Below are positions 1 to 64,000 of a stretch of 64,000 bases of DNA, in pieces; positions within the stretch are counted from its first letter, which is position 1; each line of letters starts with the position of its first letter. The notes under the pieces are model-generated. The model was not told the DNA's origin, ran no database searches, and saw nothing but the letters and a program-made list of their open reading frames with translations. Position numbers and translations under genes: made by a program. Source of the stretch: Paenibacillus sp. FSL R5-0345 (GTDB taxonomy: Bacteria; Bacillota; Bacilli; Paenibacillales; Paenibacillaceae); the NCBI RefSeq assembly GCF_000758585.1, contig NZ_CP009281.1, forward strand, positions 5,456,001-5,520,000, given 5' to 3'.

Positions 1-2
1 AT

Positions 3-467
3 CCGAATTTAACGATGGATGAATGTATCCATAATGTAGAGATGGTGCTTAGCAAGCGAGAAGTGCAGAATGCTGTGCTAACAGGTATTCAATTAGATGT
101 ACTGGCAGAAGAGGGCAAGCTGTTCTCCCCCCTTCAGGATATGATCGAGAATGATGAGGGATTGTACGGCGTAGATGAGATTCTTGCCTTCTCTATCGTG
201 AACGTATACGGCAGTATCGGATTTACGAACTATGGCTATGTAGACAAGCTGAAGCCTGGCGTTCTTAAACGGTTAAATGATAAAAGCACGGGACAGATCC
301 ACACCTATCTCGACGACATCGTCGGAGCCGTGGCGGCAGCAGCCAGTAGCCGAATCGCACACCGCAAGCAAGCGGAGCGAGAAATTGAGCTTGAACTGCC
401 TCATACACCGGAGGATCGTGAAGAAGCCGCTAGAAAACTTGCAGAATATGATGAAACTCCGGAGTGA
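3..467 (+). CDS. YutG/PgpA-like phosphatidylglycerophosphatase A family protein (5' end outside window)
   Basis: The reading frame is already open at the left edge, so this is the C-terminal part of a gene starting upstream; the ATG at 15 is internal. The protein resembles Bacillus YutG, a member of the phosphatidylglycerophosphatase A (PgpA) family. In that family the enzymes dephosphorylate phosphatidylglycerophosphate to phosphatidylglycerol, although the YutG branch is soluble-looking and its exact substrate is less certain. Recognisable pieces are KREVQNA, IENDEGLYGVDEI, VNVYGSIGFTNYGY and the conserved acidic stretch HTYLDDIVGAVAAAASSR near the end. A tail of about 30 charged residues rich in Glu and Arg follows. 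A strong terminator begins 57 bases after the stop, so this is the last gene of its transcript. Family assignment is good; function is inferred. Confidence 0.8.
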   Translation, partial: PNLTMDECIHNVEMVLSKREVQNAVLTGIQLDVLAEEGKLFSPLQDMIENDEGLYGVDEILAFSIVNVYGSIGFTNYGYVDKLKPGVLKRLNDKSTGQIHTYLDDIVGAVAAAASSRIAHRKQAEREIELELPHTPEDREEAARKLAEYDETPE

Positions 468-523
468 GGAGTTTCAGATGCACCAGAAGGTGAGTTTCTA
501 ATACATCAAATGTAACTCTGAGG

Positions 524-577
524 AAAAAGCGATTGTTTCACAAGCCCTGCGGGCTGCTGGGACAATCGCTTTTTTTT
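524..577 (+). terminator. Rho-independent terminator of the YutG-like gene
   Basis: Arms AAAAAGCGATTGT and ACAATCGCTTTTT pair around a loop that contains a second small GC hairpin (GCCCTGCGGGC). A run of T follows to position 577. It sits just after the stop at 467. Confidence 0.85.
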
Positions 578-634
578 GATGGGTTCTATGAATTCCTATA
601 ATTTAATCACTACCAACATTTAGTTACTCAAATA

Positions 635-672
635 CAAAAAGAGCAGTCCTCACAAAGGAAGACTGCTCTTTA
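635..672 (-). terminator. Terminator for the MBL-fold/methyltransferase transcript
   Basis: Arms AAAGAGCAGTC (637-647) and GACTGCTCTTT (661-671). On the minus strand the stem is followed by TTTTTG. It lies about 70 bases past the stop of the minus-strand gene ending at 742. Confidence 0.8.
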
Positions 673-741
673 ACAGTGTTATACATCATCTGTTCCACGT
701 CGATCTTGTAACATACTCTAACTGATATGCTCTTCAACACT

Positions 742-1782
742 TTAAGCTCCGTCGAACAAGAAACCGCCGTCTACCTCCAGCATCACCGCCCGCTCCCGGC
801 GCACTAACTCCGCCAAATGCGCTAGGGTCTCACTCATCGCAAAGCGCATCTGGTGAACGGTGGTTACCCGGCTTCGAAACAGAACTTCGCACACCGCAAA
901 CGCGCTTAGCGGACCGTTTGCAAGCAGGGCACCCGCTGTATCCAGCCGCTCCTCATGATGAGCGAGCAGGCTGTTCACCCGGTGCGCGAAGCCAGCGAAG
1001 GGCTCGCGATGCCCCGGGAATGCCATGCTGACCGGGTAGCTGCCCAGTTCCCGCAGCCCCTGAAGGAACGTCTGCAGCGGCTGGGGATCGCTGCCTGGCA
1101 GCAGGCTGACATTGGGCGAGATCTGCGGCAGCACAGCGTCCCCGCAGATCATAAGCCCGCTGTCAGCATGATACAGGCTCACATGCCCCGGTGCATGTCC
1201 GCCAGTAATAATGAGCTGCCATTTACGGCCGCCCATCTTGAAGGGCTCCGCCACATTGAAATAAGAAACGACAGGCTGCGGCTCCACCTGGGAATTAAAG
1301 CTTTCCAAGTGGGCCTTAATCCCGTTCGACCACTCATCTGTCATCCCATGCCGGATGAAATAAACCGGTAATATCTCATTGATGTCTTTGCTATTGTCTT
1401 TCCCTGCATTTTCCTCAGCGCCATTGCCTCGATCATCACCAAAGCCATCGCCCCACATCAATCTAGCCTCCGCATGGGCACGCTCCGTCATCCACACCTT
1501 ACAGCCACTCTGCGACTGCAGCCAGCCGGATAATCCATAATGATCGGGATGGTGATGCGTAACGACGATATCCCGTATATCCATCCACGACAAGTCCAGC
1601 TCCTGCAAAATCCCGAGCCAGCAATTCTCTGTATCCGGGCTGCGCGGACCCGGATCGATAATAGTCACTCTCCCATCTTCGTCCGAAAGAATATAGCTGT
1701 TCACTTGACGAAGAGGCGAGTCCATGGGTACCGAGACTTGGAGAATGTTCTTGTCCCATGAAGTAAGCTCTGCCTTAGACAT
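742..1782 (-). CDS. MBL-fold metallo-hydrolase
   Basis: Metallo-beta-lactamase-fold hydrolase of about 346 residues. The metal-binding signature THHHPDHYG (HxHxDH) is clear, followed by GGHAPGHVSLY, the CGDAVLP aspartate and PGHREPF, which together supply a two-metal site. The pattern is that of the broad thioesterase/glyoxalase-II-like MBL group with a helical C-terminal extension that probably contacts nucleic acid or substrate; the substrate cannot be read from sequence. I start at the ATG at 1782 because GGTGG lies about 10 bases upstream, whereas the longer frame from 1821 has no ribosome site. The stop of the frameshifted methyltransferase gene lies about 40 bases upstream, so the two are probably co-transcribed. 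A terminator follows at 635-672. Confidence 0.85.
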   Translation of the reverse strand: MSKAELTSWDKNILQVSVPMDSPLRQVNSYILSDEDGRVTIIDPGPRSPDTENCWLGILQELDLSWMDIRDIVVTHHHPDHYGLSGWLQSQSGCKVWMTERAHAEARLMWGDGFGDDRGNGAEENAGKDNSKDINEILPVYFIRHGMTDEWSNGIKAHLESFNSQVEPQPVVSYFNVAEPFKMGGRKWQLIITGGHAPGHVSLYHADSGLMICGDAVLPQISPNVSLLPGSDPQPLQTFLQGLRELGSYPVSMAFPGHREPFAGFAHRVNSLLAHHEERLDTAGALLANGPLSAFAVCEVLFRSRVTTVHQMRFAMSETLAHLAELVRRERAVMLEVDGGFLFDGA

Positions 1783-1821
1783 GGAGCGTTCACCACCTTT
1801 AAATCTTTTTCCGGAAACCAT

Positions 1822-2555
1822 TTAGGGACGTGTTCCACCAAAGATCATCCGCGTGGACCTTTCTGCATCATAAACCTCATCTTCATAGCTGCCATGTACA
1901 GCTTCGAGCTGCAAGCCCGCTTTCTCAATCATTTCCTTGAACTCCTCCAGTGAATAAAGCTTCACACGCTCATGATATTGACGAGGCGTAGGGTCATTCT
2001 TAGTGGTTAGAATGATGTCCTTCTTCACATAACCATCCTCAATCCGGCGTGACTCATCTATCAAATTCTCTCCGTCCTCACGCGTAGAATGCGGCACCAG
2101 ATGACGAATCACATGCGCAGGATTCAAAAAATCAATAACGAACTTGCCACCTGGCTTCAGCAGACGATAGATTTCACGCAGAACCTTTACTTGCTCCTCA
2201 TCTTTTTCAAAATAACCAAAAGAAGTGAACAGATTAACTACGGCATCGAATCCTCCATCTAGTGGTAAATCACGCATGTCGGAACGGATCCAGGTTACTT
2301 TCTCCGCCCCGACTTGAGATCGAGCTCACGCAGCAAGACCTCCGACAAATCTACTCCCGTAACCTCGTATCCTTCCTCCGCAAGTGCCAGAGAATGACGT
2401 CCCATCCCACAACATAAATCCAGCACTTTCGAACCTGGAGGTAGTCTCAGCCAGGCGATCATCTGATCCACTTCTTTACGTGCACCACCGAAATCCCGAT
2501 GTCTATATACGATCAGATAATCCTCTCCGAAGCTCTTTTCATACCATTCAGTCAT
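1822..2555 (-). pseudogene. Class I SAM-dependent methyltransferase split by a one-base deletion
   Basis: Two adjacent minus-strand frames are halves of one methyltransferase. The first (start ATG at 2555, behind TAGGAGGAGAG) carries the SAM-binding motif VLDLCCGMGRHSLALAEEG and the acidic GVDLSE, then runs out of frame at about 2325 into a stop at 2295. The second frame, ending at 1822, continues with DGGFDAVVNLFTSFGYF and LKPGGKFVIDFLNP, the normal middle of this fold. Adding one base (GAGCT to GAGGCT on the coding strand) restores LLREARSQVGAEKVTWIRSD and joins the halves exactly. This is either a recent pseudogene or a sequencing error; with no other lesion in about 730 bases, an error is quite possible. 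The substrate is unknown. Confidence 0.8.
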
Positions 2556-2646
2556 GTTGTCTCTCCTCCTACAGGCGTCATTCTGCAACTCCTCTTATGT
2601 ATGCTTATGTAACGCCATTGTACAGTCTTTTGCTGACAAACTCAAA

Positions 2647-2692
2647 GAAGAGTCATCATCGTGACCTCTCGGCCTTTAATGACAACTCTTAT
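2647..2692 (-). terminator. Weak terminator after the alpha-glucosidase gene
   Basis: On the minus strand AAGAGTTGTCAT pairs imperfectly (10 of 12) with ATGATGACTCTT, followed by CTTTG. It lies just after the stop at 2704. The T run is poor, so this is tentative. Confidence 0.4.
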
Positions 2693-2703
2693 TGTAACTT
2701 CCT

Positions 2704-4401
2704 TTACACAAGCTGCTGTAAATAGACCCTTGCTTCATAAGGACGAAGCTTGAAAGAACGAATATCCTGATCTTTTGACTGCGTGTAATTACTGATTAAT
2801 AGCTCCAGATGATCTGGATTTGAATCGAACCCCGCTGGCCATTCGAATTCAGGCTCTCCATCAAAAAAGTTCAAAATGACCAACAGTCGCTGATTCTCTA
2901 AAGTTCGGGTATACGCATAAATCTCAGTGTGCTCTGCTAGCAGTAGATCATACGATCCGTATACGATCACCTTGTATTTTTTTCTTAACGCAATCAGCTG
3001 TTTATAGTAGTTGTAGATAGAATCCGGATCTTTTACCGCGTTGCCAGCGTTGATCTCCATATGGTTGGAATTGACTTCAATCCAGGGCGTCCCCGTTGTA
3101 AAACCGCCTGCATGTCCATCATCCCACTGCATAGGGGTACGGGCATTGTCCCGGCTTTTATGATGAATCGCAGACATAATCTGCTCTTCTGGAACACCGT
3201 TTTTTCGCTTCTCTTCATAATAATTAAGGGTCTCCACATCCCGGTATTCATCAATGGAATCGAAACAGACATTCGTCATGCCGATTTCCTCTCCTTGATA
3301 AATATAAGGTGTGCCCTCCAACATATGAATAAAGGTCGCCAGCATTTTGGCCGAAGGAATCCGGTAAAAGAGATCATTCCCAAACCGGGATACCGAGCGC
3401 GGCTGGTCATGGTTACATAGATAATTCGCATTCCAGCCTCTGTCATGCAGAACCGTCTGCCAGTTGCTCATGATCTTTTTCAGCTCTAGTAGATTCCAAG
3501 GGACCACATCCCATTTCCCACTACCCGGCGAAGCGGCATCCAGAAACATATGCTCAAACTGAAAAGTCATATTCAGCTCCCTACGTCCATCACCTACATA
3601 ATCCAGCGCCTGCTCTGGTCCGAGTCCTGAAGTCTCTCCTACCGTCATAATATCGTAGAAATATAGCACCTTATCGTATAGATTTTGCAGCAAGGTGTGT
3701 ACATCCTCCAGATTGGAGAACATACCATAAGCCCTTACAGTAGGTGTTCCGTTCGGGTTGTCTGCATCTGGATAGCCTTTCGTCTTCACGATATGTGCAA
3801 TCGCATCAAAGCGAAATCCATCCACGCCCTTCTTCAGCCACCACTCCACCATCTCATGCAGCTTATCAATGACCACCGGATTCTCCCAGTTCAGATCGGG
3901 CTGGTATTTAGAGTAGAGGTGAAGATAATATTCATCCGTATGCGGATCAAGCTCCCAGACCGAGCCGCTGAAATAAGACTCCCAGTTGTTCGGGGGACCG
4001 CCATTTTTACCTTTTCGCCATATATAATAATCCCGTTTAGGATTGTCCTTCGACGACCTGGATTCTACAAACCAAGGATGCTCATGTGACGTGTGGTTCA
4101 GCACCAAATCCATCATCAGCTTCATTCCACGTGCGTGCAGTTCCCTGAGAAGCCGGTCAAAATCATCCATCGTGCCGAATTCCTTCATAATGTCACAATA
4201 ATCACTGATATCATACCCGTTATCATGGTTAGGTGATTTATAAATAGGGCAGACCCAAATCACATCTACACCTAGGTCCTGTAAATAATCCAGTCTGGAT
4301 ATAATCCCTTGTAAGTCTCCGATTCCATCTCCGTTACTGTCCATGAAGCTGATCGGATAAATCTGATACACGACGCTTTCTTTCCACCATTTGGGGTTCA
4401 T
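2704..4401 (-). CDS. GH13 alpha-glucosidase (oligo-1,6-glucosidase/MalL family)
   Basis: Cytosolic glycoside hydrolase family 13 enzyme of 565 residues, the usual length for MalL/oligo-1,6-glucosidase. It begins MNPKWWKESVVYQIYPISF without a signal peptide. The GH13 regions are all present: DLVLNH (about 98-103), GFRFDA with the nucleophile Asp199, VGE with the acid/base Glu256, and NHD with the transition-state Asp332. The residue after the nucleophile is Ala200; in oligo-1,6-glucosidases this position is Val, and small residues are associated with alpha-1,4 preference, so maltodextrins may be the real substrate. It follows the response-regulator gene by 71 bases on the same strand, and the divergent ABC transporter probably delivers its substrate. 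Trehalose-6-phosphate hydrolase is a less likely alternative, since no PTS is nearby. Confidence 0.9.
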   Translation of the reverse strand: MNPKWWKESVVYQIYPISFMDSNGDGIGDLQGIISRLDYLQDLGVDVIWVCPIYKSPNHDNGYDISDYCDIMKEFGTMDDFDRLLRELHARGMKLMMDLVLNHTSHEHPWFVESRSSKDNPKRDYYIWRKGKNGGPPNNWESYFSGSVWELDPHTDEYYLHLYSKYQPDLNWENPVVIDKLHEMVEWWLKKGVDGFRFDAIAHIVKTKGYPDADNPNGTPTVRAYGMFSNLEDVHTLLQNLYDKVLYFYDIMTVGETSGLGPEQALDYVGDGRRELNMTFQFEHMFLDAASPGSGKWDVVPWNLLELKKIMSNWQTVLHDRGWNANYLCNHDQPRSVSRFGNDLFYRIPSAKMLATFIHMLEGTPYIYQGEEIGMTNVCFDSIDEYRDVETLNYYEEKRKNGVPEEQIMSAIHHKSRDNARTPMQWDDGHAGGFTTGTPWIEVNSNHMEINAGNAVKDPDSIYNYYKQLIALRKKYKVIVYGSYDLLLAEHTEIYAYTRTLENQRLLVILNFFDGEPEFEWPAGFDSNPDHLELLISNYTQSKDQDIRSFKLRPYEARVYLQQLV

Positions 4402-4472
4402 AACTCGGTTACCTCCTATTTAGCTATATGTAGAGTTTAACCACACAGAGCCTAGTAGATAACAAATTCCCC

Positions 4473-6122
4473 CTACTTGGTTAGTCCTTTTTGATATTGC
4501 GAGGGCGTAAGTCCAGTCCATTTTTTAAAAGTAGCACTGAAGTGGCGCTCTTCACCGTACCCCACCAATTTGGCAACAGCGTACATCTTAAGATTTTGGC
4601 GGAGCAGCTTTTTCGCTTCTTCTACCCGGTATTGATGCAAGTAATCGAGAAAATTCACACCAAGCTCCTGGCGGAATAGTGAACTTAAATAAGTATTAGA
4701 AACATAGGCTTCCTTCGCGACATACTCTAGTGTCAGATTGGTATTATATTTATTACGAATGATCTCCATTGCAGTGACTACTGTGCGATGCAGCGGTCGA
4801 TGGTTGGAAAAAGCCTCTACCACATTCTGCATAACCTTATTCAAAATCGTAGACAACTCTTCGAGTGTTTCTATCTGTGGTGCCTGCTCCATCCAATTGA
4901 CCAAATGCTGCTTCCATTCGAAGCCAGCGACTTGTTTCTCTTGCGCGAGTCTCTTTAATCGAACTACAAAAGCCGTGGCTCGAATATTCACCTCTTGCTT
5001 AAGACATCCCGGATTGCTGCGAAAACGATCGAGCCATTTCTCCAGCAGATCAAGTGCGAGCTCATTGCTCCCAGCACCCACCGCCACAAGCATTTCATCC
5101 TCCAGCTCATTTAATTCAGAATCATCTAAAATCCCGATTTCCTGCGGAGCGCCACCTATTACTCCCGTTCCTTCTGTATAGTAATAGACACCGCCTTTTC
5201 CGTTCAAAAATCGCGATTCCATCGCCTGAAGCGCTTCTTTATACGACAGATGAGCTTCAGAAATATCCGAACGACAGGAGCCAACGGCAATACTGATTGA
5301 TAGTTTGAGGTATTTCTCCAGATTACACTGCAGCTTCTCAATTTGCTCTTTCAACTGGAGGGGCGCTCGGTAAAGCTTGCGAGAATCCGTTCCGGCTAAG
5401 CCGCTGCCGATCCAGAGCAAATTGTTGCCGTCATGAAAAGTTTCTATCTTTCCTCGATAGATGGGTGACAATGTCTCACTGATAATGTTTAATGCTGCGT
5501 AACGCAAAAGCACAAAATCCTGCCCTGTGCCTGTAGCGGAAGGCGGGTCAAAATCAAAGCTGACGAGACCAATCTGCGGCCCTTCAAAGCCAATCGCCAT
5601 TGATAACTCTCCGATCAGCTCCTGTCGCCGTTCTAGCGGAACCGGTGAATGATAAATCCATTGGGAAAGGACCTGGCTTTTGACAAGCGGTGCATTTTTA
5701 TGCCAGGAACGGTCTCGTTTAAGCTGCTCATCCTCTTGATTGCGTTGTCTTTCAATGAGTTCCTTGGCCTTCAGTACCGTCTTCAAAATTTCCTCAGGGC
5801 GGCAGGGCTTCAGCACATAATCAACAACGCCTAGGGAGATCGCTTGCTTCGCATAAGAAAACTCATTATAGCCGGATAAAATAATCGACCGGAAGCCGTA
5901 CCCTCTGCGCCGCGCGACTTCAATCAGCTCCAGACCATCCATTTGCGGCATACGGATATCCGTTAACAAAAGATCGGGCTGTTCTTTCTCCATCAAAGCC
6001 AGCGCTTCACTTCCGTTCCCCGCCTCACCCATTACCTCAATCTGATGAGACTTCCAATCAATCATATTTACGATGCCCTCACGAATCGTATCTTCGTCTT
6101 CGGCAATCAGCAGCTTCATCAT
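4473..6122 (-). CDS. YesN-type response regulator with AraC DNA-binding domain
   Basis: Response regulator of 549 residues. The receiver domain spans about 1-120 with acidic residues EDED and phospho-acceptor Asp55 in LLLTDIRMPQMDG. A long, poorly conserved middle region follows. The C-terminal roughly 100 residues form a double helix-turn-helix AraC domain (ending GYGEERHFSATFKKWTGLTPSQY). Its start codon directly follows the stop of the kinase gene (TAA then ATG), so the two are translationally coupled. It should be phosphorylated by that kinase and activate the divergent lipoprotein/permease genes and probably the alpha-glucosidase gene downstream. A second Met immediately follows the first and could be the real start. 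Family call is firm; the target genes are inferred from position. Confidence 0.92.
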   Translation of the reverse strand: MMKLLIAEDEDTIREGIVNMIDWKSHQIEVMGEAGNGSEALALMEKEQPDLLLTDIRMPQMDGLELIEVARRRGYGFRSIILSGYNEFSYAKQAISLGVVDYVLKPCRPEEILKTVLKAKELIERQRNQEDEQLKRDRSWHKNAPLVKSQVLSQWIYHSPVPLERRQELIGELSMAIGFEGPQIGLVSFDFDPPSATGTGQDFVLLRYAALNIISETLSPIYRGKIETFHDGNNLLWIGSGLAGTDSRKLYRAPLQLKEQIEKLQCNLEKYLKLSISIAVGSCRSDISEAHLSYKEALQAMESRFLNGKGGVYYYTEGTGVIGGAPQEIGILDDSELNELEDEMLVAVGAGSNELALDLLEKWLDRFRSNPGCLKQEVNIRATAFVVRLKRLAQEKQVAGFEWKQHLVNWMEQAPQIETLEELSTILNKVMQNVVEAFSNHRPLHRTVVTAMEIIRNKYNTNLTLEYVAKEAYVSNTYLSSLFRQELGVNFLDYLHQYRVEEAKKLLRQNLKMYAVAKLVGYGEERHFSATFKKWTGLTPSQYQKGLTK

Positions 6123-7937
6123 TTATGGACCCTCCACCGTGATATGAATAATAATACGTGTGCCAGCCCCTTCTACACTCTCCAGTTGCAAAGAGGCTCC
6201 CGCAAAAAATAAGGACAGTCGTTCCTGCACATTCATGAGCGCAAATCCTGTACGTCCAACATTCTCTTCTTCAGCTAAAGAGTTTCCCCTCGCTAAACGT
6301 TGGTGTAGCTCTAAAAGTCTATCTGCTGTGATCCCCACACCATTATCCTGTACTTCAAGCACAATAGTTTTCTCTATACGATAAGCACGAACCGATACTA
6401 GTCCACTGCCAGACAACGGCTCAATCCCGTGAATCACTGCGTTCTCGGCTAGTGGCTGCAGCAGCAGCTTTGGTACAGTAAAATCCTTGATACTCTCATC
6501 CAGAGAAATTTCGAATTCAAAACGCTCCTTAAAGCGATTTTTCTGCAGGAACAAGTAATTGGTCACCAGCTCCACTTCCTGCTCCAAGGTAAACGTATCG
6601 CGTCCATCATTTAAGCTCAGCCGAAACACTTGAGAGAGAGAATACACCATATCGGCAATTTCTTTATCTCCCTTCCTCTCGGCTTCCCAACAAATTGTAT
6701 TTAACGTGTTATATAAAAAGTGCGGCCTAATTTGAGCTTGAAGCGTTTTCAATTCTGCCTCCTGTTGCTTCATTCTTGAGGCGTATACATCATTGATGAG
6801 CGATTTAATCCGCTGCACCATTAGATTATAACCATGCCCGAGTAGGCCGATCTCGTCATTTCCTTCAAAAAATACCCGCTGCGTAAAATCACCTGTCTGC
6901 AGTCTGCGCATCGAACGGGAAAGCTTCTTCAGCGGTTTCGTAATAGCGGCAGCTGCCAGCCAGGTAACCATGAGGCTAACCACTAAACACAGAACAGCGA
7001 TCGTCATTGTGACCTGTAAAATCTGACCAAGCTCTTTAACAAGCTGCCGCTTGGAATGAGCCACCACCACATACCAGCCCGTCGTCTCCGACTGAAGATG
7101 CGACACAATCCACTGCTTATGATCCGCTGTAGATTCCAGCCTTTTCTTCACAGTCAGATTAGGATCGCTGTCTGCAAAATACGGAAGTTCCAGATCTCTT
7201 TTGCCAATCCAGCTCGGGTTCGAAGCCGTAATAATCAGCCCGTTCCGATCAATCACGAACATATCCACATCATCTTCAGCATTGTCGAGATATTGACTCC
7301 CAATCTTCCCTGCATCTACACCGATCACAGCGAGTCCTGCCGGCTTTAAGGTGTAAATATTCTTGATGATTCTGGAAAGGACAATCTTATGATAATGATC
7401 GCCTACAAAAATGCCGTCCGTGGGTCTGGAGAGTCCAAAGGTTGGGCTCCCTGCTGCTTTAATAGCTTCCTGATAATACGAGGTTTTGATAAAATCCGAG
7501 TACTTCATACCTGTCGTCAATCCTGCCTGATTCGCAGCAAAAGGCTCTGCTCCATTGTTATCTTCTAAAGAGTATAGGATCAGAGATTGAATAGAATTGC
7601 CTGCAACCATAAGATTGGTAACGGTCTTAAATACAGAATTACGTTCCTTTTGCGCTTCAGACGATGCTAAAAGCCGCTGCACACTTTCATCCAGAAAGAG
7701 TGTATTCGAAAAAGATATCATGCCTCGCACCATTTCATCGATCTGCTCTGCTGTTTTTTTGGTAAGATGATCCTGTGACTGCTTCATTTTCTCCACAACC
7801 TGCTGCGAAGAGATCTGATAAGAGTTCCAACCCATAGCAAATATGGTCACCAGAAGCAGAGGAACGAACCATAACAACAGCTTAAATTGGAGCGGAAGAT
7901 GGCGATAACGGCTGAGTAAGCGAAAATTCCGATTCAT
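6123..7937 (-). CDS. YesM-type sensor histidine kinase
   Basis: Membrane sensor kinase of 604 residues. A first transmembrane segment lies near residues 15-38, then an extracellular sensing region of about 260 residues (Cache-like), a second transmembrane segment near 300-325, a HAMP domain, the His_kinase motif QIRPHFLYN carrying the phospho-histidine, and an HATPase domain with ENAVIHG and QDNGVGI. I start at the ATG at 7937 because AAGGTGG lies five bases upstream; the ATG at 7952 contains that ribosome site inside its own codons and has none before it. It pairs with the response regulator immediately downstream. In this family the kinase senses an extracellular sugar, often via the neighbouring binding protein; alpha-glucosides are likely from the locus. 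Confidence 0.92.
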   Translation of the reverse strand: MNRNFRLLSRYRHLPLQFKLLLWFVPLLLVTIFAMGWNSYQISSQQVVEKMKQSQDHLTKKTAEQIDEMVRGMISFSNTLFLDESVQRLLASSEAQKERNSVFKTVTNLMVAGNSIQSLILYSLEDNNGAEPFAANQAGLTTGMKYSDFIKTSYYQEAIKAAGSPTFGLSRPTDGIFVGDHYHKIVLSRIIKNIYTLKPAGLAVIGVDAGKIGSQYLDNAEDDVDMFVIDRNGLIITASNPSWIGKRDLELPYFADSDPNLTVKKRLESTADHKQWIVSHLQSETTGWYVVVAHSKRQLVKELGQILQVTMTIAVLCLVVSLMVTWLAAAAITKPLKKLSRSMRRLQTGDFTQRVFFEGNDEIGLLGHGYNLMVQRIKSLINDVYASRMKQQEAELKTLQAQIRPHFLYNTLNTICWEAERKGDKEIADMVYSLSQVFRLSLNDGRDTFTLEQEVELVTNYLFLQKNRFKERFEFEISLDESIKDFTVPKLLLQPLAENAVIHGIEPLSGSGLVSVRAYRIEKTIVLEVQDNGVGITADRLLELHQRLARGNSLAEEENVGRTGFALMNVQERLSLFFAGASLQLESVEGAGTRIIIHITVEGP

Positions 7938-8099
7938 GAGAACCACCTTCATTTATATTAGAAAGATGTGTAAACCAAGTATAACTGAAATCATTCAGCC
8001 CTGAACCGGCTTTTTACATTCGCTAAAAAATGCCTACATTATTCTTAAATATGGACCATGTTTCTATTAGCTAGAAACTCTTAAGATGAGGATGCAAGC

Positions 8100-8245
8100 A
8101 AAAACGCCTTCGACGTCTCTTATAGACGGTCAGCGTTTATGCGAGAAATATAAGGATAATGTATAGCGTGAAACTTATACATTCTTATATTTCAAGAAGA
8201 AACGACGTTGTCGGCTTCATCGATAGATAACAATCGTTTCTTCAA
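8100..8245. promoter_or_regulatory. Three consecutive inverted repeats in the divergent promoter region
   Basis: The 338 bases between the kinase and the lipoprotein gene carry three inverted repeats in a row. The first is AAACGC...GCGTTT with an inner CGTCT/AGACG stem (about 8102-8138). The second pairs AAATATAAG and AATGTATA (8146-8165) with TATACATTCTTATATTT (8176-8192). The third pairs GAAGAAACGACGTTGT with ACAATCGTTTCTTC (about 8195-8244). No open frame is present. They could be binding sites of the AraC regulator, mRNA leader structures of the lipoprotein gene, or a dispersed genomic repeat. The string GCCTTCGACGTC recurs near 9768 upstream of the first permease. Confidence 0.5.
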
Positions 8246-8275
8246 AATACTTCATTCTAAAAAGGTGGGTTTTTG

Positions 8276-9652
8276 ATGAGAAATAAAGGAATCAAGCTAA
8301 TGCTTATGAGTCTAATGCTTCCAGCTCTGCTTGCAGGCTGCGGTGGCGGAAATAACAATGCGAAAGCTACAAACGCTCCTGCGAATGACAAAGCCGAAGC
8401 TACTGCCGAGGCAACAGCGAACGCAGCGGAAAACGCACCAGCCGAAAAAATTACACTGAAGTTCTTTACCGCACTTGCGGATCGAGCAAACGGTTCAGGC
8501 AAGGTGGAGCAAGACATTATCGACGCTTATATGAAAGAGCACCCTAACGTCAAGATAGAAGTGGAAGCGCTTCAAGATGAGCCTTATAAATCAAAAATCA
8601 AAGTATATGCTTCCAGCAATCAGATGCCTGATATCATTCAAGCTTGGGGTCAGCCTTCTTTCCTGAGTCCTCTACTCGATAATGACTTGCTGCTTGAGCT
8701 GAACAGCGCTGACTTCGAAGGCGATCAATTTGTTTCCGGTTCCATGGACGGCTTCAGCAAAGATGGCAAGCTGTATGGATTGCCACGCAGTGCCGACTAT
8801 ATGGTCATGTTCTATAACAAAAAAATCTTTGCTGACAACGGCATCGAGGTTCCAAAGACTACTGCTGACCTGCTGGCAGCTGTCAAAACATTGCGTGCCA
8901 ACAAAATTAACCCGATCGCTATGAATGGTATGGATGCATGGACGCTGCCAATCTGGTATGAGTTCGTTGCTCAACGTCAAAATGGTGATTTCAATAAGAT
9001 GGATGAAGCTGTTGCACGTAAAATATCCTTTAATGATCCTAGCCTTGTTGCAGCTGCAACGGAAATGCAAGATTTCGCAAATGCTAAAGGCTTTGCCGAT
9101 GGCTGGTTAACCGCTGATTATGGCGCAGCACGTAACTTGTTCGGACAAGGACAAGCCGCTATGTTCTTTATGGGCGCTTGGGAGTCCGGCCTAGCTACAG
9201 ATGTGAACTTCTCTGAAGAATTCCGTAATAATGTAGGCGCATTCGCTTTCCCTGGTTCAGATAAAGGTAAGTCAACGGATGATGCTGCTTGGTACGGTGG
9301 TGGGTATGCAGTAAGTAAGAACTCCAAGCATCCTGAAGCTGCTGTTGATTTCTTGAAATATTTCTTCGCGCCTGAGAACTGGTCCAAGATGTTATGGCAA
9401 GCTGGCGCGGGTACACCTGCGCAAAAATTCGATGAATTCTTAACCGGTAATGAAACTCAACTCCAAAAAGAACTAGTAGATGTCTTCAGCTCAATGACCT
9501 CTTCTAGCGGAACTCCGCTGCAGGATATTGGTAACGATGAGTTCAAGCAAAAGGTAATGGAGGCTCACCAAAGCCTGCTCTCCGGCGCTATGAATACAGC
9601 GGAATTCGCCAAAGCGCTTGACGCTGCGTCCGATAAATTGGCTGGTAAATAA
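8276..9652 (+). CDS. CUT1 sugar ABC transporter, substrate-binding lipoprotein
   Basis: Extracellular solute-binding lipoprotein of 458 residues, MalE-like (SBP family 1). The signal peptide ends in the lipobox LLAGC, so the protein is acylated on Cys and tethered to the membrane. A low-complexity Ala/Asn/Thr/Glu linker follows, then the binding domain (PDIIQAWGQ, YGLPRSADYMVMFYNKKIF, MFFMGAWESG). ATG at 8276 is preferred over the in-frame TTG at 8273 because AAAGGTGG is well placed before it. The gene is divergent from the two-component pair and upstream of two permeases. Together with the alpha-glucosidase this suggests maltodextrin or other alpha-glucoside uptake. The specific ligand cannot be read from sequence. 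Confidence 0.92.
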   Translation: MRNKGIKLMLMSLMLPALLAGCGGGNNNAKATNAPANDKAEATAEATANAAENAPAEKITLKFFTALADRANGSGKVEQDIIDAYMKEHPNVKIEVEALQDEPYKSKIKVYASSNQMPDIIQAWGQPSFLSPLLDNDLLLELNSADFEGDQFVSGSMDGFSKDGKLYGLPRSADYMVMFYNKKIFADNGIEVPKTTADLLAAVKTLRANKINPIAMNGMDAWTLPIWYEFVAQRQNGDFNKMDEAVARKISFNDPSLVAAATEMQDFANAKGFADGWLTADYGAARNLFGQGQAAMFFMGAWESGLATDVNFSEEFRNNVGAFAFPGSDKGKSTDDAAWYGGGYAVSKNSKHPEAAVDFLKYFFAPENWSKMLWQAGAGTPAQKFDEFLTGNETQLQKELVDVFSSMTSSSGTPLQDIGNDEFKQKVMEAHQSLLSGAMNTAEFAKALDAASDKLAGK

Positions 9653-9716
9653 ACGCTAATACTACTAGGTATATGAATGACGGCGCTTCTGATTTAACAT
9701 CATAAATAGTGGCGTA

Positions 9717-9757
9717 CAACCCCCGACTTCCCCCAGAGGTCGGGGGTTTGTTGTTCG
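9717..9757 (+). terminator. Hairpin between lipoprotein and permease genes
   Basis: AACCCCCGAC pairs with GTCGGGGGTT, followed by TGTTGTT. It lies 65 bases after the lipoprotein stop. It probably causes partial termination or protects the upstream message, giving more binding protein than permease. Confidence 0.8.
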
Positions 9758-9906
9758 GGCATAAGCGCCTTCGACGTCAGAGAAAATTATCATTCCATAA
9801 TTTAAAAAATGTGTACAATCATCTGAAATATACGGCATGTTCCAGGGTCTGGCTTCCCGTTACGATGGTAGTAGATAGATTACTCTTTCAAAGGACGGAG
9901 ATTTCC

Positions 9907-10791
9907 ATGCACAGAGTGTTAAGCGACAAAAAAGCGATATTCCTACTCATCGCACCCGGGCTATTCCTGTTTGCTTTTATGATTTGCATCCCTATCTTCA
10001 TGAGCGCTTATTACGGCTCTACAGACTGGGGCGGAATCGGGAAGTACAATTTTATCGGCTTTGATAACTATCGTGAAATCCTATTTCATGACAAAGTATT
10101 CTGGACTTCGCTGGGCAATGCCCTGTTACTGACTGCTGCCACTGTATTCTTACAGCATCCCTTTGCTATTCTCATAGGGATTTTCCTGACCAATTCCGGC
10201 AAATACGAAAAAATATTCCGGACGATCTTCTTTATCCCAGCCGTAATTTCTGTTGTGGTTACAGCCAAGCTGTGGAGCGGGATTTTTCATCCCAATTACG
10301 GATTGCTCAATAAGTTGCTAAGTGGTGTTGGGCTGGATTCCCTCACACATGATTGGCTTGGAGATCCGAAGACAGCGATCTGGTGCATCATCATTGTTGT
10401 TATGTGGCAAGGCTTTGGATACGCACTGCTGCTTTATTATTCAGGTCTGCAAGGCATTCCAAGTGACTTAAGCGAGGCCGCAAAGATCGATGGTGCGAAC
10501 AACTACACCCTCTACACGCGCATCATCATTCCGCTTCTGTCGCCTATGATGCGAGTTGCCATTATCATCGCGGTTACAACCTGTCTTAAGCAAATGGAAA
10601 CCGTGTTCTTAATGACTAACGGCGGCCCGGCGAACAGCACGCAATTCTTAGGGAACTACCTTTACAAAACCGCCTTCTCATCGTCGCTATACGGCTACGG
10701 TAATGCCATATCCATCCTATTCATTGTGTTCTGCCTTGTACTGACCGTAATACTCAACAAGGTTCTGAAGAAAGATATCGGAGAGTTTTAG
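9907..10791 (+). CDS. CUT1 sugar ABC transporter permease (MalF type)
   Basis: Integral membrane permease of 294 residues with about six transmembrane segments, beginning MHRVLSDKKAIFLLIAPG. The EAA loop that docks the ATPase is visible as EAAKIDGANNYTLYTRIIIPLL near residue 200 (shown in part: EAAKIDGANN). ATG at 9907 has AAGGACGGAG immediately upstream. The longer frame starting near 9709 would read through the terminator hairpin and is rejected. It partners with the permease 25 bases downstream and the lipoprotein upstream. No ATPase gene is present here, so a shared MsmX-like ATPase elsewhere is expected. Confidence 0.9.
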   Translation: MHRVLSDKKAIFLLIAPGLFLFAFMICIPIFMSAYYGSTDWGGIGKYNFIGFDNYREILFHDKVFWTSLGNALLLTAATVFLQHPFAILIGIFLTNSGKYEKIFRTIFFIPAVISVVVTAKLWSGIFHPNYGLLNKLLSGVGLDSLTHDWLGDPKTAIWCIIIVVMWQGFGYALLLYYSGLQGIPSDLSEAAKIDGANNYTLYTRIIIPLLSPMMRVAIIIAVTTCLKQMETVFLMTNGGPANSTQFLGNYLYKTAFSSSLYGYGNAISILFIVFCLVLTVILNKVLKKDIGEF

Positions 10792-10816
10792 AATCCCTGT
10801 AACCGGAGGAAATCAT

Positions 10817-11707
10817 ATGAATAATTCATTAGCACCTGCCGCTTCGCCCCCCAATCTGAAGCTTCATAAACAGAAGCGCAGTAAACCTACAACTGGCAAA
10901 ATCCTAATGATGGTGTTTCTTTGTCTCATCGCTTTGATTCAGTTATTTCCGCTCATCTGGCTGATCGATTACTCCCTGCTAAAGAGTGGTGATTTCTTCG
11001 GAAGCTCTTTTCTGAAATGGCCATCGCCACCGCAATGGGAGAATTATAGAAACGCTTTTACCTATGGGCGTGTACCACGCTATTTTGCCAACAGTCTTAT
11101 CATTACAGTAATTACCGTTGCGCTGTCCGCACTAGTGTCACTGATGATGGGATATGCGTTCACACGCATGAAATGGAAGCTGAGTGGTATTGTGTTGTCA
11201 CTCATCATGATGGGCATGATCATTCCTATTCATGCGACATTGCTGCCGAACTTTATCCTGTTTAACAAGCTCGGAATGCTGAACAATATGTACACGCTGA
11301 TTCTGCCTTATTCGGCTATTGTCATTCCAATGAGCGTGCTCATTATGACCGGTTTTCTTGAGACCATCCCTCGCGCGATTGAAGAATCGGCGGTTATCGA
11401 TGGCTGTGGCATTTACGGTGTGATCTTCCGCATCATCCTGCCAATTACGAAACCCGCACTCGCTACCATCTGTGTACTCAATTTCATCAGCACCTGGAAT
11501 GAATTCATTATGGCGAACACCTTCCTCACCTCAGAGGATCTCAAAACCATTCCGTTCTCCATTATGAAATTCGCCGGAGAATATTCGTCCAACTATGGTG
11601 CTCAGTTCGCGGTTATGACGATCATTGCGATCCCGACCATCCTGATCTATCTGCTCTTCACAGAACAGATGACCAAGGGAATTACCGCCGGAGCGGTTAA
11701 GGGATAA
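10817..11707 (+). CDS. CUT1 sugar ABC transporter permease (MalG type)
   Basis: Second permease of the alpha-glucoside-type importer, 296 residues. A hydrophilic, basic N-terminal stretch of about 25 residues precedes six transmembrane segments. The EAA loop reads EESAVIDGCGIYGVIFRIIL, with the conserved Gly, and the C-terminus TKGITAGAVKG is typical of MalG-type permeases. The start ATG sits behind CCGGAGGAAATC. It forms the heterodimeric channel with the preceding permease. It is the last gene of the plus-strand unit; a riboswitch for the next gene starts about 130 bases later. No clear terminator was found directly after it. Confidence 0.9.
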   Translation: MNNSLAPAASPPNLKLHKQKRSKPTTGKILMMVFLCLIALIQLFPLIWLIDYSLLKSGDFFGSSFLKWPSPPQWENYRNAFTYGRVPRYFANSLIITVITVALSALVSLMMGYAFTRMKWKLSGIVLSLIMMGMIIPIHATLLPNFILFNKLGMLNNMYTLILPYSAIVIPMSVLIMTGFLETIPRAIEESAVIDGCGIYGVIFRIILPITKPALATICVLNFISTWNEFIMANTFLTSEDLKTIPFSIMKFAGEYSSNYGAQFAVMTIIAIPTILIYLLFTEQMTKGITAGAVKG

Positions 11708-11833
11708 CACAAAAAACACGGAGAACTCTAGCTTCTCTTCTTTCTCCAACATTTTATTGACATTAACTTTCAACTCGTATATGATCTCCTTAGGCAAAAT
11801 CACAACGAATTAAATCAAAAATTTAATATATCC

Positions 11834-11934
11834 CGTAAAGGGGAGTAGCTGTTAAATAAAGTCGTCAATACGAGAATATGAGGATATTCTCCGGCTTTAT
11901 TGGCAATTCAACATTGTTAGCGAGACCTTTACCA
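11834..11934 (+). promoter_or_regulatory. yybP-ykoY (Mn2+) riboswitch upstream of terC-family gene
   Basis: The aptamer shows the hallmarks of the yybP-ykoY class: 5' GTAAAGGGGAGTAGCTG, the L3 element GTCGTCAATACG, and 3' AGCGAGACCTTTACC. P1 pairs GTAAAGG with CCTTTAC. The ATAAAGTCG/CGGCTTTAT arms form the long internal helix. The class binds Mn2+ and turns on Mn exporters. It lies in the 355-base gap before a TerC-family gene, the classical partner of this RNA. The rest of that gap holds only AT-rich sequence. Confidence 0.93.
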
Positions 11935-11988
11935 ATCAGGTTAGACCTTTATTCCAAAGGCTAATCTGTTTGGTAAAGGTCTTTTTTA
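11922..11988 (+). terminator. Riboswitch-controlled intrinsic terminator
   Basis: GAGACCTTTACCAA pairs with TTGGTAAAGGTCTTTTTT. The left arm is the 3' half of the riboswitch P1 helix, so ligand-bound P1 and the terminator exclude each other. Binding of Mn2+ should therefore permit read-through into the TerC gene. Confidence 0.9.
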
Positions 11989-12062
11989 TATAAAATTGGT
12001 TAAAATGGTAAGGTAAGTATCTTTTAGTAGATATTTGCATAAGAAAAGGGAGGACAACAGTA

Positions 12063-12884
12063 ATGGATTGGGGATTATTATTAGAGTACGGCTGGGTATT
12101 ACTAGTTCTTGTAGCACTTGAAGGACTACTAGCCGCAGATAACGCACTGGTATTGGCAATTATGGTTAAACACCTTCCTGATGAGGAAAGAAAAAAAGCA
12201 CTATTCTACGGATTAGCCGGAGCCTTCGTGTTCCGCTTCGGTTCACTATTTGTCATCTCTTACCTGGTTGATATTTGGCAAGTACAAGCCATCGGCGCAC
12301 TTTATTTACTGTTTATCGCGGGGAACCATATCTTCCGAAAACTATTAATCAAGAAACCAGTTACGGATGAGGCAGCTGAAAGCGGTACGGACGGCGCAGT
12401 CAACAAAAAGAAATCCAGCTTTTGGTTTACTGTCTTTAAAGTAGAAGTTGCTGACATCGCCTTCGCGGTGGATTCCATCCTAGCCGCAGTTGCACTTGCG
12501 GTTGCACTTCCTGCAAGTGGTCTTCCAAAAATCGGAGGCCTTGACGGCGGACAATTCCTCGTCATCTTTGCCGGCGGATTTATCGGATTGGTTATTATGC
12601 GTTTTGCAGCTTCCTTCTTCGTTAAGCTGCTTCACACCCGTCCAGGTCTTGAAATTGCAGCCTTCTTCATCGTAGGCTGGGTCGGCGTTAAGCTCGCAGT
12701 CATTACCTTGGCACACCCTTCACTTGGTGTTCTTTCCGAGGATTTCGCGCATAGTACCATTTGGAAGGTTACCTTCTATGTTGTACTCGTGCTCATCGCT
12801 GCAATCGGTTGGTTTATGAGCAGCAAGGTAGAAGAGAATGTTGGAGAAAATCCAGTTAAAGAAGTAGATAAACAGCTCCATTAA
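12063..12884 (+). CDS. TerC-family membrane protein, probable manganese exporter
   Basis: Integral membrane protein of 273 residues with about seven to eight transmembrane segments. TerC signatures are present: EGLLAADNALVLAIMVKHLP in the first helices and EVADIAFAVDSILAAVALA in the middle, both with the acidic residues thought to bind metal. The family includes Bacillus YkoY (MeeY), which exports Mn2+ and helps load secreted enzymes. The Mn-sensing riboswitch and its terminator directly upstream make Mn2+ export very likely. The ATG lies behind GGGAGGACAACAGTA. A bidirectional terminator follows at 12911. The cytoplasmic loop near residues 100-120 is charged (KKPVTDEAAES...). Confidence 0.93.
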   Translation: MDWGLLLEYGWVLLVLVALEGLLAADNALVLAIMVKHLPDEERKKALFYGLAGAFVFRFGSLFVISYLVDIWQVQAIGALYLLFIAGNHIFRKLLIKKPVTDEAAESGTDGAVNKKKSSFWFTVFKVEVADIAFAVDSILAAVALAVALPASGLPKIGGLDGGQFLVIFAGGFIGLVIMRFAASFFVKLLHTRPGLEIAAFFIVGWVGVKLAVITLAHPSLGVLSEDFAHSTIWKVTFYVVLVLIAAIGWFMSSKVEENVGENPVKEVDKQLH

Positions 12885-12898
12885 TTGTATTTGTATTG

Positions 12899-12972
12899 TA
12901 AAAAAAAATATAACCCGAAAGACATACCCTGAACTGTAAAGGTGTTTGTCTTTCGGGTTATTTTCTTTTTTT
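12899..12972. terminator. Bidirectional terminator between terC-like gene and the SLH gene
   Basis: TAACCCGAAAGACA pairs with TGTCTTTCGGGTTA. T-rich tracts flank both sides (TTTTCTTTTTTT to the right, a long A run to the left), so it can serve both converging genes. Confidence 0.85.
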
Positions 12973-12973
12973 C

Positions 12974-15337
12974 TTATTGACCTATAATCTGATCGGTCTT
13001 TCCTTGCAGCTCCACCAGCTTCATAATCACCGTAGCCGCCAGCGCTTTCGATACCGTCTGTTGCGGATTAAACTTGCCGTTGTCATCCTTTAAGATTCCC
13101 AATTTCACAACAAGAGCCACTGCACCCTTTTTGTTAATAGATGAACTATCGCTAAATTGACTTACAGTCACATCTTTATCAAGATAGGTTGTGAGTTTGT
13201 TGTATTTCAAAAAATTAGCCAGCAGAACAGCAAGCTGTTCCCGGGTTAATTTACTATCAATTTGGAGGCTTTCATCCTTATTGATCCACTTACGATCTGC
13301 CGCATAAGTAACAGCATCATAATATGAATTTTCAGGCTTCACGCCAGCCACAGTTTTTCGTTCATTATTATTATAATAATTGCTGAAATTCGGATTAGAA
13401 GCCTTAACAAGATAGGTTATCCAATCGCCAACAGTTATTTCTTGATCCGGGTTCACTTTACCATCGGCATCCGGAGTAAGCACATGATACTTTACTAATT
13501 CTGACAATGGCTGTTCTGCTGCGTGGCCTTTGATATCCGTCGCAGATATTTGAGTATCTTGCTGACCGAGATAATCATAAACCGCAGTCCATTTTCCAGT
13601 GGCTGCATCTAAAACCTGATACAATCCGTTAGATTCATCAAAGGTTGTATCATATACCAGCTTCACCTTTGGCGCGACATAACTGCTATAAGTATTGTAT
13701 CCGCCAACCTGAGTGTATCTTAGCTTAGTCTGATATTTGGGTTTATAACTTTCGAGTGCTTCCTTCTTGGATATTTTAGCATCTGGCGATAATGTGATCT
13801 CATCGATACCGCTTATCCGATTCCCCATGTAAGAAATCAGTCTGCCGTAAAGATCCAAGCTTACCGTAATATTGCTGTCACTCACAGGAATCCCTTGATG
13901 ATATCTAATAAACTGGTATCTGAATGCAGATCCGTCTGAAGTCACGCTTGAATTAGCTCCATATTCAACAAGCTTTAGCTTCTCGCTCGCCTGAGGATAT
14001 AGGCTATTAATTATACTAAGCGCTTTAGACTTAGCTTCAGCCTCACTAAGCTTCTTCCCTCCAACAGGAGCCGGCTCTTCTTTTTTATCCTGAGTAACAC
14101 CATAGGTTTGAACTTGGTACTGCAATATTTCACCGGTCTTTGCATCTATTTCAGCAGAGGATTGTTCTGGAAAACCAGCACCAATGAAACGTTCATTTCC
14201 ATTACCACCCCAGTATAACTGCCAGATCTTCCGATTCGTATCCTGATAGTCGTTTCTCAAGCTTTGAGAAATCAATTTACGATCTGCTGGAATGTAAGCT
14301 ACCTTCTTTACAAGCTGTTCCGCTTCTTTTGCAGAAAGCTCTGTAGTAGAGCTTCTTGCTTGAAAGACATCCTTACTCTTGGCTATATCTGAATACACGA
14401 CTGGAGTGGATACGGATTCTTTTCCTTCATAATCTATTCTCTTGCCGGTCAATGCATCGATAGGATATAGAGATTGATCCACCGGACGCCAGCCTAGAAT
14501 CCAGTTGTTGGGTTTTCCGTTCTTATAAATAGGAATGTAAAAAAGACCTACATCAAGCTGATCCGCAAATTGCTTCTGTGCTTGCTCCAAGGTAATCTTA
14601 GGCTGTGCAGACGGATACTCAAGCCCTTGAGAAGACTTAGAGAATTGAATTACATCTCCGTTCCCATCCACAGCTATGTTAATGCTATCCGATCCAGAGG
14701 GAAGACCATTCTTCATGATATTGAAGAAATAGCCATATTGAACAGGACCGAATAAAGCGCTCGAAAAATAATTATAACCAACATTCTCATTTAATTGCAG
14801 ATCACTGCTCTTAACCGATGAAGCTGCCTTAGCCACAAAAGCCTTGGCGATCTCCAGTGCCTGCGCCTGCGATATTTTCGGTGGATAATAGGATTCGTTA
14901 TTCTCACGTGGATATGAAATATACGTACTGATAATATCTCCATTAATCGCATCTATCTCACTGCTAAAGCCATATCCCATATTCCCTTCTTGCATTTGCC
15001 ACTGAATATTCCAGATCATTTGATTTGCTGGAGCGGGGTAGCTTTGGTTAGATCCCAGTTGAACATTGTTTACCGTTGCATTTTTTAGGGATGGGAATAA
15101 TTCTCTTAGCTTTGCAATCGCTTGCTCCTGCGTGAATTTCACTTTTGTAATATCTGCCTCGGACGTCGTTGTAGTAGTCGGGGCTTGTGCGCTAACCTGG
15201 GTTACCACAGTGTTGCTGCTAACAGATGTAGAATCGGCAGCAGCCAAGCTTGGTGGTAACAATAATGCGATTGCCACTGAAGTAATCAATACCGTTTTAG
15301 CTGTCTGATGAACAAAGTGCGTGTTATTGCTTTTCAA
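12974..15337 (-). CDS. Secreted YcdB/YcdC-repeat protein with C-terminal SLH-like domains
   Basis: Exported protein of 787 residues. A signal peptide (hydrophobic TVLITSVAIALLLPPSLAAA) precedes several PepSY-like/YcdB-YcdC repeats. These are recognisable by recurring pairs such as AIAKLRELFPS...GFSSEIDAINGDIIS, AQALEIAKAFV and EAEAKSKALSIINSLYP...DLYGRLISYMG. About residues 600-780 form S-layer-homology-like units (YAADRKWINKDESLQIDSK, VKLGILKDDNGKFNPQQ) that should hold the protein to the wall polymer. It starts at TTG: GAGGAGG lies 10 bases before TTG, while an ATG directly abutting GAGGAGG opens only a seven-codon frame. Its role is unknown; YcdB-type repeats may inhibit or chaperone secreted enzymes. 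It is transcribed alone. Confidence 0.8.
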   Translation of the reverse strand: MKSNNTHFVHQTAKTVLITSVAIALLLPPSLAAADSTSVSSNTVVTQVSAQAPTTTTTSEADITKVKFTQEQAIAKLRELFPSLKNATVNNVQLGSNQSYPAPANQMIWNIQWQMQEGNMGYGFSSEIDAINGDIISTYISYPRENNESYYPPKISQAQALEIAKAFVAKAASSVKSSDLQLNENVGYNYFSSALFGPVQYGYFFNIMKNGLPSGSDSINIAVDGNGDVIQFSKSSQGLEYPSAQPKITLEQAQKQFADQLDVGLFYIPIYKNGKPNNWILGWRPVDQSLYPIDALTGKRIDYEGKESVSTPVVYSDIAKSKDVFQARSSTTELSAKEAEQLVKKVAYIPADRKLISQSLRNDYQDTNRKIWQLYWGGNGNERFIGAGFPEQSSAEIDAKTGEILQYQVQTYGVTQDKKEEPAPVGGKKLSEAEAKSKALSIINSLYPQASEKLKLVEYGANSSVTSDGSAFRYQFIRYHQGIPVSDSNITVSLDLYGRLISYMGNRISGIDEITLSPDAKISKKEALESYKPKYQTKLRYTQVGGYNTYSSYVAPKVKLVYDTTFDESNGLYQVLDAATGKWTAVYDYLGQQDTQISATDIKGHAAEQPLSELVKYHVLTPDADGKVNPDQEITVGDWITYLVKASNPNFSNYYNNNERKTVAGVKPENSYYDAVTYAADRKWINKDESLQIDSKLTREQLAVLLANFLKYNKLTTYLDKDVTVSQFSDSSSINKKGAVALVVKLGILKDDNGKFNPQQTVSKALAATVIMKLVELQGKTDQIIGQ

Positions 15338-15508
15338 AAGAATTCATCCTCCTCTAACACGTGATTCATAACATTATACAGATAATTTCTTATATTTTCC
15401 ATATTTAATTAACGACAGGAAATTACAACATTTATGTAATGTATGCTATATAAGCTATAATGGTAGGCAGCTACAGCTTCAACTCATCTATGAAAGGGGG
15501 CCACCCAC

Positions 15509-16456
15509 ATCACTGACTGGAACCTTCAGCCGCTTATAGACGGTATTACTGGCCTAGATATTCGCAGTTGTCTAATCGTTCAACATGGAAAACCCATACT
15601 GGAGCATTATCGCGAGCCTAAAATTGCAGTAGAGCTTGGCAAAATTAACTCATGCACCAAAAGTGTGCTCGCCGCTCTAGTCAGCATAGCCATAGATAAA
15701 CAAATCGTTCCACCACCGGATACCCCTATTTCACTCTTTTTCCCTTTATTAAAAGAGGATCAGGACCCACGAAAAAGAGAGATCACGATCGGTCACTTAT
15801 TAACAATGACAGCTGGCTTTAACTGGACGGAGTTTGGGGGGCAGAATTCTTTTCCGACCATGACCAAAACCGCAGACTGGATAAAGTTTGTGCTCGCGCA
15901 GCCGCTTGCGCATACGCCTGGAACCGTGATGACTTATAACTCCGGATGCTCTCAGCTCTTATCCTCGATTCTGCGGGATTGTTCTGGACAAGACGTGGCT
16001 GCCTTTGCCGAAGATCAGCTGTTTCAGCCGCTTGGCATCGAAAGCTATCGCTGGGATAGTGATCCGCAAGGCATACATACTGGTGGTTTTGGCCTTTATC
16101 TGAAGCCAGAGGATATGCAGAAATTCGGTCTCCTTTATTTGCAAGAGGGGCGCTGGAAGGCTCAGCAGCTTATTCTTTCAGACACGGTTCAGAAGTCCAC
16201 TCACCCATATGTTGAAGCCACACTTCCACAGAAGGGCTTCTACGGCTGGCACTGGTGGGTATCCTCATTCAATGCAGGCACAGAGCAGCAGCCGAATGAG
16301 ATCCCTTATTATTTTGCGCTTGGTTTCATGGGTCAGCACATTATTGTGGTTCCAGCCTACGAGCTGGTTGCAGTCATCACTGCGGATAAATATAAGAAAC
16401 GCTCACCTGCAAATGTCTTCGGCCGATTTATTGTACCTGCTCTTCTTGGGCGATAG
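15509..16456 (+). CDS. Serine hydrolase of the beta-lactamase/PBP4-like family, with no canonical start codon
   Basis: Class-C beta-lactamase-fold hydrolase (PF00144 type) of about 315 residues. The catalytic SxxK motif (SCTK, Ser48/Lys51), the YxN motif (YNS) and HTGG in place of KTG are all present, so the active site looks intact. The puzzle is the start. Between the in-frame stop at 15491 and the SxxK serine there is no ATG, GTG or TTG. AAAGGGGG at 15493-15500 sits eight bases before an ATC at 15509, followed directly by a normal N-terminus (TDWNLQPLIDG). Either ATC initiates or an ATG has mutated. The first GTG (15665) would drop the catalytic serine. The substrate is unknown; no signal peptide is seen, so it is cytosolic. 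Confidence 0.75.
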   Translation: MTDWNLQPLIDGITGLDIRSCLIVQHGKPILEHYREPKIAVELGKINSCTKSVLAALVSIAIDKQIVPPPDTPISLFFPLLKEDQDPRKREITIGHLLTMTAGFNWTEFGGQNSFPTMTKTADWIKFVLAQPLAHTPGTVMTYNSGCSQLLSSILRDCSGQDVAAFAEDQLFQPLGIESYRWDSDPQGIHTGGFGLYLKPEDMQKFGLLYLQEGRWKAQQLILSDTVQKSTHPYVEATLPQKGFYGWHWWVSSFNAGTEQQPNEIPYYFALGFMGQHIIVVPAYELVAVITADKYKKRSPANVFGRFIVPALLGR

Positions 16457-16601
16457 GGACAGGGGATTATATGCAGCTTTATGTGTGGATACCACCTATA
16501 GAGCTGCAGCAGCCCTAGACGGATAAAGTCTTAGGCTGTCTCTGTTTTCTTTGAACTAATTTCGTTCTTAACTAAATAGATTATATTTCATGGATATAAA
16601 A

Positions 16602-16642
16602 CAAAAAGGAAGCCGATCACATGGACCGGCTTCCTTCTTCTT
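16602..16642. terminator. Bidirectional terminator
   Basis: AAGGAAGCCG pairs with CGGCTTCCTT, with A-rich sequence to the left and TCTTCTT to the right. It separates the converging hydrolase and LtrA-like genes. The rest of the 16457-16668 gap shows nothing else clear. Confidence 0.8.
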
Positions 16643-16668
16643 ATGATTCAGCTGCGATGTAAAGCTGC

Positions 16669-17799
16669 TCAAGTCGTTACTTTGGCATATACACCAAAGA
16701 ACAACATCATCTCTCCGATGATCAGGTAATTAGGTATAAGGAAAAGCAAATCTACTGCGAAAAACACTCCAAGTAAACCTAATAATAACACTAAATGGAA
16801 CATCCCTAATCTTTGCTGTGAACGTCTATATTTATGGAAGACCAACGAAGTAGAGAAGAAGTAGAGCAACACCGACCCAAAAATAAAAAACACCATAAAT
16901 ATATAATCCAGTTGTTCCAGAAATAACAATTGGATCGAAGCAGCGATCATACTCAAGGAGATATAAATAAACAAATGTCCATAAATTATGGTCTGCCCGG
17001 CAGTCTCTATACTCTTGTCCACTTTCTTCTCAACATTATCAAAATATTGCCACCACATCGCAATAATTAATAAGAAAGTTAATAATGCAAATAAAATAGA
17101 TTGCCAGGTCCAGTGGCTGGACTGCAGCACTGCAAGTATACTGACCACTGATTCACCAAGCAGAATGAGCGTGAACAATGAGAAGCGCTCTAATAAATGA
17201 TGAGTGTTTATAGGGCTTTTCACCAAGTATTTCCGACCGATTAAGGGGAGCAAGATGTCTACAGTAATTCCTGCATACAGCACTGCATAACGAACCCAAG
17301 AATCGAAGAAAAGTGATAAAGAAGAGATTACTATACCAATCCAAAATCGACTTCCCAAATACCAGGCAGTGCTCTTTCTATCGTCCTCTTCATTTTTATG
17401 TACCGTAAGATATTGAATGGCTGTCATGGCTCTTAAACCAACATAACCTACTAAGAATGGTACATAATGTTGATCAAAATCAACCGATAAGCTAGCTGTC
17501 ATGATTAATACAAAGAATAATTGTAGAATCAGAAATATTCGGTGTGAAAAAATGTCTTGTCCAAACCTGTTAACAAAAACCGATTGCCCCACCCAAGCCC
17601 ACCAGATCGGAACAAAGATTAAGATAAACTTGGATAAGTATTCAAGTGGAATTGTACCCGTCTCTACATGCAATAAGACATGACTCGCTTTTGAAACTGC
17701 AGCTACAAACAGTAGATCATAAAACAGTTCCAGCCAGGTCACTTTCTTCTCAGCCATTGATGTTGATCTGTGTTCAGTTCCCGATGTGCTCTTATTCAT
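16669..17799 (-). CDS. LtrA-like (low temperature requirement A) membrane protein
   Basis: Integral membrane protein of 376 residues with many predicted helices. The N-terminal signature WLELFYDLLFVAAVSKASH is diagnostic of the LtrA family, named after a Listeria locus needed for growth in the cold; the biochemical function is unknown. Other family features are WWAWVGQSVFVNRF and the late LGESVVSIL. The length is normal. ATG at 17799 follows AAGGGAGC. It lies 43 bases downstream of the ABC permease gene on the same strand, so it might be read from that transcript, but its own ribosome site is good. A terminator follows at 16602-16642. Confidence 0.85.
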   Translation of the reverse strand: MNKSTSGTEHRSTSMAEKKVTWLELFYDLLFVAAVSKASHVLLHVETGTIPLEYLSKFILIFVPIWWAWVGQSVFVNRFGQDIFSHRIFLILQLFFVLIMTASLSVDFDQHYVPFLVGYVGLRAMTAIQYLTVHKNEEDDRKSTAWYLGSRFWIGIVISSLSLFFDSWVRYAVLYAGITVDILLPLIGRKYLVKSPINTHHLLERFSLFTLILLGESVVSILAVLQSSHWTWQSILFALLTFLLIIAMWWQYFDNVEKKVDKSIETAGQTIIYGHLFIYISLSMIAASIQLLFLEQLDYIFMVFFIFGSVLLYFFSTSLVFHKYRRSQQRLGMFHLVLLLGLLGVFFAVDLLFLIPNYLIIGEMMLFFGVYAKVTT

Positions 17800-17842
17800 C
17801 GTTTTGCTCCCTTGGTTTGGATGTGTTGGATCCCTGGCACAG

Positions 17843-18595
17843 TTAATTCCGCCACTTCATAAACTTGTAATCCAGAAAATCAACAAGCAAGAAGAGGACA
17901 AACCCCACCAAGCTGAACAGCATAATTCCCGCATACATTTCCGGATAATCCAGTCTTAACCAAGCATCCATGATGAAAAAGCCCATACCATGCTCGGTAC
18001 CATAAATCTCCGTGAAAAAGAGGACAGATATCGCCGTTCCAAGCGAAATACGAATCGTACTCAGAATGACTGATAGTGCACCCGGCAGTGTCACATGCCA
18101 GAATTTCTGCACTGTACTTGCCCCTATACTCGTTAAGACATCATAGGTATTCTCAGGAATAGCCTTCACACCATCCCTAACCGAAATGATAATCTGGAAC
18201 AAGAGAATCAACATAATCATTAAAATTTTAGATGTTTCACCAAGCCCAAAGAATAACATCACAACCGGAAGCAGAGCAATTTTTGGAACAGGATAGGTTA
18301 AGTAAACCACAGGGTCCAGCAGCTTATTCCAAGTCAGCGAACGTCCCATCAGAAGACCAATGAGCAGCCCAATGATTAACGCAAGCACTACACCTGCAAA
18401 AATTCTGAACAAGCTATACCCCACATTCAAAGCAATATCCTGTGCACCCAAGTGAAACATAGCGTTATACACTGCGAATGGACTAGGCAAAATCGAATGA
18501 TTCATAAGCAAATAGGCAATATACCAAACCACATTCATACAAAAGAACACAAATACCAGTCTTATTATGTGATGAATCCGACTTTTTCTCACCAT
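17843..18595 (-). CDS. ABC transporter permease (SsuC/TauC/ThiX type)
   Basis: Permease of 250 residues with about six transmembrane segments, in the BPD_transp_1 family used by nitrate, sulfonate, taurine and pyrimidine-precursor importers. The cytoplasmic coupling loop reads GASTVQKFWHVTLPGALSVI. The start overlaps the end of the ATPase gene (ATGGTGA), so translation is coupled. It works with the ATPase and the THI5-like lipoprotein encoded just upstream. The substrate is not evident: no sulfonate monooxygenase, thiamine gene or riboswitch lies nearby. Confidence 0.88.
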   Translation of the reverse strand: MVRKSRIHHIIRLVFVFFCMNVVWYIAYLLMNHSILPSPFAVYNAMFHLGAQDIALNVGYSLFRIFAGVVLALIIGLLIGLLMGRSLTWNKLLDPVVYLTYPVPKIALLPVVMLFFGLGETSKILMIMLILLFQIIISVRDGVKAIPENTYDVLTSIGASTVQKFWHVTLPGALSVILSTIRISLGTAISVLFFTEIYGTEHGMGFFIMDAWLRLDYPEMYAGIMLFSLVGFVLFLLVDFLDYKFMKWRN

Positions 18596-19365
18596 ATCTC
18601 CTGCATTACCTTTCTGATTCGCTTAGTCTGCTCAAAGAAATCTACACTGTCCCGCTTATCCTCATGCTTCATATGAAACACCAATTGATTATCGATAATT
18701 TCCGGCATTTCTTCTTTGTTAGATGGCATGACAATAATTTTCTGTCCCAGCAGAATAGCTTCTTCCACATCATGGGTAACAAATAGGGTAGTCGCGGGAT
18801 GCGTCAACCAGTTATCCAAAAAGAGAAGCTGCAGCGTTTCCCGCGTAATCGCATCCAGTGCGGAGAATGGCTCGTCCAGCAGCAAAATGGTGGGCAAAAT
18901 AGCGAATGCTCTAGCGATTGCCACTCTTTGCTGCTGTCCCCCACTGAGAGATAGAGGATAACGATCAGCTAAATCAGAGATTCCCATTGATGAAAGCCAC
19001 TGATTAATCTGGTTCTCCCGTTCTTGCTTGGTGGTGCTCGCAGTATGCGAGATTTTCATTGCGATTTGAATATTATCATGTACAGTCTTCCATGGGAGAA
19101 GCCCATAGTTTTGTGGTACCAGACCGATCAGAGTTTCTTTATCATGCACGGATTCTTCATTAAAAAGTATTTGCCCCTTATAGCTCGGCAGCAAACCTGC
19201 GATCGCCCGTAGTAACGTAGATTTCCCGCTGCCAGAGGGTCCGATGATCGTGTAAATCCCATGCTCTGGCAAAGATAAATCCATCTGTCCTAAGGCCAGT
19301 TGACCCGTCTTGTACTCTACTTTAAGACCCTTAATGACGAGTCCCTTATTTTTTGAATTGGACAT
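18589..19365 (-). CDS. ABC transporter ATP-binding protein (SsuB/TauB type)
   Basis: Cytosolic ATPase subunit of 258 residues. Walker A GPSGSGKST, Q-loop region VPQNYGLLPWKT, signature LSGGQQQR, Walker B ILLLDEPFSALD and the switch histidine VTHD are all intact. Its ATG lies inside the last codons of the lipoprotein gene (20-base overlap), and its stop overlaps the permease start, so the three genes form a tight operon. It energises this importer only; it belongs to a different subfamily from the MsmX-type ATPases used by CUT1 sugar transporters and is unlikely to serve those. Confidence 0.9.
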   Translation of the reverse strand: MSNSKNKGLVIKGLKVEYKTGQLALGQMDLSLPEHGIYTIIGPSGSGKSTLLRAIAGLLPSYKGQILFNEESVHDKETLIGLVPQNYGLLPWKTVHDNIQIAMKISHTASTTKQERENQINQWLSSMGISDLADRYPLSLSGGQQQRVAIARAFAILPTILLLDEPFSALDAITRETLQLLFLDNWLTHPATTLFVTHDVEEAILLGQKIIVMPSNKEEMPEIIDNQLVFHMKHEDKRDSVDFFEQTKRIRKVMQEIW

Positions 19366-20338
19366 CAGAAATCACATCTTCAGCCGAGATATTTTTGCTA
19401 AGCAAACCTTTTTCCCGTGCCCATGCAAATGCAGCTTCTACTTCTTTCACATCCACTTGATTGGCAGGAACATAATCAGGCACCTTAATCTCATCTTTCA
19501 ACGTTTCTGGATAGCCAACTTCTTTGATCACAAGATCGATATATTCGGATTGATCATGAGATTTCATATACGCTACAGCCTCGTCATAAGCAGCATACAT
19601 ATTCCGAATCGCATCTGCCTTAGCATCAATAGCATTTTGTGGGAAAGCCAATACAAATGGATTCACTCCCGCGGTATGCGTGGAGCTAAGCACGCGCAAG
19701 CCTGAGGTTTTACCCATAGTTACAAATGGTTCAGGCAAAATAGCTGCATCCGCCTTATTGTTCTTAAGCAATTCTAAACGGGTAGGGATTTGTGGAACCT
19801 CAGTTACCGTAATATCATCCTCCGTCAAACCCGCTTGTTTCAGCATCATCGCCACCGTATATTGTGTGGAAGTATTTTTGGACAAAATCACGGTTTTGCC
19901 TTTCAGATCCTTCACATCTTGGATGGCGTCATTCCCAGTCAATAAATCGAATTCACCAAAAGTTGTACTAGTGATCTTCACATCCAGCCCAGCTTCATTG
20001 TAGATAGAAATCGCAACTAGATCAGCGCTGATCCCCTCCAGCTTACCAGCTTGAAAAGCGACATCACGATCTTTTGCACTCTTGAACGTTTGAATGTCTA
20101 GGTTCACTCCATGTTTCTTATCAAAGCCTTGCTCATGAGCAATCACAAAAGGAATAGCATCAATAGAAGGCAGTAAGCCAAGCGACAAAGTAACAGGTTC
20201 TTTTGAAGCCTCTGCTGCGTTTCCCTCTGTCGATGTTGTATTCGTGTTATTCTTTGAACCACAACCTACTGCAAGTACAGCAATGACAACGACCATCATC
20301 GACAACATCAACATCTTTTTTAAAGATTTTTTCTTCAT
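19346..20338 (-). CDS. ABC transporter substrate-binding lipoprotein (NMT1/THI5-SsuA-like)
   Basis: Lipoprotein of 330 residues. The signal peptide ends in LAVGC, so Cys is lipid-modified. The mature protein shows the NMT1/THI5-like fold: LGLLPSIDAIPFVIAHEQGF at the N-terminal lobe, KDRDVAFQAGKLEG and LKGKTVILSKNTSTQY, and DAAILPEPFVTMG at the hinge. This family binds sulfonates, nitrate, pyrimidine thiamine precursors and others; the ligand cannot be told from sequence. It is the first gene of the three-gene operon. The 246 bases upstream hold a terminator of the GntR gene and no recognised riboswitch. Confidence 0.88.
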   Translation of the reverse strand: MKKKSLKKMLMLSMMVVVIAVLAVGCGSKNNTNTTSTEGNAAEASKEPVTLSLGLLPSIDAIPFVIAHEQGFDKKHGVNLDIQTFKSAKDRDVAFQAGKLEGISADLVAISIYNEAGLDVKITSTTFGEFDLLTGNDAIQDVKDLKGKTVILSKNTSTQYTVAMMLKQAGLTEDDITVTEVPQIPTRLELLKNNKADAAILPEPFVTMGKTSGLRVLSSTHTAGVNPFVLAFPQNAIDAKADAIRNMYAAYDEAVAYMKSHDQSEYIDLVIKEVGYPETLKDEIKVPDYVPANQVDVKEVEAAFAWAREKGLLSKNISAEDVISDVQFKK

Positions 20339-20524
20339 AAAACTCTCCTACCTCCATTAATCTTTCTATAGTAGACATGCCTCTATTCTTTGCAATCTGC
20401 AAAAGAGCATGCAAAAAGCCCTTAAGCTGTTCCAGGACGCTTCAGGTATTGTAATTTTACATCAGTCATCACAGCTTGTATATTCATAAATTAAAATAGT
20501 TAGATTTATCACATACTAAGATGC

Positions 20525-20580
20525 AAAAAATCCGAACCATCCTGCAAGGAATCTCCCCTGCAAATTGCTCCGGATTTTCG
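20525..20580 (-). terminator. Terminator of the glucosaminate-type operon
   Basis: On the minus strand CGAAAATCCGGAG and TTCGGATTTTTT pair around an inner GCAGGGG...CCTTGC helix, and the stem ends in a T run. It lies immediately after the GntR stop at 20585. Confidence 0.8.
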
Positions 20581-20584
20581 CTAC

Positions 20585-21307
20585 CTACACCTCATAGTTC
20601 ACTACATAATTCTGTAGCTCTGTATTGTAGAAGCCGATACTATACTCAGTTACCTTACCCAGCTCATCATAAGAATAGCGTGTTCGTTTCAGCAAAGGAC
20701 ACTTCTTTTCCAATAGTAGGATCTCCTCTACCTCAGGCGGAGGGACAGCAACAGAAAATTCATCACGTAGCCTCTCAAGGGAAACACTCCGCTCTTCAAG
20801 CAGCTCATACAAGGACTGGGCATTCAAATCAAGTAGATCCAAATCATCCATACCATTTACTAAATAATGCGTGTAATGAACGTATGGATTATCATTGAGA
20901 GTGTATATGCGTTCCAAGCGTAAACAATGTTCGCCGAATAAACGGTACGGTTCACTTCCGACCTCATTAAATACTCGCTCCGCCTTCAGCCATTGCTTCC
21001 GAATTTGGTGCCCTTCATCCACCAGAATTTCTGTGAATTTTTTCCATTTGGACAGCTTGGAGGATGAGGTATTACGGATCACCTTCGTCCCCTTGCCGCT
21101 CCCTTTCTCCAGAAATCCTTCTTGGACAAGCTCCTGAATGGCACCGCGTACTGTGATCTTGCTGACATTGAATTCCTGCTCTAGCTGAGGTTCGGAAGGA
21201 ATATTTAATCCTATAGGATAGACTCCGTGTAGAATCCGATCCTTTATAATATTTGCGATTTGCAAATATAAAGGCTTATCTTTTCGGGACAAACTCAAGA
21301 GGTTCAC
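20585..21307 (-). CDS. GntR/HutC-family transcriptional regulator (wHTH plus UTRA)
   Basis: Repressor-type regulator of 240 residues. The N-terminal winged helix-turn-helix of the GntR family is clear (PLYLQIANIIKDRILHGVYP, IPSEPQLEQEFNVSKITVR). The C-terminal UTRA domain, which binds a sugar or sugar-phosphate effector, follows (LERIYTLNDNPYVHYTHYL, LLKRTRYSYDELG). GTG at 21307 overlaps the kinase stop (TAGTG), so it is the last gene of the five-gene operon. It probably binds the two AACRTTATAATGTT palindromes flanking the operon promoter near 25.3 kb. The effector is inferred to be a pathway sugar acid phosphate. Confidence 0.9.
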   Translation of the reverse strand: MNLLSLSRKDKPLYLQIANIIKDRILHGVYPIGLNIPSEPQLEQEFNVSKITVRGAIQELVQEGFLEKGSGKGTKVIRNTSSSKLSKWKKFTEILVDEGHQIRKQWLKAERVFNEVGSEPYRLFGEHCLRLERIYTLNDNPYVHYTHYLVNGMDDLDLLDLNAQSLYELLEERSVSLERLRDEFSVAVPPPEVEEILLLEKKCPLLKRTRYSYDELGKVTEYSIGFYNTELQNYVVNYEV

Positions 21308-22323
21308 TACCTTTCTACATCGCCTACGGATAGAGTCATAGCTCGAAGGACATCCGCTTCTGAAGCCATGGGAGTGTCGCCCTCGACAGTATGAGCTAGC
21401 ATACTAGCGGTAGCGGCAAACTGTACGGTCTGCTCAGGTGTAAATCCTGTTAGCTCGCCATGCACAATTCCGCTCGTATAGGCATCTCCAGCCCCTATTC
21501 TATCATAGACGAGAAATCTCAGCGTATCCGAAAAGAAGAAGCTCTGATTCTTATAAAGAAAACCACGCAGTGAATGTGAGTTGTCGCCATGAATACTGCG
21601 ATGGGTGCCAGCGATCACCGAGATATCGTACTGCTTCGCAACTACCGGAATAAGTTCGAGCAATTGCTCTTCACGTTCAGCTTGTGCAGTACTCATCCCT
21701 AAGATATGGATCGCGTCCTTCTCATTCATCATTACGATATCGGCCAGCTGCAGCATCTCCTCGTAATGCGGCTTCGCTAGTGAATATCCTTCCGCTCCCC
21801 ACAAGGACGGACGATAGTTGCAATCAAAGATCACTGTTCCACCCTGCTGCTTGACCGCTCTAGCTAAAGATTTCATGTGATGACGCACACTTTCGTTCAT
21901 AGCCAGCGTAATGCCGCAGAAATGGATCACATCGAGACTTCGAGCAATCTCTTCATAATGATATGTTTCCTCAGGAGCCGTGTTGAAGCTGCTCTCCAGA
22001 CGATTGCTGTAAGTCACCTTGCTTGGACGTGCACCAAATCCATTCTCCAAGAAATACAAGCCTAGATATTCTCCTCCTCGCATAACGAAGTTTGAAGAAA
22101 TCCCCAGCTTACGCAAATGCGCCGCAGCGGCTTCCCCCAAAGAAGTATTCGGCAAACGGGAAACCAAAGCACCTTCATGCCCGAAGCGTGCCAGTGCAGA
22201 GCTGACATTAACCCCGGTGCCAGAGAATGAATAGTTTAAGCTGTTTCCTTGTGATAGCAGCTGAACTCCCGGCACCTGCAGACGCATCATCACTTCTCCG
22301 AATGCCCCGATTCGTTTAGGCAT
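21307..22323 (-). CDS. kdgK: PfkB-family sugar kinase, KDG kinase-like
   Basis: Ribokinase/PfkB-family kinase of 338 residues. The N-terminal GEVMMRL and GTGVNVSSALARFG bind the sugar, FDCNYRPSLW is typical of 2-keto-3-deoxygluconate kinases, and DRIGAGDAYTSGI carries the anion hole and catalytic Asp. It should phosphorylate KDG (or a related sugar acid) with ATP to KDPG. Its start overlaps the aldolase gene by eight bases, so the aldolase likely consumes the product. In the enterobacterial glucosaminate pathway phosphorylation is done by a PTS; here a kinase takes that place, which is a notable difference. The exact substrate is inferred. Confidence 0.85.
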   Translation of the reverse strand: MPKRIGAFGEVMMRLQVPGVQLLSQGNSLNYSFSGTGVNVSSALARFGHEGALVSRLPNTSLGEAAAAHLRKLGISSNFVMRGGEYLGLYFLENGFGARPSKVTYSNRLESSFNTAPEETYHYEEIARSLDVIHFCGITLAMNESVRHHMKSLARAVKQQGGTVIFDCNYRPSLWGAEGYSLAKPHYEEMLQLADIVMMNEKDAIHILGMSTAQAEREEQLLELIPVVAKQYDISVIAGTHRSIHGDNSHSLRGFLYKNQSFFFSDTLRFLVYDRIGAGDAYTSGIVHGELTGFTPEQTVQFAATASMLAHTVEGDTPMASEADVLRAMTLSVGDVER

Positions 22324-23071
22324 ATTTATCTGTCAGCCTTTTCATAATTCCAAGTAAATCACGTACATCCTGGATCCGGGTCTGGCCCGATTCTTTATCG
22401 ATAATGGATGAGTAGACATGCGGAATCACTTGTGGCACCCCTGCTTCAAGCGCAATTTCCAATATTGCCTCGAAATTGTCCATATCAATCCCACCGGTAG
22501 GTTCGAGTGCAAACCCTGCCTCAGCACAGGCCTTAGCGACAGAGCGGTATTCCTCTTCACGGCTTAAACCCTCCATCGGGAAATACTTCAGTGCATTACC
22601 ACCCATATCACGAACTAGCGCTATTGCTGATGCTATAGGTACAATCGCCGCTTCACTCTGCGCAGCGCTGAAAGGTCCTGTAGAAATATTCACATAACCA
22701 GCGTGACCGGAAGGGGCGATCATGCTGTTGATCCAGCTGTCCTTCCCGCCAAGATTAGCGCGCGTAGCTCCAACCACCGGGAACACCTGGTTAATATGAC
22801 TCCCCGGATAATGCTTAGCAATCTCGGCTACAATTGCCGCTTGGCGATTATCTCCTGCACCTAAGCCAATCGATACCGCATCTTCAATCTCTTGACCATA
22901 CTGCTTCATGGCTGTTACGGCTTCTTCTGCCGTCTTATAATCCTTAGAGAGCACACCGACCAGCACATATCCTTCCGCCGCTTCATAAATCGCTTTAGCA
23001 TTAGCGATATCTTTTGCGAGTACATTTAATGCGGTGCGGCCCTTATAAAAACGTTGTGAAATCGTCGTCAT
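22316..23071 (-). CDS. dgaF: KDGP aldolase (DgaF-like, EF_0839 family)
   Basis: Protein of 251 residues in the DgaF/EF_0839 family (PF07071), which cleaves 2-dehydro-3-deoxy-6-phosphogluconate to pyruvate and glyceraldehyde-3-phosphate. It is unrelated in detail to the classical Eda family. Recognisable parts are GRTALNVLAKDIANAKAIYE, the GAGDNRQ segment, NISTGPFSAAQSEAAIVPIA, GGNALKYFPMEGL and EPTGGIDMDNFEAI. The length is normal. It overlaps the kinase by eight bases and starts two bases after the stop of the PLP-enzyme gene, in the same order as in other dga-type loci. Function is by family and context. Confidence 0.85.
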   Translation of the reverse strand: MTTISQRFYKGRTALNVLAKDIANAKAIYEAAEGYVLVGVLSKDYKTAEEAVTAMKQYGQEIEDAVSIGLGAGDNRQAAIVAEIAKHYPGSHINQVFPVVGATRANLGGKDSWINSMIAPSGHAGYVNISTGPFSAAQSEAAIVPIASAIALVRDMGGNALKYFPMEGLSREEEYRSVAKACAEAGFALEPTGGIDMDNFEAILEIALEAGVPQVIPHVYSSIIDKESGQTRIQDVRDLLGIMKRLTDKYA

Positions 23072-23072
23072 C

Positions 23073-24176
23073 TTATTGTCCCCCTATTAATTTACGAATA
23101 CTGTCTACAATCACGAGCAGATCATCCCCCAGAAGCGGCCGTGGGTCAATATCGAAATATCCCTGCTTCACTCCATAGTCGCGGGTATAGATCGCAATCT
23201 CGCCTTGCTGCAACCCCTCTACCAATTCCTTCGCCGTAATACCGGCCTGCTGTGGATCCACCTGAACTCGGCCGCGATAGATGGCACGTCCCGCCTCATC
23301 CTGCACAATGGTTACACGAATACCAGGAAGATCATTCAGCACCATCAGTGCCTGCAAAGACGCTTGCTCGATGTCACTTCTGTCTTCCTTCACCATGTAT
23401 TCCTCCAAAGCTTGCAGCAGACCAAAGGTTGTTTCTTTACCCACTTTCATACTGCGTCCTATTCCATACAATTGGACCTTAACCCATTCCACATAACTAC
23501 GTTTACCGGCAATGATTCCGGAAGTAGGCCCTTCAATGGCCTTGGACCCACTATAAATCGCCAGGTCAGAGCATTTCACATATTTACAGAGGTCTTCTTC
23601 CGCTGCAGCATCAACGATTAGCTGCACCCCTTTACGCTTGGCGATCTCCCATGCTTCTTCAACAGACAACATATTTTTCTGCACCGCATGGTGGGACTTC
23701 ACATACAGAATAGCAGCAGTCTGCTCACCAATAGCGTCCTCTATATGTTCAGCCCGGCCTTCATTCGCATAGCCTACCTCAATTAGTTTACCTCCACCTA
23801 GATAGACCATCGTTTCCACCGGAGCTCCGTACTGTACATTATGACCCTTTAGAATGATGATTTCATTGCGCGGAATGACCTCTTGGTGCAGACGTTCACT
23901 GCGGCGGCGGTTACCTTGGGTCACTAGCGCCGCAACGGACAACGCAATACCACTGGAGGCTGAGTTGACGATAATCGCTGCTTCAGCACCGAGAATACGC
24001 GCCGTGTAATCTCCGGCTTTATCTACCAAATCCGCTATTTCTACGTAATTCTGTCCACCTTGCTTCATCGCATTCATCACAGTATCAGTAGGAGCCGACA
24101 CCCCCAGAATGCTCATTCGACCGCTAGCATTAATTACGCGTTTAAGCCCGTATTTCGCATTTAATGAATTCCCCAC
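23073..24176 (-). CDS. dgaE: D-glucosaminate-6-phosphate ammonia-lyase-like PLP enzyme (DgaE/SelA-related)
   Basis: PLP enzyme of 367 residues related to SelA, in the DgaE group that removes ammonia from D-glucosaminate-6-phosphate to give KDGP. Landmarks are YGLKRVINASGRMSILGVSA at the start, the phosphate-binding NSASSGIALSVAALV, the cofactor Asp in IVDAAAEEDL, and the Schiff-base Lys in YSGSKAIEGPTSGI. GTG at 24176 is supported by AAGGAG nine bases upstream, within the end of the amidohydrolase gene, giving a 35-base overlap. It feeds the aldolase encoded next. Specificity for the phosphorylated versus free sugar acid is not certain, because the operon carries its own kinase. Confidence 0.85.
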   Translation of the reverse strand: MGNSLNAKYGLKRVINASGRMSILGVSAPTDTVMNAMKQGGQNYVEIADLVDKAGDYTARILGAEAAIIVNSASSGIALSVAALVTQGNRRRSERLHQEVIPRNEIIILKGHNVQYGAPVETMVYLGGGKLIEVGYANEGRAEHIEDAIGEQTAAILYVKSHHAVQKNMLSVEEAWEIAKRKGVQLIVDAAAEEDLCKYVKCSDLAIYSGSKAIEGPTSGIIAGKRSYVEWVKVQLYGIGRSMKVGKETTFGLLQALEEYMVKEDRSDIEQASLQALMVLNDLPGIRVTIVQDEAGRAIYRGRVQVDPQQAGITAKELVEGLQQGEIAIYTRDYGVKQGYFDIDPRPLLGDDLLVIVDSIRKLIGGQ

Positions 24177-25254
24177 CTATAACCACTCCTTTTGCGTGAA
24201 TTACTTTATCCGCCACTCTTTCTTCCCCTTCAGAATCAATAAGCACAGTAGGTTCATGCTGCAAGGTGAACAGGGTCAGGTTAGCAGGATCACCTACCTG
24301 TATTCGGCCTAGCTCCGGTCTGCCCAGCCATTCTGCCGCATTTGAAGTAACCGCTGCCATAATCTCATCCAGAGCATAGCCCAAACATAGAAACTTGGAA
24401 AGTACATTAGACATGCTAAAGACAGGTCCCTTCATCCGGTTCACTCGATAGATATCCGTGCTAATCGTATTCAGTCCTATGCCGTTACGTTTAGCAGCCT
24501 CAGCTACCTTAAAAGAGAAACTTGCTGTTCCATGCCCCACATCTAGATGAACTCCTCGTTCGATAGCCTCAGTCAGTACTTGAAGCGGCTGACCGTCTGC
24601 AGCAAACAAATTATTCTCTTTTCCGTTGAGATAATGGGTAACAATATCCTTTTGCTGCAAAAGAGGCATAACCTCTCTGATATCTGGCGGTGCTGAACCG
24701 ATATGTACCATTAAGGGCAGCCCTGTCTCCAATGATAGGCTTCGTGCAATATGCAGCGGCTCAATTCCGCTAGGCCCGACAACGCTCTTGCTGATCCTAG
24801 CCTTTAATCCTACGATCATCTTCCCGTAAGTTCGGATAGACTCCAAAACCTTCTCCTTATCAATCCATTCCAAGTTGGATAACTCATCAATTCTTAGTAG
24901 TCCAATCCGCGAGATATTCAAGAACGCCAGCACATTCGTCTTAGCTAGAGATGCGTCCTGAACCAGATCACCTATCCGATCCGCCCCACAGCTACCGGCA
25001 TCTACTAGAGTTGTCACCCCTTGCCGGACACCGATCTCATCAATCTCATCGCCATACGGATCAAATTCGCGAAAAGCATGCACATGCATATCAATCCAAC
25101 CACTGGATACGTATGCACCTGAGCCTTCCCACATCTGCCCCCCACGACCCTCACCTGCCGGAGTGATCTCAGCGATTCTTCCATTCTCGATTACAATGTC
25201 GATCTCTTCTCCGCTAACTCGTTTCACCTGACGGAGCACGTATCTTTCATCCAT
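24142..25254 (-). CDS. Amidohydrolase/deacetylase family enzyme (EF_0837-like)
   Basis: Metal-dependent amidohydrolase of 370 residues. It has the small N-terminal and C-terminal beta-sandwich parts of the superfamily and a barrel with WIDMHVHAF (metal HxH), a likely carbamylated Lys region (VGLKARISKSVVG), the His in LMVHIGSAP, the His in LDVGHGTASF, and the Asp in TISTDIY. It belongs to the EF_0837 group that travels with DgaE/DgaF-like genes and probably removes an acyl group from an amino sugar acid, such as N-acetyl-glucosaminate. I start at the ATG at 25254, six bases after AAAAGGTG. It is the first gene of the operon, directly behind the twin operators. Confidence 0.8.
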   Translation of the reverse strand: MDERYVLRQVKRVSGEEIDIVIENGRIAEITPAGEGRGGQMWEGSGAYVSSGWIDMHVHAFREFDPYGDEIDEIGVRQGVTTLVDAGSCGADRIGDLVQDASLAKTNVLAFLNISRIGLLRIDELSNLEWIDKEKVLESIRTYGKMIVGLKARISKSVVGPSGIEPLHIARSLSLETGLPLMVHIGSAPPDIREVMPLLQQKDIVTHYLNGKENNLFAADGQPLQVLTEAIERGVHLDVGHGTASFSFKVAEAAKRNGIGLNTISTDIYRVNRMKGPVFSMSNVLSKFLCLGYALDEIMAAVTSNAAEWLGRPELGRIQVGDPANLTLFTLQHEPTVLIDSEGEERVADKVIHAKGVVIGGEFIKCEIRA

Positions 25255-25275
25255 TGTTCTCACCTTTTTCCATAT

Positions 25276-25336
25276 AACATTATAATGTTTAAAATACCAC
25301 GAATAGTACAGGAAGTAAATATAACGTTATAATGTT
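25276..25336 (-). promoter_or_regulatory. Operon promoter flanked by twin palindromic operators
   Basis: AACATTATAATGTT (25276-25289) is a perfect palindrome. AACGTTATAATGTT (25323-25336) is a one-mismatch copy 47 bases away. Between them, on the minus strand, TTTACT (25314-25319) and TATTTT (25291-25296) stand 17 bases apart as -35 and -10. The layout fits repression by the GntR/HutC regulator encoded at the end of the operon. Confidence 0.75.
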
Positions 25337-25408
25337 TATGGATAAAAATAGACGGGACTGTCACAAAATTAGAGCAGCCTACTTATGTGAAGAATTCTTT
25401 TTGAGAGT

Positions 25409-25597
25409 AATTAGGGAAAATCTCCCTGATTATAGCCGATGATTGCTTTAAATGAAAAAAATTAGGGAATTCCTCCCTAAAAATCGGGGTAATATCTATA
25501 TTCACCACCGAATCAGATAAATTAGAGGGAGATTTTCCCTAATTATTAGTCATATAAGCAAAAATCGCAGAATTTCAGGGAGATTTTCCCTAATTAT
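25409..25597. repeat. Four copies of a short AGGGA-ATTTTCCCT palindromic repeat, non-coding
   Basis: The 443-base gap between the dga-type and nan-type operons has no gene. It holds four related palindromic units at about 25411, 25461, 25524 and 25575, spaced 50-63 bases apart. Examples are TTAGGGAAAATCTCCCT, TTAGGGAATTCCTCCCT and twice AGGGAGATTTTCCCTAATTA. Orientation flips between the first two and last two copies. Spacers do not match each other, and no cas genes are near. Function is unknown; it may be a dispersed repeat family or a protein-binding array. Confidence 0.7.
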
Positions 25598-25661
25598 CTA
25601 TCAGTTTGGCCATCTCTTGCCCACAATCTACTGAGGTAAGCTGCAAATGACCGAAAACGCA

Positions 25662-25699
25662 GAGCAGCGATCCTCCAATACAAAGGAGAATCGCTGCTT
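25662..25699. terminator. Hairpin downstream of yhcH-like gene
   Basis: GCAGCGATCCTCC pairs with GGAGAATCGCTGC (one mismatch). It lies just past the minus-strand stop at 25707. The T run on the minus side is weak. Confidence 0.5.
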
Positions 25700-25706
25700 T
25701 CTTAAT

Positions 25707-26180
25707 CTATGAAATTAATAACCCTACATGTATCTTAATAACAGCCTTCTTAATCTTCATACCCGACTGACCCATCCCAGGTCTGTGTACATCATGCGGG
25801 AAAAAGACAGCGAACATACCCGGCTTCAAAGTTAACAAAATTTCTTCAGTTGAGGGAGGATAAAGCGCATAATCTGCATCGGCATCGTAAGGCTTAGTAG
25901 CCTCGATCTCTTCTTGCAGCGGTGACCAGCCGATCGTTTCTTCACCCTCGATCAGATAATGCACATCAATGTAAGACTCATGCTTTTCAGCAACCTGTTC
26001 CTCTAGCGACTTCGCCTCTAGCGCCATAATCGAAACATAGATCTCGTTCCCGCGGATCTCGATTCGCCCGAGATCCGGTTCGTGTTGTAAGATGACTTTC
26101 AATTCCTCAATAGCCTCTACAATGACTGAATTCTCATATCTGCTATGCTCTTCCCAAGATGACAATGAACCTAAGATCAT
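25707..26180 (-). CDS. YhcH/YjgK/YiaL family protein (sialic acid-associated)
   Basis: Cupin-like protein of 157 residues in the YhcH/YjgK/YiaL (DUF386) family. Typical segments are IRGNEIYVSIMALEAKS, ESYIDVHYLIEGEETIG, the acidic DADADYALYPP and the metal-site-like FFPHDVHRPGM. Members occur in sialic acid operons (YhcH in E. coli nan) and are thought to act as anomerase or sugar-processing proteins. Here it is the last gene of the nan-type operon, separated from the RpiR gene by a MITE-like element. Whether it is still read from the operon promoter is uncertain because of that insertion. No signal peptide; cytosolic. Confidence 0.88.
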   Translation of the reverse strand: MILGSLSSWEEHSRYENSVIVEAIEELKVILQHEPDLGRIEIRGNEIYVSIMALEAKSLEEQVAEKHESYIDVHYLIEGEETIGWSPLQEEIEATKPYDADADYALYPPSTEEILLTLKPGMFAVFFPHDVHRPGMGQSGMKIKKAVIKIHVGLLIS

Positions 26181-26216
26181 AATGTCTCATTCTCCCCACA
26201 TCTCAATTATCTTACA

Positions 26217-26400
26217 GAGGTTGTTCAAAAAGTCCGCTTTTGACCACGAAGTAGCCTAAGAAGCTTACTCGACATCGAATATTGAATTCAGGCGAATCTT
26301 CCGGTGCTCACGTAGCTTCCACTTCCACTACGCTACGTTCCTCAGTTTCTACCTTCATCCAATCTTCTTGGTGCTGAAAACCATACTTTTTGAGCTCGCA
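26217..26400. mobile_element. MITE-like non-coding element between rpiR-type and yhcH-type genes
   Basis: About 185 bases with no convincing frame. The ends are inverted: TTCAAAAAGT (26224-26233) and ACTTTTTGAG (26385-26394), nine of ten bases complementary. It ends against the stop codon of the regulator gene and separates it from yhcH. Inside, GAATCTTCCGGTGCTCACGTAG resembles a dispersed Paenibacillus intergenic repeat as I remember it; a genome search would be needed. No transposase is encoded. Confidence 0.55.
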
Positions 26401-26401
26401 C

Positions 26402-27256
26402 TTATAGGAGCTTTTCACTAACTGCCGCAGCAGTTGTTTCTTTATTGATAATGGACTGCTCGCTAGTTTTTTTGAAATATTCCACATATAAAATATCCAG
26501 CAGATAGAGCTGTGAGATCTTAGCAGATAATGAACCGCCCTGCAGAGGGCCCTCATTAGCACCACATAGTAAGGTTAGATCCGAATACGATGTTAAAGGT
26601 GACTTTTCAAATCTCGTAATGGACACCACTTTAGCGCCTCGTTCCTTCGCCTTTCTTGCGACCTCAATACTATCCTTCGTTGAGCCGGAATAAGAAATGA
26701 TTACAGCGACGTCTCGCTCAGACATTAGCGCTGCTGACATCATCTGAAGATGTGAGTCCATCAAACATTCTGTTTTGTTTGTAATGCGCATAAATTTAAT
26801 TTTGGCTTCCATTGCCGTGATTAGAGAAGAGCCAACGCCGAAGAATAATACACGTTCAGCGTTAATCATATAATCAATAGCTTCATTGATCTTCTTTATA
26901 TCAATTAAATTATAGGTCTCGTTCAGTGCACTTACATTTGTGGTCAGCACTTTGGAAGCCACTGCTTCAGTCGTGTCGTCCATTAGAATTTGATCCGTAA
27001 GCTGCGGGATCTCATTCTCCACAGTGATACTATGAGCTAGTGCAATCTTGAACTCTTGGTACCCTTTATAACTTAAAGATTTGCAAAATCGAAAGATACT
27101 TGATTCCCCTACATCGCACGCATCTGCAAGATCAGTAATGGACATGTAGACAACACTTCTCGTGTTCTCCAGGACGTAGTCCGCTACCTTCTTCTCCGTA
27201 TTCGTCAAATTATTGTACTTGGAATGAATAGAAGTAAAAATACTGATTGTTCGCAA
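26402..27256 (-). CDS. MurR/RpiR-family regulator of the sialic acid operon
   Basis: RpiR-family regulator of 284 residues. The N-terminal HTH_6 domain (YNNLTNTEKKVADYVLENT, DVGESSIFRFCKSLSYKGY) binds DNA. The C-terminal SIS domain (VLFFGVGSSLITAMEAKIKF, AVIISYSGSTKDSIEVA) binds a sugar phosphate, in nan systems usually N-acetylmannosamine-6-phosphate or a related intermediate. It starts at TTG, seven bases after AAAGGAGG; the alternative ATG would be far inside. It follows nanK and precedes the MITE-like element. It probably acts at inverted repeats upstream of the nanA promoter near 33.85 kb. Confidence 0.9.
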   Translation of the reverse strand: MRTISIFTSIHSKYNNLTNTEKKVADYVLENTRSVVYMSITDLADACDVGESSIFRFCKSLSYKGYQEFKIALAHSITVENEIPQLTDQILMDDTTEAVASKVLTTNVSALNETYNLIDIKKINEAIDYMINAERVLFFGVGSSLITAMEAKIKFMRITNKTECLMDSHLQMMSAALMSERDVAVIISYSGSTKDSIEVARKAKERGAKVVSITRFEKSPLTSYSDLTLLCGANEGPLQGGSLSAKISQLYLLDILYVEYFKKTSEQSIINKETTAAAVSEKLL

Positions 27257-27279
27257 ATAAGCCCCTCCTTTACAATGGT

Positions 27280-28152
27280 TTAATATGCGAATAAAGAGGA
27301 AGCTCCTAGCAAGCCTGCCTTATTCCCAAGTGAGGCCTTAACAATTCTTACACCTGCAAAACTCTCCATAATTAAAGACTTTGTCCGTTCTTCTACCCTT
27401 TGAACTAAATCTTCTTGCTCCATAACACCACCCCCAATGATTATAGCGGATGGATTAAAAATATGAATAATAGAGGCTAAGCCCGCAGACACCTCAGTTA
27501 TCCAAGAATCCAAGATCTGTTTCAGAGCTTCGTCCCCGTTGTGTATTTTATCAAAAAGAACCTTCCCGTCTACACATTCGGGATCTGCCTGCTGAGCCAT
27601 CTTGACTAAAGCGGTGGTTGAAGCATACTTTTCATAAAAAGGCAGTCCCTCCACCGCATCTGACAATGGATGTGTAAGGATATGGCCAAATTCGGCCGCC
27701 ACTCCATCTGCTCCTTTATAGATTTGGCGGTTCATTACAATTGCACCGCCGATGCCCGTGCCAAACGTCAAGCATAAGAAATTGTTAAAGTTCTGGGCAG
27801 CACCATAATGAGCTTCACCTAATGCTGCTGAATTCACATCGTTCTCTACCATAACAGGTTTATGAAAATGATTTGTTACAATTTCCTTAATCTTCATCCC
27901 TGTATATCTAGGTATATTTTCGTTAGCATAGACAATAAATCCTTCTTCAGCATTGACTTGACCAGCCGTGCTTATAGCGATGGCATCAAAATCATCATAT
28001 TCTGCAATTTTCACAAGCAATCTTGCGACTACATGCGGACCGCCCAAATCACTTTCTGTTGCATACTCTTTAAAATTATCAACATTCCCATACTCATCGC
28101 AAATACACATTTTGGTGTTGGTACCGCCAATATCTACGGCTACAATTCTCAT
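27280..28152 (-). CDS. nanK: ROK-family N-acetylmannosamine kinase
   Basis: ROK-family sugar kinase of about 290 residues. It has the N-terminal phosphate loop AVDIGGTNTKM, the catalytic ENDVNSAALGEAHYG and LTFGTGIGGAIV. Next to nanE and nanA its job is phosphorylation of N-acetylmannosamine to ManNAc-6-P. One oddity: after EFGHILTHPL the usual ROK zinc motif CxCGxxGC is missing, as in some ManNAc kinases, so the fold here is presumably metal-free. I place the start at the ATG at 28152, nine bases after AGGG; a Met two codons earlier (28158) is possible. It lies 23 bases downstream of nanE. Confidence 0.88.
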   Translation of the reverse strand: MRIVAVDIGGTNTKMCICDEYGNVDNFKEYATESDLGGPHVVARLLVKIAEYDDFDAIAISTAGQVNAEEGFIVYANENIPRYTGMKIKEIVTNHFHKPVMVENDVNSAALGEAHYGAAQNFNNFLCLTFGTGIGGAIVMNRQIYKGADGVAAEFGHILTHPLSDAVEGLPFYEKYASTTALVKMAQQADPECVDGKVLFDKIHNGDEALKQILDSWITEVSAGLASIIHIFNPSAIIIGGGVMEQEDLVQRVEERTKSLIMESFAGVRIVKASLGNKAGLLGASSLFAY

Positions 28153-28175
28153 TCCCATCTACCCTCTCTGGCATT

Positions 28176-28865
28176 CTACTGAATAGCGCTCACAAACCTT
28201 TTTGTAATCTCCATTGGTCTTGTAATCGCTGAGCCAACTACCGCTGAATAGACCCCTAAATCAAACATCGTCTTCAGTTCTTCGGGCGTAGAAACGCCAC
28301 CTTCAGCTATCACAGGCACAGAGAAGTTGCTTACGATTTGTTTGACTAGCTCGAAGTCTGGGAGTGAACGGTCTTTAGTGTATGCTGTATATCCGCTTAA
28401 GGTCGTTCCCACAAGATCAAATCCCAGCTCGACAGCTTTAGCCGCTTCTTCAAATGTAGAGCAGTCTGCCATAAACAGCTGATCTTTGTAGGTCTCTCTT
28501 ATGTTAGGAAATAGTTCTGAAATGGTAGATCCATCTGGTCTAATTCGGTCCGTCGCATCCATAGCAATGATATCTACGCCTTCGCGGTAAAGCTCATCTA
28601 CTTCCTTCAGGGTTGGTGTTATAAATACTTCTGAACCTTCATATACCCTCTTGATGATCCCGATGATGGGTAGATTCACTGTTTTCTTGATTTCTTGAAT
28701 ATCAGCTACGCTATTAGCCCGAATGCCGGAGGCACCGCCCAAGTATGCTGCATATGCCATTCTCCCCATAATAAACGGACTATGCAGCGGTTCTTCGGGT
28801 AAGGCTTGACTAGAGACGACTAGTTTATGTTTTATCTTTTTAAGTACATTATTTTCAGTATTCAT
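28176..28865 (-). CDS. nanE: N-acetylmannosamine-6-phosphate 2-epimerase
   Basis: TIM-barrel epimerase of 229 residues, the usual NanE length. It converts ManNAc-6-P to GlcNAc-6-P, which then enters amino sugar catabolism. Diagnostic segments are LVVSSQALPEEPLHSP at the start, IRANSVADIQEIKKTV, PIIGIIKRVY (catalytic Lys), IIAMDATDRIRPDG, ADCSTFEEA, GTTLSGYT and VIAEGGVSTPEE. It sits between the permease genes and nanK. No nagA or nagB is present in the window, so the last steps rely on genes elsewhere. Confidence 0.94.
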   Translation of the reverse strand: MNTENNVLKKIKHKLVVSSQALPEEPLHSPFIMGRMAYAAYLGGASGIRANSVADIQEIKKTVNLPIIGIIKRVYEGSEVFITPTLKEVDELYREGVDIIAMDATDRIRPDGSTISELFPNIRETYKDQLFMADCSTFEEAAKAVELGFDLVGTTLSGYTAYTKDRSLPDFELVKQIVSNFSVPVIAEGGVSTPEELKTMFDLGVYSAVVGSAITRPMEITKRFVSAIQ

Positions 28866-28889
28866 CAGTAACCCACTCCACTTTTTTAT

Positions 28890-29732
28890 TTATTCTTTAA
28901 CTGCTCCTGCAGTAATCCCATTGGTGAAGAACCGTTGGAATAACATGAACACTAGCAACATCGGAATTGCAGCAATGGTGGCTCCGGCCATTTTATATGC
29001 GAAATTAGGATTCAAATCCTGCATTAAGGTCGCAGTACCAACCATTAATGTTTTCATTTTGTTCTCTTGGCCTATAACCAGCTGCCACAAGTAATCATTC
29101 CAGACTTGCACGAAATTCAGAATAAATAAGGCTCCAATACCAGGTTTAATAATTGGCACCATGATGCGAGTAAAGATTCTCCATTCATTTGCACCATCTA
29201 TTCTCCCAGCTTCTCTTAAAGCGTTAGGCGTTAAATCGAAGAATCCTTTTAACAGGAACACTCCAAATGCACCCGCGACGTTCGGCCAAATCATACCGTT
29301 ATAGGAATTCACCATTCCAAATTGCTGTGTAATCCGGAATAAAGGCACAATCATAATTTCTTTAGGGATCATCAAGCTCGATATGAAGATAATGAAGATG
29401 ATATCTTTACCTTTAAAATTGATCTTTGAGAAAGCATAAGCTGCCATAGCGCCTACAATAATAACGATAATCGTAGATACACCTGAGACATAAATACTAT
29501 TAAACGTCCATCTCAAAGCCGGTTGGTTCTGAAACACATCTACATAGTTGGAGAATGTAATCGATTTAGGCCACCAGTCTGGAGGCATCTTCACAACATC
29601 TGAACTGTTCTTGAGCGAGCTTGTGAATAACCAATACAATGGAAAAAGATTAAGGAGCGCGAAGAGGACAATGATAACATTCGATATCACATCAAACTTC
29701 TCTCTCTTCTTCTTGTTTCTAATTTTCGACAT
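28890..29732 (-). CDS. CUT1 ABC transporter permease (MalG type), sialic acid locus
   Basis: Permease of 280 residues with six transmembrane segments. The EAA loop LREAGRIDGANEWRIFTRIM and the C-terminus FFTNGITAGAVKE are typical for the MalG half of CUT1 importers. It lies 25 bases upstream of nanE and 13 bases downstream of the partner permease gene on one transcript. Together with the partner and the lipoprotein it forms an importer like the Streptococcus SatABC sialic acid system. No ATPase is encoded in the operon. The substrate is inferred from gene neighbourhood (Neu5Ac or sialylated oligosaccharide). Confidence 0.88.
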   Translation of the reverse strand: MSKIRNKKKREKFDVISNVIIVLFALLNLFPLYWLFTSSLKNSSDVVKMPPDWWPKSITFSNYVDVFQNQPALRWTFNSIYVSGVSTIIVIIVGAMAAYAFSKINFKGKDIIFIIFISSLMIPKEIMIVPLFRITQQFGMVNSYNGMIWPNVAGAFGVFLLKGFFDLTPNALREAGRIDGANEWRIFTRIMVPIIKPGIGALFILNFVQVWNDYLWQLVIGQENKMKTLMVGTATLMQDLNPNFAYKMAGATIAAIPMLLVFMLFQRFFTNGITAGAVKE

Positions 29733-29745
29733 GTTGTATTCCCCC

Positions 29746-30621
29746 TCACTTCACCTTAATCATGCTTCGCAGCTGAGGCACAGATAATAATAATGTAATC
29801 ACGAACATGATAACGCCTACCGCAGAAGCTACACCGAGTTGATTGTACTTAAATGCATTATTGTAAAGGTAGTACATCAAGGTTACCGATGAGTTGTTCG
29901 GTCCGCCGCCGGTTAATAGCTGGATGACTACAAATATTTTTAGAACAGCAATAATATTGATAATCGTAATATAGGTCGTTGTAGGTCCTACAGAAGGAAT
30001 GAGGATCTTCGAAATCACTTGCCATCTGCTTGCACCGTCGATTTCTGCTGCTTCAAAAAGCTCTTTAGATACACCAATCATCGAAGCTATATACAGAATA
30101 ATGGCTTGGCCTACGTTCGTTGCGAAGGTCACAAAGATAACCACCGGCAAAACCGTCTTTGGATTTCCTAGAAGATTGATCGTCCCAAAACCCATATCTT
30201 TATAGATAAAAGAAATAAGTCCGTTAGCAGGATTCAACAGGAAGCTCCACACCATACTCATAACAACCATGGATACCATGACCGGAATATAATAGCTTCC
30301 TCTTATAAAGGAGACGTACTTAGCGTTCTTATCAAATACAGCCGAGGCAACGAATAGTGCAAAGCCCACGGTAAGTAGAACGATAAAGACTACGAAGATA
30401 ATCGTATTAAAGGTAGCTTTAAAGAATACCGGATCATTAAACAATGTGGTGTAGTTAGCCAGACCCACAAACTTCTCACTATCATAATTAATTTGGTATA
30501 AACTCAGGCGCATCCCTTCTAAGATCGGATAGACAAGAAAGGCTAAGAATACTATCATCTGAGGTAAAATAAACAGATAACCTGTAATATTCTCTTTTAG
30601 GTAATTACTACGTAGTTTCAT
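29746..30621 (-). CDS. CUT1 ABC transporter permease (MalF type), sialic acid locus
   Basis: Permease of 291 residues with about six transmembrane segments, beginning MKLRSNYLKENITGYLFILP. The EAA loop is ELFEAAEIDGASRWQVISKI. GAAAGGTAAACGAT precedes the ATG. It pairs with the downstream MalG-type permease. A hairpin at 30638-30681 separates it from the upstream lipoprotein gene, which probably lowers permease expression compared with the binding protein. The ligand is inferred from nanA, nanE and nanK around it. Confidence 0.88.
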   Translation of the reverse strand: MKLRSNYLKENITGYLFILPQMIVFLAFLVYPILEGMRLSLYQINYDSEKFVGLANYTTLFNDPVFFKATFNTIIFVVFIVLLTVGFALFVASAVFDKNAKYVSFIRGSYYIPVMVSMVVMSMVWSFLLNPANGLISFIYKDMGFGTINLLGNPKTVLPVVIFVTFATNVGQAIILYIASMIGVSKELFEAAEIDGASRWQVISKILIPSVGPTTTYITIINIIAVLKIFVVIQLLTGGGPNNSSVTLMYYLYNNAFKYNQLGVASAVGVIMFVITLLLSVPQLRSMIKVK

Positions 30622-30637
30622 ATCGTTTACCTTTCTA

Positions 30638-30681
30638 ATTAACAGCCCTTGGAGCCTCTTCAGACTCTGAAGGCTGTTAAT
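30638..30681 (-). terminator. Intra-operon hairpin between lipoprotein and permease genes
   Basis: ATTAACAGCC pairs perfectly with GGCTGTTAAT around a 24-base loop that itself can pair (TTCAGAGTCTGAA). There is no T run. It probably stabilises the upstream message or attenuates, rather than fully terminating. Confidence 0.55.
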
Positions 30682-30706
30682 CGTTTATTGTTTACCTGTT
30701 CTTAGA

Positions 30707-32113
30707 TTATTGGAAAATGACAGAGCTAGCTTTATTCGTATCAATCACTTTATTACCATTGGTCTGATAATCTTGTACAAACTGTTCTGGTGTCTTTGCT
30801 CCCATGTAAAGCGCCTGCAGATCAGGGTACAAAACTTCTCTTAATTGGCTATATCCTGGAACGTTACCCGTGAAGTTGAACAAATATTTTGAATTGGCAT
30901 CATAAGCAGCAAAGAGTGGATTCTCCGACTTCAGTTCTTCGGCCACCGAGCTTCTCACAGGGATACCATTCTTAGAGGATTTAACTAATTCAGGATCACT
31001 TGAAAAGAACTTCACGAAATCTTTAGCGACTTCAGTCTTCTTCGCATCTTTGGACTTAAATACACTAGCACCCACTACATAAGTAAAGGATAGAGGATCT
31101 CCGCTTTCAGACGGAATATTAGCAAGACGCATATCAAATTTAGGAGAAGTGCCGGATTCCATATTTGCTTTTGAGCCATTGAACAAGATTGGATTGGTGA
31201 AACTGATCGCTAGCTGCTGATTCTGGAACATGGCATTGGCGTCATTGGAGGATACAGATTCTGCACCTGGATTTGTATATCCACCGTCATATAGTTTTTT
31301 CAACCATGTAGCAGCTTTAACACCATTCGCATCATTCAGAATAATGTTTCCTTGATCGTCAAAGAACTTATTTCCGAACATTCTTAAGTATGCAAGGTTC
31401 CAAGTATCTCCTTGGTTATTCACAGCGTACAGTGCCATTGGATAAGCATTAGAATATTTATCCTTCGGAAGATCATTTTTCAGACCGTCCAAGATTTGTT
31501 GATATTCATCCAAGTTCCAAGTCTTAATTTCGGACTCTCCACCGATGAACTTTTCTAAACCAGCCGCTTTAAACATGTCTGCGTTATAGACCAAAGTACC
31601 TGGATTATGTTGGAATGGATAGAAGTACACATCTTTTCCGAACGTTACTGCATCCCAGTAATTTTGTGCGATATCACTTTTTGCGTTATCATCGATGATG
31701 TCTGTCAAAGGCTCCAACGCACCACGGTGAACATAATCGCCCATAGGGAATACGCTTTCAAAGAAGACATTCGGCGGCGTACCTCCGCTCAAGTTAACAT
31801 TGAGGAGTTGGTCGCGCTGATCCCCGGCAATGACTTCGACTTGAATGTCGGCATCATATTTGTCGTATTGCGCTTTGAACTTCTCAGCAGCGGCTTTAAG
31901 GAAACTATCATAGTCAGCACCGCTTTCGGTTGCATCCACAACACCCTTCCACTGAGGGGTCAGCCATACTTTAATTGCCACTTTTTCCTTGCCTGATGTA
32001 GAAGCATTATCGGATTTATTAGAGCTTGCTGCATTGTTACCAGAACATCCTGAAATTAGTGAAATAATTACCATTAATGCAACCATTGTCGAGAGTAAAC
32101 GTTTCTTCTTCAT
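30707..32113 (-). CDS. ABC transporter substrate-binding lipoprotein, sialic acid locus
   Basis: Lipoprotein of 468 residues. The signal peptide ends in the lipobox LISGC. A Ser/Asn/Lys-rich linker leads to an SBP family 1 domain (VWLTPQWKGVVDATESG, FYPFQHNPGTLVYNADMFKAAG, MFQNQQLAISFTNPIL, VYYVGASVF-like segment YVVGASVFKSKDAKK). It binds the imported sugar outside the membrane; in a nan operon that is probably sialic acid or a derivative, as for SatA. The gene lies 81 bases after the esterase gene and before the two permeases. Ligand is inferred from context only. Confidence 0.88.
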   Translation of the reverse strand: MKKKRLLSTMVALMVIISLISGCSGNNAASSNKSDNASTSGKEKVAIKVWLTPQWKGVVDATESGADYDSFLKAAAEKFKAQYDKYDADIQVEVIAGDQRDQLLNVNLSGGTPPNVFFESVFPMGDYVHRGALEPLTDIIDDNAKSDIAQNYWDAVTFGKDVYFYPFQHNPGTLVYNADMFKAAGLEKFIGGESEIKTWNLDEYQQILDGLKNDLPKDKYSNAYPMALYAVNNQGDTWNLAYLRMFGNKFFDDQGNIILNDANGVKAATWLKKLYDGGYTNPGAESVSSNDANAMFQNQQLAISFTNPILFNGSKANMESGTSPKFDMRLANIPSESGDPLSFTYVVGASVFKSKDAKKTEVAKDFVKFFSSDPELVKSSKNGIPVRSSVAEELKSENPLFAAYDANSKYLFNFTGNVPGYSQLREVLYPDLQALYMGAKTPEQFVQDYQTNGNKVIDTNKASSVIFQ

Positions 32114-32194
32114 TAATAATCCTCCCTAAAAGTTTTGTTAGTATTATTTTTTCTGAATCGCTTCGTGTTTTGTAAGCCAGTCCAGAAACAAACC

Positions 32195-32836
32195 CTAATC
32201 TAAAATCCGTTTGACATGATTTTGCACCAGATCAGCCATGTTTCGATGTCCTTGTATATCAAGATGCATGTAGTCAATTTCATTCATCGATACATATTCT
32301 CTGGAATCCATAAAGTGGATATCTGTGCCCTTAAGCAACGCTGCAAGATGCTGCGATAGCTCCATAGATTTCTCGCTACAATTACTTCCCATCGGCTTAC
32401 CAATGGGAGTATGGATATACTCTGCCCCAATAGGGGGAGGAGCGATCACAAGTACTTCTGGAGCTTTTCCCGCGTGTCCTGCCCCGCTCCCTTTAGCTTT
32501 AAGAGCAAGTCTAACAATACCTTGAGCGATGTTATATGAAGTGAGTGCAAATCTTTCTTTCGTATCATTCGTTCCAAGCATGATCACAACCAAGTCAAGC
32601 GGTGCATGTGACATGAGGCATGGATAGAGATAAGAAATTCCGGCTAACCCTTCAAATAACGGATCCTCACTGACACTCGTTCTACCGGGAAGCCCTTCTT
32701 CTATGACACGATAAGAGTCGCCCAGTTCTGTATCCAGAAGCCCTGTCCAACGGATTTCATCCTTAAACCTTTGGTCAGTCTCTGCGTCGTAGCCCCAAGT
32801 ATTGGAATCGCCAAAGCATACGATCGTTCTCTTCAT
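32195..32836 (-). CDS. SGNH/GDSL hydrolase, possible sialate O-acetylesterase
   Basis: SGNH-fold esterase of 213 residues without signal peptide. Block I FGDSNTWG carries the catalytic Ser, LPGRTS gives the oxyanion Gly, LGTNDT is block III, and DYMHLDIQGH provides the Asp-His of the triad. The ATG at 32836 begins four bases after the nanA stop and has only a weak ribosome site, so it is translationally coupled to nanA. A cytosolic esterase at that place is best explained as removing O-acetyl groups from imported O-acetylated sialic acids, a job done in other nan operons by unrelated NanS. That role is inference; the fold is certain. Confidence 0.82.
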   Translation of the reverse strand: MKRTIVCFGDSNTWGYDAETDQRFKDEIRWTGLLDTELGDSYRVIEEGLPGRTSVSEDPLFEGLAGISYLYPCLMSHAPLDLVVIMLGTNDTKERFALTSYNIAQGIVRLALKAKGSGAGHAGKAPEVLVIAPPPIGAEYIHTPIGKPMGSNCSEKSMELSQHLAALLKGTDIHFMDSREYVSMNEIDYMHLDIQGHRNMADLVQNHVKRILD

Positions 32837-32840
32837 TGCA

Positions 32841-33752
32841 TTAACCACAATATTTTTCGATCGCTTGATCAATCAATTTCATAATGTCTGCGATTGGACC
32901 AGCATCTTCAGCGGCTATCCCTTCAAGTGGTGCTCTTACACTACCAATGTTTACGCCTCTTAATCTCAGAACCTCTTTAATTTCCGCATACATAGAACCC
33001 TTGAGGGAACAAAGCGCGATGATGATATCGTTGATATCACTTTGAAGTTGTCCTGCTTCCTCAAACTTGCCGGCAAGAACAAATTTATTAGCTTGCAAGA
33101 ACAGCTCCGGCATAACAGCATAAGTGCCACCAATACCTGCATCAGCTCCCATAATTCTTCCCGCAACATATTGTTCATCCGGTCCATTAAATACCACTAC
33201 ATCTTTTCCACCCACTCTTTTGAAGCGTTCAATATCCATAGGTGGCATAGAAGAATTCTTAACACCGATAACCTTTTTATTAGCAAGCAGTTTCTCGAAT
33301 AAAGCTGGGGTTAGTGTATATCCCGTAGTCTGAGGGATGTTGTAAATGATGAACGGTAGAGGAGTTGCCTCCATAATATCGCTCCAATATTTAGTTACTG
33401 CGCTATCTGGTAATTTAAAATATATAGGGGGGATTGCGGATAGTGCATCATATCCTAAGCTCGCCGCATGTTTTGCTAATTCGATACTATCTCTTGTAGA
33501 AGGCGCACCTACATGAGCGATCAGCGTCATTTTACCTTTCAAGTTGTTAGCTACGTAGCTAAGTACCGCTTTGCGTTCGTCCAGACTCTGGTAGATACAT
33601 TCTCCAGAACTGCCTCCCACATAAACACCTTGAACACCTTTTTCAAATAAATAATCACATAAGGCATGCGTACGGGATTCCGAAATATTCCCTTGATCGT
33701 CATAGCAAGCATAGAAGGCAGGTATAATTCCGTGGAACTTGGTTAGTGTCAT
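32841..33752 (-). CDS. nanA: N-acetylneuraminate lyase
   Basis: DapA-superfamily TIM-barrel aldolase of 303 residues. GGSSGECIYQS holds the GxxGE carboxylate-binding motif, YNIPQTTGY the catalytic Tyr, and IGVKNSSM the Schiff-base Lys. The motif versions are those of N-acetylneuraminate lyases rather than dihydrodipicolinate synthase, and the neighbours nanE and nanK settle the call. It splits Neu5Ac into pyruvate and ManNAc. It is the first gene of the operon. The ATG lies 11 bases after AAGGGGG, a long but acceptable spacing. A promoter with -35 TTTACA and -10 TATCTT lies about 50-80 bases upstream. Confidence 0.9.
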   Translation of the reverse strand: MTLTKFHGIIPAFYACYDDQGNISESRTHALCDYLFEKGVQGVYVGGSSGECIYQSLDERKAVLSYVANNLKGKMTLIAHVGAPSTRDSIELAKHAASLGYDALSAIPPIYFKLPDSAVTKYWSDIMEATPLPFIIYNIPQTTGYTLTPALFEKLLANKKVIGVKNSSMPPMDIERFKRVGGKDVVVFNGPDEQYVAGRIMGADAGIGGTYAVMPELFLQANKFVLAGKFEEAGQLQSDINDIIIALCSLKGSMYAEIKEVLRLRGVNIGSVRAPLEGIAAEDAGPIADIMKLIDQAIEKYCG

Positions 33753-33801
33753 TGTTTATTAATCCCCCTTAAGATGTGAGCGGTTTCTGTTCTACATATT
33801 C

Positions 33802-33902
33802 AAGATATCACTTAAATTTAATTCTGTAAATTATTTTCTCTATTTTTTATAAAATAAAATTTATTTCCACCAGAAAAGGTTCATTAATAGAAAAACATTT
33901 TC
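33802..33902 (-). promoter_or_regulatory. nanA promoter with upstream inverted repeats
   Basis: On the minus strand TTTACA (33825-33830) and TATCTT (33802-33807) stand 17 bases apart. Upstream lie AAATAAAATTTATTT (33852-33866, arms of 7 around one base) and GAAAAACATTTTC (33890-33902, arms of 5). These are candidates for the RpiR-type regulator. The remaining bases of the 33753-34282 gap are AT-rich with no gene. Confidence 0.55.
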
Positions 33903-34216
33903 TTTTAAGTGAATTTTCTCAAAAATAAGATCTTATTCCCTATATATAAATAGATTATCGCACTATATATGCGGCCCTAGTTATTATCAGAGTATCACTA
34001 TCTACCGCTTAAAAGTCAGTTCTCCCATTTGGTGCTTATTGGATAATAAGTATAGCTTTTATGGATAATGTTCTATTTATTTGATCCCGCCAAAAATGTC
34101 CTTATCCGGGAGACACTTCTCTTTCAACGGCACACAAAACCTAATTAACACACAATGTTCACTAATAAAACTGTGTTTTTACGGTGGACATATCTTTAAA
34201 AAACTAATATCTATGT

Positions 34217-34235
34217 TATAATGAAAGCGTAATCA
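34217..34235 (+). promoter_or_regulatory. cre-like site overlapping a -10 box
   Basis: ATGAAAGCGTAATCA (34221-34235) fits the catabolite-response consensus WTGNAANCGNWNNCW at every fixed position. It overlaps the end of TATAAT (34217-34222). No good -35 is visible. Binding of CcpA here would repress the small downstream gene; a chance match cannot be excluded. Confidence 0.5.
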
Positions 34236-34282
34236 AAACAATATAAAATATATTGTTTCTTCGCCAAAGGAGGCTGGAGGAA

Positions 34283-34468
34283 ATGCTAGCAGGTCTTAAG
34301 GAACTTAAAAATTGGGTAACGGAAAATTGGAATCCAACGATGAATTCAGGTAATGAGGATTATCAAAAAATGGAATATTCCGTGCAACGTCATTTGCACA
34401 CTCCAAGATCCCCAAAACCACTTACCTATGAAGAAGAAGCTCGTATCAAGACAGTTAAATTCCATTAA
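34283..34468 (+). CDS. Small hypothetical protein (61 aa)
   Basis: A short frame with a very good ribosome site: AAAGGAGG nine bases before the ATG at 34283. It follows a TATAAT box and a cre-like site and is followed by a hairpin with a T run, so it looks like a real monocistronic gene. The protein begins MLAGLKELKNWVTENW, is charged, has no signal peptide or membrane segment, and ends in a proline-rich then Glu/Arg-rich stretch (HTPRSPKPLTYEEEARI). I do not recognise the family. It is the only plus-strand gene between 16.5 and 58.7 kb, divergent from nanA. Confidence 0.65.
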   Translation: MLAGLKELKNWVTENWNPTMNSGNEDYQKMEYSVQRHLHTPRSPKPLTYEEEARIKTVKFH

Positions 34469-34514
34469 TCTCACTACATTTAGATACAGATTGACCCTAT
34501 AATAGAATCTTGTC

Positions 34515-34561
34515 CTAAGGCCGCCAGATCCGGAAGTCATTCCAGTAGAGCGGTCTTTTAT
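34515..34561 (+). terminator. Probable terminator of the small gene
   Basis: AAGGCCGC pairs with GCGGTCTT (one G-U pair), followed by TTTATTAT. It lies about 50 bases past the stop at 34468. The rest of the 34469-34686 gap shows nothing else. Confidence 0.5.
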
Positions 34562-34686
34562 TATGTCTTGAGATTATGTAACGAAAAACCTTTTCCATAT
34601 TGACTCAATTACTTGAATCAAATCCATACCAAAAAACCTCCCTCTCCATGACAGCATCCCATCACTTCGAAAGAGGCTTCCTAGTA

Positions 34687-35970
34687 TCATTTTATCTTAT
34701 ACGACATTTCTTCTTTTTTCTGCAAGTCCGAAAGCTTGACCGTCTGACCTGCGTTCAATCTCGAATGTTCCGACGCGAATGCGATCAAATGGCTCTGCAG
34801 GGATGCCGTCGCCGAGGTCAAGCCTTGCGATGGATTGCTGTCAAATTGACGCACAATCCGCAGGAATGAGCTCACCATACGGTCATCGCCGCCTCCATGA
34901 CCATCGCCTTCCACATTGCAGCCAATCTCAACCTTCTCACCCGATACATAGCGGTACAGCGTGAAGGATCCTTTGTCCATATCCCCGATGATCTCGCCTT
35001 GTGTTCCCATAATTTGAACCCGACGCGTGCCGCTCTGTGTCAGCCCTGACATGATGAACGATGCATTCGCTCCATTCTCGAACTCCATGTTGACTACCTG
35101 GTGATCCACGACATTATTATCGCAGCGATACACGCAGCGACCCCACGGTCCTTCCTTAAGCGCCTTCAAGATTCCCTCTTGCGACAAATCATTCGTCATA
35201 TAGCGTGCCCAAGGGTGTTCCGGAGGCTGAATATATATTTTCATCGCCGAGAAAGCGCATTCCTTCTCAACCTCACAGCCGTTGATACAGCGATCCGCGG
35301 AGCCTTCCGGAGCGTTCTCCGGCCTGAAATGCAGTAATGATCCGTACGAGCTCACGCTTGTACACGGTTGATTCATAAGCCATGAGATGAGATCCAGATC
35401 ATGGCATGATTTGGCCAGGATCATGGGACTCGTCTCCTCCGAATTGCGCCAATTCCCGCGGACATAACTGTGTGTCATATGCAGGTAGCCCACATTTTCG
35501 GTTAATTGAATCGTACCTATCGTTCCGAGTTCACCGTCTTCGATGCATTTTTTGATCCCAGACCAGAACGGGGAATATCGCAGGACATGGGTTACGACGA
35601 GCAGTCGCTTATACCGAAGCGAAGCTTGCTCCAATTCGATGCATTCTTCCATGGAAGGAGACATCGGCTTCTCTAGCATGACATGATAGCCTAGCTCCAT
35701 CGCTTTCATCGCTGGTATATAATGCATCCGATCGAGCGTAGCAATTATCATCACGTCCGCAATTTGACCCTGATCAAATACTTTCTCCCAAGAATTGTAG
35801 ACATGCTCTGGAGCAATTCTATGAATCTCTGCAAATCGATTTCTACGTTCATCATCCGGCTCAGCTACGGCAACAATCTTTAATTCATTCGGAAACTTCT
35901 CCGCGTAGGGCCCATAAATATATCTCCCTCGACTGCCAGCGCCAAGTAATACAGCTGTTAATGTTCTCAA
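34687..35970 (-). CDS. Gfo/Idh/MocA-family NAD(P)-dependent oxidoreductase
   Basis: Oxidoreductase of 427 residues. The N-terminal Rossmann fold starts directly with TAVLLGAGSRGRYIYGPYA and includes the EKP motif in YHVMLEKPMSPSMEE, where the Lys is catalytic in the family. The C-terminal alpha/beta domain (IQLTENVGYLHMTHSYVRG, SCHDLDLISWLM with the catalytic His) follows. The start is TTG at 35970, seven bases after GAGGAGG; an in-frame longer version has no ribosome site and lacks homology. A CEVEKECAFSAM cysteine pair is seen in the middle. It is the last gene of the ABC/two-component operon and probably oxidises or epimerises the imported sugar. Confidence 0.88.
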   Translation of the reverse strand: MRTLTAVLLGAGSRGRYIYGPYAEKFPNELKIVAVAEPDDERRNRFAEIHRIAPEHVYNSWEKVFDQGQIADVMIIATLDRMHYIPAMKAMELGYHVMLEKPMSPSMEECIELEQASLRYKRLLVVTHVLRYSPFWSGIKKCIEDGELGTIGTIQLTENVGYLHMTHSYVRGNWRNSEETSPMILAKSCHDLDLISWLMNQPCTSVSSYGSLLHFRPENAPEGSADRCINGCEVEKECAFSAMKIYIQPPEHPWARYMTNDLSQEGILKALKEGPWGRCVYRCDNNVVDHQVVNMEFENGANASFIMSGLTQSGTRRVQIMGTQGEIIGDMDKGSFTLYRYVSGEKVEIGCNVEGDGHGGGDDRMVSSFLRIVRQFDSNPSQGLTSATASLQSHLIAFASEHSRLNAGQTVKLSDLQKKEEMSYKIK

Positions 35971-36062
35971 GACTATTCCTCCTCTTGCGCACCTAATGTA
36001 CTTCCATTGTAAGGCGGTAGGAACGGAGGCAAAAGAGATCGTTACTGACATTTCATATACTT

Positions 36063-37745
36063 TTATTGACCTTGATTCTGTATATGGGTCCTTGTCATAC
36101 GGAAATCTTGCGGCGTTGTTTCGTTCTGCTTCTTGAAGAAGCGAATAAATGCAAGCGCTGAGTTGTACCCCAGGGCAGCAGCAATTTCATTCACTTTCAT
36201 CGATGTGTTGAGCAGCATATTTTTTGCGATCAGGTTACGATAGTCGTTCACATATTTAGATAACCCTATTCCAGTGATTTGCTTATAAAGCCGGGACAAA
36301 TACGATGGATTCAAGCTCACGTAATCAGCCAGCGCATTTAAGGAAATATCAGTGGAAATATGTTCTTCAATATATCGATGTACCTTATTCACGACCTCTG
36401 TCGGCAATTGCGTACCCCGCAGCGCATTCCATTCGAAGAAGCACTCCGCCATTTGCGAGAAGTATTGAATCAGCTCCGACCATGATGCGGAATCTCCATA
36501 GCGATATAACTTATCCAAATCCATCAGCGTATTGATGTAATCCCGAATTTCCCCATTCTTATGGATATAGAACAGAAAAATAGCTGAAAGCGAATGATAC
36601 AGTTCGATCTTCCGCTCATTCGGCGACTCCTTATCATTCCAAATGAACATTAGTTCGGCATACAGCTTGTTGAATTGCTCCCGATGATTATTCTCGAGAC
36701 AAGACATCAGCAATTGAACACGGGCGTGATAGAAGGCATCGTGGTAGTTCCCACTCAGATCACCGTTCACTTCTCTTTGAATGTCTTTATCAGTCAATAT
36801 GACCTCATTAAATAATCCATGTCCTTGTACCAGGCCGTATTTGATCGAGTGGAACCGATCAGATATGTTATCCCATGTCGTTGCTTCACTTCCAAGAAGG
36901 AAAGAAACCGATAAACTCAGCAACCTCTTGCAATTTCCCTGCACAGTCTCCAGAATACCGCTCGTATACCGATGAGCTCTGATCCAATCCTGATCCCCAT
37001 ATTCGATAGACGATCCATCCGGGATTTTCGGTTGAATCATCCAGACGATTTTGGATAACTCGAATACAACGGAATAACATCTGACCTGCGTGGACAAATA
37101 CTCATCGCAAATGTTCTGTACGGCGTAAGTCAACAATGCTTTATCCGGCGTCGTGAACATTTCTTTCCATGCGTCTACCCTGCCTATGAGCAAGTAAACC
37201 GGCAATGTCGCATCAAGCCGGATATCGATTTCTTTGAACGCCTGCTTTAATTGGCTATCCGATACATGCTTGCCTTGAAAGAGCTCCCACACATACTCTT
37301 TTTGCAGGGAGGGCAATGCCAGTCTCATTTTGGATTGCGCTCTAGCGATCATCTGTTCTTGGTTATTTTCTTCTTCAATTTTCTCAATCGCCCGTTCTAC
37401 GGACTGAATAATTTTCTCATCACTTTCGACCTTCAGAATATAATCGAACCCACCGTACGTAATTGCGCTCTTTGCATAATGAAAATCATTATATCCTGTT
37501 AAGAAAATAACTTTGCAGGCCGGCCACTGGGATTTGATTTCCCGAAGCAATTCAATCCCTTCCAGTCCAGGCATCTTAATGTCGGAAATCACGATATCAA
37601 TACGATGATGAGAAAGTACCTCCAGTGCTTCTTCACCTGAATATGCCTTCATAACCTCGAGTTGCAAATGATCGGTCTCATTGAATAGCTCCAGAAGACC
37701 ATCGACAATAATGGGAAGATCATCGACGATTAGCAGTCGGTACAT
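36063..37745 (-). CDS. YesN-type response regulator with AraC domain
   Basis: Response regulator of 560 residues. Receiver domain about 1-120 with acidic VDDLP and phospho-acceptor Asp55 (IVISDIKMPG). A long variable middle of some 320 residues follows. The C-terminal AraC-type double helix-turn-helix reads LNALADYVSLNPSYLSRLYK and IAAALGYNSALAFIRFFKK. It begins 13 bases after the kinase stop. It should be phosphorylated by the kinase encoded just upstream and regulate the permease/lipoprotein genes of this same transcript or their promoter near 43.1 kb. Confidence 0.92.
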   Translation of the reverse strand: MYRLLIVDDLPIIVDGLLELFNETDHLQLEVMKAYSGEEALEVLSHHRIDIVISDIKMPGLEGIELLREIKSQWPACKVIFLTGYNDFHYAKSAITYGGFDYILKVESDEKIIQSVERAIEKIEEENNQEQMIARAQSKMRLALPSLQKEYVWELFQGKHVSDSQLKQAFKEIDIRLDATLPVYLLIGRVDAWKEMFTTPDKALLTYAVQNICDEYLSTQVRCYSVVFELSKIVWMIQPKIPDGSSIEYGDQDWIRAHRYTSGILETVQGNCKRLLSLSVSFLLGSEATTWDNISDRFHSIKYGLVQGHGLFNEVILTDKDIQREVNGDLSGNYHDAFYHARVQLLMSCLENNHREQFNKLYAELMFIWNDKESPNERKIELYHSLSAIFLFYIHKNGEIRDYINTLMDLDKLYRYGDSASWSELIQYFSQMAECFFEWNALRGTQLPTEVVNKVHRYIEEHISTDISLNALADYVSLNPSYLSRLYKQITGIGLSKYVNDYRNLIAKNMLLNTSMKVNEIAAALGYNSALAFIRFFKKQNETTPQDFRMTRTHIQNQGQ

Positions 37746-37758
37746 GCTGATTCCTCCT

Positions 37759-39492
37759 CTAGTTCGTGCTCAGATTGATTTTTACTTGAAGTCCACCAAG
37801 AGCAGAACGTGACACGGTAATGCCATATTCCTCACCGTACCGCAGTTGTATTCTGCGATGCACATTTATGATTCCGGTTGTTTCCTCCATCCGAATCGTG
37901 GATTGACGCAGTCGCTTCTGAAGCTGTTCGATCTCCGCATCGGAGATGCTTCGGCCATTATCTTCGACATAGATGGAGAATACATCGCCCACCCGCTCAC
38001 AATGAACCCATAGCTCACCCTGCTGAATCATATTGCCCAAGGCATGCTTATAAGCATTTTCGATGATCGGCTGCAGAATCAGCCTCGGCACGAAGAGATC
38101 GGGAACATCACCTTCGAACTTGACTTGAATACGATCTCCGTAACATATGGTTTGCATGTCTACATACGTGCGAGAATGATTGACCTCCAGCCCCAGCGGA
38201 ATATCATCCTCGTCATCGCGAGTAATAAACTGAAAATATTGTCCGATGTACAGGCAGAATTGATAAGCCTTTTCCTTCTGATTCTCAGATTTAATTAACC
38301 GGCACAATACAAAAAAACAATTATATAAAAAATGAGGATTAATTTGCGATTGTAATCGTTTCAGCTCGGAACGCTGGTTCCTGATTTGCTGCTCGTAATT
38401 TTCCTCGATTAGTGTTTTCAAGGATCGGATCGTATTATTAAAAGCTTGGTACAAATACCCGAACTCATCAGCTCCACGATCGATCACGATCGGTTCCAGC
38501 CTATTCTGCTGAACGCGCCGAAAGGAATGCACAAGTTTCATTAATGGCCGATAGATAAATCGTAATAGAAAGTAAGAGAAGAAAACGACAATACCCACAG
38601 CTAGCGCGCAAGCCCACCAGAACAATGTTCGATAGATCTCAAGAGAACCCAAAATCGTCTCTTCGGGAATGCACATAATCGAATAGGAATTCCAGAGACT
38701 GGAGTATTTATATACCGTAAGAAACCGTTTACCATTATACATAATCGTTTCGTATCCTTCGTTTTTTTGCAATTCCCGCTTATCTGCAGCGAAGGATTTC
38801 ATTTGTTCCAGCAGTTCCGGATCCATGTTACTCTCGATCTCCCAACCACGTTCCAGATTGAGCAATACGCTCTGTCCACCACGCGAGCTGCCGATTTGAG
38901 ATAACGTTTCTCTGATTTTGGTAGTCGATAATTCAACCGCTACGATATAAATCGGATTTTTAACGGTATTAATGGGATATTGCATGGAAATAAATAACCG
39001 ATCGTTCCAGTAAATGAAAGGTTCTTCGTATAATCTCTTGTTTTGCTGCATAGAAGCATATTCCTGCTTATTCATCGAGGTTTCAAATTTATTGCTAAGA
39101 ATCGTTCGGTCGATAAGAGGGATATACGCCCTTGCTTCTTGAATAAATGGACTTGAGTTCTTCATCAATTCAAGCCGTCTTTGGATATCTAATATTTTTT
39201 GCGCACGATCGTAATAACTCATGTAATTGCCTGTAGTTGCTATTTCCATCAAGTCTTTGTCCATCACATAGTTCGGCAAATAACGGCTGATCCGGTCTGC
39301 TTCCTTGTCTAGTGAATCCAGATAGAAGCGAGTCGTATTTAGAATTGACTCGGAAATTTCACTCCGAATATTGTCCGAGCCCTTCTCATTAATCAACCAG
39401 GTAATCGCCATGAGCGGAAACAAGGCTGCCAGAAAGGCAGCCATTATTTTCTGGAATATAGAGGAATCTTTAATCAAGAATCGGATTTTCAT
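37759..39492 (-). CDS. YesM-type sensor histidine kinase
   Basis: Membrane sensor kinase of 577 residues. First transmembrane segment near 13-33, extracellular domain of about 250 residues, second transmembrane segment near 285-310, HAMP, His_kinase motif QINPHFLYNCFFVLCRL, and HATPase domain with LQPIIENAYKHALGN. One oddity is the G1 box, VEDNGRSISDAE, in which the second Gly of DNGxG is Ser; the neighbouring kinase genes at 6.1 kb keep Gly. Activity may still be present. It probably senses the sugar handled by the ABC genes directly upstream in the operon. Confidence 0.9.
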   Translation of the reverse strand: MKIRFLIKDSSIFQKIMAAFLAALFPLMAITWLINEKGSDNIRSEISESILNTTRFYLDSLDKEADRISRYLPNYVMDKDLMEIATTGNYMSYYDRAQKILDIQRRLELMKNSSPFIQEARAYIPLIDRTILSNKFETSMNKQEYASMQQNKRLYEEPFIYWNDRLFISMQYPINTVKNPIYIVAVELSTTKIRETLSQIGSSRGGQSVLLNLERGWEIESNMDPELLEQMKSFAADKRELQKNEGYETIMYNGKRFLTVYKYSSLWNSYSIMCIPEETILGSLEIYRTLFWWACALAVGIVVFFSYFLLRFIYRPLMKLVHSFRRVQQNRLEPIVIDRGADEFGYLYQAFNNTIRSLKTLIEENYEQQIRNQRSELKRLQSQINPHFLYNCFFVLCRLIKSENQKEKAYQFCLYIGQYFQFITRDDEDDIPLGLEVNHSRTYVDMQTICYGDRIQVKFEGDVPDLFVPRLILQPIIENAYKHALGNMIQQGELWVHCERVGDVFSIYVEDNGRSISDAEIEQLQKRLRQSTIRMEETTGIINVHRRIQLRYGEEYGITVSRSALGGLQVKINLSTN

Positions 39493-39537
39493 CGTTTGTT
39501 CTCCTGCAATGCAATGTCTTAGTTTGAGTGCCCTATT

Positions 39538-40422
39538 TTATTCTTTGACACTCCCCATCACAATTCCTTTAATGAAGAACCGCTGCAAGAACGGATACAC
39601 GATTAGAATCGGAAATGCTGCTACGAAAATTTGAGCGGCTCTGCTCGTACGATCGGACAATTTGAGCATTAATTCTGCCCTCTCAGGTTTAATAAAGCGG
39701 AAATCCATTTTGATAATGATCGTCTGCAGGAAGGTCTGCAGCGGATAATTCTCGGGATGATTCATGTAAATCATACCGTCAAACCAGCTATTCCAATGCC
39801 CCACCATGGTGAAAAGACCTGTCGTTGCCAATGCCGGCAACGATAGCGGCACATATATTTTCCATAAGGTAGTAAATTGACCCGCCCCATCGAGCAGCGA
39901 AGATTCCTCAAGTTCTTTGGGCAGACTGCGATAGAAATTCAGCAGCAGAATAACGTTGAACACCGTGACCGCTCCTGGCAGGACCAAAGCCCAGATCGTA
40001 TCGAGCATCCCAAGGTTCTTCACGGTTAAATAGTTTGGAATAAGCCCGCCACTGAATAAAATCGTGAATACGAAGAACCATGAATAGAAGGTCCGCAGCC
40101 GAAATTGGCGAGAATCTTTGGATAATGGATAGGCCGTGATAATCGTCAGGAACATGCTGATTGTCGTTCCCATAAGGACCCGCTGAATCGATACCCAGAA
40201 TGCACGTAAATATTCAGGTTTTCCAAATACGTTAGCATAAGCAGCCGTTGTGAATTCAACTGGCCACAGGATGACTTTTCCGGCGGATGCTGCCTGCCCG
40301 GAGCTGAACGAGAGCGCCAAAATATGAATAATAGGCATGAGGCATAACAAAGATACGGATGCCAGAGAAATGAAATTACATATCAAAAACAATTTCCTTC
40401 CGAATGATCTGTTAGTACGCAC
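39538..40422 (-). CDS. CUT1 ABC transporter permease (LplC/YtcP type)
   Basis: Permease of 294 residues with six transmembrane segments, belonging to the LplC/YtcP group. The EAA-like loop reads LEESSLLDGAGQFTTLWKIY, and the C-terminus FFIKGIVMGSVKE is typical. It starts at GTG behind AGAAGGGAGATACATC. It pairs with the LplB-type permease upstream. In Bacillus and Paenibacillus this group imports large plant-derived oligosaccharides, such as rhamnogalacturonan fragments, but many relatives have other substrates. No ATPase is present in the operon. Confidence 0.88.
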   Translation of the reverse strand: MRTNRSFGRKLFLICNFISLASVSLLCLMPIIHILALSFSSGQAASAGKVILWPVEFTTAAYANVFGKPEYLRAFWVSIQRVLMGTTISMFLTIITAYPLSKDSRQFRLRTFYSWFFVFTILFSGGLIPNYLTVKNLGMLDTIWALVLPGAVTVFNVILLLNFYRSLPKELEESSLLDGAGQFTTLWKIYVPLSLPALATTGLFTMVGHWNSWFDGMIYMNHPENYPLQTFLQTIIIKMDFRFIKPERAELMLKLSDRTSRAAQIFVAAFPILIVYPFLQRFFIKGIVMGSVKE

Positions 40423-40456
40423 GATGTATCTCCCTTCTGGATTACCGACGATTGCA

Positions 40457-41362
40457 TTAGAAAATGCGGTAATTCGCTACACGATAGGCTAAGATATAGG
40501 ACATAGATACGAATACGAAAGAGATGACTGATTTCAGTAGTCCTACGGCCGTAGCGAAACCGAACTGTGCTTGCTCAATCCCCATACGATATACGAAGGT
40601 ATCGATAATATCCGCGCTCTCATAGACCGGAGGACTGTATAGATTGAAGATTTGATCAAATCCGGCATTCAGTACATTCCCGATACTAAGCGTAAACATG
40701 AGAACGATAATAGGAAGCATCCCCGGCAGCGTCACATGTAACGTCTGCTTAAAGCGTCCTGCGCCGTCGATCTCCGCTGCCTCGTACAGTGACGGATTAA
40801 TACCGGTAAGCGCAGCCAGATAGACAATCGTACCAAATCCGAACTCTTTCCATACATCCGATATGACCATGACATAAGGGAACCATTTATTGTCTCCCAG
40901 GAAAAAAACAGGGTCGATACCAAACAAGCCAAGCACTTGATTGAGAATACCGGAAGATGGAGACAATACATCGATTAGAATACCGCTTAACAAGACCCAT
41001 GATAGAAAATGCGGCAAGTACACGAGTGTCTGGAAGGTCCGTTTGACCCATTCTTTCCGCAGCTCATTCAGCAGTATCGCTATGGTGACCGGAACGACCA
41101 TGCCTGCTACAATTTTCATCACCGCAATGTATACTGTATTGAAGAATATCCGGCCGATATCGGGGTAATCCATCAGTAACTGAAAGTTTTTAAGACCAAT
41201 AAATGGTGAGCCGAACAACCCTTTATTCGGTACGTATTTCTGAAAGGCCATCGTAATGCCGGCCATCGGGATATAACTGAAGATGAGGACCAATACGATC
41301 CCAGGAACCAACATCAAGTGAAGCGGCCACTCCCTTTTCCACATACGCGTTAATACATTCAT
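40457..41362 (-). CDS. CUT1 ABC transporter permease (LplB/YteP type)
   Basis: Permease of 301 residues of the LplB/YteP group. The N-terminal WKREWPLHLMLVPGIVLVLIF and the EAA loop LYEAAEIDGAGRFKQTLHVT are typical, as is the ending SMSYILAYRVANYRIF. The ATG at 41362 lies five bases after AGGTGG; the GTG at 41371 overlaps that ribosome site and is rejected. It works with the lipoprotein and the LplC-type permease of the same operon. Confidence 0.88.
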   Translation of the reverse strand: MNVLTRMWKREWPLHLMLVPGIVLVLIFSYIPMAGITMAFQKYVPNKGLFGSPFIGLKNFQLLMDYPDIGRIFFNTVYIAVMKIVAGMVVPVTIAILLNELRKEWVKRTFQTLVYLPHFLSWVLLSGILIDVLSPSSGILNQVLGLFGIDPVFFLGDNKWFPYVMVISDVWKEFGFGTIVYLAALTGINPSLYEAAEIDGAGRFKQTLHVTLPGMLPIIVLMFTLSIGNVLNAGFDQIFNLYSPPVYESADIIDTFVYRMGIEQAQFGFATAVGLLKSVISFVFVSMSYILAYRVANYRIF

Positions 41363-41451
41363 GCCATCCACCTCGCTATAGGACTAAAAATGAAGAACTA
41401 GGTTAAAGAAAAGAGAGGTCGTTTGTGTCCAACCCCTCGATTCTCCTGCTA

Positions 41452-43104
41452 TCATTGTTTGTTAGTCGCGTACCATTCATTGACTTCTTTGGTCATTTCG
41501 TCGCCGCCAAGCTTTTTCCACTCTTCCACGAATTTATCGAATTCATCCACGGATACTTGATTCATCATAATCTTGAAGTATACTTCATCCCGCTTCTTCT
41601 TCAGGATTTCTTGTCGATCTGCCATGGTTGGAGTCGGTGCACCGTAGAATTTGTTCTGTAAGTACTGTTTATTGTTCTGAATTTCTGGAACAAGTGAATA
41701 TGCGCCTTTTGGGCCTGAAATCAGATATTCCCACCACATGTTGATATCGGTACCGTCAACATACTTCATGGCACGCTCGTAACGAGTTTTTTGATCTTTC
41801 GTCTCCAAAATGCTCTCGTCTTTATTCTCAATCGCTTTTGGCAATATTTCACCGTTATTATCCTTTTGTTTACCAACACGAAGCGGGCTTAGAAGCCAGT
41901 AGTTGTTGCCTTTCTCCTTCAGGTCTTTACCATACTCATACACTTTCTGTTCTGGCGTCGGATGATTATCCACGACAATCCAATGGTTCAGCAATTTAAT
42001 AACGCCTTCCGGATGCTTCGCTTGCTTGGAGATAACATAATATTCGTCAACACCCAAACCTATCTGCGATAGTGCAGGTTCGCTATCCACCGATGGAATC
42101 GGGAATACGCCCCACTCTTGTACGACTTTACCATCCTTTACTGCGCCTTTAGCGAGCTGAGCCGGTACCCAAGACTGGCCGTATACGATACCTGCGTTGT
42201 TGTTATAGAGGAGCTCTGCTGCTTTCTCCACATCTTTAACGACGAACTCAGGATCAATTAATCCTTTCTTGAACATTTCCTGCAGCGCCTTAAGTGCGTC
42301 TTTCACTTGAGGCTGAATGTCACTGTTGACCAAATTGCCATTTCCGTCTTCCATCCAAAGATTTTCATAAGCATGGTAACTATTCAAGAATGCTATTAGT
42401 CCTGTAACAGCTGTGGACTGGTTGTTAAATGGATCTTTGCTAATTACAATTCCATACGGTTTCCCAGTGCCGCCTGGATCTTTTGTTTTGAACGCTTCGG
42501 CGATCGTCAAGAGATCTGCCATCGTCTTCGGTTCCGGCAGGTTCAATTTCTTCAGCCAGTCCGTGCGTACATAGAGGAACTGATACTGGTACGGATTATA
42601 AGAACTTGGAATCCCCATGAGTTTACCGTCGAAAGTGGCGGTCTTCAGTTGCATTCCGCCATCCATCGACAAGAATTTCTTCGTCTCATCCGTCGCATTC
42701 TTGTCATATACGTCCGTGATATCCATAATCATATCCGCTTCGGTCAGCTCTTTCAGCTGTGTAGCATTAACCTTCATGAAGTCCGGAAGATCATTGGAGG
42801 CGATGGACATCTTCACTTTTTCCTTGAATTGAACGTCATCGGCGGACACCCATTTATTCGTGAGCTTCACACCGATATCTTTCTCATACGCATCATAGAC
42901 CGAGTTCTTCTCGAAGCTTTCGCCCTCATCGAATTTGAGATACTGATCGCTTGCCGAAACTGTTGAAACTTCAATCACTTCATTTTTTTGTTCCACAGGT
43001 GTCTCAGGCTGCTTCTCCCCTTCATTTGTGGTTTTGCCGCATGCCGTGATAGTTAAACTTAGGATCAATGCGACGACCAGAAGTATTCTACTTTTTTTCT
43101 TCAT
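41452..43104 (-). CDS. LplA-type oligosaccharide-binding lipoprotein
   Basis: Extracellular lipoprotein of 550 residues, of the large SBP type that accompanies LplB/LplC permeases. The signal peptide ends in the lipobox TITAC. Recognisable parts are MSIASNDLPDFMKVNATQLK, YQFLYVRTDWLKKLNLPEPK and NAGIVYGQSWVPAQL, then the late GVDEYYVISKQAKHPEG. I start at the ATG at 43104, four bases after GGAGGGG. It heads the operon that continues with two permeases, kinase, response regulator and oxidoreductase. The ligand is unknown; oligosaccharide is inferred from family size. Confidence 0.9.
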   Translation of the reverse strand: MKKKSRILLVVALILSLTITACGKTTNEGEKQPETPVEQKNEVIEVSTVSASDQYLKFDEGESFEKNSVYDAYEKDIGVKLTNKWVSADDVQFKEKVKMSIASNDLPDFMKVNATQLKELTEADMIMDITDVYDKNATDETKKFLSMDGGMQLKTATFDGKLMGIPSSYNPYQYQFLYVRTDWLKKLNLPEPKTMADLLTIAEAFKTKDPGGTGKPYGIVISKDPFNNQSTAVTGLIAFLNSYHAYENLWMEDGNGNLVNSDIQPQVKDALKALQEMFKKGLIDPEFVVKDVEKAAELLYNNNAGIVYGQSWVPAQLAKGAVKDGKVVQEWGVFPIPSVDSEPALSQIGLGVDEYYVISKQAKHPEGVIKLLNHWIVVDNHPTPEQKVYEYGKDLKEKGNNYWLLSPLRVGKQKDNNGEILPKAIENKDESILETKDQKTRYERAMKYVDGTDINMWWEYLISGPKGAYSLVPEIQNNKQYLQNKFYGAPTPTMADRQEILKKKRDEVYFKIMMNQVSVDEFDKFVEEWKKLGGDEMTKEVNEWYATNKQ

Positions 43105-43265
43105 ATTACCCCTCCACATAGTCTAAAATAGGTCGTGCATCTGCTTCATGCAGCTTCTCTTCCTAGTTCTAGTATAGGAAAGAGAATGGCCCCCATCTAT
43201 ATACTAGTCTTTACTTTCGTATACACCTCTTGACTACCGTCAGGCTTGCCCCTAGAACGCACAAG

Positions 43266-43305
43266 AGAGGGGGAGTCTCCCCTAGGTTAGGTTGACTCCC
43301 CCTTC
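43266..43305 (-). terminator. GC-rich hairpin downstream of the APH-like gene
   Basis: AGGGGGAGTC (43268-43277) pairs perfectly with GACTCCCCCT (43294-43303). It lies between the phosphotransferase gene and the lipoprotein operon. The T run on the minus side is weak. The stretch 43306-43402 also holds a 40-codon minus-strand open frame that may be a gene remnant. Confidence 0.55.
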
Positions 43306-43402
43306 GCTTCATTGAAACGTTACCGTGTAACAACTCGAATATTCAGCTCCCACGATATTTGACAAGAGCTGATGCGCCGCTTCTTGCTTCATTTTCAATT
43401 CT

Positions 43403-44377
43403 TCATTTTTCGATAAACCTAAGCGCACGTTCAGATTGATATTCAGCTAGACCTTTTGCGAATTGTTGATCTGGAAATCCTCTATGCTGTAGCTTTAAAC
43501 CCGCTGAAGTTAATGATATATGGTGATGCAATTGATAAAATAACAGCCTATCCGGATCAAGCTTATCGTTCTTAAGATACCGATAGAAATCCCCAAACCG
43601 CATTTCCAAAAAACTATGCTCCTGCTCAATATCAAAAAACATGGCCCCTTCGATATCGATCAAAAAGGGTTCCAGCTTATCATTAACCAATACATGGTCA
43701 GGACCCATTTCCCCGTGTATAAATCCGTACTGCTGTCTGGGCTTAATTCTTGATTCTAACTCATGCAACTTGTCGAGCAGTTTACTTTGATTAGACGCGA
43801 TCTTCTCTATATATTGAGAGGCATAAGCTAGCTGTACTTTCGCATTTTCCATTTGTAAGAAATGACATTGTTCTGAGATGATCTCGTTAGCATTCGCTTT
43901 CCCAAAGATACGCCTTTCGTTGGTATGCATAGTAGTAAGCATGTCCCCTAGCCGCTGAAACACTTTATCTTGAACACGTAAATCAGCATGATGAAAATAG
44001 TCTTCTGCCTTACGTCCATCTATATATTCAACGAGCGCATAATCAAATGGGTAACGATCTTTTTCCTTATTTAGATCATAAAGTGCAGGGGTCTGAATTC
44101 CATGTTGTATTAAGAACTTATTGTTTAATTCAAATAAGTCACTTCCATAGGATCGTTCATTTATATCTTCATTGGCCTTTTCTTCTTCAAAATAATTCAT
44201 GGAAAGATCCCACACATACAAAACGCAGGAAAATCCATTACTGCATTCCATCTTGTAGACCACCTTTTGTGCGCCACCATGCATTCGCGAAACAGAAGTA
44301 ACTAAATAACTGGTGCCAAAAACCCGTCCAACATAATCCTGCAAATCAACCTGATCGAGATGACAAGTAACGTCCAT
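43403..44377 (-). CDS. Aminoglycoside phosphotransferase (APH)-family kinase-like protein
   Basis: Protein-kinase-fold small-molecule kinase of 324 residues. The catalytic loop reads YGFIHGEMGPDHVLVND (Brenner-type HGxxxxxHxxxN, with Glu where classical APHs have Asp), and the metal-binding segment is PFLIDIEGAMFFDIE. The N-terminal lobe has the glycine-poor start VTSVSRMHGGAQKVVYKMEC. The family phosphorylates antibiotics, choline or sugars; the substrate here is not evident and resistance should not be assumed. The ATG at 44377 precedes VTCHLDQVDLQDYVG. It is transcribed alone, between two hairpins. Confidence 0.82.
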   Translation of the reverse strand: MDVTCHLDQVDLQDYVGRVFGTSYLVTSVSRMHGGAQKVVYKMECSNGFSCVLYVWDLSMNYFEEEKANEDINERSYGSDLFELNNKFLIQHGIQTPALYDLNKEKDRYPFDYALVEYIDGRKAEDYFHHADLRVQDKVFQRLGDMLTTMHTNERRIFGKANANEIISEQCHFLQMENAKVQLAYASQYIEKIASNQSKLLDKLHELESRIKPRQQYGFIHGEMGPDHVLVNDKLEPFLIDIEGAMFFDIEQEHSFLEMRFGDFYRYLKNDKLDPDRLLFYQLHHHISLTSAGLKLQHRGFPDQQFAKGLAEYQSERALRFIEK

Positions 44378-44503
44378 TTATAACACTCCATTTATTAGGT
44401 TTTGCCGGCTTCACAATAGTAAATAAAATCCAGCCAAAAGTATAGACTTTTTCTTTCTGATCCATTATCATATTGAATTAGGTCTTGAAAAAAATAAGCA
44501 TAC

Positions 44504-44540
44504 AAAAAGCCTTTGGATTTTAATCCAAAAGGCTTTTTTT
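44504..44540. terminator. Bidirectional terminator
   Basis: AAAAAGCCTTTGGATT pairs with AATCCAAAAGGCTTTTTTT (one bulge). The T run to the right and A run to the left let it act on both strands. For the minus-strand gene at 44555 it is the natural end. Confidence 0.85.
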
Positions 44541-44554
44541 GATGAAAAAATCAC

Positions 44555-45082
44555 CTATTCAATCATTGATTTTGCTAATAAAACCATCTGCTTCCTAGAC
44601 AATCGAAAGCTATCCACCTCAATATAAGTACCATCTTGCACCCAACGCAAACATCCTCCTTGTGTTCCATAATCATACCTTGCTTCAATTCCGTTCAAAT
44701 AAACAACCTCACCACTCGTATCAAATTTAAAGTCCTCTTCTATAACTGTGGTCGTACTTGTTTTCCTAAGAATATCAATTATTGTTTCAGATCGCTTACT
44801 TCGGTACCCTATCGCTTTATGCTGTTCAATCCCAAACAGATACGTACTTCCTGATACATCAAAGTAATGGAGTCTAACCTTTTTAATTAGTTGGTCAGTA
44901 TCTAGAGGATATGGCTCCTTGATTTCAACCTTCCAATCTGTTAAGCAGTAGTGTGGAGTAAACAGCTTAAAATCCGTTGCACTTTTTAATTGATCTAATC
45001 CAATATGCGCGAAAGCTATTTTAGGAATTAACAACGATATTATTGTTAAGAACAAAATTAAAATCCGTTTTTTCATAACCAT
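44555..45082 (-). CDS. Small secreted protein of unknown function
   Basis: Predicted exported protein of about 175 residues. The N-terminus (KKRILILFLTIISLLIPKIAFA) is a signal peptide cleaved after AFA. The mature part, about 150 residues, shows no family I recognise. It contains two Cys (HYCLTDW and GGCLRW) that could form a disulfide, and a late YGTQGGCLRWVQDGTYIEV segment of beta-rich type resembling DUF4367-like secreted domains, which is only a guess. GGGAGG lies five to eight bases before a pair of ATGs; I chose the second at 45082. It is monocistronic, closed by the terminator at 44504. Confidence 0.65.
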   Translation of the reverse strand: MVMKKRILILFLTIISLLIPKIAFAHIGLDQLKSATDFKLFTPHYCLTDWKVEIKEPYPLDTDQLIKKVRLHYFDVSGSTYLFGIEQHKAIGYRSKRSETIIDILRKTSTTTVIEEDFKFDTSGEVVYLNGIEARYDYGTQGGCLRWVQDGTYIEVDSFRLSRKQMVLLAKSMIE

Positions 45083-45144
45083 CATCAGCACCTCCCATGC
45101 GTTTATCCGTGTAGGATTCCCATTAATGAGGGCTTTATCAACGT

Positions 45145-45178
45145 AAAGAAGCTACCCAGTGTGCAGGTAGCTTTCTTG
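45145..45178. terminator. Hairpin terminator of the AraC-family gene
   Basis: AAGAAGCTACC pairs with GGTAGCTTTCTT. On the minus strand the stem is followed by TTCTTTACG. It lies about 65 bases past the stop at 45242. Confidence 0.65.
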
Positions 45179-45241
45179 TCTAAAACTCTTATTGAGTAAT
45201 CGTTTCCTTTAATAGCTTTATGATACAGTTCACTAGACGAT

Positions 45242-46123
45242 CTAAATCTTTCTTCTAACAGGAATCCAAACCTCACATATCGATTCTTCCTGTGTATCAT
45301 CCATCCAGAAGTATTTTTCCATACATGGACCTTCTACTTGTTCAAATCCTACCGAGGGGAACCATTCTGAGTAAATTCGCCTCCAAACATTTTGGATTTC
45401 CAGTCCAATTTCCGAGTCATCTGGAATTGATTCACGGCTATCAAATACCGCATAGGTTTGACCAGGGACATGAAGAGTAACAAGCCCCTCCGTTGCTTCT
45501 TTACCTTCAGGCAGATCGGTCCCCATTAAATAACGTTTGGTTCCATCTTCCCTAAAGTCGAAATAATAGCCATACAGTAGTGAGCCTGAGGGTTTCCCAA
45601 CCAAATCATTAATCCGATCATGTGTCCCATCTTTCCAAATCCCCTCTACAAAAATAGGTATTTCTGTATAGGCATCCTTTTGGATGATAACGTCCTTTCC
45701 GATAACCGTTGAAGCCTGTTCTTCCACAATTCGATAGTTCATTTCAGTTTCTCCTTTAATCTGAATTTGAAAGGAGATTCGAGGAAAAGATTTAAGCTTC
45801 ACATTCTTTTTCTTCGCCATGTGCGGCGTCACCCCATGCATTCGTTGAAAAGCTTTAGCGAATGCTTCTGGGGTCTCATAACCATAATTTAGCGCAATAT
45901 CGATGACCTTATTATCTGTTCCTGCTAACTCCTCGGCTGCTAGCGTAAGACGCCTGTTTCGTACATATTCAGTAACCGTAAATCCGGTTAAAGCATGAAA
46001 CATACGTTGAAAATGAAATTTCGATGTCATTGCAGCCGTAGCAATGTCTTCGATCTCAATGGCGGAGTTCAGATTGTGTTCCACGTAATCTATCGCTTGC
46101 TGTAGCAGCCTAATCGTCTCCAA
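45242..46123 (-). CDS. AraC-family regulator with C-terminal GyrI-like effector-binding domain
   Basis: Regulator of 293 residues. The N-terminal AraC double helix-turn-helix (IEIEDIATAAMTSKFHFQRM, IDIALNYGYETPEAFAKAFQ) binds DNA. The C-terminal Bacterial-type effector-binding/GyrI-like domain (YRIVEEQASTVIGKDV, GLVTLHVPGQTYAVFDSR, EKYFWMDDTQEESICEVWIP) binds small hydrophobic or cationic molecules in relatives such as BltR, Rob and SbmC. It starts at TTG at 46123, eight bases after AAAGGAG; the in-frame ATG at 46147 lies before that ribosome site and is rejected. Its target genes are not evident nearby. Confidence 0.88.
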   Translation of the reverse strand: METIRLLQQAIDYVEHNLNSAIEIEDIATAAMTSKFHFQRMFHALTGFTVTEYVRNRRLTLAAEELAGTDNKVIDIALNYGYETPEAFAKAFQRMHGVTPHMAKKKNVKLKSFPRISFQIQIKGETEMNYRIVEEQASTVIGKDVIIQKDAYTEIPIFVEGIWKDGTHDRINDLVGKPSGSLLYGYYFDFREDGTKRYLMGTDLPEGKEATEGLVTLHVPGQTYAVFDSRESIPDDSEIGLEIQNVWRRIYSEWFPSVGFEQVEGPCMEKYFWMDDTQEESICEVWIPVRRKI

Positions 46124-46247
46124 GACCTCATCTCCTTTCCATTTCATTGTAGAGAAACCGATAAATCTGTTCCTGACCCGGAATGCTTTGATTTGTCCGA
46201 AAAATTCCTGTTATCTATGATAAGGTTCACTTTATCATCTAAAGAGC

Positions 46248-46283
46248 AAAACAAAAAGCACCCGTTTGGATGCTTTTTGTTTA
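46248..46283. terminator. Terminator downstream of the SLH/TP-repeat gene
   Basis: AACAAAAAGCA pairs with TGCTTTTTGTT around CCCGTTTGGA. Minus strand reads out into T-rich sequence. It sits about 35 bases past the stop at 46318. Confidence 0.75.
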
Positions 46284-46317
46284 TGGGAGTGATTTTTTCC
46301 TACAGTATAAATACTCG

Positions 46318-48837
46318 TTACTCTATGTCTAAGGAAAAATCAAGACTGATGTTTAGCATGCGCAAGATCATGAGTAATGCCTCAGATCTCGTAGCATTAG
46401 CATTTGGTTTAAACAAACCGTCAACAGTTCCCTTTACGATCCCCATATCAGATAACATATTTATCTCAGCCTCTGACCAATGACCGAGAATATCCTTGAA
46501 CTTAGTCTCTTTTGCTAAATTGGGGTTAATGACTGCAGCAAGCATAGCCGCTATTTCTGCTCTACTAATAGAATTATTCGGTTTAAATGTTCCATCCGAG
46601 TAACCGTTGGTAATGCCACTAGCCTTTAATCCGGCTATTGCATCTGATGCCCAATGATCCTTAACATCTTTGAAATTGGATGGGTCTTTAGCTTCTAAAC
46701 CAAGCGCTTTTAATAGCATGGTCGCAAATTCTGCTCTTGTTACCGTAGCATCCGCATGGAATGAGCCGTCGCTGTACCCCGTAATAATTCCAAGTCTAGT
46801 TGCTACTTCGATTGCTTTAGCGTTTGGTGAGTCCTTAGATACATCCTTGAATGCTAGCGCAGGTGTAGATTTTGCCTTTTCTACAATAGCCTTAACAACT
46901 TCAAGATCAACCTTTTCGTTGAAGAATGGCGCTGGGGTCGGTGTTGTTGTTGGCGCTGTTGTTGGCGCTGTCGTTGGTGCTGTCGTTGTTGGTTCTGTTG
47001 TTGGTGTTGGTGTTGGCGTTGGCGTCGCTGTTGGCGTTGGTGTCGCTGTTGGCGTTGGTGTCGCTGTTGGCGTTGGTGTCGCTGTTGGCGTTGGCGTCGC
47101 TGTTGGCGTTGGCGTCGCTGTTGGCGTTGGCGTCGCTGTTGGCGTCGGCGTCGCTGTTGGCGTTGGCGTCGCTGTTGGCGTCGGCGTCGCTGTTGGCGTT
47201 GGCGTCGCTGTTGGCGTTGGCGTCGCTGTTGGCGTCGCTGTTGGCGTTGGCGTCGCCGTTGGCGTTGGCGTCGCTGTTGGCGTTGGCGTCGCTGTTGGCG
47301 TTGGCGTCGCTGTTGGCGTTGGCGTCGCCGTTGGCGTTGGCGTCGCTGTTGGTGTTGGCGTCGGTATTATCAGTTGATTAAACACTTTAATTTCTTGAAG
47401 ATCAGGACCCGTGCTGCCATCTTCTCCAACTGCATGGATCACAATCTGAATGTATCGCTTGGAGATCTCTTTCGGAAAAGAGACTGAATCTGTCGTATAG
47501 CCATTATATTGTCCATCCGTATGGACAAGGCTAGCGTAAGTCGTGCCTGTGACTGTTTCAAACGGTCCAGTCACGCTGTCGCTGACCTTCACTTCGTAGG
47601 ATTGCAGATAGACGGTATCGACAACAAGGATTTCATTATATGTCGCGCCTGCATTCATATCTAGTGTGATTGTCCAAGGTGCATCGAATTGACTGCCAAT
47701 CCAGCCAGTCTCCAATAAATCGTCAGTCAAATGGCCGGTCTGACCGCTGGTGGTTCCTTTATCGACTGTAACCGGTACACCATATGCCAGGTTAGTGCTG
47801 TCTTCATTAACGATGATGGTTCTCTTTACCGCGACAGCTTCATTGCCTGCGGTATCAGTGGCATCATAGCGAATGGTATACCGACCCGCAACAGACGTAT
47901 CGATAGCCGGGAGCTGGACATTGTTCAAGCTGTAAGTGACTTTGGCTGTCAGATCGATGTCGACATTATCAGTTACTATTACACCAGGATCATGGAAGGA
48001 CGTACCATTCCTAACCAGCACGGTTGAAGCACCGTTAAGCGTAATGACCGGTTTTTCCGTATCGATGGCGGGACTTGAATATTCGTCAAGCTCAGGACTC
48101 TGCAAGACCTGCGAGGCGTAGGATGTATAAGCTTTGCCGCTCGGAAGATAAGCGATACCATAGAGACTGTACTGCATATTATTCAGCAATGTCTCGAATT
48201 CGGACGCAGCTACAGTACCGTTCGATAAATGATCACTGTTAATGCGATAGACATTATAATTAAATTGTCCAAGTGCATATAGATGGCCGGCAGGACTTAT
48301 CGTTATACCTAGCACAGGTGTTGGAAGTCCTTGAATGACCGATGTCGCAGCCGTTGCTCCTGGCGCAAGCTTGTAAATGCCTTTACTTGTGTAGTCCGTG
48401 AAATAAAGGTTGTCTGTGGCATCAAAAGCCATGCCGTATACAAAATTAAAGCTCGTATTGTAATGTACGGTGCCGCTATTCGCGGGAAGAGGAAAATTGA
48501 CGAGTGCGCTTTTGTTGATTTTATAAATATTTTTATCATATCCGTCAGTCGTGAAGAACAGATCTCCGGCTTGGTTCAAGGCGACGGTCATAACAACACC
48601 TCTATCCAGCACTTTCGTGACCGCTCCCGTCTCGACCGAAATGCGATAGATGCCGCCCGGATCTCGCTGAGCTACATAAATATAGCCGTCATGGTAAGCG
48701 AGTGCTCTTGCATTTTGAATCGAAGCACTTATAAATTCGCTAGGAGATAGAGAATCGGGAGCCTCCGAAGCCTTGGCTGCGGGAAGGCTTACAAATAGAA
48801 TTATCAATGTCATTAATAAAGATAAAAAACGTTTCAT
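46318..48837 (-). CDS. SLH-anchored surface protein with beta-propeller, Ig-like and TP-rich linker
   Basis: Exported protein of 839 residues. Order: signal peptide ([17 protein letters not shown]); SMP-30/NHL-like propeller repeats about 35-260 ([38 protein letters not shown]); Ig-like DUF5011 domain about 265-345 ([19 protein letters not shown]); a discoidin/F5-8C-like carbohydrate-binding domain about 350-490 ([19 protein letters not shown]); a linker of about 20 TPTATP units; then three SLH domains ([57 protein letters not shown]) to bind the wall polymer. ATG at 48837 lies behind GAGGAGGGA. It is probably a glycan- or surface-binding protein. The linker repeat is described separately. 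Confidence 0.88.
46995..47370. repeat. 18-bp tandem repeat encoding the TPTATP linker
   Basis: Roughly 20 copies of an 18-base unit (on plus, GTTGGCGTTGGCGTCGCT) with few substitutions, mostly GGC/GGT third-base changes and one 12-base short unit. It encodes the Thr/Pro/Ala linker of the SLH protein. The plus strand also stays open here only because the repeat has no stop in any frame. Confidence 0.9.
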
Positions 48838-48937
48838 AAAGGAGATCCCTCCTCTTTCAAGTTGTAAAATAGATTAATGCTACTCTAGCAAACCGTGCTG
48901 AGCTGCCCTCATGCAACCACAGCTTGGCTTGCAGAAA

Positions 48938-48981
48938 ATCATAATCCCCATAGTTTCTGGCGACAGAGCATGGGGATTATA
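48938..48981 (-). terminator. Terminator overlapping the cupin stop
   Basis: ATAATCCCCAT (48941-48951) pairs perfectly with ATGGGGATTAT (48970-48980). The minus strand continues GATTTTC. The cupin stop codon lies inside the stem. Confidence 0.7.
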
Positions 48982-49525
48982 CGGTCTCCCCTGTATACTT
49001 TTCTAGCGCTTCATATAGCCCCCTTTTATGTGCGCGTTTAACGATTAGACCAAAGATACTACGCTGTATCCAGAGTGGAATGCCAGCGATGAGCGTATTT
49101 TGTAGTAATAACACTAAAGCGGTGTGTGCAAGCAATTTAGGATTACCTTTTGCATCAGTTAAACCATCCTCCATTAGCCCGTAATGAATACGAACAGACT
49201 GCTCGAACTGACTTGGTGGTGTTAATCGTACACGGAATACAACCGGATCATCGTCATTATTCGTAAAAGTATGTGGTGTCTTCATCGGGGCAATACGACG
49301 TTCGCCCGCTACTAGAATGTGGTTTGTTTTGCCTAATGTTACCGTGAGCTTGCCAGAAATCACTTCAAATTCTTCTTCAAAACGATCATGAATATGTAGT
49401 GGAGGACCCTTGCCATGTGGGGGGAGTGCAACTTCAATTAATAAGTATTCACCCTTCGTATCCTTTGCTGTTTCTATAAACGTAATTTGTTCACCCGTAA
49501 CTCGATTAGTTACCGTTTGTTCCAC
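48977..49525 (-). CDS. Cupin-domain protein
   Basis: Single-cupin protein of 182 residues. The two cupin motifs are visible: PPLHIHDRFEEEFEVISG, with the metal-binding His-x-His and Glu, and APMKTPHTFTNNDD with the second His. The C-terminal part after about residue 130 (LLLQNTLIAGIPLWIQRSIF) is hydrophobic and could sit on the membrane. It starts at GTG, nine bases after AAGGAG. Cupins of this type bind small molecules or metals; the ligand is unknown. A perfect palindrome lies about 125 bases upstream and may be an operator. Confidence 0.8.
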   Translation of the reverse strand: MEQTVTNRVTGEQITFIETAKDTKGEYLLIEVALPPHGKGPPLHIHDRFEEEFEVISGKLTVTLGKTNHILVAGERRIAPMKTPHTFTNNDDDPVVFRVRLTPPSQFEQSVRIHYGLMEDGLTDAKGNPKLLAHTALVLLLQNTLIAGIPLWIQRSIFGLIVKRAHKRGLYEALEKYTGETV

Positions 49526-49650
49526 ACACGCTCACTCCTTGGGTTAATCATTTATAAAATGAACTAAAAGGCCAAGCTGCCACTTTAAGCCTCAATTCTT
49601 TCAATAATAGAGAATAAATAAATTGTCGAATAGTGAGTGCTGTCATCACT

Positions 49651-49664
49651 TTGTCATATGACAA
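49651..49664. promoter_or_regulatory. Perfect 14-bp palindrome upstream of the cupin gene
   Basis: TTGTCATATGACAA is a perfect palindrome in the 347-base gap between the cupin gene and the large SLH gene. It is of the size bound by MarR- or TetR-like dimers. The rest of the gap holds one hairpin and no gene. Confidence 0.4.
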
Positions 49665-49766
49665 TATGGATTTTTATGTAATAAACAAGAATAACCACTC
49701 AAAGTAAGCGACATAGTGCACGCTTCACACAGAACCGCGGGCATACAGCAATGAATTGCAATTTAA

Positions 49767-49790
49767 TAGGGCACCCCTTGGATGCCCTGT
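49767..49790 (-). terminator. Hairpin downstream of the large SLH gene
   Basis: AGGGCA pairs with TGCCCT around a short loop. It lies about 85 bases past the minus-strand stop at 49873. The T run is poor, so it may be a weak terminator. Confidence 0.4.
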
Positions 49791-49872
49791 TATCTATTAA
49801 TCGTAGATGAAACTTTAAAGAACTTTTTTTCTGTTCAATGTCTTCCAATGAGATTGAAGTAATATTGTTGCT

Positions 49873-52662
49873 TTAATAACTCTTTTGAGCGATCATCTTC
49901 ATTAGAATCGTTACCGCCTCTGCTCTTGTTGCCTTATCATTAGGAGCGAATTCGTTATTGCCTTTACCGGATACAAGGCTAAGATTCTTCAATGCCGCTA
50001 CCTGCCCCTTTGCCCAATTTGGAATTTGAGCGTCATCCACAAAGCTGGTTACAGCACTGTCTTCCACCTTCAATGCTAATGCTTTGACGATCATCACAGC
50101 CATCTCTGTGCGTGTAATTTCTGCGTCTGGATGGAAACTGCCATCCGAATAGCCTTTAACAATGCCTAATTGTACAGCTTGCTCTACCGCTTGCTGCGCC
50201 CATATGCCAATCTTCACCGAATCGGTAAACTTCAACTTCTCAGCATCTATTTGCGGCTTCAACGCCTTCATTAACATAACTACAAATTCCTCACGGGTTA
50301 CGACGCCATTAGGTTTGAACATGCCATTCACATAACCGTTCACGATTCCGCTCTGTGCTGCTTTAATAATCTCAGACGCTGCCCAGTGACCCGTTATATC
50401 GCTAAATGTCAGTTGATCCGATCCTGACTGTTCCTTCTCTTTGCTTACAACCATCACAGCAAACTTTGTAAAGTGATCGACTCCCACAGTGATCTTATTG
50501 CCGTCTACCTTGCCGCCGTCAATTTGCACCCACACTTTCTTCACTTCGTCATAGTAGAATACAACTGGTCGCTGCTCCTTCTTCAAACCTGCCTCATCGA
50601 AAACATAGGTCAGTGTTACTGATTTGGTAAAATTATTCGTAACGTTTTTCAATATTTCGTAAACCGGACTGATTAGAACTTGTCGATCAGATAGAAGATC
50701 TTTCGTGTCGGTCAATCTCTCTATCGTGATTATTAATTCTTTATCTGAAGCACCTGCCGGAATGACAACAGTCACCTCCCCCGGCAGACTCAATTCCCCT
50801 GTGCTTCCTACTGGCACCACTAATGTGCCATTCGTTGAGGTCACTTTTCCACCACTATTACCTGTATTACTTGAACTGCCACCTTCACTGATCACTGCTG
50901 TCTCCCGCGTCAATGTTACCGTGTAAGTCTTCGTCGCCTTACCATCTGCCGCCGTTACCTCTATAGTAATTAGGTTTACTCCTTCAGCTAATGGAATCGC
51001 ATCCGAAGCTGCTCCGCTCGTTACCGTCGTGCCATTTACCTTAACCGACGCTCCGGCTTCCGCTACCGTCGGCGTTACCGTAATGCTACTCACACTATTC
51101 GCCACGCTCGCTGTGTAGCTGGTTGTACCCGATGCAAACGTCGGTGTTAAGCTCCCTCTCGACAGCGTCAAGCTACTTATATCAGCGTTCGTGCTCAGCA
51201 CTGGCGCCTCCCGTATCAATGTTACCGTATAAGTCTTCGTCGCCTTACCATCTGCCGCCGTAACCTCTATAATAATTGAGTTTGCTCCTTCAGCTAATGG
51301 AATCGCACCCGAAGCTGCTCCGCTCGTTACCGTCGTGCCATTTACCTTAACCGACGCTCCGGCTTCCGCTACCGTCGGCGTTACCGTAATGCTACTCACA
51401 CTATTCGCCACGCTCGCTGTGTAGCTGGTCGTACCCGATGCAAACGTAGGAGTTAAGCTCCCACTCGACAGCATCAAGCTACCTATGTCTGCGTTAGTGC
51501 TATCCCCGAATTTCATAAGACGGTCAGCTACAAACGGAATCATCCAAACATTTTCCCCGTCATATACGCCGCCCATAAACGCATTATTATCTTTCTTAAA
51601 ACCACTAGGCCAACTGTTGTATCCCGTCATATCCCCTGTCGCGGCATTGACCTTCATTAACATGTTAGCGGATTGTGGAACCAGCCATATATTCGTACCA
51701 TCATACACGCCGCCGGCAAAGCTTTCGCTCCCTTTTGTAAAGCCGCCAGGCCATCCGTTGTATCCGGTCATGACTCCAGTGGTCGTATTGAATTTAACCA
51801 GATGAGTTGCATTATTCGGTATCAACCAAATATTAATGCCATCGAAGACACTTCCAGCAAATGCGTTTGCACTTTTGGTGAACCCGCTAGGCCAATTGTT
51901 GAATCCAGTCATGTCTCCGGTTGCTGGATCAACCTTGATTAAACGATCGGCCCCACTCGGAATCAACCATAAACTTGTGCCATCGAAAACAGAACCTTGA
52001 AACGGATAACTGCCAAGAACTGTCCCGCTTGGCCAACTATTATAACTGGTCATTGCTCCTGTCGTTGTATCAACCTTTACTAAACGACTACCGGAATAGG
52101 GGGTGAGCCATATATTAGTACCGTCAAAAGTGCCTCCAATATATAGCTCGCTACCTCTCGATCCGTCAGGCCAACTGCTATAACCTGTCATTACACCTGT
52201 AGTCGCGTTTACTTTGATGACCCGATCTGCACTATATGGAATTAGCCATATGTTAGTTCCGTCATAAACTCCGCCGGCAAAAGCATTACTTCCCTTAGTA
52301 AACCCGGCGGGCCAATTGCTATATCCTGTCATTTCTCCAGTTGACGGATTAACCTTCATCAATCGGTCGGCATTGTAGGGTATCATCCAAATACTTGTAC
52401 CGTCATAAACGCCGCCGACAAAGGCAGATAATCCCTTTGAAAACCCACTTGGCCAGGCTTGGTATCCCGTAAAAGCGGTCCCCAGCACTTCGTTTCCAGG
52501 AATGGAGCCACTATATCCGAACCCGTCCTGATTAGAGATATTTGCAGCCGCTGCAACGGCCGATATGCCGCCAATACCTGCCCCATACTTCCCCGGAAGT
52601 ACACCTATTAAAAAAAGAATAATCAAAACCATAATTGCCAATTTGCTGCGTAGCCTTATCAC
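49873..52662 (-). CDS. Large SLH-anchored surface protein with propeller and duplicated cadherin-like domains
   Basis: Exported protein of 929 residues. Order: signal peptide (LAIMVLIILFLIGVLPG); eight to nine repeats of about 44 residues (Y-x-x-WPSGFTKG-x-x-AFAGGVYDGTNIWLIP) forming a beta-propeller, about 60-395; two cadherin-like beta-sandwich repeats of 102 residues each, about 395-600, nearly identical; a ZU5/GAIN-like region (about 605-750, VVIPAGASDKELIITIE); then three SLH domains ([56 protein letters not shown]). It starts at GTG behind GGACGGAAG. It likely binds glycans or serves as a spacer-displayed surface protein; the ligand is unknown. Confidence 0.88.
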   Translation of the reverse strand: MIRLRSKLAIMVLIILFLIGVLPGKYGAGIGGISAVAAAANISNQDGFGYSGSIPGNEVLGTAFTGYQAWPSGFSKGLSAFVGGVYDGTSIWMIPYNADRLMKVNPSTGEMTGYSNWPAGFTKGSNAFAGGVYDGTNIWLIPYSADRVIKVNATTGVMTGYSSWPDGSRGSELYIGGTFDGTNIWLTPYSGSRLVKVDTTTGAMTSYNSWPSGTVLGSYPFQGSVFDGTSLWLIPSGADRLIKVDPATGDMTGFNNWPSGFTKSANAFAGSVFDGINIWLIPNNATHLVKFNTTTGVMTGYNGWPGGFTKGSESFAGGVYDGTNIWLVPQSANMLMKVNAATGDMTGYNSWPSGFKKDNNAFMGGVYDGENVWMIPFVADRLMKFGDSTNADIGSLMLSSGSLTPTFASGTTSYTASVANSVSSITVTPTVAEAGASVKVNGTTVTSGAASGAIPLAEGANSIIIEVTAADGKATKTYTVTLIREAPVLSTNADISSLTLSRGSLTPTFASGTTSYTASVANSVSSITVTPTVAEAGASVKVNGTTVTSGAASDAIPLAEGVNLITIEVTAADGKATKTYTVTLTRETAVISEGGSSSNTGNSGGKVTSTNGTLVVPVGSTGELSLPGEVTVVIPAGASDKELIITIERLTDTKDLLSDRQVLISPVYEILKNVTNNFTKSVTLTYVFDEAGLKKEQRPVVFYYDEVKKVWVQIDGGKVDGNKITVGVDHFTKFAVMVVSKEKEQSGSDQLTFSDITGHWAASEIIKAAQSGIVNGYVNGMFKPNGVVTREEFVVMLMKALKPQIDAEKLKFTDSVKIGIWAQQAVEQAVQLGIVKGYSDGSFHPDAEITRTEMAVMIVKALALKVEDSAVTSFVDDAQIPNWAKGQVAALKNLSLVSGKGNNEFAPNDKATRAEAVTILMKMIAQKSY
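50900..51511. repeat. Direct tandem duplication of a 306-bp unit
   Basis: Two adjacent copies of 306 bases (102 codons) encode the cadherin-like domains of the SLH protein. The second starts 306 bases after the first, and they differ by a few bases, mostly in the linker and N-terminal part. This points to a recent duplication or ongoing conversion. Confidence 0.85.
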
Positions 52663-52895
52663 TGTTCTTCCGTCCTTTCGCTTAGAGAATCGGTTGTTTT
52701 TTGGAAACCTTAACGTAATGCCACCAACCTATCCATGCTTAATCAAGCCGTTATCCTATCTCGATGTTATCTTGTACTATTGTTACATCCGATATGGTGA
52801 TCAGTCTGTAACCCCGACTACAATTTACAAACGAATGGAGTCAAGGATATTTTTCTAGCGAAATTTCCATAATGGATTCTTACCTCCACGCAAAT

Positions 52896-52931
52896 AAAAA
52901 CTGGAACCCGTTATCGGAATCCCAGTTTTTT
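52896..52931. terminator. Terminator after the GNAT gene
   Basis: AAAAACTGG pairs with CCAGTTTTTT, with a T run to the right and A run to the left. The remaining 52663-52964 sequence has no gene. Confidence 0.75.
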
Positions 52932-52964
52932 GGTAGAGAATACTTATTAGAGGACGTTCTAGCA

Positions 52965-53315
52965 TCAAATATTAATTGACATATAATTCTTTCCTTCAAC
53001 AAAACCTAGACTTTCATACATCGGTTTAGCCATATCAGACGAATGTAGCAGGATTTTTCTAATTCCTTGTGCCTTCAAATCGTCTATTGCTTCACTAACA
53101 AGTTTGGATACAATACCCTGGCGACGATAATTAGGGATTGTGAAAACATTAGTCATATATGCAACCCATACAACGAGTGACTTATCCGATAATGAGGAAT
53201 CAAAGTAGTTTCTAAAAGTTTCATCCATGCTACTATTGTCCTCATGAGATAGCAGTATCTTGCGAAATTCAATTAACTGCGGTATATCCGTTGCAATAGC
53301 TTTTCGAAACAGCAC
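52965..53315 (-). CDS. GNAT-family N-acetyltransferase with a probable internal in-frame deletion
   Basis: Acetyltransferase of only 116 residues. It starts with a normal GNAT N-terminus (RKAIATDIPQLIEFRK) and ends with the acetyl-CoA motif YRRQGIVSKL and ILLHSSDMAKPMYESLGF. In relatives of this type some 30-40 residues, covering two central strands, separate LVVWVA from YMTNVFTIP; here the two are joined directly. The reading frame is kept. A deletion between the short repeats GTGGC/GTA-type VA codons would explain it. The protein probably cannot fold as a normal GNAT, though that is inference. GTG start at 53315 behind GGAAGG. Its terminator is at 52896. Confidence 0.75.
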   Translation of the reverse strand: MLFRKAIATDIPQLIEFRKILLSHEDNSSMDETFRNYFDSSLSDKSLVVWVAYMTNVFTIPNYRRQGIVSKLVSEAIDDLKAQGIRKILLHSSDMAKPMYESLGFVEGKNYMSINI

Positions 53316-53436
53316 GATTGACTTCCTTCCTATTCAAAACATAGATTTTAAATATTGTGCTGCAACGTAGCGAATGATGTTGCCCTTGCAATAGCGAACA
53401 GCTCGCAAGCAATGTTGGACTGAACGTTTATTTCAT

Positions 53437-54654
53437 TCAGTATTCGCGCGCTGCATCGAACCACTGTTGAGCCATCTCCTCTGCTATTGGCTGACCAATC
53501 AGGTGATCAGACTGACTGAGTTGCCACACCGCTTCACCAAGGTCTTCACGTTCAGTGGTTTCAATGCCTTTGAGGTTGTTGAAGCGCACGGTGAAAGCGG
53601 TAATAGCTGCCTCGGCTTCGGCGAAACTACGGGCCTCGGACAAAGTTGCCTGTGCAATGTTGTAAGCTTCATTAGCCAGCTTGGCCAGACGTTTAGGCCA
53701 CGACGAAAACGGGCGGCCGAACTCAGTCGTCCACCACTCAGCCTTTCGTAATTTGCTCACTGAAGCATGGTCGGTCCAAGGGCGGGTTACAGCGCGAGTT
53801 TTCATTTGCTGTTTTAGACGCTTGCCAGCAATTTCTTCCACATTATAGGCGATAAATCTAGTAAGCAACGGCCACACGTTCAAGGTCGGCAAGCCACCCA
53901 GATCAGGCATGAAGCGCAGCTCCAAATTCGTTAACTGGGTATGATGAGCCATTAAGTCCAGGTCGCAAAAGTTTCCCCACAAACTCAGTGAGGTTAGGTT
54001 TGGGAACCGGTTTAGAAACTCCAGCGAAATCGGCTGACCTAACGGCGTATTCTGTAGCGTCAGGCTCGTTACCTTGTGCAGCTCACCCATGTCAGGCAGC
54101 AAGAAAGGAGTATCATTCTTGCGTCGGCCGGTGCGCGGCGCTAGTGTCAGAGAAGATGGCATATCTCCTATGGCCGAGAAGCGTGATAGGTCGCCGGATA
54201 CACTCAGGCGGAAATGCCGCTTCGGAAGTCTCAAGCTCAGAGAGCTCCCGGACTGATCCAACTCGATATGTAAGCCATACAAATTGGACTGAGTGGCATC
54301 CGCCACCGTGTCTGCAGAGAGGAGCGGAGTCCACGTCATCTCTTCAATGGGACGTTTCTGTGCCCAGTCAAAGAAGCCTTGGTCACTGCCTGTATAATGC
54401 AGAAATCGCGGCCAAGGAGAGCCCGCCGGGGTGGCAAAGACATCAAATACGGTCCAATCAATATGCGTATCAGGTGAGACATGAAGGTCTGCCTTCTTCC
54501 CCAATTGCGACGGTCCAATGGATAGACTGCCCACACCGGGCTTAATGACAAGAGTATGACTAAGTGGACCTGTCAGGTCGATAGGATAACCACCAACTTC
54601 TCTAACTGAACCAGCTGAAGGACTAGCTTGGCTATCATTTGGCATTTCTATCAT
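53437..54654 (-). CDS. Leucine-rich-repeat-like protein of unknown function
   Basis: Protein of 405 residues, no signal peptide or transmembrane segment. The middle (about 200-275) has leucine-rich-repeat-like strands (LTSLTLQNTPLGQPISLEFL, LTSLSLWGNFCDLDLMAHHT, LTNLELRFMPDLGGLPTL). The C-terminal third is helical and Ala/Glu-rich (LANEAYNIAQATLSEARSFA). I do not recognise a named family. The base composition appears richer in GC than neighbouring genes by eye, which may point to transfer. It begins 26 bases after the stop of the next gene upstream, so the two are co-transcribed. AGAGGAAAGG lies close before the first ATG; the second ATG, three codons on, is equally possible. Confidence 0.7.
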   Translation of the reverse strand: MIEMPNDSQASPSAGSVREVGGYPIDLTGPLSHTLVIKPGVGSLSIGPSQLGKKADLHVSPDTHIDWTVFDVFATPAGSPWPRFLHYTGSDQGFFDWAQKRPIEEMTWTPLLSADTVADATQSNLYGLHIELDQSGSSLSLRLPKRHFRLSVSGDLSRFSAIGDMPSSLTLAPRTGRRKNDTPFLLPDMGELHKVTSLTLQNTPLGQPISLEFLNRFPNLTSLSLWGNFCDLDLMAHHTQLTNLELRFMPDLGGLPTLNVWPLLTRFIAYNVEEIAGKRLKQQMKTRAVTRPWTDHASVSKLRKAEWWTTEFGRPFSSWPKRLAKLANEAYNIAQATLSEARSFAEAEAAITAFTVRFNNLKGIETTEREDLGEAVWQLSQSDHLIGQPIAEEMAQQWFDAAREY

Positions 54655-54679
54655 CCTTTCCTCTGAAGCATATTCAGAC

Positions 54680-56086
54680 CTAACTATTCACGCCTGACTC
54701 TATCTTCTGAGCAATAAATTGTTTGAATCTTGTAAAATACCGCTCTGATGCTTCCCAGCGCCTAAGATCCAAATAGGGCATGTCCTGCTTGCCATATTGA
54801 TCGGGCGGCTGATAATACCGGGAAACATAAGTTCCATTATCCAGTGTATAAAAATAATATGCTCCATCCGGTGTCTTGATTTCAATCCGACCATGCAGGA
54901 GGTCTCCGTCCTCGTCCGTATGCGCTTGACGGAAACTGTAGCATTTGGAGCCGTCCCAGAACCCGTCATCCACCTCTTCTTCCTCTTCCGAATATAATTC
55001 CTGAATTACGGGGTGTTGCAAAATATCTTCCACATACTGTACCTCAATGTTTCGTAAATAAAGCTCAGCCATATTCGCGCAGGTCAGCAACATCGTCCAG
55101 CAATCGCTAATCTCTGCTAGTTGTTCCTGAGACTCTTCTGAAATGTCCTCCCACTCAGAGCCTTCATCTATGGTTCTCCTCAACAAACCGACAGAATGAT
55201 CTTGCTCCAGCCAAATATAATAGTGATGCCGGTTATCATTCATATACACGCTAAGATCCCGCTCTTCTCCGTCAGCATCTATATGCTCCAGTTGAACTTT
55301 GAAAAAAACGTCTTGCTCCCAAAATCTAAAAGACGGCTTGTCACTCGGCATTAAAATACACTGCGTCAACTTCAATATATTTTCCTCATTGATCGTGTTG
55401 TGGGTGAAATATAAATGAACAGCTTTCTTGTTAGTCGGGGATTCATTTATTTTTTTCAGTACGGAACGCCCTTCTTTAATTATGTTCACTAGTGTGCCAA
55501 AGGAAAAGTCGGCTTCCTCTTCCTCCTCTTCTACATCCAGAAAAACTTCATCGATTAACACCTCATGAATATCCACCGGAAGCTCCTGAAATACGCCGTC
55601 CCCTTCCCACACATTTACTAAGCAGGGAATCGATTTCTGTCCGTCAACTTTGATGCTGTACTCATCATCCTGAACTAAAGCCGCAGCGCTGAGATCACCT
55701 TTCACAATCGTTTCCCCATGATTGTAGGAGCCGCACAATATTTCCTCAATCATCAGATTGCCCGAAACATAAATTTCCTGACCGCCTACAGCTATATTTT
55801 TCGCACTCATATTACCGGTCACCATAAGTCCAATAGCACCGTCTGTTTCTTTGTTATAGAGATTGTCTACAGTAAAATTCCCATCTATAAAAATGATAAT
55901 TACCTCTTTTTGTTGCGGAAAAGCCTGCTCCCAATCCAGATTAAGAGAAGGCAGTGTTAAATCCCCTTCATAATAAGCGGCAAGCCGCTCGTCACTGAAA
56001 TCCTGGTAAAACTTCGCCCACCATGAGCCTTCCGGAAATTTATCTGCTAGTTGACTAATAGGAATGAATCGGAAAAGATTGCTCAT
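54680..56086 (-). CDS. Cytosolic protein with beta-helix-like N-terminal region, unknown function
   Basis: Protein of 468 residues with no export signal. The region about 65-160 has short strands with repeated hydrophobic-Gly turns (VDNLYNKETDGAIGLMVTGN, MSAKNIAVGGQEIYVSGNLM, GETIVKGDLSAAALVQ), like a polymer-forming/bactofilin-type beta-helix. An acidic stretch (DVEEEEEEADF) follows near 195, then an unrecognised alpha/beta half. The layout resembles proteins encoded beside LRR or immunity-type genes, which fits the LRR-like gene 25 bases downstream. Biological role is not known. It is the first gene of a two-gene unit. Confidence 0.65.
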   Translation of the reverse strand: MSNLFRFIPISQLADKFPEGSWWAKFYQDFSDERLAAYYEGDLTLPSLNLDWEQAFPQQKEVIIIFIDGNFTVDNLYNKETDGAIGLMVTGNMSAKNIAVGGQEIYVSGNLMIEEILCGSYNHGETIVKGDLSAAALVQDDEYSIKVDGQKSIPCLVNVWEGDGVFQELPVDIHEVLIDEVFLDVEEEEEEADFSFGTLVNIIKEGRSVLKKINESPTNKKAVHLYFTHNTINEENILKLTQCILMPSDKPSFRFWEQDVFFKVQLEHIDADGEERDLSVYMNDNRHHYYIWLEQDHSVGLLRRTIDEGSEWEDISEESQEQLAEISDCWTMLLTCANMAELYLRNIEVQYVEDILQHPVIQELYSEEEEEVDDGFWDGSKCYSFRQAHTDEDGDLLHGRIEIKTPDGAYYFYTLDNGTYVSRYYQPPDQYGKQDMPYLDLRRWEASERYFTRFKQFIAQKIESGVNS

Positions 56087-56216
56087 AACATTATTTTCCC
56101 TTCATCTTTAAAATTTCCATTATTTTCTCATATGTAAAAATTAGGGTCAATCTTAACTTTAGGATTGATTCATCAAATAATCTACGGAGCGAAATCATAG
56201 GCACTACCAAATACAT

Positions 56217-56262
56217 CAAAAAGAGCAACCCTTACATGAAGTATGGGTTGCTCTTACTTTTA
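56217..56262 (-). terminator. Terminator of the SMI1/KNR4-TPR gene
   Basis: AAGAGCAACCC (56221-56231) pairs with GGGTTGCTCTT (56245-56255), flanked by A-rich sequence to the left, so the minus-strand read ends in TTTTTGATG. It lies 57 bases past the stop at 56319. Confidence 0.85.
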
Positions 56263-56318
56263 TGAAAAGAGATATCTTACCTGTATGTGCTACGATCCAG
56301 CTTATGATTATTTTTAGA

Positions 56319-57713
56319 TCAATCAAGCTCCGCGTCTGCACATTCCGCCTCGAGCCTTGCAATGACCTCTAAGCGGGCTTGATCCGTGAAGCGAAGCACC
56401 TCATTTTCCTGTACGATTATCCCTTCCCGAATCCGCCCATCCAGCCAGTCGCTGATCCATCCGGGAGCATACCCGCCTTGACCGAACTCGCCGCCAAAAG
56501 CGATTATTGTCTCATATACATCCAGATATTGTTGACGGCTCGTATTCGGATAAGCCCTTGTGTACAGCCAGAACTGCACATCGTACATCAGAGTAGAAAG
56601 CTCATCCGCATGAAAGGAAAAGTGTCCTTTCTCTTGAACGATTCGGGTACAGACTTTTCGGATCTTCTGCTCAAGCTGGTCCACCTCAGGCACACGACTA
56701 CACAGCTCCGCGAGCAAAGGTGAGAACTTGCCTACGGCTACTTTTCGCAGATCCTCTTCTTTATCTTCTTGAGAGGTATCATATTCCTCCTCACTCACCA
56801 GACCGCGGATAAACGTCTCGAAGTCTTGCGCCAGGAACGTAATCTCATAATCGTCTTCCTGATCCACATGAATCACCTCGGGTTCACCGTCCCTCCCGCA
56901 GTTCCGGTAATCCAGCATCACAACATCATGGCCTGCCGAAGGGCAGTCACAAATCACCACCCCGATGTCAGGATACCCCCACTCCTCAATCATGAACGGG
57001 CTTCCGAGATCGCCGCAGATTGAATAGCTTTTCTCGCGCCCAATGCCCATAATGCCTGTAATCGCAATATGATCCTCAGCCCATGAGGTCGCGTCCTCCG
57101 TCGGGTAACAAGTATTGTAAGGAACTCCCCCATTGTGCTGCTTCATCAGACGGATATAGGAGGCAGGAAGCTTGTAACCAAGCTCTTCTTCTACAGAAGC
57201 AATCAGTTCATCCGTAGGCGGATCAGAGACATATTCTCTTATTGCATAATCGCTATCGTCCCAAAATTCGGTGAAATCCATCCCTTCAAAAGGAGTTGCA
57301 GCCGTCCTCGAATCATTATGCGAATCTTTAATCACCCGTCTGGCTGCGGCGTGTTGTTCTTTGCGTAGCTTGCGCTGGCTAAAGTTCAGTAACATGGCCG
57401 TATTCTCGTTGTCAGGATCGAGATCATTGGCGATACCCAGCACTCTCACTGCTTCCTCATATCGGTTCAGATAATAGTAGGAATACCCTACACGAAAATG
57501 CCACAACGGGTCATCCTGCCCCTGTTCTGCAATCATCGCAAACTGTTCAAGCGCTTCTTCATAATGACCCAGATTGTTATACGCTCTTGCCAGACTGCTG
57601 ATCGCCTCGTAATCTCTGTCCTCTGGTGAAATCTCCATCAAGGTATCAACTATCTTCTGATGTTCATCATCTTCATGCCACTGTGCCAGCTGTGCAATTC
57701 GCTCTTTATCCAT
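56319..57713 (-). CDS. TPR plus SMI1/KNR4 (SUKH) domain protein
   Basis: Cytosolic protein of 464 residues. The N-terminal 120 residues form three TPR-like repeats (YEAISSLARAYNNLGHYEEA, PLWHFRVGYSYYYLNRYEEA, ENTAMLLNFSQRKLRKEQHA). The centre, about 165-300, is an SMI1/KNR4 domain (LIASVEEELGYKLPASYIRL, KQHNGGVPYNT, DVVMLDYRNCGRDGEPEVI). In bacteria this SUKH superfamily is known for immunity proteins of polymorphic toxins. The C-terminal part, about 320-460, is helical and of unknown type. I start at the ATG at 57713, five bases after GGGGAGG. No toxin gene is adjacent, so this may be an orphan immunity or a housekeeping variant. Confidence 0.82.
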   Translation of the reverse strand: MDKERIAQLAQWHEDDEHQKIVDTLMEISPEDRDYEAISSLARAYNNLGHYEEALEQFAMIAEQGQDDPLWHFRVGYSYYYLNRYEEAVRVLGIANDLDPDNENTAMLLNFSQRKLRKEQHAAARRVIKDSHNDSRTAATPFEGMDFTEFWDDSDYAIREYVSDPPTDELIASVEEELGYKLPASYIRLMKQHNGGVPYNTCYPTEDATSWAEDHIAITGIMGIGREKSYSICGDLGSPFMIEEWGYPDIGVVICDCPSAGHDVVMLDYRNCGRDGEPEVIHVDQEDDYEITFLAQDFETFIRGLVSEEEYDTSQEDKEEDLRKVAVGKFSPLLAELCSRVPEVDQLEQKIRKVCTRIVQEKGHFSFHADELSTLMYDVQFWLYTRAYPNTSRQQYLDVYETIIAFGGEFGQGGYAPGWISDWLDGRIREGIIVQENEVLRFTDQARLEVIARLEAECADAELD

Positions 57714-57817
57714 GTCTACCTCCCCAAGCAAATAATCAAGTTGCTAGAATATAGAAATATAGTTTTCCCTATTCTACCAGATAGGAAGTAGGTATTGAAA
57801 ATTGAAATAAGGCCTAA

Positions 57818-58561
57818 TTATTGGTACAGCCATATCCCTGAAACCGTCATGATTGCTGGCAGTGCAGACTCGTCCACCGCCACATTGTCGTACCAGCCAC
57901 CCACCGCAAGGTTAAGCACTAGATAAAAGGGTTCATCAAAGGGCATCACGCCCGGCTCCTGGCGACGCTCAGCAAAGCAATGGCCATCTACCAGCCATCG
58001 AATTGAACTTGCATCCCATTCCAGTGCATAATCACGGAATTCATTAATCGTCCCGTTTTCAAACTGGTACGAAAACTCCTCGACGATTTGATGTTCCCAA
58101 TCCTTTCCGTAGTGCAGCGTTCCGGATATTTGCTGGGGTAAGCGGCCTTTGGCTTCCATGATATCAATCTCGCCGGAAGCTGGCCAATGCCCGTAAACTT
58201 GTTCCTGCGGAAGCAGCCAAATGGCAGGCCATATCCCTTGCCCTAACGGCAGCCTTGCACGCACGACTAACTTACCATAGCAAAAGGAAAAACGGTCCTT
58301 TGTATCCAAACGGGCCGAGGTATATCCAAAATGCCGCCCATCCTTTTCAATGGATTCGCTGCGCGCACACAAGTTTAAGCCAAATTCATCGATATATAGG
58401 TTGCTGGAATGATCCGTGTAATACTGCTGCTCACCGTTGCCCCAACCTGGGTCTATTGGATTACCATTGTTATCTAGCAAGTCGTTGCCATGGCGAATAT
58501 TCCATAACTTCAGATCAGTATTACTAGCTAAGAAATTTTGTTCCCATACAAGCTTGTTCAT
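57818..58561 (-). CDS. GH16 beta-1,3-glucanase (laminarinase type) without signal peptide
   Basis: Family 16 glycoside hydrolase of 247 residues. The active-site signature ASGEIDIMEAKG (nucleophile Glu131, Asp133, acid/base Glu136, the laminarinase-type ExDxxE) is intact. Other GH16 pieces are GYTSARLDTKDRFSFCYGK, WPAIWLLP, YALEWDASSIRWLVDG and LNLAVGG. It probably cleaves beta-1,3 or mixed-linked glucans. There is no signal peptide, unlike most such enzymes, so it should act inside the cell on imported oligosaccharides. It is divergent from the ABC transporter genes at 58.7 kb. ATG at 58561 is chosen over the GTG at 58570, which overlaps the ribosome site. Confidence 0.88.
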   Translation of the reverse strand: MNKLVWEQNFLASNTDLKLWNIRHGNDLLDNNGNPIDPGWGNGEQQYYTDHSSNLYIDEFGLNLCARSESIEKDGRHFGYTSARLDTKDRFSFCYGKLVVRARLPLGQGIWPAIWLLPQEQVYGHWPASGEIDIMEAKGRLPQQISGTLHYGKDWEHQIVEEFSYQFENGTINEFRDYALEWDASSIRWLVDGHCFAERRQEPGVMPFDEPFYLVLNLAVGGWYDNVAVDESALPAIMTVSGIWLYQ

Positions 58562-58709
58562 CCTTTGCACACTCCCCTCATTTAATCACAGCATACTTAA
58601 ATTTTGCGGCTGGTCAAACAAATCTAAAGAATTGGGATAGGGTCAATAATCCTGGGCTTTTTTTCCTATACGCTTTTTCATACGATGAAATAGAAAGGGG
58701 GCACGGAAC

Positions 58710-59630
58710 ATGTTCCAATACAGAACGGAACAAATGAAAGCGCTTGTTAAACAGTGGCAATTGCAAAGCATGGTTATCCCGGGAATCCTCTGGATGTTTA
58801 TCTTTTGTTATATCCCCATGTTTTGGCTCATTATTGCATTTATGGACTACAGCATCGCCAAACCCTTACTAGAATCACCGTTTATAGGGCTGAAGCATTT
58901 TCACGATTTTATGACAGATGAGCGTTTTTGGCGTTCGATCCGCAATACCCTGGGGATGAGCAGTATTAAGCTGATCTTGGGTTTCCCCATTCCTATCTTG
59001 TTTGCCTTAATGCTTAATGAAATACGGAGTCTTCGATTTAAGCGTACGGTACAAACCATTTCTTACCTGCCGCACTTTATTGCCTGGACGATTTTTGGTG
59101 GCATTGCACTCAATTGGCTCGGTGAAGGCGGTGTGATCAATCAGCTGATGATGGCAATCGGGTTTCAGGAACGCGAAATTCTGTTTAACAGCGACCCTAA
59201 GTACTTTTGGTGGATTACCTATTTCACCGATATTTTGAAGGAAACGGGTTGGAGCGCCATTATCTACATAGCGGCAATATCCGGTATTGATCCGGGACTG
59301 TACGAAGCAGCCGAGCTGGATGGCGCAAATCGGCGGCAGCGAATGTGGCATATCACCATTCAGAGCATACGCCCCACCATCGCTATTTTGTTCATCCTCG
59401 CTGTCAGCGGGATACTCGGCAGTAACTTTGAGCAGATCTTTATGTTGAAGAACAACATGAACATGAAGATGGCGGAAAGCCTGGACTTGTATATCTATAA
59501 TATGGGGTTGGTCTCCGGGCGCCATTCTTTCTCAACAGCCGTCCTGTTTGCCCGCTCTATTGTGGCGCTAGGTTTGTTGTTTTTGGCCAATCACACATCC
59601 AAAAAACTAACCGGTGACAGCATTTTTTAA
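58710..59630 (+). CDS. CUT1 ABC transporter permease (LplB type), beta-glucan locus
   Basis: Permease of 306 residues of the LplB/YteP group: QLQSMVIPGILWMFIFCYIP at the start, about six transmembrane segments, EAA loop LYEAAELDGANRRQRMWHIT. The ATG lies behind AAAGGGGGCACGGAAC. It is divergent from the GH16 gene, 149 bases away, and precedes the second permease by 18 bases. The neighbour suggests uptake of beta-glucan oligosaccharides; this is inference. An ATPase gene is missing. Confidence 0.88.
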   Translation: MFQYRTEQMKALVKQWQLQSMVIPGILWMFIFCYIPMFWLIIAFMDYSIAKPLLESPFIGLKHFHDFMTDERFWRSIRNTLGMSSIKLILGFPIPILFALMLNEIRSLRFKRTVQTISYLPHFIAWTIFGGIALNWLGEGGVINQLMMAIGFQEREILFNSDPKYFWWITYFTDILKETGWSAIIYIAAISGIDPGLYEAAELDGANRRQRMWHITIQSIRPTIAILFILAVSGILGSNFEQIFMLKNNMNMKMAESLDLYIYNMGLVSGRHSFSTAVLFARSIVALGLLFLANHTSKKLTGDSIF

Positions 59631-59648
59631 AAGGGAGAGGACAGAGGT

Positions 59649-60533
59649 ATGGAAAGACGCAAGAGGTTTCGGCAAATCGGAGTATTTGAGGTCTGCAATA
59701 CCCTGCTGATGCTGGCGGTTTGTTTTTTAACACTGTACCCGATGTGGTTTGTATTTATTAACTCACTTAATGCGCCGCAGCAAGCATCACTGGGCACCGT
59801 CAACTGGTTTCCCAAAGAATTATCGCTGGCCAGCTATAGTGTTGTGTTCAATGATAAGACGATGATGAACGGTTTTTACATCACCACCCTGCGCACGGTA
59901 CTTGGGACAGCGATCCATGTATTCTTTACCGCCGTTATAGCTTATGGAATGAGCAAGTCTAATCTAATCGGCCGCAAAGTGTATCTCAAAATCGCATTGA
60001 TTACAATGCTGTTCTCAGGCGGTCTAATCCCTACGTTTATTCTGATGACAAAGCTGGGCTTATATGATAATTTTTGGGTATTTATTATTCCTTCCATGTA
60101 CACTTTTTTTAATATGGTCATTTTTATGAGCTTCTTCCGCACCATTCCTGACAGCCTGGAGGAATCTGCGAAGGTTGACGGCGCTTCAGACTATGGCGTC
60201 TTGTTCAGAATTGTATTGCCCAACAGTATGGCTGTCATTGCAACCATATCGCTTTTTTCAGCCGTTTATCATTGGAATGATTATTACCAGGGCGTTATCT
60301 ACATCCGCTCGCAGGAATTACTGCCACTGCAGACCATGTTGTACAAAATTATTGCAGAGAACTCCATGTCTTTCATGCAGCAGCAAGCTATGGCACAATT
60401 CGGCGCTAGGTTGCCTGGCAACTCTATCAAATTTGCATCCATGATGGTAGCCACACTGCCAATTCTAGTTGTCTACCCCTTTATCCAGCGCTATCTGGTC
60501 AAAGGTGTGATGATTGGCGCCATTAAGGGATAA
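59649..60533 (+). CDS. CUT1 ABC transporter permease (LplC type), beta-glucan locus
   Basis: Second permease, 294 residues. The start MERRKRFRQIGVFEVCNTLL leads into six transmembrane segments. The loop LEESAKVDGASDYGVLFRIV and the end YLVKGVMIGAIKG are typical. AAAGGGAGAGGACAGAGGT precedes the ATG. It forms the channel with the LplB-type permease just upstream and is followed 63 bases later by the lipoprotein gene. Confidence 0.88.
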   Translation: MERRKRFRQIGVFEVCNTLLMLAVCFLTLYPMWFVFINSLNAPQQASLGTVNWFPKELSLASYSVVFNDKTMMNGFYITTLRTVLGTAIHVFFTAVIAYGMSKSNLIGRKVYLKIALITMLFSGGLIPTFILMTKLGLYDNFWVFIIPSMYTFFNMVIFMSFFRTIPDSLEESAKVDGASDYGVLFRIVLPNSMAVIATISLFSAVYHWNDYYQGVIYIRSQELLPLQTMLYKIIAENSMSFMQQQAMAQFGARLPGNSIKFASMMVATLPILVVYPFIQRYLVKGVMIGAIKG

Positions 60534-60596
60534 GTGTACGCGTATAGAAACGGGAATCCAAAAATTCAGAAGCAGCAGAGAAAGGATGATTATGTC

Positions 60597-62258
60597 ATGA
60601 AACGCAATCTCATTAAGCCAGGTTTGACCCTCGTTCTGGCTATAACTCTGACGCTAGGCATGGCCGCATGTAGCAACAATTCAGCCAACAACAAAGCAAC
60701 ACCACAACCAACGGACAGTACATCACCGCCGCCGAATGAAGCAACACTCAATCCCGATGAACCGGCATGGAAACTCGACACCAGCCCTGTGGATCTGACC
60801 TGGTTCGTTGGTGCTAACTGGTATGCCCACACCTGGGGAGAAAGCTTGACCTCCAAGTATGTAACAGAAAAAACAGGTGTTAACATCAAGCTAGAAGTAC
60901 CCTCCGGCGAAGCGAACGAGCATATTACTTTGATGATGACCTCCGGCAAGCTGCCCGATTTGATCTCGATGGGTTCGTGGGAAACGGCTGTTAAAAAGCT
61001 ATGGGAAGGCGATCATGTCTATGCCTTGAATGAATTGGCAGATAAGTATGATCCCTACTTCTTCAAGGTGGCTGGAGACGGCACACTGAAATGGTATCGC
61101 CAAGAAAATGGTAATACCTATGGTGTACCGAATGATTCATATAGCCCCAACCTGATGCATGAAACCGGCATGACGGCCGCCAACCAGACTTTTCTGGTTC
61201 GGAAGGATCTGTATGAGGAAATGGGCAGCCCGGACCTGAGCACACCAGAGGGTTTTCTGAATGCATTGCAATTGTTGAAGGATAAATATTCACAGTATAA
61301 AGGTCAGCCGATCAGCCCCTTCTTTGCACAAGGGAATGTCCCTTACGGGATGACCGAATATTTGCAGAACCTGCTGGCCGTTCCGCATGAGAAAGACGGT
61401 AAAGTATACGACCGCATTACCGATCCCGATTATATCGCCTGGCTGAAAACCTTCCGTACGGCTTACGAGCGCGGGCTGATTAATGTAGATTTCCTGGTGG
61501 ATTCCGATACTCAGGTAGAGGAAAAAACGAACAACGCACGTTATTTCATGATGGTCCGGGAGTGGACTGGTATGTCGGCTGTCAATCCTATGCTGGCTGC
61601 AAGTGGAAACCCCGATTCTTATTACATCGCAGTCGATGGGCCAAAGAACAGCAAGGGCGACAGTCCTAAGCTATTCCCCGGCAACATGGACGGCTGGATG
61701 GTGACGATGATTAGCAAATCCACCGAAAATCCTGAACGGGCCATCCGCTTTTTGAGCTATCTGGCCAGCGAAGAAGGCCAACGTGATATATTCCTTGGCA
61801 AAGAAGGCGAAACATGGGAAATGGTGGACGGCAAGCCGCAGCTGAAGCCTGAAATGGTAAATTTGCTCGAAACTGATATTGAGAAAATGGAGAAAGAATA
61901 TGGCATCATGGACACCTATTGGATGATGCGAAACCCTGTAATCATCAACCAGTGGAGACCAGAGAAAGCTCCTGTCATTAAGCAAATGGAAGACTTCGCT
62001 AATAAACGGGCTGATATTGATAGCGGTATCTACAAGGGCTTAGATCCACAGGGTGATTCTGATGTATCGGTAGCCTGGTCGCGTATTTCTCAAAATTGGG
62101 AGGAAGTTCTCCCTGAGCTGATTACGGCCAAGAATGAGGCTGACTTTGATAAAATCTTTGAAAACTTCCTTGACCGCCGCGAGAATTACAGCTTCGGCAA
62201 GGTGATGGAATACCGCCAGGCTGAACTGGATGTGCGAAAATCCAAAATGGCAGAGTAA
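60597..62258 (+). CDS. Oligosaccharide-binding lipoprotein, beta-glucan locus
   Basis: Large substrate-binding lipoprotein of 553 residues. The signal peptide ends in the lipobox GMAAC. A Thr/Pro/Ser linker follows, then the binding domain (VPSGEANEHITLMMTSGKLP, YGVPNDSYSPNLMHETG, FLVRKDLYEEMGSPDLSTPE, late AIRFLSYLASEEGQRDIFLG). I start at the ATG at 60597, about ten bases after AAAGGATG; a longer frame from 60534 places the signal peptide internally and is rejected. Unlike the other cassettes in this window, it comes after the permeases. The ligand is inferred to be a beta-glucan oligosaccharide from the divergent GH16 gene. Confidence 0.9.
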   Translation: MKRNLIKPGLTLVLAITLTLGMAACSNNSANNKATPQPTDSTSPPPNEATLNPDEPAWKLDTSPVDLTWFVGANWYAHTWGESLTSKYVTEKTGVNIKLEVPSGEANEHITLMMTSGKLPDLISMGSWETAVKKLWEGDHVYALNELADKYDPYFFKVAGDGTLKWYRQENGNTYGVPNDSYSPNLMHETGMTAANQTFLVRKDLYEEMGSPDLSTPEGFLNALQLLKDKYSQYKGQPISPFFAQGNVPYGMTEYLQNLLAVPHEKDGKVYDRITDPDYIAWLKTFRTAYERGLINVDFLVDSDTQVEEKTNNARYFMMVREWTGMSAVNPMLAASGNPDSYYIAVDGPKNSKGDSPKLFPGNMDGWMVTMISKSTENPERAIRFLSYLASEEGQRDIFLGKEGETWEMVDGKPQLKPEMVNLLETDIEKMEKEYGIMDTYWMMRNPVIINQWRPEKAPVIKQMEDFANKRADIDSGIYKGLDPQGDSDVSVAWSRISQNWEEVLPELITAKNEADFDKIFENFLDRRENYSFGKVMEYRQAELDVRKSKMAE

Positions 62259-62279
62259 TAATCCCCGTATAAAGATTGC

Positions 62280-62316
62280 TGCCGGTCACCGAAATGGTGG
62301 CCGGTATTCCCTTTTT
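62280..62316 (+). terminator. Terminator of the ABC operon
   Basis: CCGGTCACC pairs with GGTGGCCGG (one wobble), followed by TATTCCCTTTTTC. It lies just after the lipoprotein stop. Confidence 0.75.
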
Positions 62317-62365
62317 CACTAGTTATAACCATTTGGAAAAACAGCCTAGTTACCTACCAGGCGGT

Positions 62366-62388
62366 TTGTAATATATGGTATATTACAA
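62366..62388. promoter_or_regulatory. Perfect inverted repeat upstream of the kinase gene
   Basis: TTGTAATATA and TATATTACAA are perfect 10-base arms around TGG. It ends two bases before the ribosome site of the kinase. It could be an operator or an mRNA hairpin controlling translation. Confidence 0.55.
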
Positions 62389-62406
62389 GGGTAGGAGGCT
62401 GCTTAA

Positions 62407-64000
62407 ATGAAGTATCTGCTGACTAAAATGAAGAGGCTTTACCGAAATTCACGCATTTCGAAAAAATTGTTTCTGGCCTTTAGCATGATGATTGCCGTTC
62501 CTGCGATTGTAGTATCTTTTTTATTTATTCGCATGCAGGAAAGCCAGCTATACAAGGACGCTATGGCCACCGGCAGCAGCCATGTCTCACGGCTTAACGA
62601 ACAGCTGCGCAGCAGAATGGGCGTTATTGAGAACGCTTCCTCTACTGCGCTGAATCAAAAGGCATTTGTAGATTTTATTCACTCCAATATGCGCGGGGAT
62701 GGCCTGCGTCTCGTAAAATTTAGACAAAATCAATTTGAGCAAATGCATAATATCATTCAGAGCCACGAGATGATCAGTGAGCTCAGTTTCTATGTCGATA
62801 ATCCAAATCTATTTGAGATTTGGCCTGAAATCTACCATTATGACAAGTTTTGGCCGCAGGACTACTGGGTGACCCTTCGGGAGGAAGGTGGTGCGGCATT
62901 CCGCCTATTTGCTTTTAAGGATGGCGAGCATACGCTATCTTATTACCGACTGGTACGCCTACAAGGGCAGCAGCAGAAACTCCCTACCATTATGGAAATT
63001 CGCGCCCAGCATAGCGTCTTTTTCAGTGACCTGCTTGAGGATAGCGGGGGAGATTTCTTTTCTGTAGTGATGGACGGAAGCAACCCTTCCCGCTCTGTTT
63101 ACAATCCTGATCATCTCTTTTCTCAAAATGCCGGGGAGGATTTGGATAAAATTCTGGGCAGCATTCATCAACAGCTGGATGTGCTTCAGCAAAGTAGCCC
63201 CAGCCCCATTAAGGTTGAGGTCGGCAACCATACTTACTACGCATTGTATCGGTACATCGCCCCCTTGAACGCCTATGTCGTAGATATTGCCTCTCATCAG
63301 GCACTGATGAAGGGTCCGCGGAGCTGGTATCTACTCGTTGTAGCGATCACACTATGTGTACTGCTCCTGATGCTGCTGCTCGTTTCACATACTACCCGGC
63401 GTATATTCAGACGGCTGGACAGGGTTCTGGCTTCTATGCGTAAGGTGCGGCAAGGACAATTGGATGCAAAAATCGAAACCGGTCTCGGTGCGAACGAAAC
63501 CGGTGATGAAATTGATGAGGTGGCCGTCAGCTACAATAACATGTTAGACGAGATCAAGCATCTGATGACTCAGGTGGTAGATAAGCAACTGGTTGCCAAA
63601 AATGCTCAACTTCACTCGCTGCATTCGCAGATCAATTCGCATTTTTTATATAACGCACTGGAATCTATTCGTATGCTCGCGGAGGTTCAGCGACAGCCTG
63701 CGATCGCCGACGCGTTGGTGTCTCTAGGTTCCCAACTGCGTTACAGCATGCAGTGGCGCAGCGATACGGTTGCCCTTAGCGAAGAACTTGCCAACATACA
63801 CAGCTATATCCGCTTCATAAATTTTATGGAAGGCGGCAACATTGTATTGATGGCTGATCTCCCCCAGGAGGTGCTGCGTTATACAATTCCTAAAATGTGC
63901 ATGCAGCCCATCGTCGAAAATGCCGTTCATCACGCGGCGCCTTCAGGCGGCAGTGTAAATATCCAAATTACCGTATCAGTAGAGAATGAAAGCCTTCTGC
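62407..64000 (+). CDS. YesM-type sensor histidine kinase (3' end outside window)
   Basis: Open from the ATG at 62407 (behind GTAGGAGGCTGCTTAA) to the window end, 531 codons. Order: first transmembrane segment near 23-40 (MIAVPAIVVSFLFI), extracellular domain, second transmembrane segment near 305-330, HAMP, His_kinase motif QINSHFLYNALES, then the start of the ATPase domain with MQPIVENAVHHA. The Pro usual in the motif QINPHFLYN is Ser here; the His is kept. It probably pairs with a response regulator just past the window and senses the sugar of the GH16/ABC locus. The right end is missing. Confidence 0.9.
   Translation, partial: MKYLLTKMKRLYRNSRISKKLFLAFSMMIAVPAIVVSFLFIRMQESQLYKDAMATGSSHVSRLNEQLRSRMGVIENASSTALNQKAFVDFIHSNMRGDGLRLVKFRQNQFEQMHNIIQSHEMISELSFYVDNPNLFEIWPEIYHYDKFWPQDYWVTLREEGGAAFRLFAFKDGEHTLSYYRLVRLQGQQQKLPTIMEIRAQHSVFFSDLLEDSGGDFFSVVMDGSNPSRSVYNPDHLFSQNAGEDLDKILGSIHQQLDVLQQSSPSPIKVEVGNHTYYALYRYIAPLNAYVVDIASHQALMKGPRSWYLLVVAITLCVLLLMLLLVSHTTRRIFRRLDRVLASMRKVRQGQLDAKIETGLGANETGDEIDEVAVSYNNMLDEIKHLMTQVVDKQLVAKNAQLHSLHSQINSHFLYNALESIRMLAEVQRQPAIADALVSLGSQLRYSMQWRSDTVALSEELANIHSYIRFINFMEGGNIVLMADLPQEVLRYTIPKMCMQPIVENAVHHAAPSGGSVNIQITVSVENESLL

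Follow-up and report, generated by a model that had tools for sequence, protein, structure and literature searches.

The window, the whole 64,000-nucleotide stretch of DNA analysed here, belongs to a genome assembled as a single contig of 6.79 Mb, and the named near relatives of this genome are Paenibacillus. A serine hydrolase gene of the PF00144 family lies on its plus strand (15509-16456, 315 codons and TAG). Read directly from the window, the open frame covers 15494-16453 (320 codons), with the stop TAG at 16454-16456, and its upstream limit is an in-frame TGA at 15491-15493 (plus). A Shine-Dalgarno site, GAAAGGGGG, is found at 15492-15500 (plus), and we take it to pair with the anti-Shine-Dalgarno sequence, one G-U pair included. 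The site is followed by an 8-nt spacer, CCACCCAC (15501-15508, plus), and then by ATC (15509-15511, plus), the proposed start codon. The preliminary description had put the ribosome site eight bases before ATC, and the 8-nt spacing holds; its position of 15491 is two bases early, as the core AAAGGGGG occupies 15493-15500 and GAAAGGGGG counts from 15492. A TATAAT sequence at 15456-15461 (plus) is a candidate -10 element by consensus match only, and it is unchanged in all seven aligned sequences (the window and six relatives).

The near-start codons within codons 1-52 of the gene are ATC, ATA, ATT and CTG only. The first in-frame ATG, GTG or TTG is a GTG at codon 53 (15665-15667, plus), which is downstream of the SxxK active-site motif (Ser48-Cys-Thr-Lys51, 15650-15661, plus). 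A product starting there would be without the nucleophile, and a search for a Shine-Dalgarno match before this GTG returned none. The hydrolase has no canonical in-frame start able to give an active protein. These readings bear out the preliminary description, which had stated that no ATG, GTG or TTG start precedes the active site and that the in-frame alternatives before SxxK are only ATC, ATA, ATT or CTG.

Several other features are visible around the gene and elsewhere in the window. An out-of-frame ATG at 15490 opens an 8-codon frame that spans the ribosome site and ends at TGA 15514-15516, just past ATC. The divergent neighbour gene (12974-15337, minus strand) is listed with a TTG start; in its start region (15335-15352, minus), an in-frame ATT stands two codons ahead of the listed TTG, and an out-of-frame ATG immediately follows its ribosome site. 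A SAM-dependent methyltransferase-like gene, named by eye (1822-2555, minus), has its frame broken near 2325 and is uninterrupted in the sister genome G039, which may reflect a real defect or an assembly error.

The hydrolase matches Pfam PF00144 with 98.4 bits against a cut-off of 27, and all matching NCBIfam models score below their cut-offs. In the SxxK motif, Ser48 (codon 15650-15652) and Lys51 (codon 15659-15661) do not vary among the 33 aligned proteins, and neither does Tyr143 of the second motif, Tyr143-Asn144-Ser145, in which Ser145 is also invariant. We take the SxxK nucleophile and the tyrosine of the second motif to be hallmarks of PF00144. The second motif of class C beta-lactamases is YxN; since Tyr-Asn-Ser does not fit Tyr-x-Asn, a class C beta-lactamase proper was rejected and we do not call the protein a beta-lactamase. 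The AlphaFold2 model has a mean pLDDT of 87.7 overall and of 80 for residues 1-10, and its first 52 residues contain helices, two strands and the nucleophile. The nearest solved structure in both sequence and fold is Lsa45 (PDB 8dc1; phmmer E 1.7e-30, Foldseek E 3e-22), likewise a PF00144-type hydrolase, although the two share just 27% identity.

To read the start codon in relatives, we used a near set of eight sequences: the window, its six nearest relatives (87-93% identity) and L053, a locus from a metagenome-assembled genome. The protein has a match at E 0.001 or better in 100 of the 100 genus genomes searched, and 194 genomes matched at E 1e-80 or better; start codons come from fetched loci only, for which the 30 best loci, own locus among them, were taken. 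The aligned codon is ATC or ATT in the window and the six nearest relatives, and ATC in L053, whose locus has an N-run further downstream. In all eight sequences, GAAAGGGGG is identical and is followed by exactly 8 nt, differing in letters, and then by ATC (five sequences) or ATT (three); ATG occurs at this codon in none. No ATG, GTG or TTG in any frame was found at offsets 1-16 past the ribosome site in any of the eight, and two of them (L004 and L006) have an out-of-frame TTG at offset 17. The upstream in-frame TGA is kept in seven of the eight, window included, and is absent in L009. A strong ribosome site, normally spaced from the AUH codon that follows it, is a conserved feature of these relatives and more than a chance occurrence.

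Further away, the picture is more mixed. In orthologs at about 60-68% identity the aligned codon is ATG, TTG or ATA; a ribosome site, judged by eye, precedes it in the sister clades too. In a tree of 37 proteins, the ATC/ATT group (seven rows) forms one clade with support of 100/100, ATA at the start position appears in two separate pairs, and TTG and ATG are scattered among the other rows. In L014 and L016 an in-frame ATG adjoins the ribosome site, so the ATA start of these two is uncertain; in L013 and L015 a TTG lies three codons downstream of ATA. ATA also occurs in L022, an outgroup protein in which ATG follows three codons later. Among five further distant loci, three have the aligned ATG and two have ATG three codons later. 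Left out of the counts were L001, which is the same place as L003, L033-L038, which are the same contigs as loci already included, and L040-L052, which are also absent from the tree.

The gene appears to be maintained as coding sequence over its whole length. The whole gene has a dN/dS of 0.10 over seven sequences (the window with six relatives), and codons 2-52 alone have 0.15; third positions account for 24 of the 36 variable sites in codons 2-52, and no internal stops were found in the seven frames. The low dN/dS together with the intact frames excludes a silenced gene and supports translation ahead of GTG 15665. Coding conservation is apparent from the proposed start codon onward, and by these comparisons the hydrolase is a functional chromosomal gene of the penicillin-recognising-fold PF00144 family.

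We then compared 1.2 Mb of the source genome (18%) with the matching stretches of G039, after a first pass of 400 kb, and looked for ATH codons that follow a ribosome site in both genomes and are not preceded by a canonical codon. The 1.2 Mb pass (643 gene pairs) gave nine rows in eight ORFs. The site score is imperfect, as 53 of the 643 genes had no canonical start scoring 5 or more. When all codon classes were put through a stricter filter (628 gene pairs), four genes passed for ATH: the hydrolase, infC, a calcineurin-like phosphoesterase and a YoaA-like helicase. Other codon classes gave matches only inside these four, with a single AGG exception (ORF 1434621) that we took as noise. The candidates set aside were ORF 258560 (minus), whose start is ambiguous because the sister genome has TTG two codons earlier; ORF 1446589, with a strong site at the next GTG; ORF 350343, where the next TTG has a site; and ORF 288343, with a weak site in a compared stretch that is unchanged. 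A second, internal ATC row of the helicase was dropped. Scaled up in simple proportion and assuming an even spread, the four genes from about 18% of the chromosome would correspond to roughly twenty genome-wide.

Each of the three other genes was followed in further genomes. The start region of infC reads ATC AGT AAG GAA CAT ATG, its in-frame ATG being the fifth codon after ATC, and GTT directly precedes ATC; all 13 genomes searched, own included, have ATC at this start. The phosphoesterase (PF00149) has an ATC start outside the window at G000:C1:1751964 (L144:964, plus) and was matched in 59 of 100 genus genomes; of the 30 loci fetched, own included, 28 start with ATC and 2 with ATG. A search of 34 further family genomes matched 11 of them (14 loci). 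Ten orthologs of another genus, read at the same aligned start, have ATT (6), ATC (1) or ATG (3), and four more distant loci have ATG one codon earlier. Two phosphoesterase loci, L267 with ATG and L268 with ATT, differ little near the start codon, which indicates that ATT occupies the position of the start ATG. The YoaA/DinG-like helicase, whose NCBIfam models score below cut-off, has an ATT start outside the window at G000:C1:1633293 (minus, L138:2293) and was matched in 44 of 100 genomes; among the 20 loci fetched, own included, the start is ATT in 13 and ATC in 7. The preceding codon is GAT in one locus, L259, and GTC or GTT in the other 19. Since GTC/GTT in the helicase and GTT in infC precede the ATH codon, the start in these two genes was chosen by spacing, and the helicase start may be of the GTC type, the codon of the sigR start, instead of ATT/ATC. 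With these qualifications, the same kind of putative start signal is common to the hydrolase, infC and two further genes of the genome.

Taken together, these observations suggest that translation of a live hydrolase gene very probably begins at ATC 15509. The preliminary description had offered rare initiation at ATC as one of two possibilities, and it gains from the fixed-distance ribosome site and ATC/ATT codon in the window and all seven near relatives, from purifying selection starting at codon 2, and from the three further genes with conserved ATH starts.

Among the alternatives, the one that survives best accepts ATC/ATT as the codon in use and holds that it is merely tolerated: the start would have drifted from TTG or ATG, expression would be of little importance, and no regulation would be involved. 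Sister clades with TTG and ATG at this codon fit such a drift, and third bases give weak evidence that ATG is avoided. Of the 107 four-fold third positions in the window and six relatives, 79 are variable, and G was never seen in 49 of the 79; because such G-free variable sites are common, the missing ATG could be due to chance and does not establish that a weak start is selected. This explanation has to account, however, for the persistence of ATC/ATT behind an invariant ribosome site in all eight sequences of the near set, and of ATH over greater distances in three other genes. We consider it a sizeable possibility, albeit one with the odds against it.

A second explanation, which we consider very unlikely, is that ribosomes start at the out-of-frame ATG 15490 and reach the hydrolase frame by a frameshift or by stopping and restarting at ATC. 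The ATG is present as ATGAAAGGGGG in six of the eight sequences, window included, and its short frame ends adjoining ATC. However, L005 has CTG in its place and L009 is without the codon, and both retain the gene, which disfavours this route; a ribosome site before this ATG is also not visible in the sequence.

Slightly less probable again is a recent point mutation or sequencing error that took away an ATG, leaving the gene silenced or mis-read. The missing canonical start before the active site and the ATG at the aligned codon in L010, a more distant relative, would agree with it, and the interrupted methyltransferase-like gene near 2325, intact in the sister genome, shows that defects or errors do occur in the source assembly. 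Nevertheless, the seven near relatives, which come from separate assemblies, all have ATC/ATT, and the frames are intact at a dN/dS of 0.10. Silencing by point mutation, the other possibility raised in the preliminary description, is therefore rejected by the comparison with close relatives; the result that the preliminary description had named as refuting, ATG at this codon in relatives, was seen in none of the seven near ones, and ATG or TTG occurs in more distant orthologs only. As the odd start is kept by related species, we see in it a weak start signal that was probably inherited, and not a broken gene. The least probable explanation, that the product starts at GTG 15665 behind 52 untranslated codons, is what a caller limited to ATG/GTG/TTG would choose, this being the first canonical codon in frame, but it would give a product without the SxxK nucleophile, the helices and the two strands, from a codon with no preceding ribosome site, and codons 2-52 evolve as coding sequence.

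How initiation at ATC 15509 might work is suggested by published systems. IF3 is reported to repress non-canonical starts, and infC (ATT start in E. coli, ATC in Streptomyces) is autoregulated through its start codon (PMC5472188). In Staphylococcus aureus, infC (AUA), ccpN (AUA) and cvfC1 (AUU) have extended Shine-Dalgarno sites; in poor medium, reporters with non-canonical starts reached ~10% of the AUG level, and in rich medium ccpN reached up to 30% (PMC13009471). In a reconstituted system, AUU was read by the CAU anticodon, and more IF3 led to a smaller share of full-length peptide (PMC10158994). The hydrolase has the same anatomy as these published non-canonical starts, from which we infer weak, IF3-sensitive fMet initiation at AUC. 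In AUC/AUU, just the first two bases would pair with the initiator fMet-tRNA, and the extended Shine-Dalgarno pairing would make up for the weak codon. IF3 would then destabilise the AUC/AUU complexes, keeping output low, and output would rise as IF3 activity falls; for the IF3 step at the hydrolase start, we see the chances as roughly even. By the same analogy, it is plausible that the ATC start keeps hydrolase expression very low. Folding of the RNA in the start region is unremarkable (z 0.25), which leaves the codon as the likely limiting element.

Each of the known systems resembles the hydrolase in part. Like infC, it combines a near-cognate AUH start with a strong ribosome site, and infC of the same genome also has ATC at the corresponding position; unlike the infC product, which senses the codon, the hydrolase is an enzyme without a known IF3 link. 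With ccpN and cvfC1 it shares a conserved non-AUG start behind an extended Shine-Dalgarno site, although the genes differ and the S. aureus starts were established by ribosome profiling and reporters, whereas ours is read from sequence (PMC13009471). The start of Streptomyces sigR is likewise kept across species (GTC in 32 of 34, GTT in 2) behind an extensive ribosome site, and sigR is repressed through this GTC; sigR differs in its codon, GTC and not ATC, in encoding a sigma factor and not an enzyme, and in that repression by IF3 was demonstrated (PMC5472188). The pncA gene (BBE22) of Borrelia burgdorferi is, like the hydrolase, an enzyme gene, and its protein is truncated in database entries despite the AUU start; unlike the hydrolase, it is a plasmid gene, and its start and structure were demonstrated (PMC13398362).

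The kind of signal is already known, and the hydrolase is a new predicted case of it. Non-canonical starts characterised by experiment are described as very few (PMC5472188). Across 36 groups of close genomes, AUG had changed to AUU in 1 of 61,358 reconstructed AUG starts, and GUG to AUU in 1 of 5,080 GUG starts (PMC5622118). Among the matches listed by our literature search, with most subscription journals outside its coverage, there were no Paenibacillus reports of non-canonical start codons. The hydrolase and two genes found alongside it hold such codons at the start position across species, which points to a class of genes that annotation restricted to ATG/GTG/TTG would truncate or miss. 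A truncated hydrolase, lacking the catalytic serine, would resemble a pseudogene.

From the long-kept AUC/AUU starts one can go further and read co-regulation by IF3 activity. We put forward tentatively, as something we hold possible yet doubtful, that the AUC/AUU genes (hydrolase, infC, phosphoesterase and helicase) form an IF3-responsive translational regulon dispersed in Paenibacillus. If true, this regulon would be invisible to start-codon rules restricted to ATG/GTG/TTG. Whether IF3 sets the output of several unrelated genes together is a question open to direct testing. We also note a second IF3-like gene outside the window, at G000:C1:408359-408559 (minus, L124). GTG stands at its start position in four of five near genomes, own included (the codon of the fifth was not read), and two IF3_N matches are present in 13 of the 13 genomes searched.
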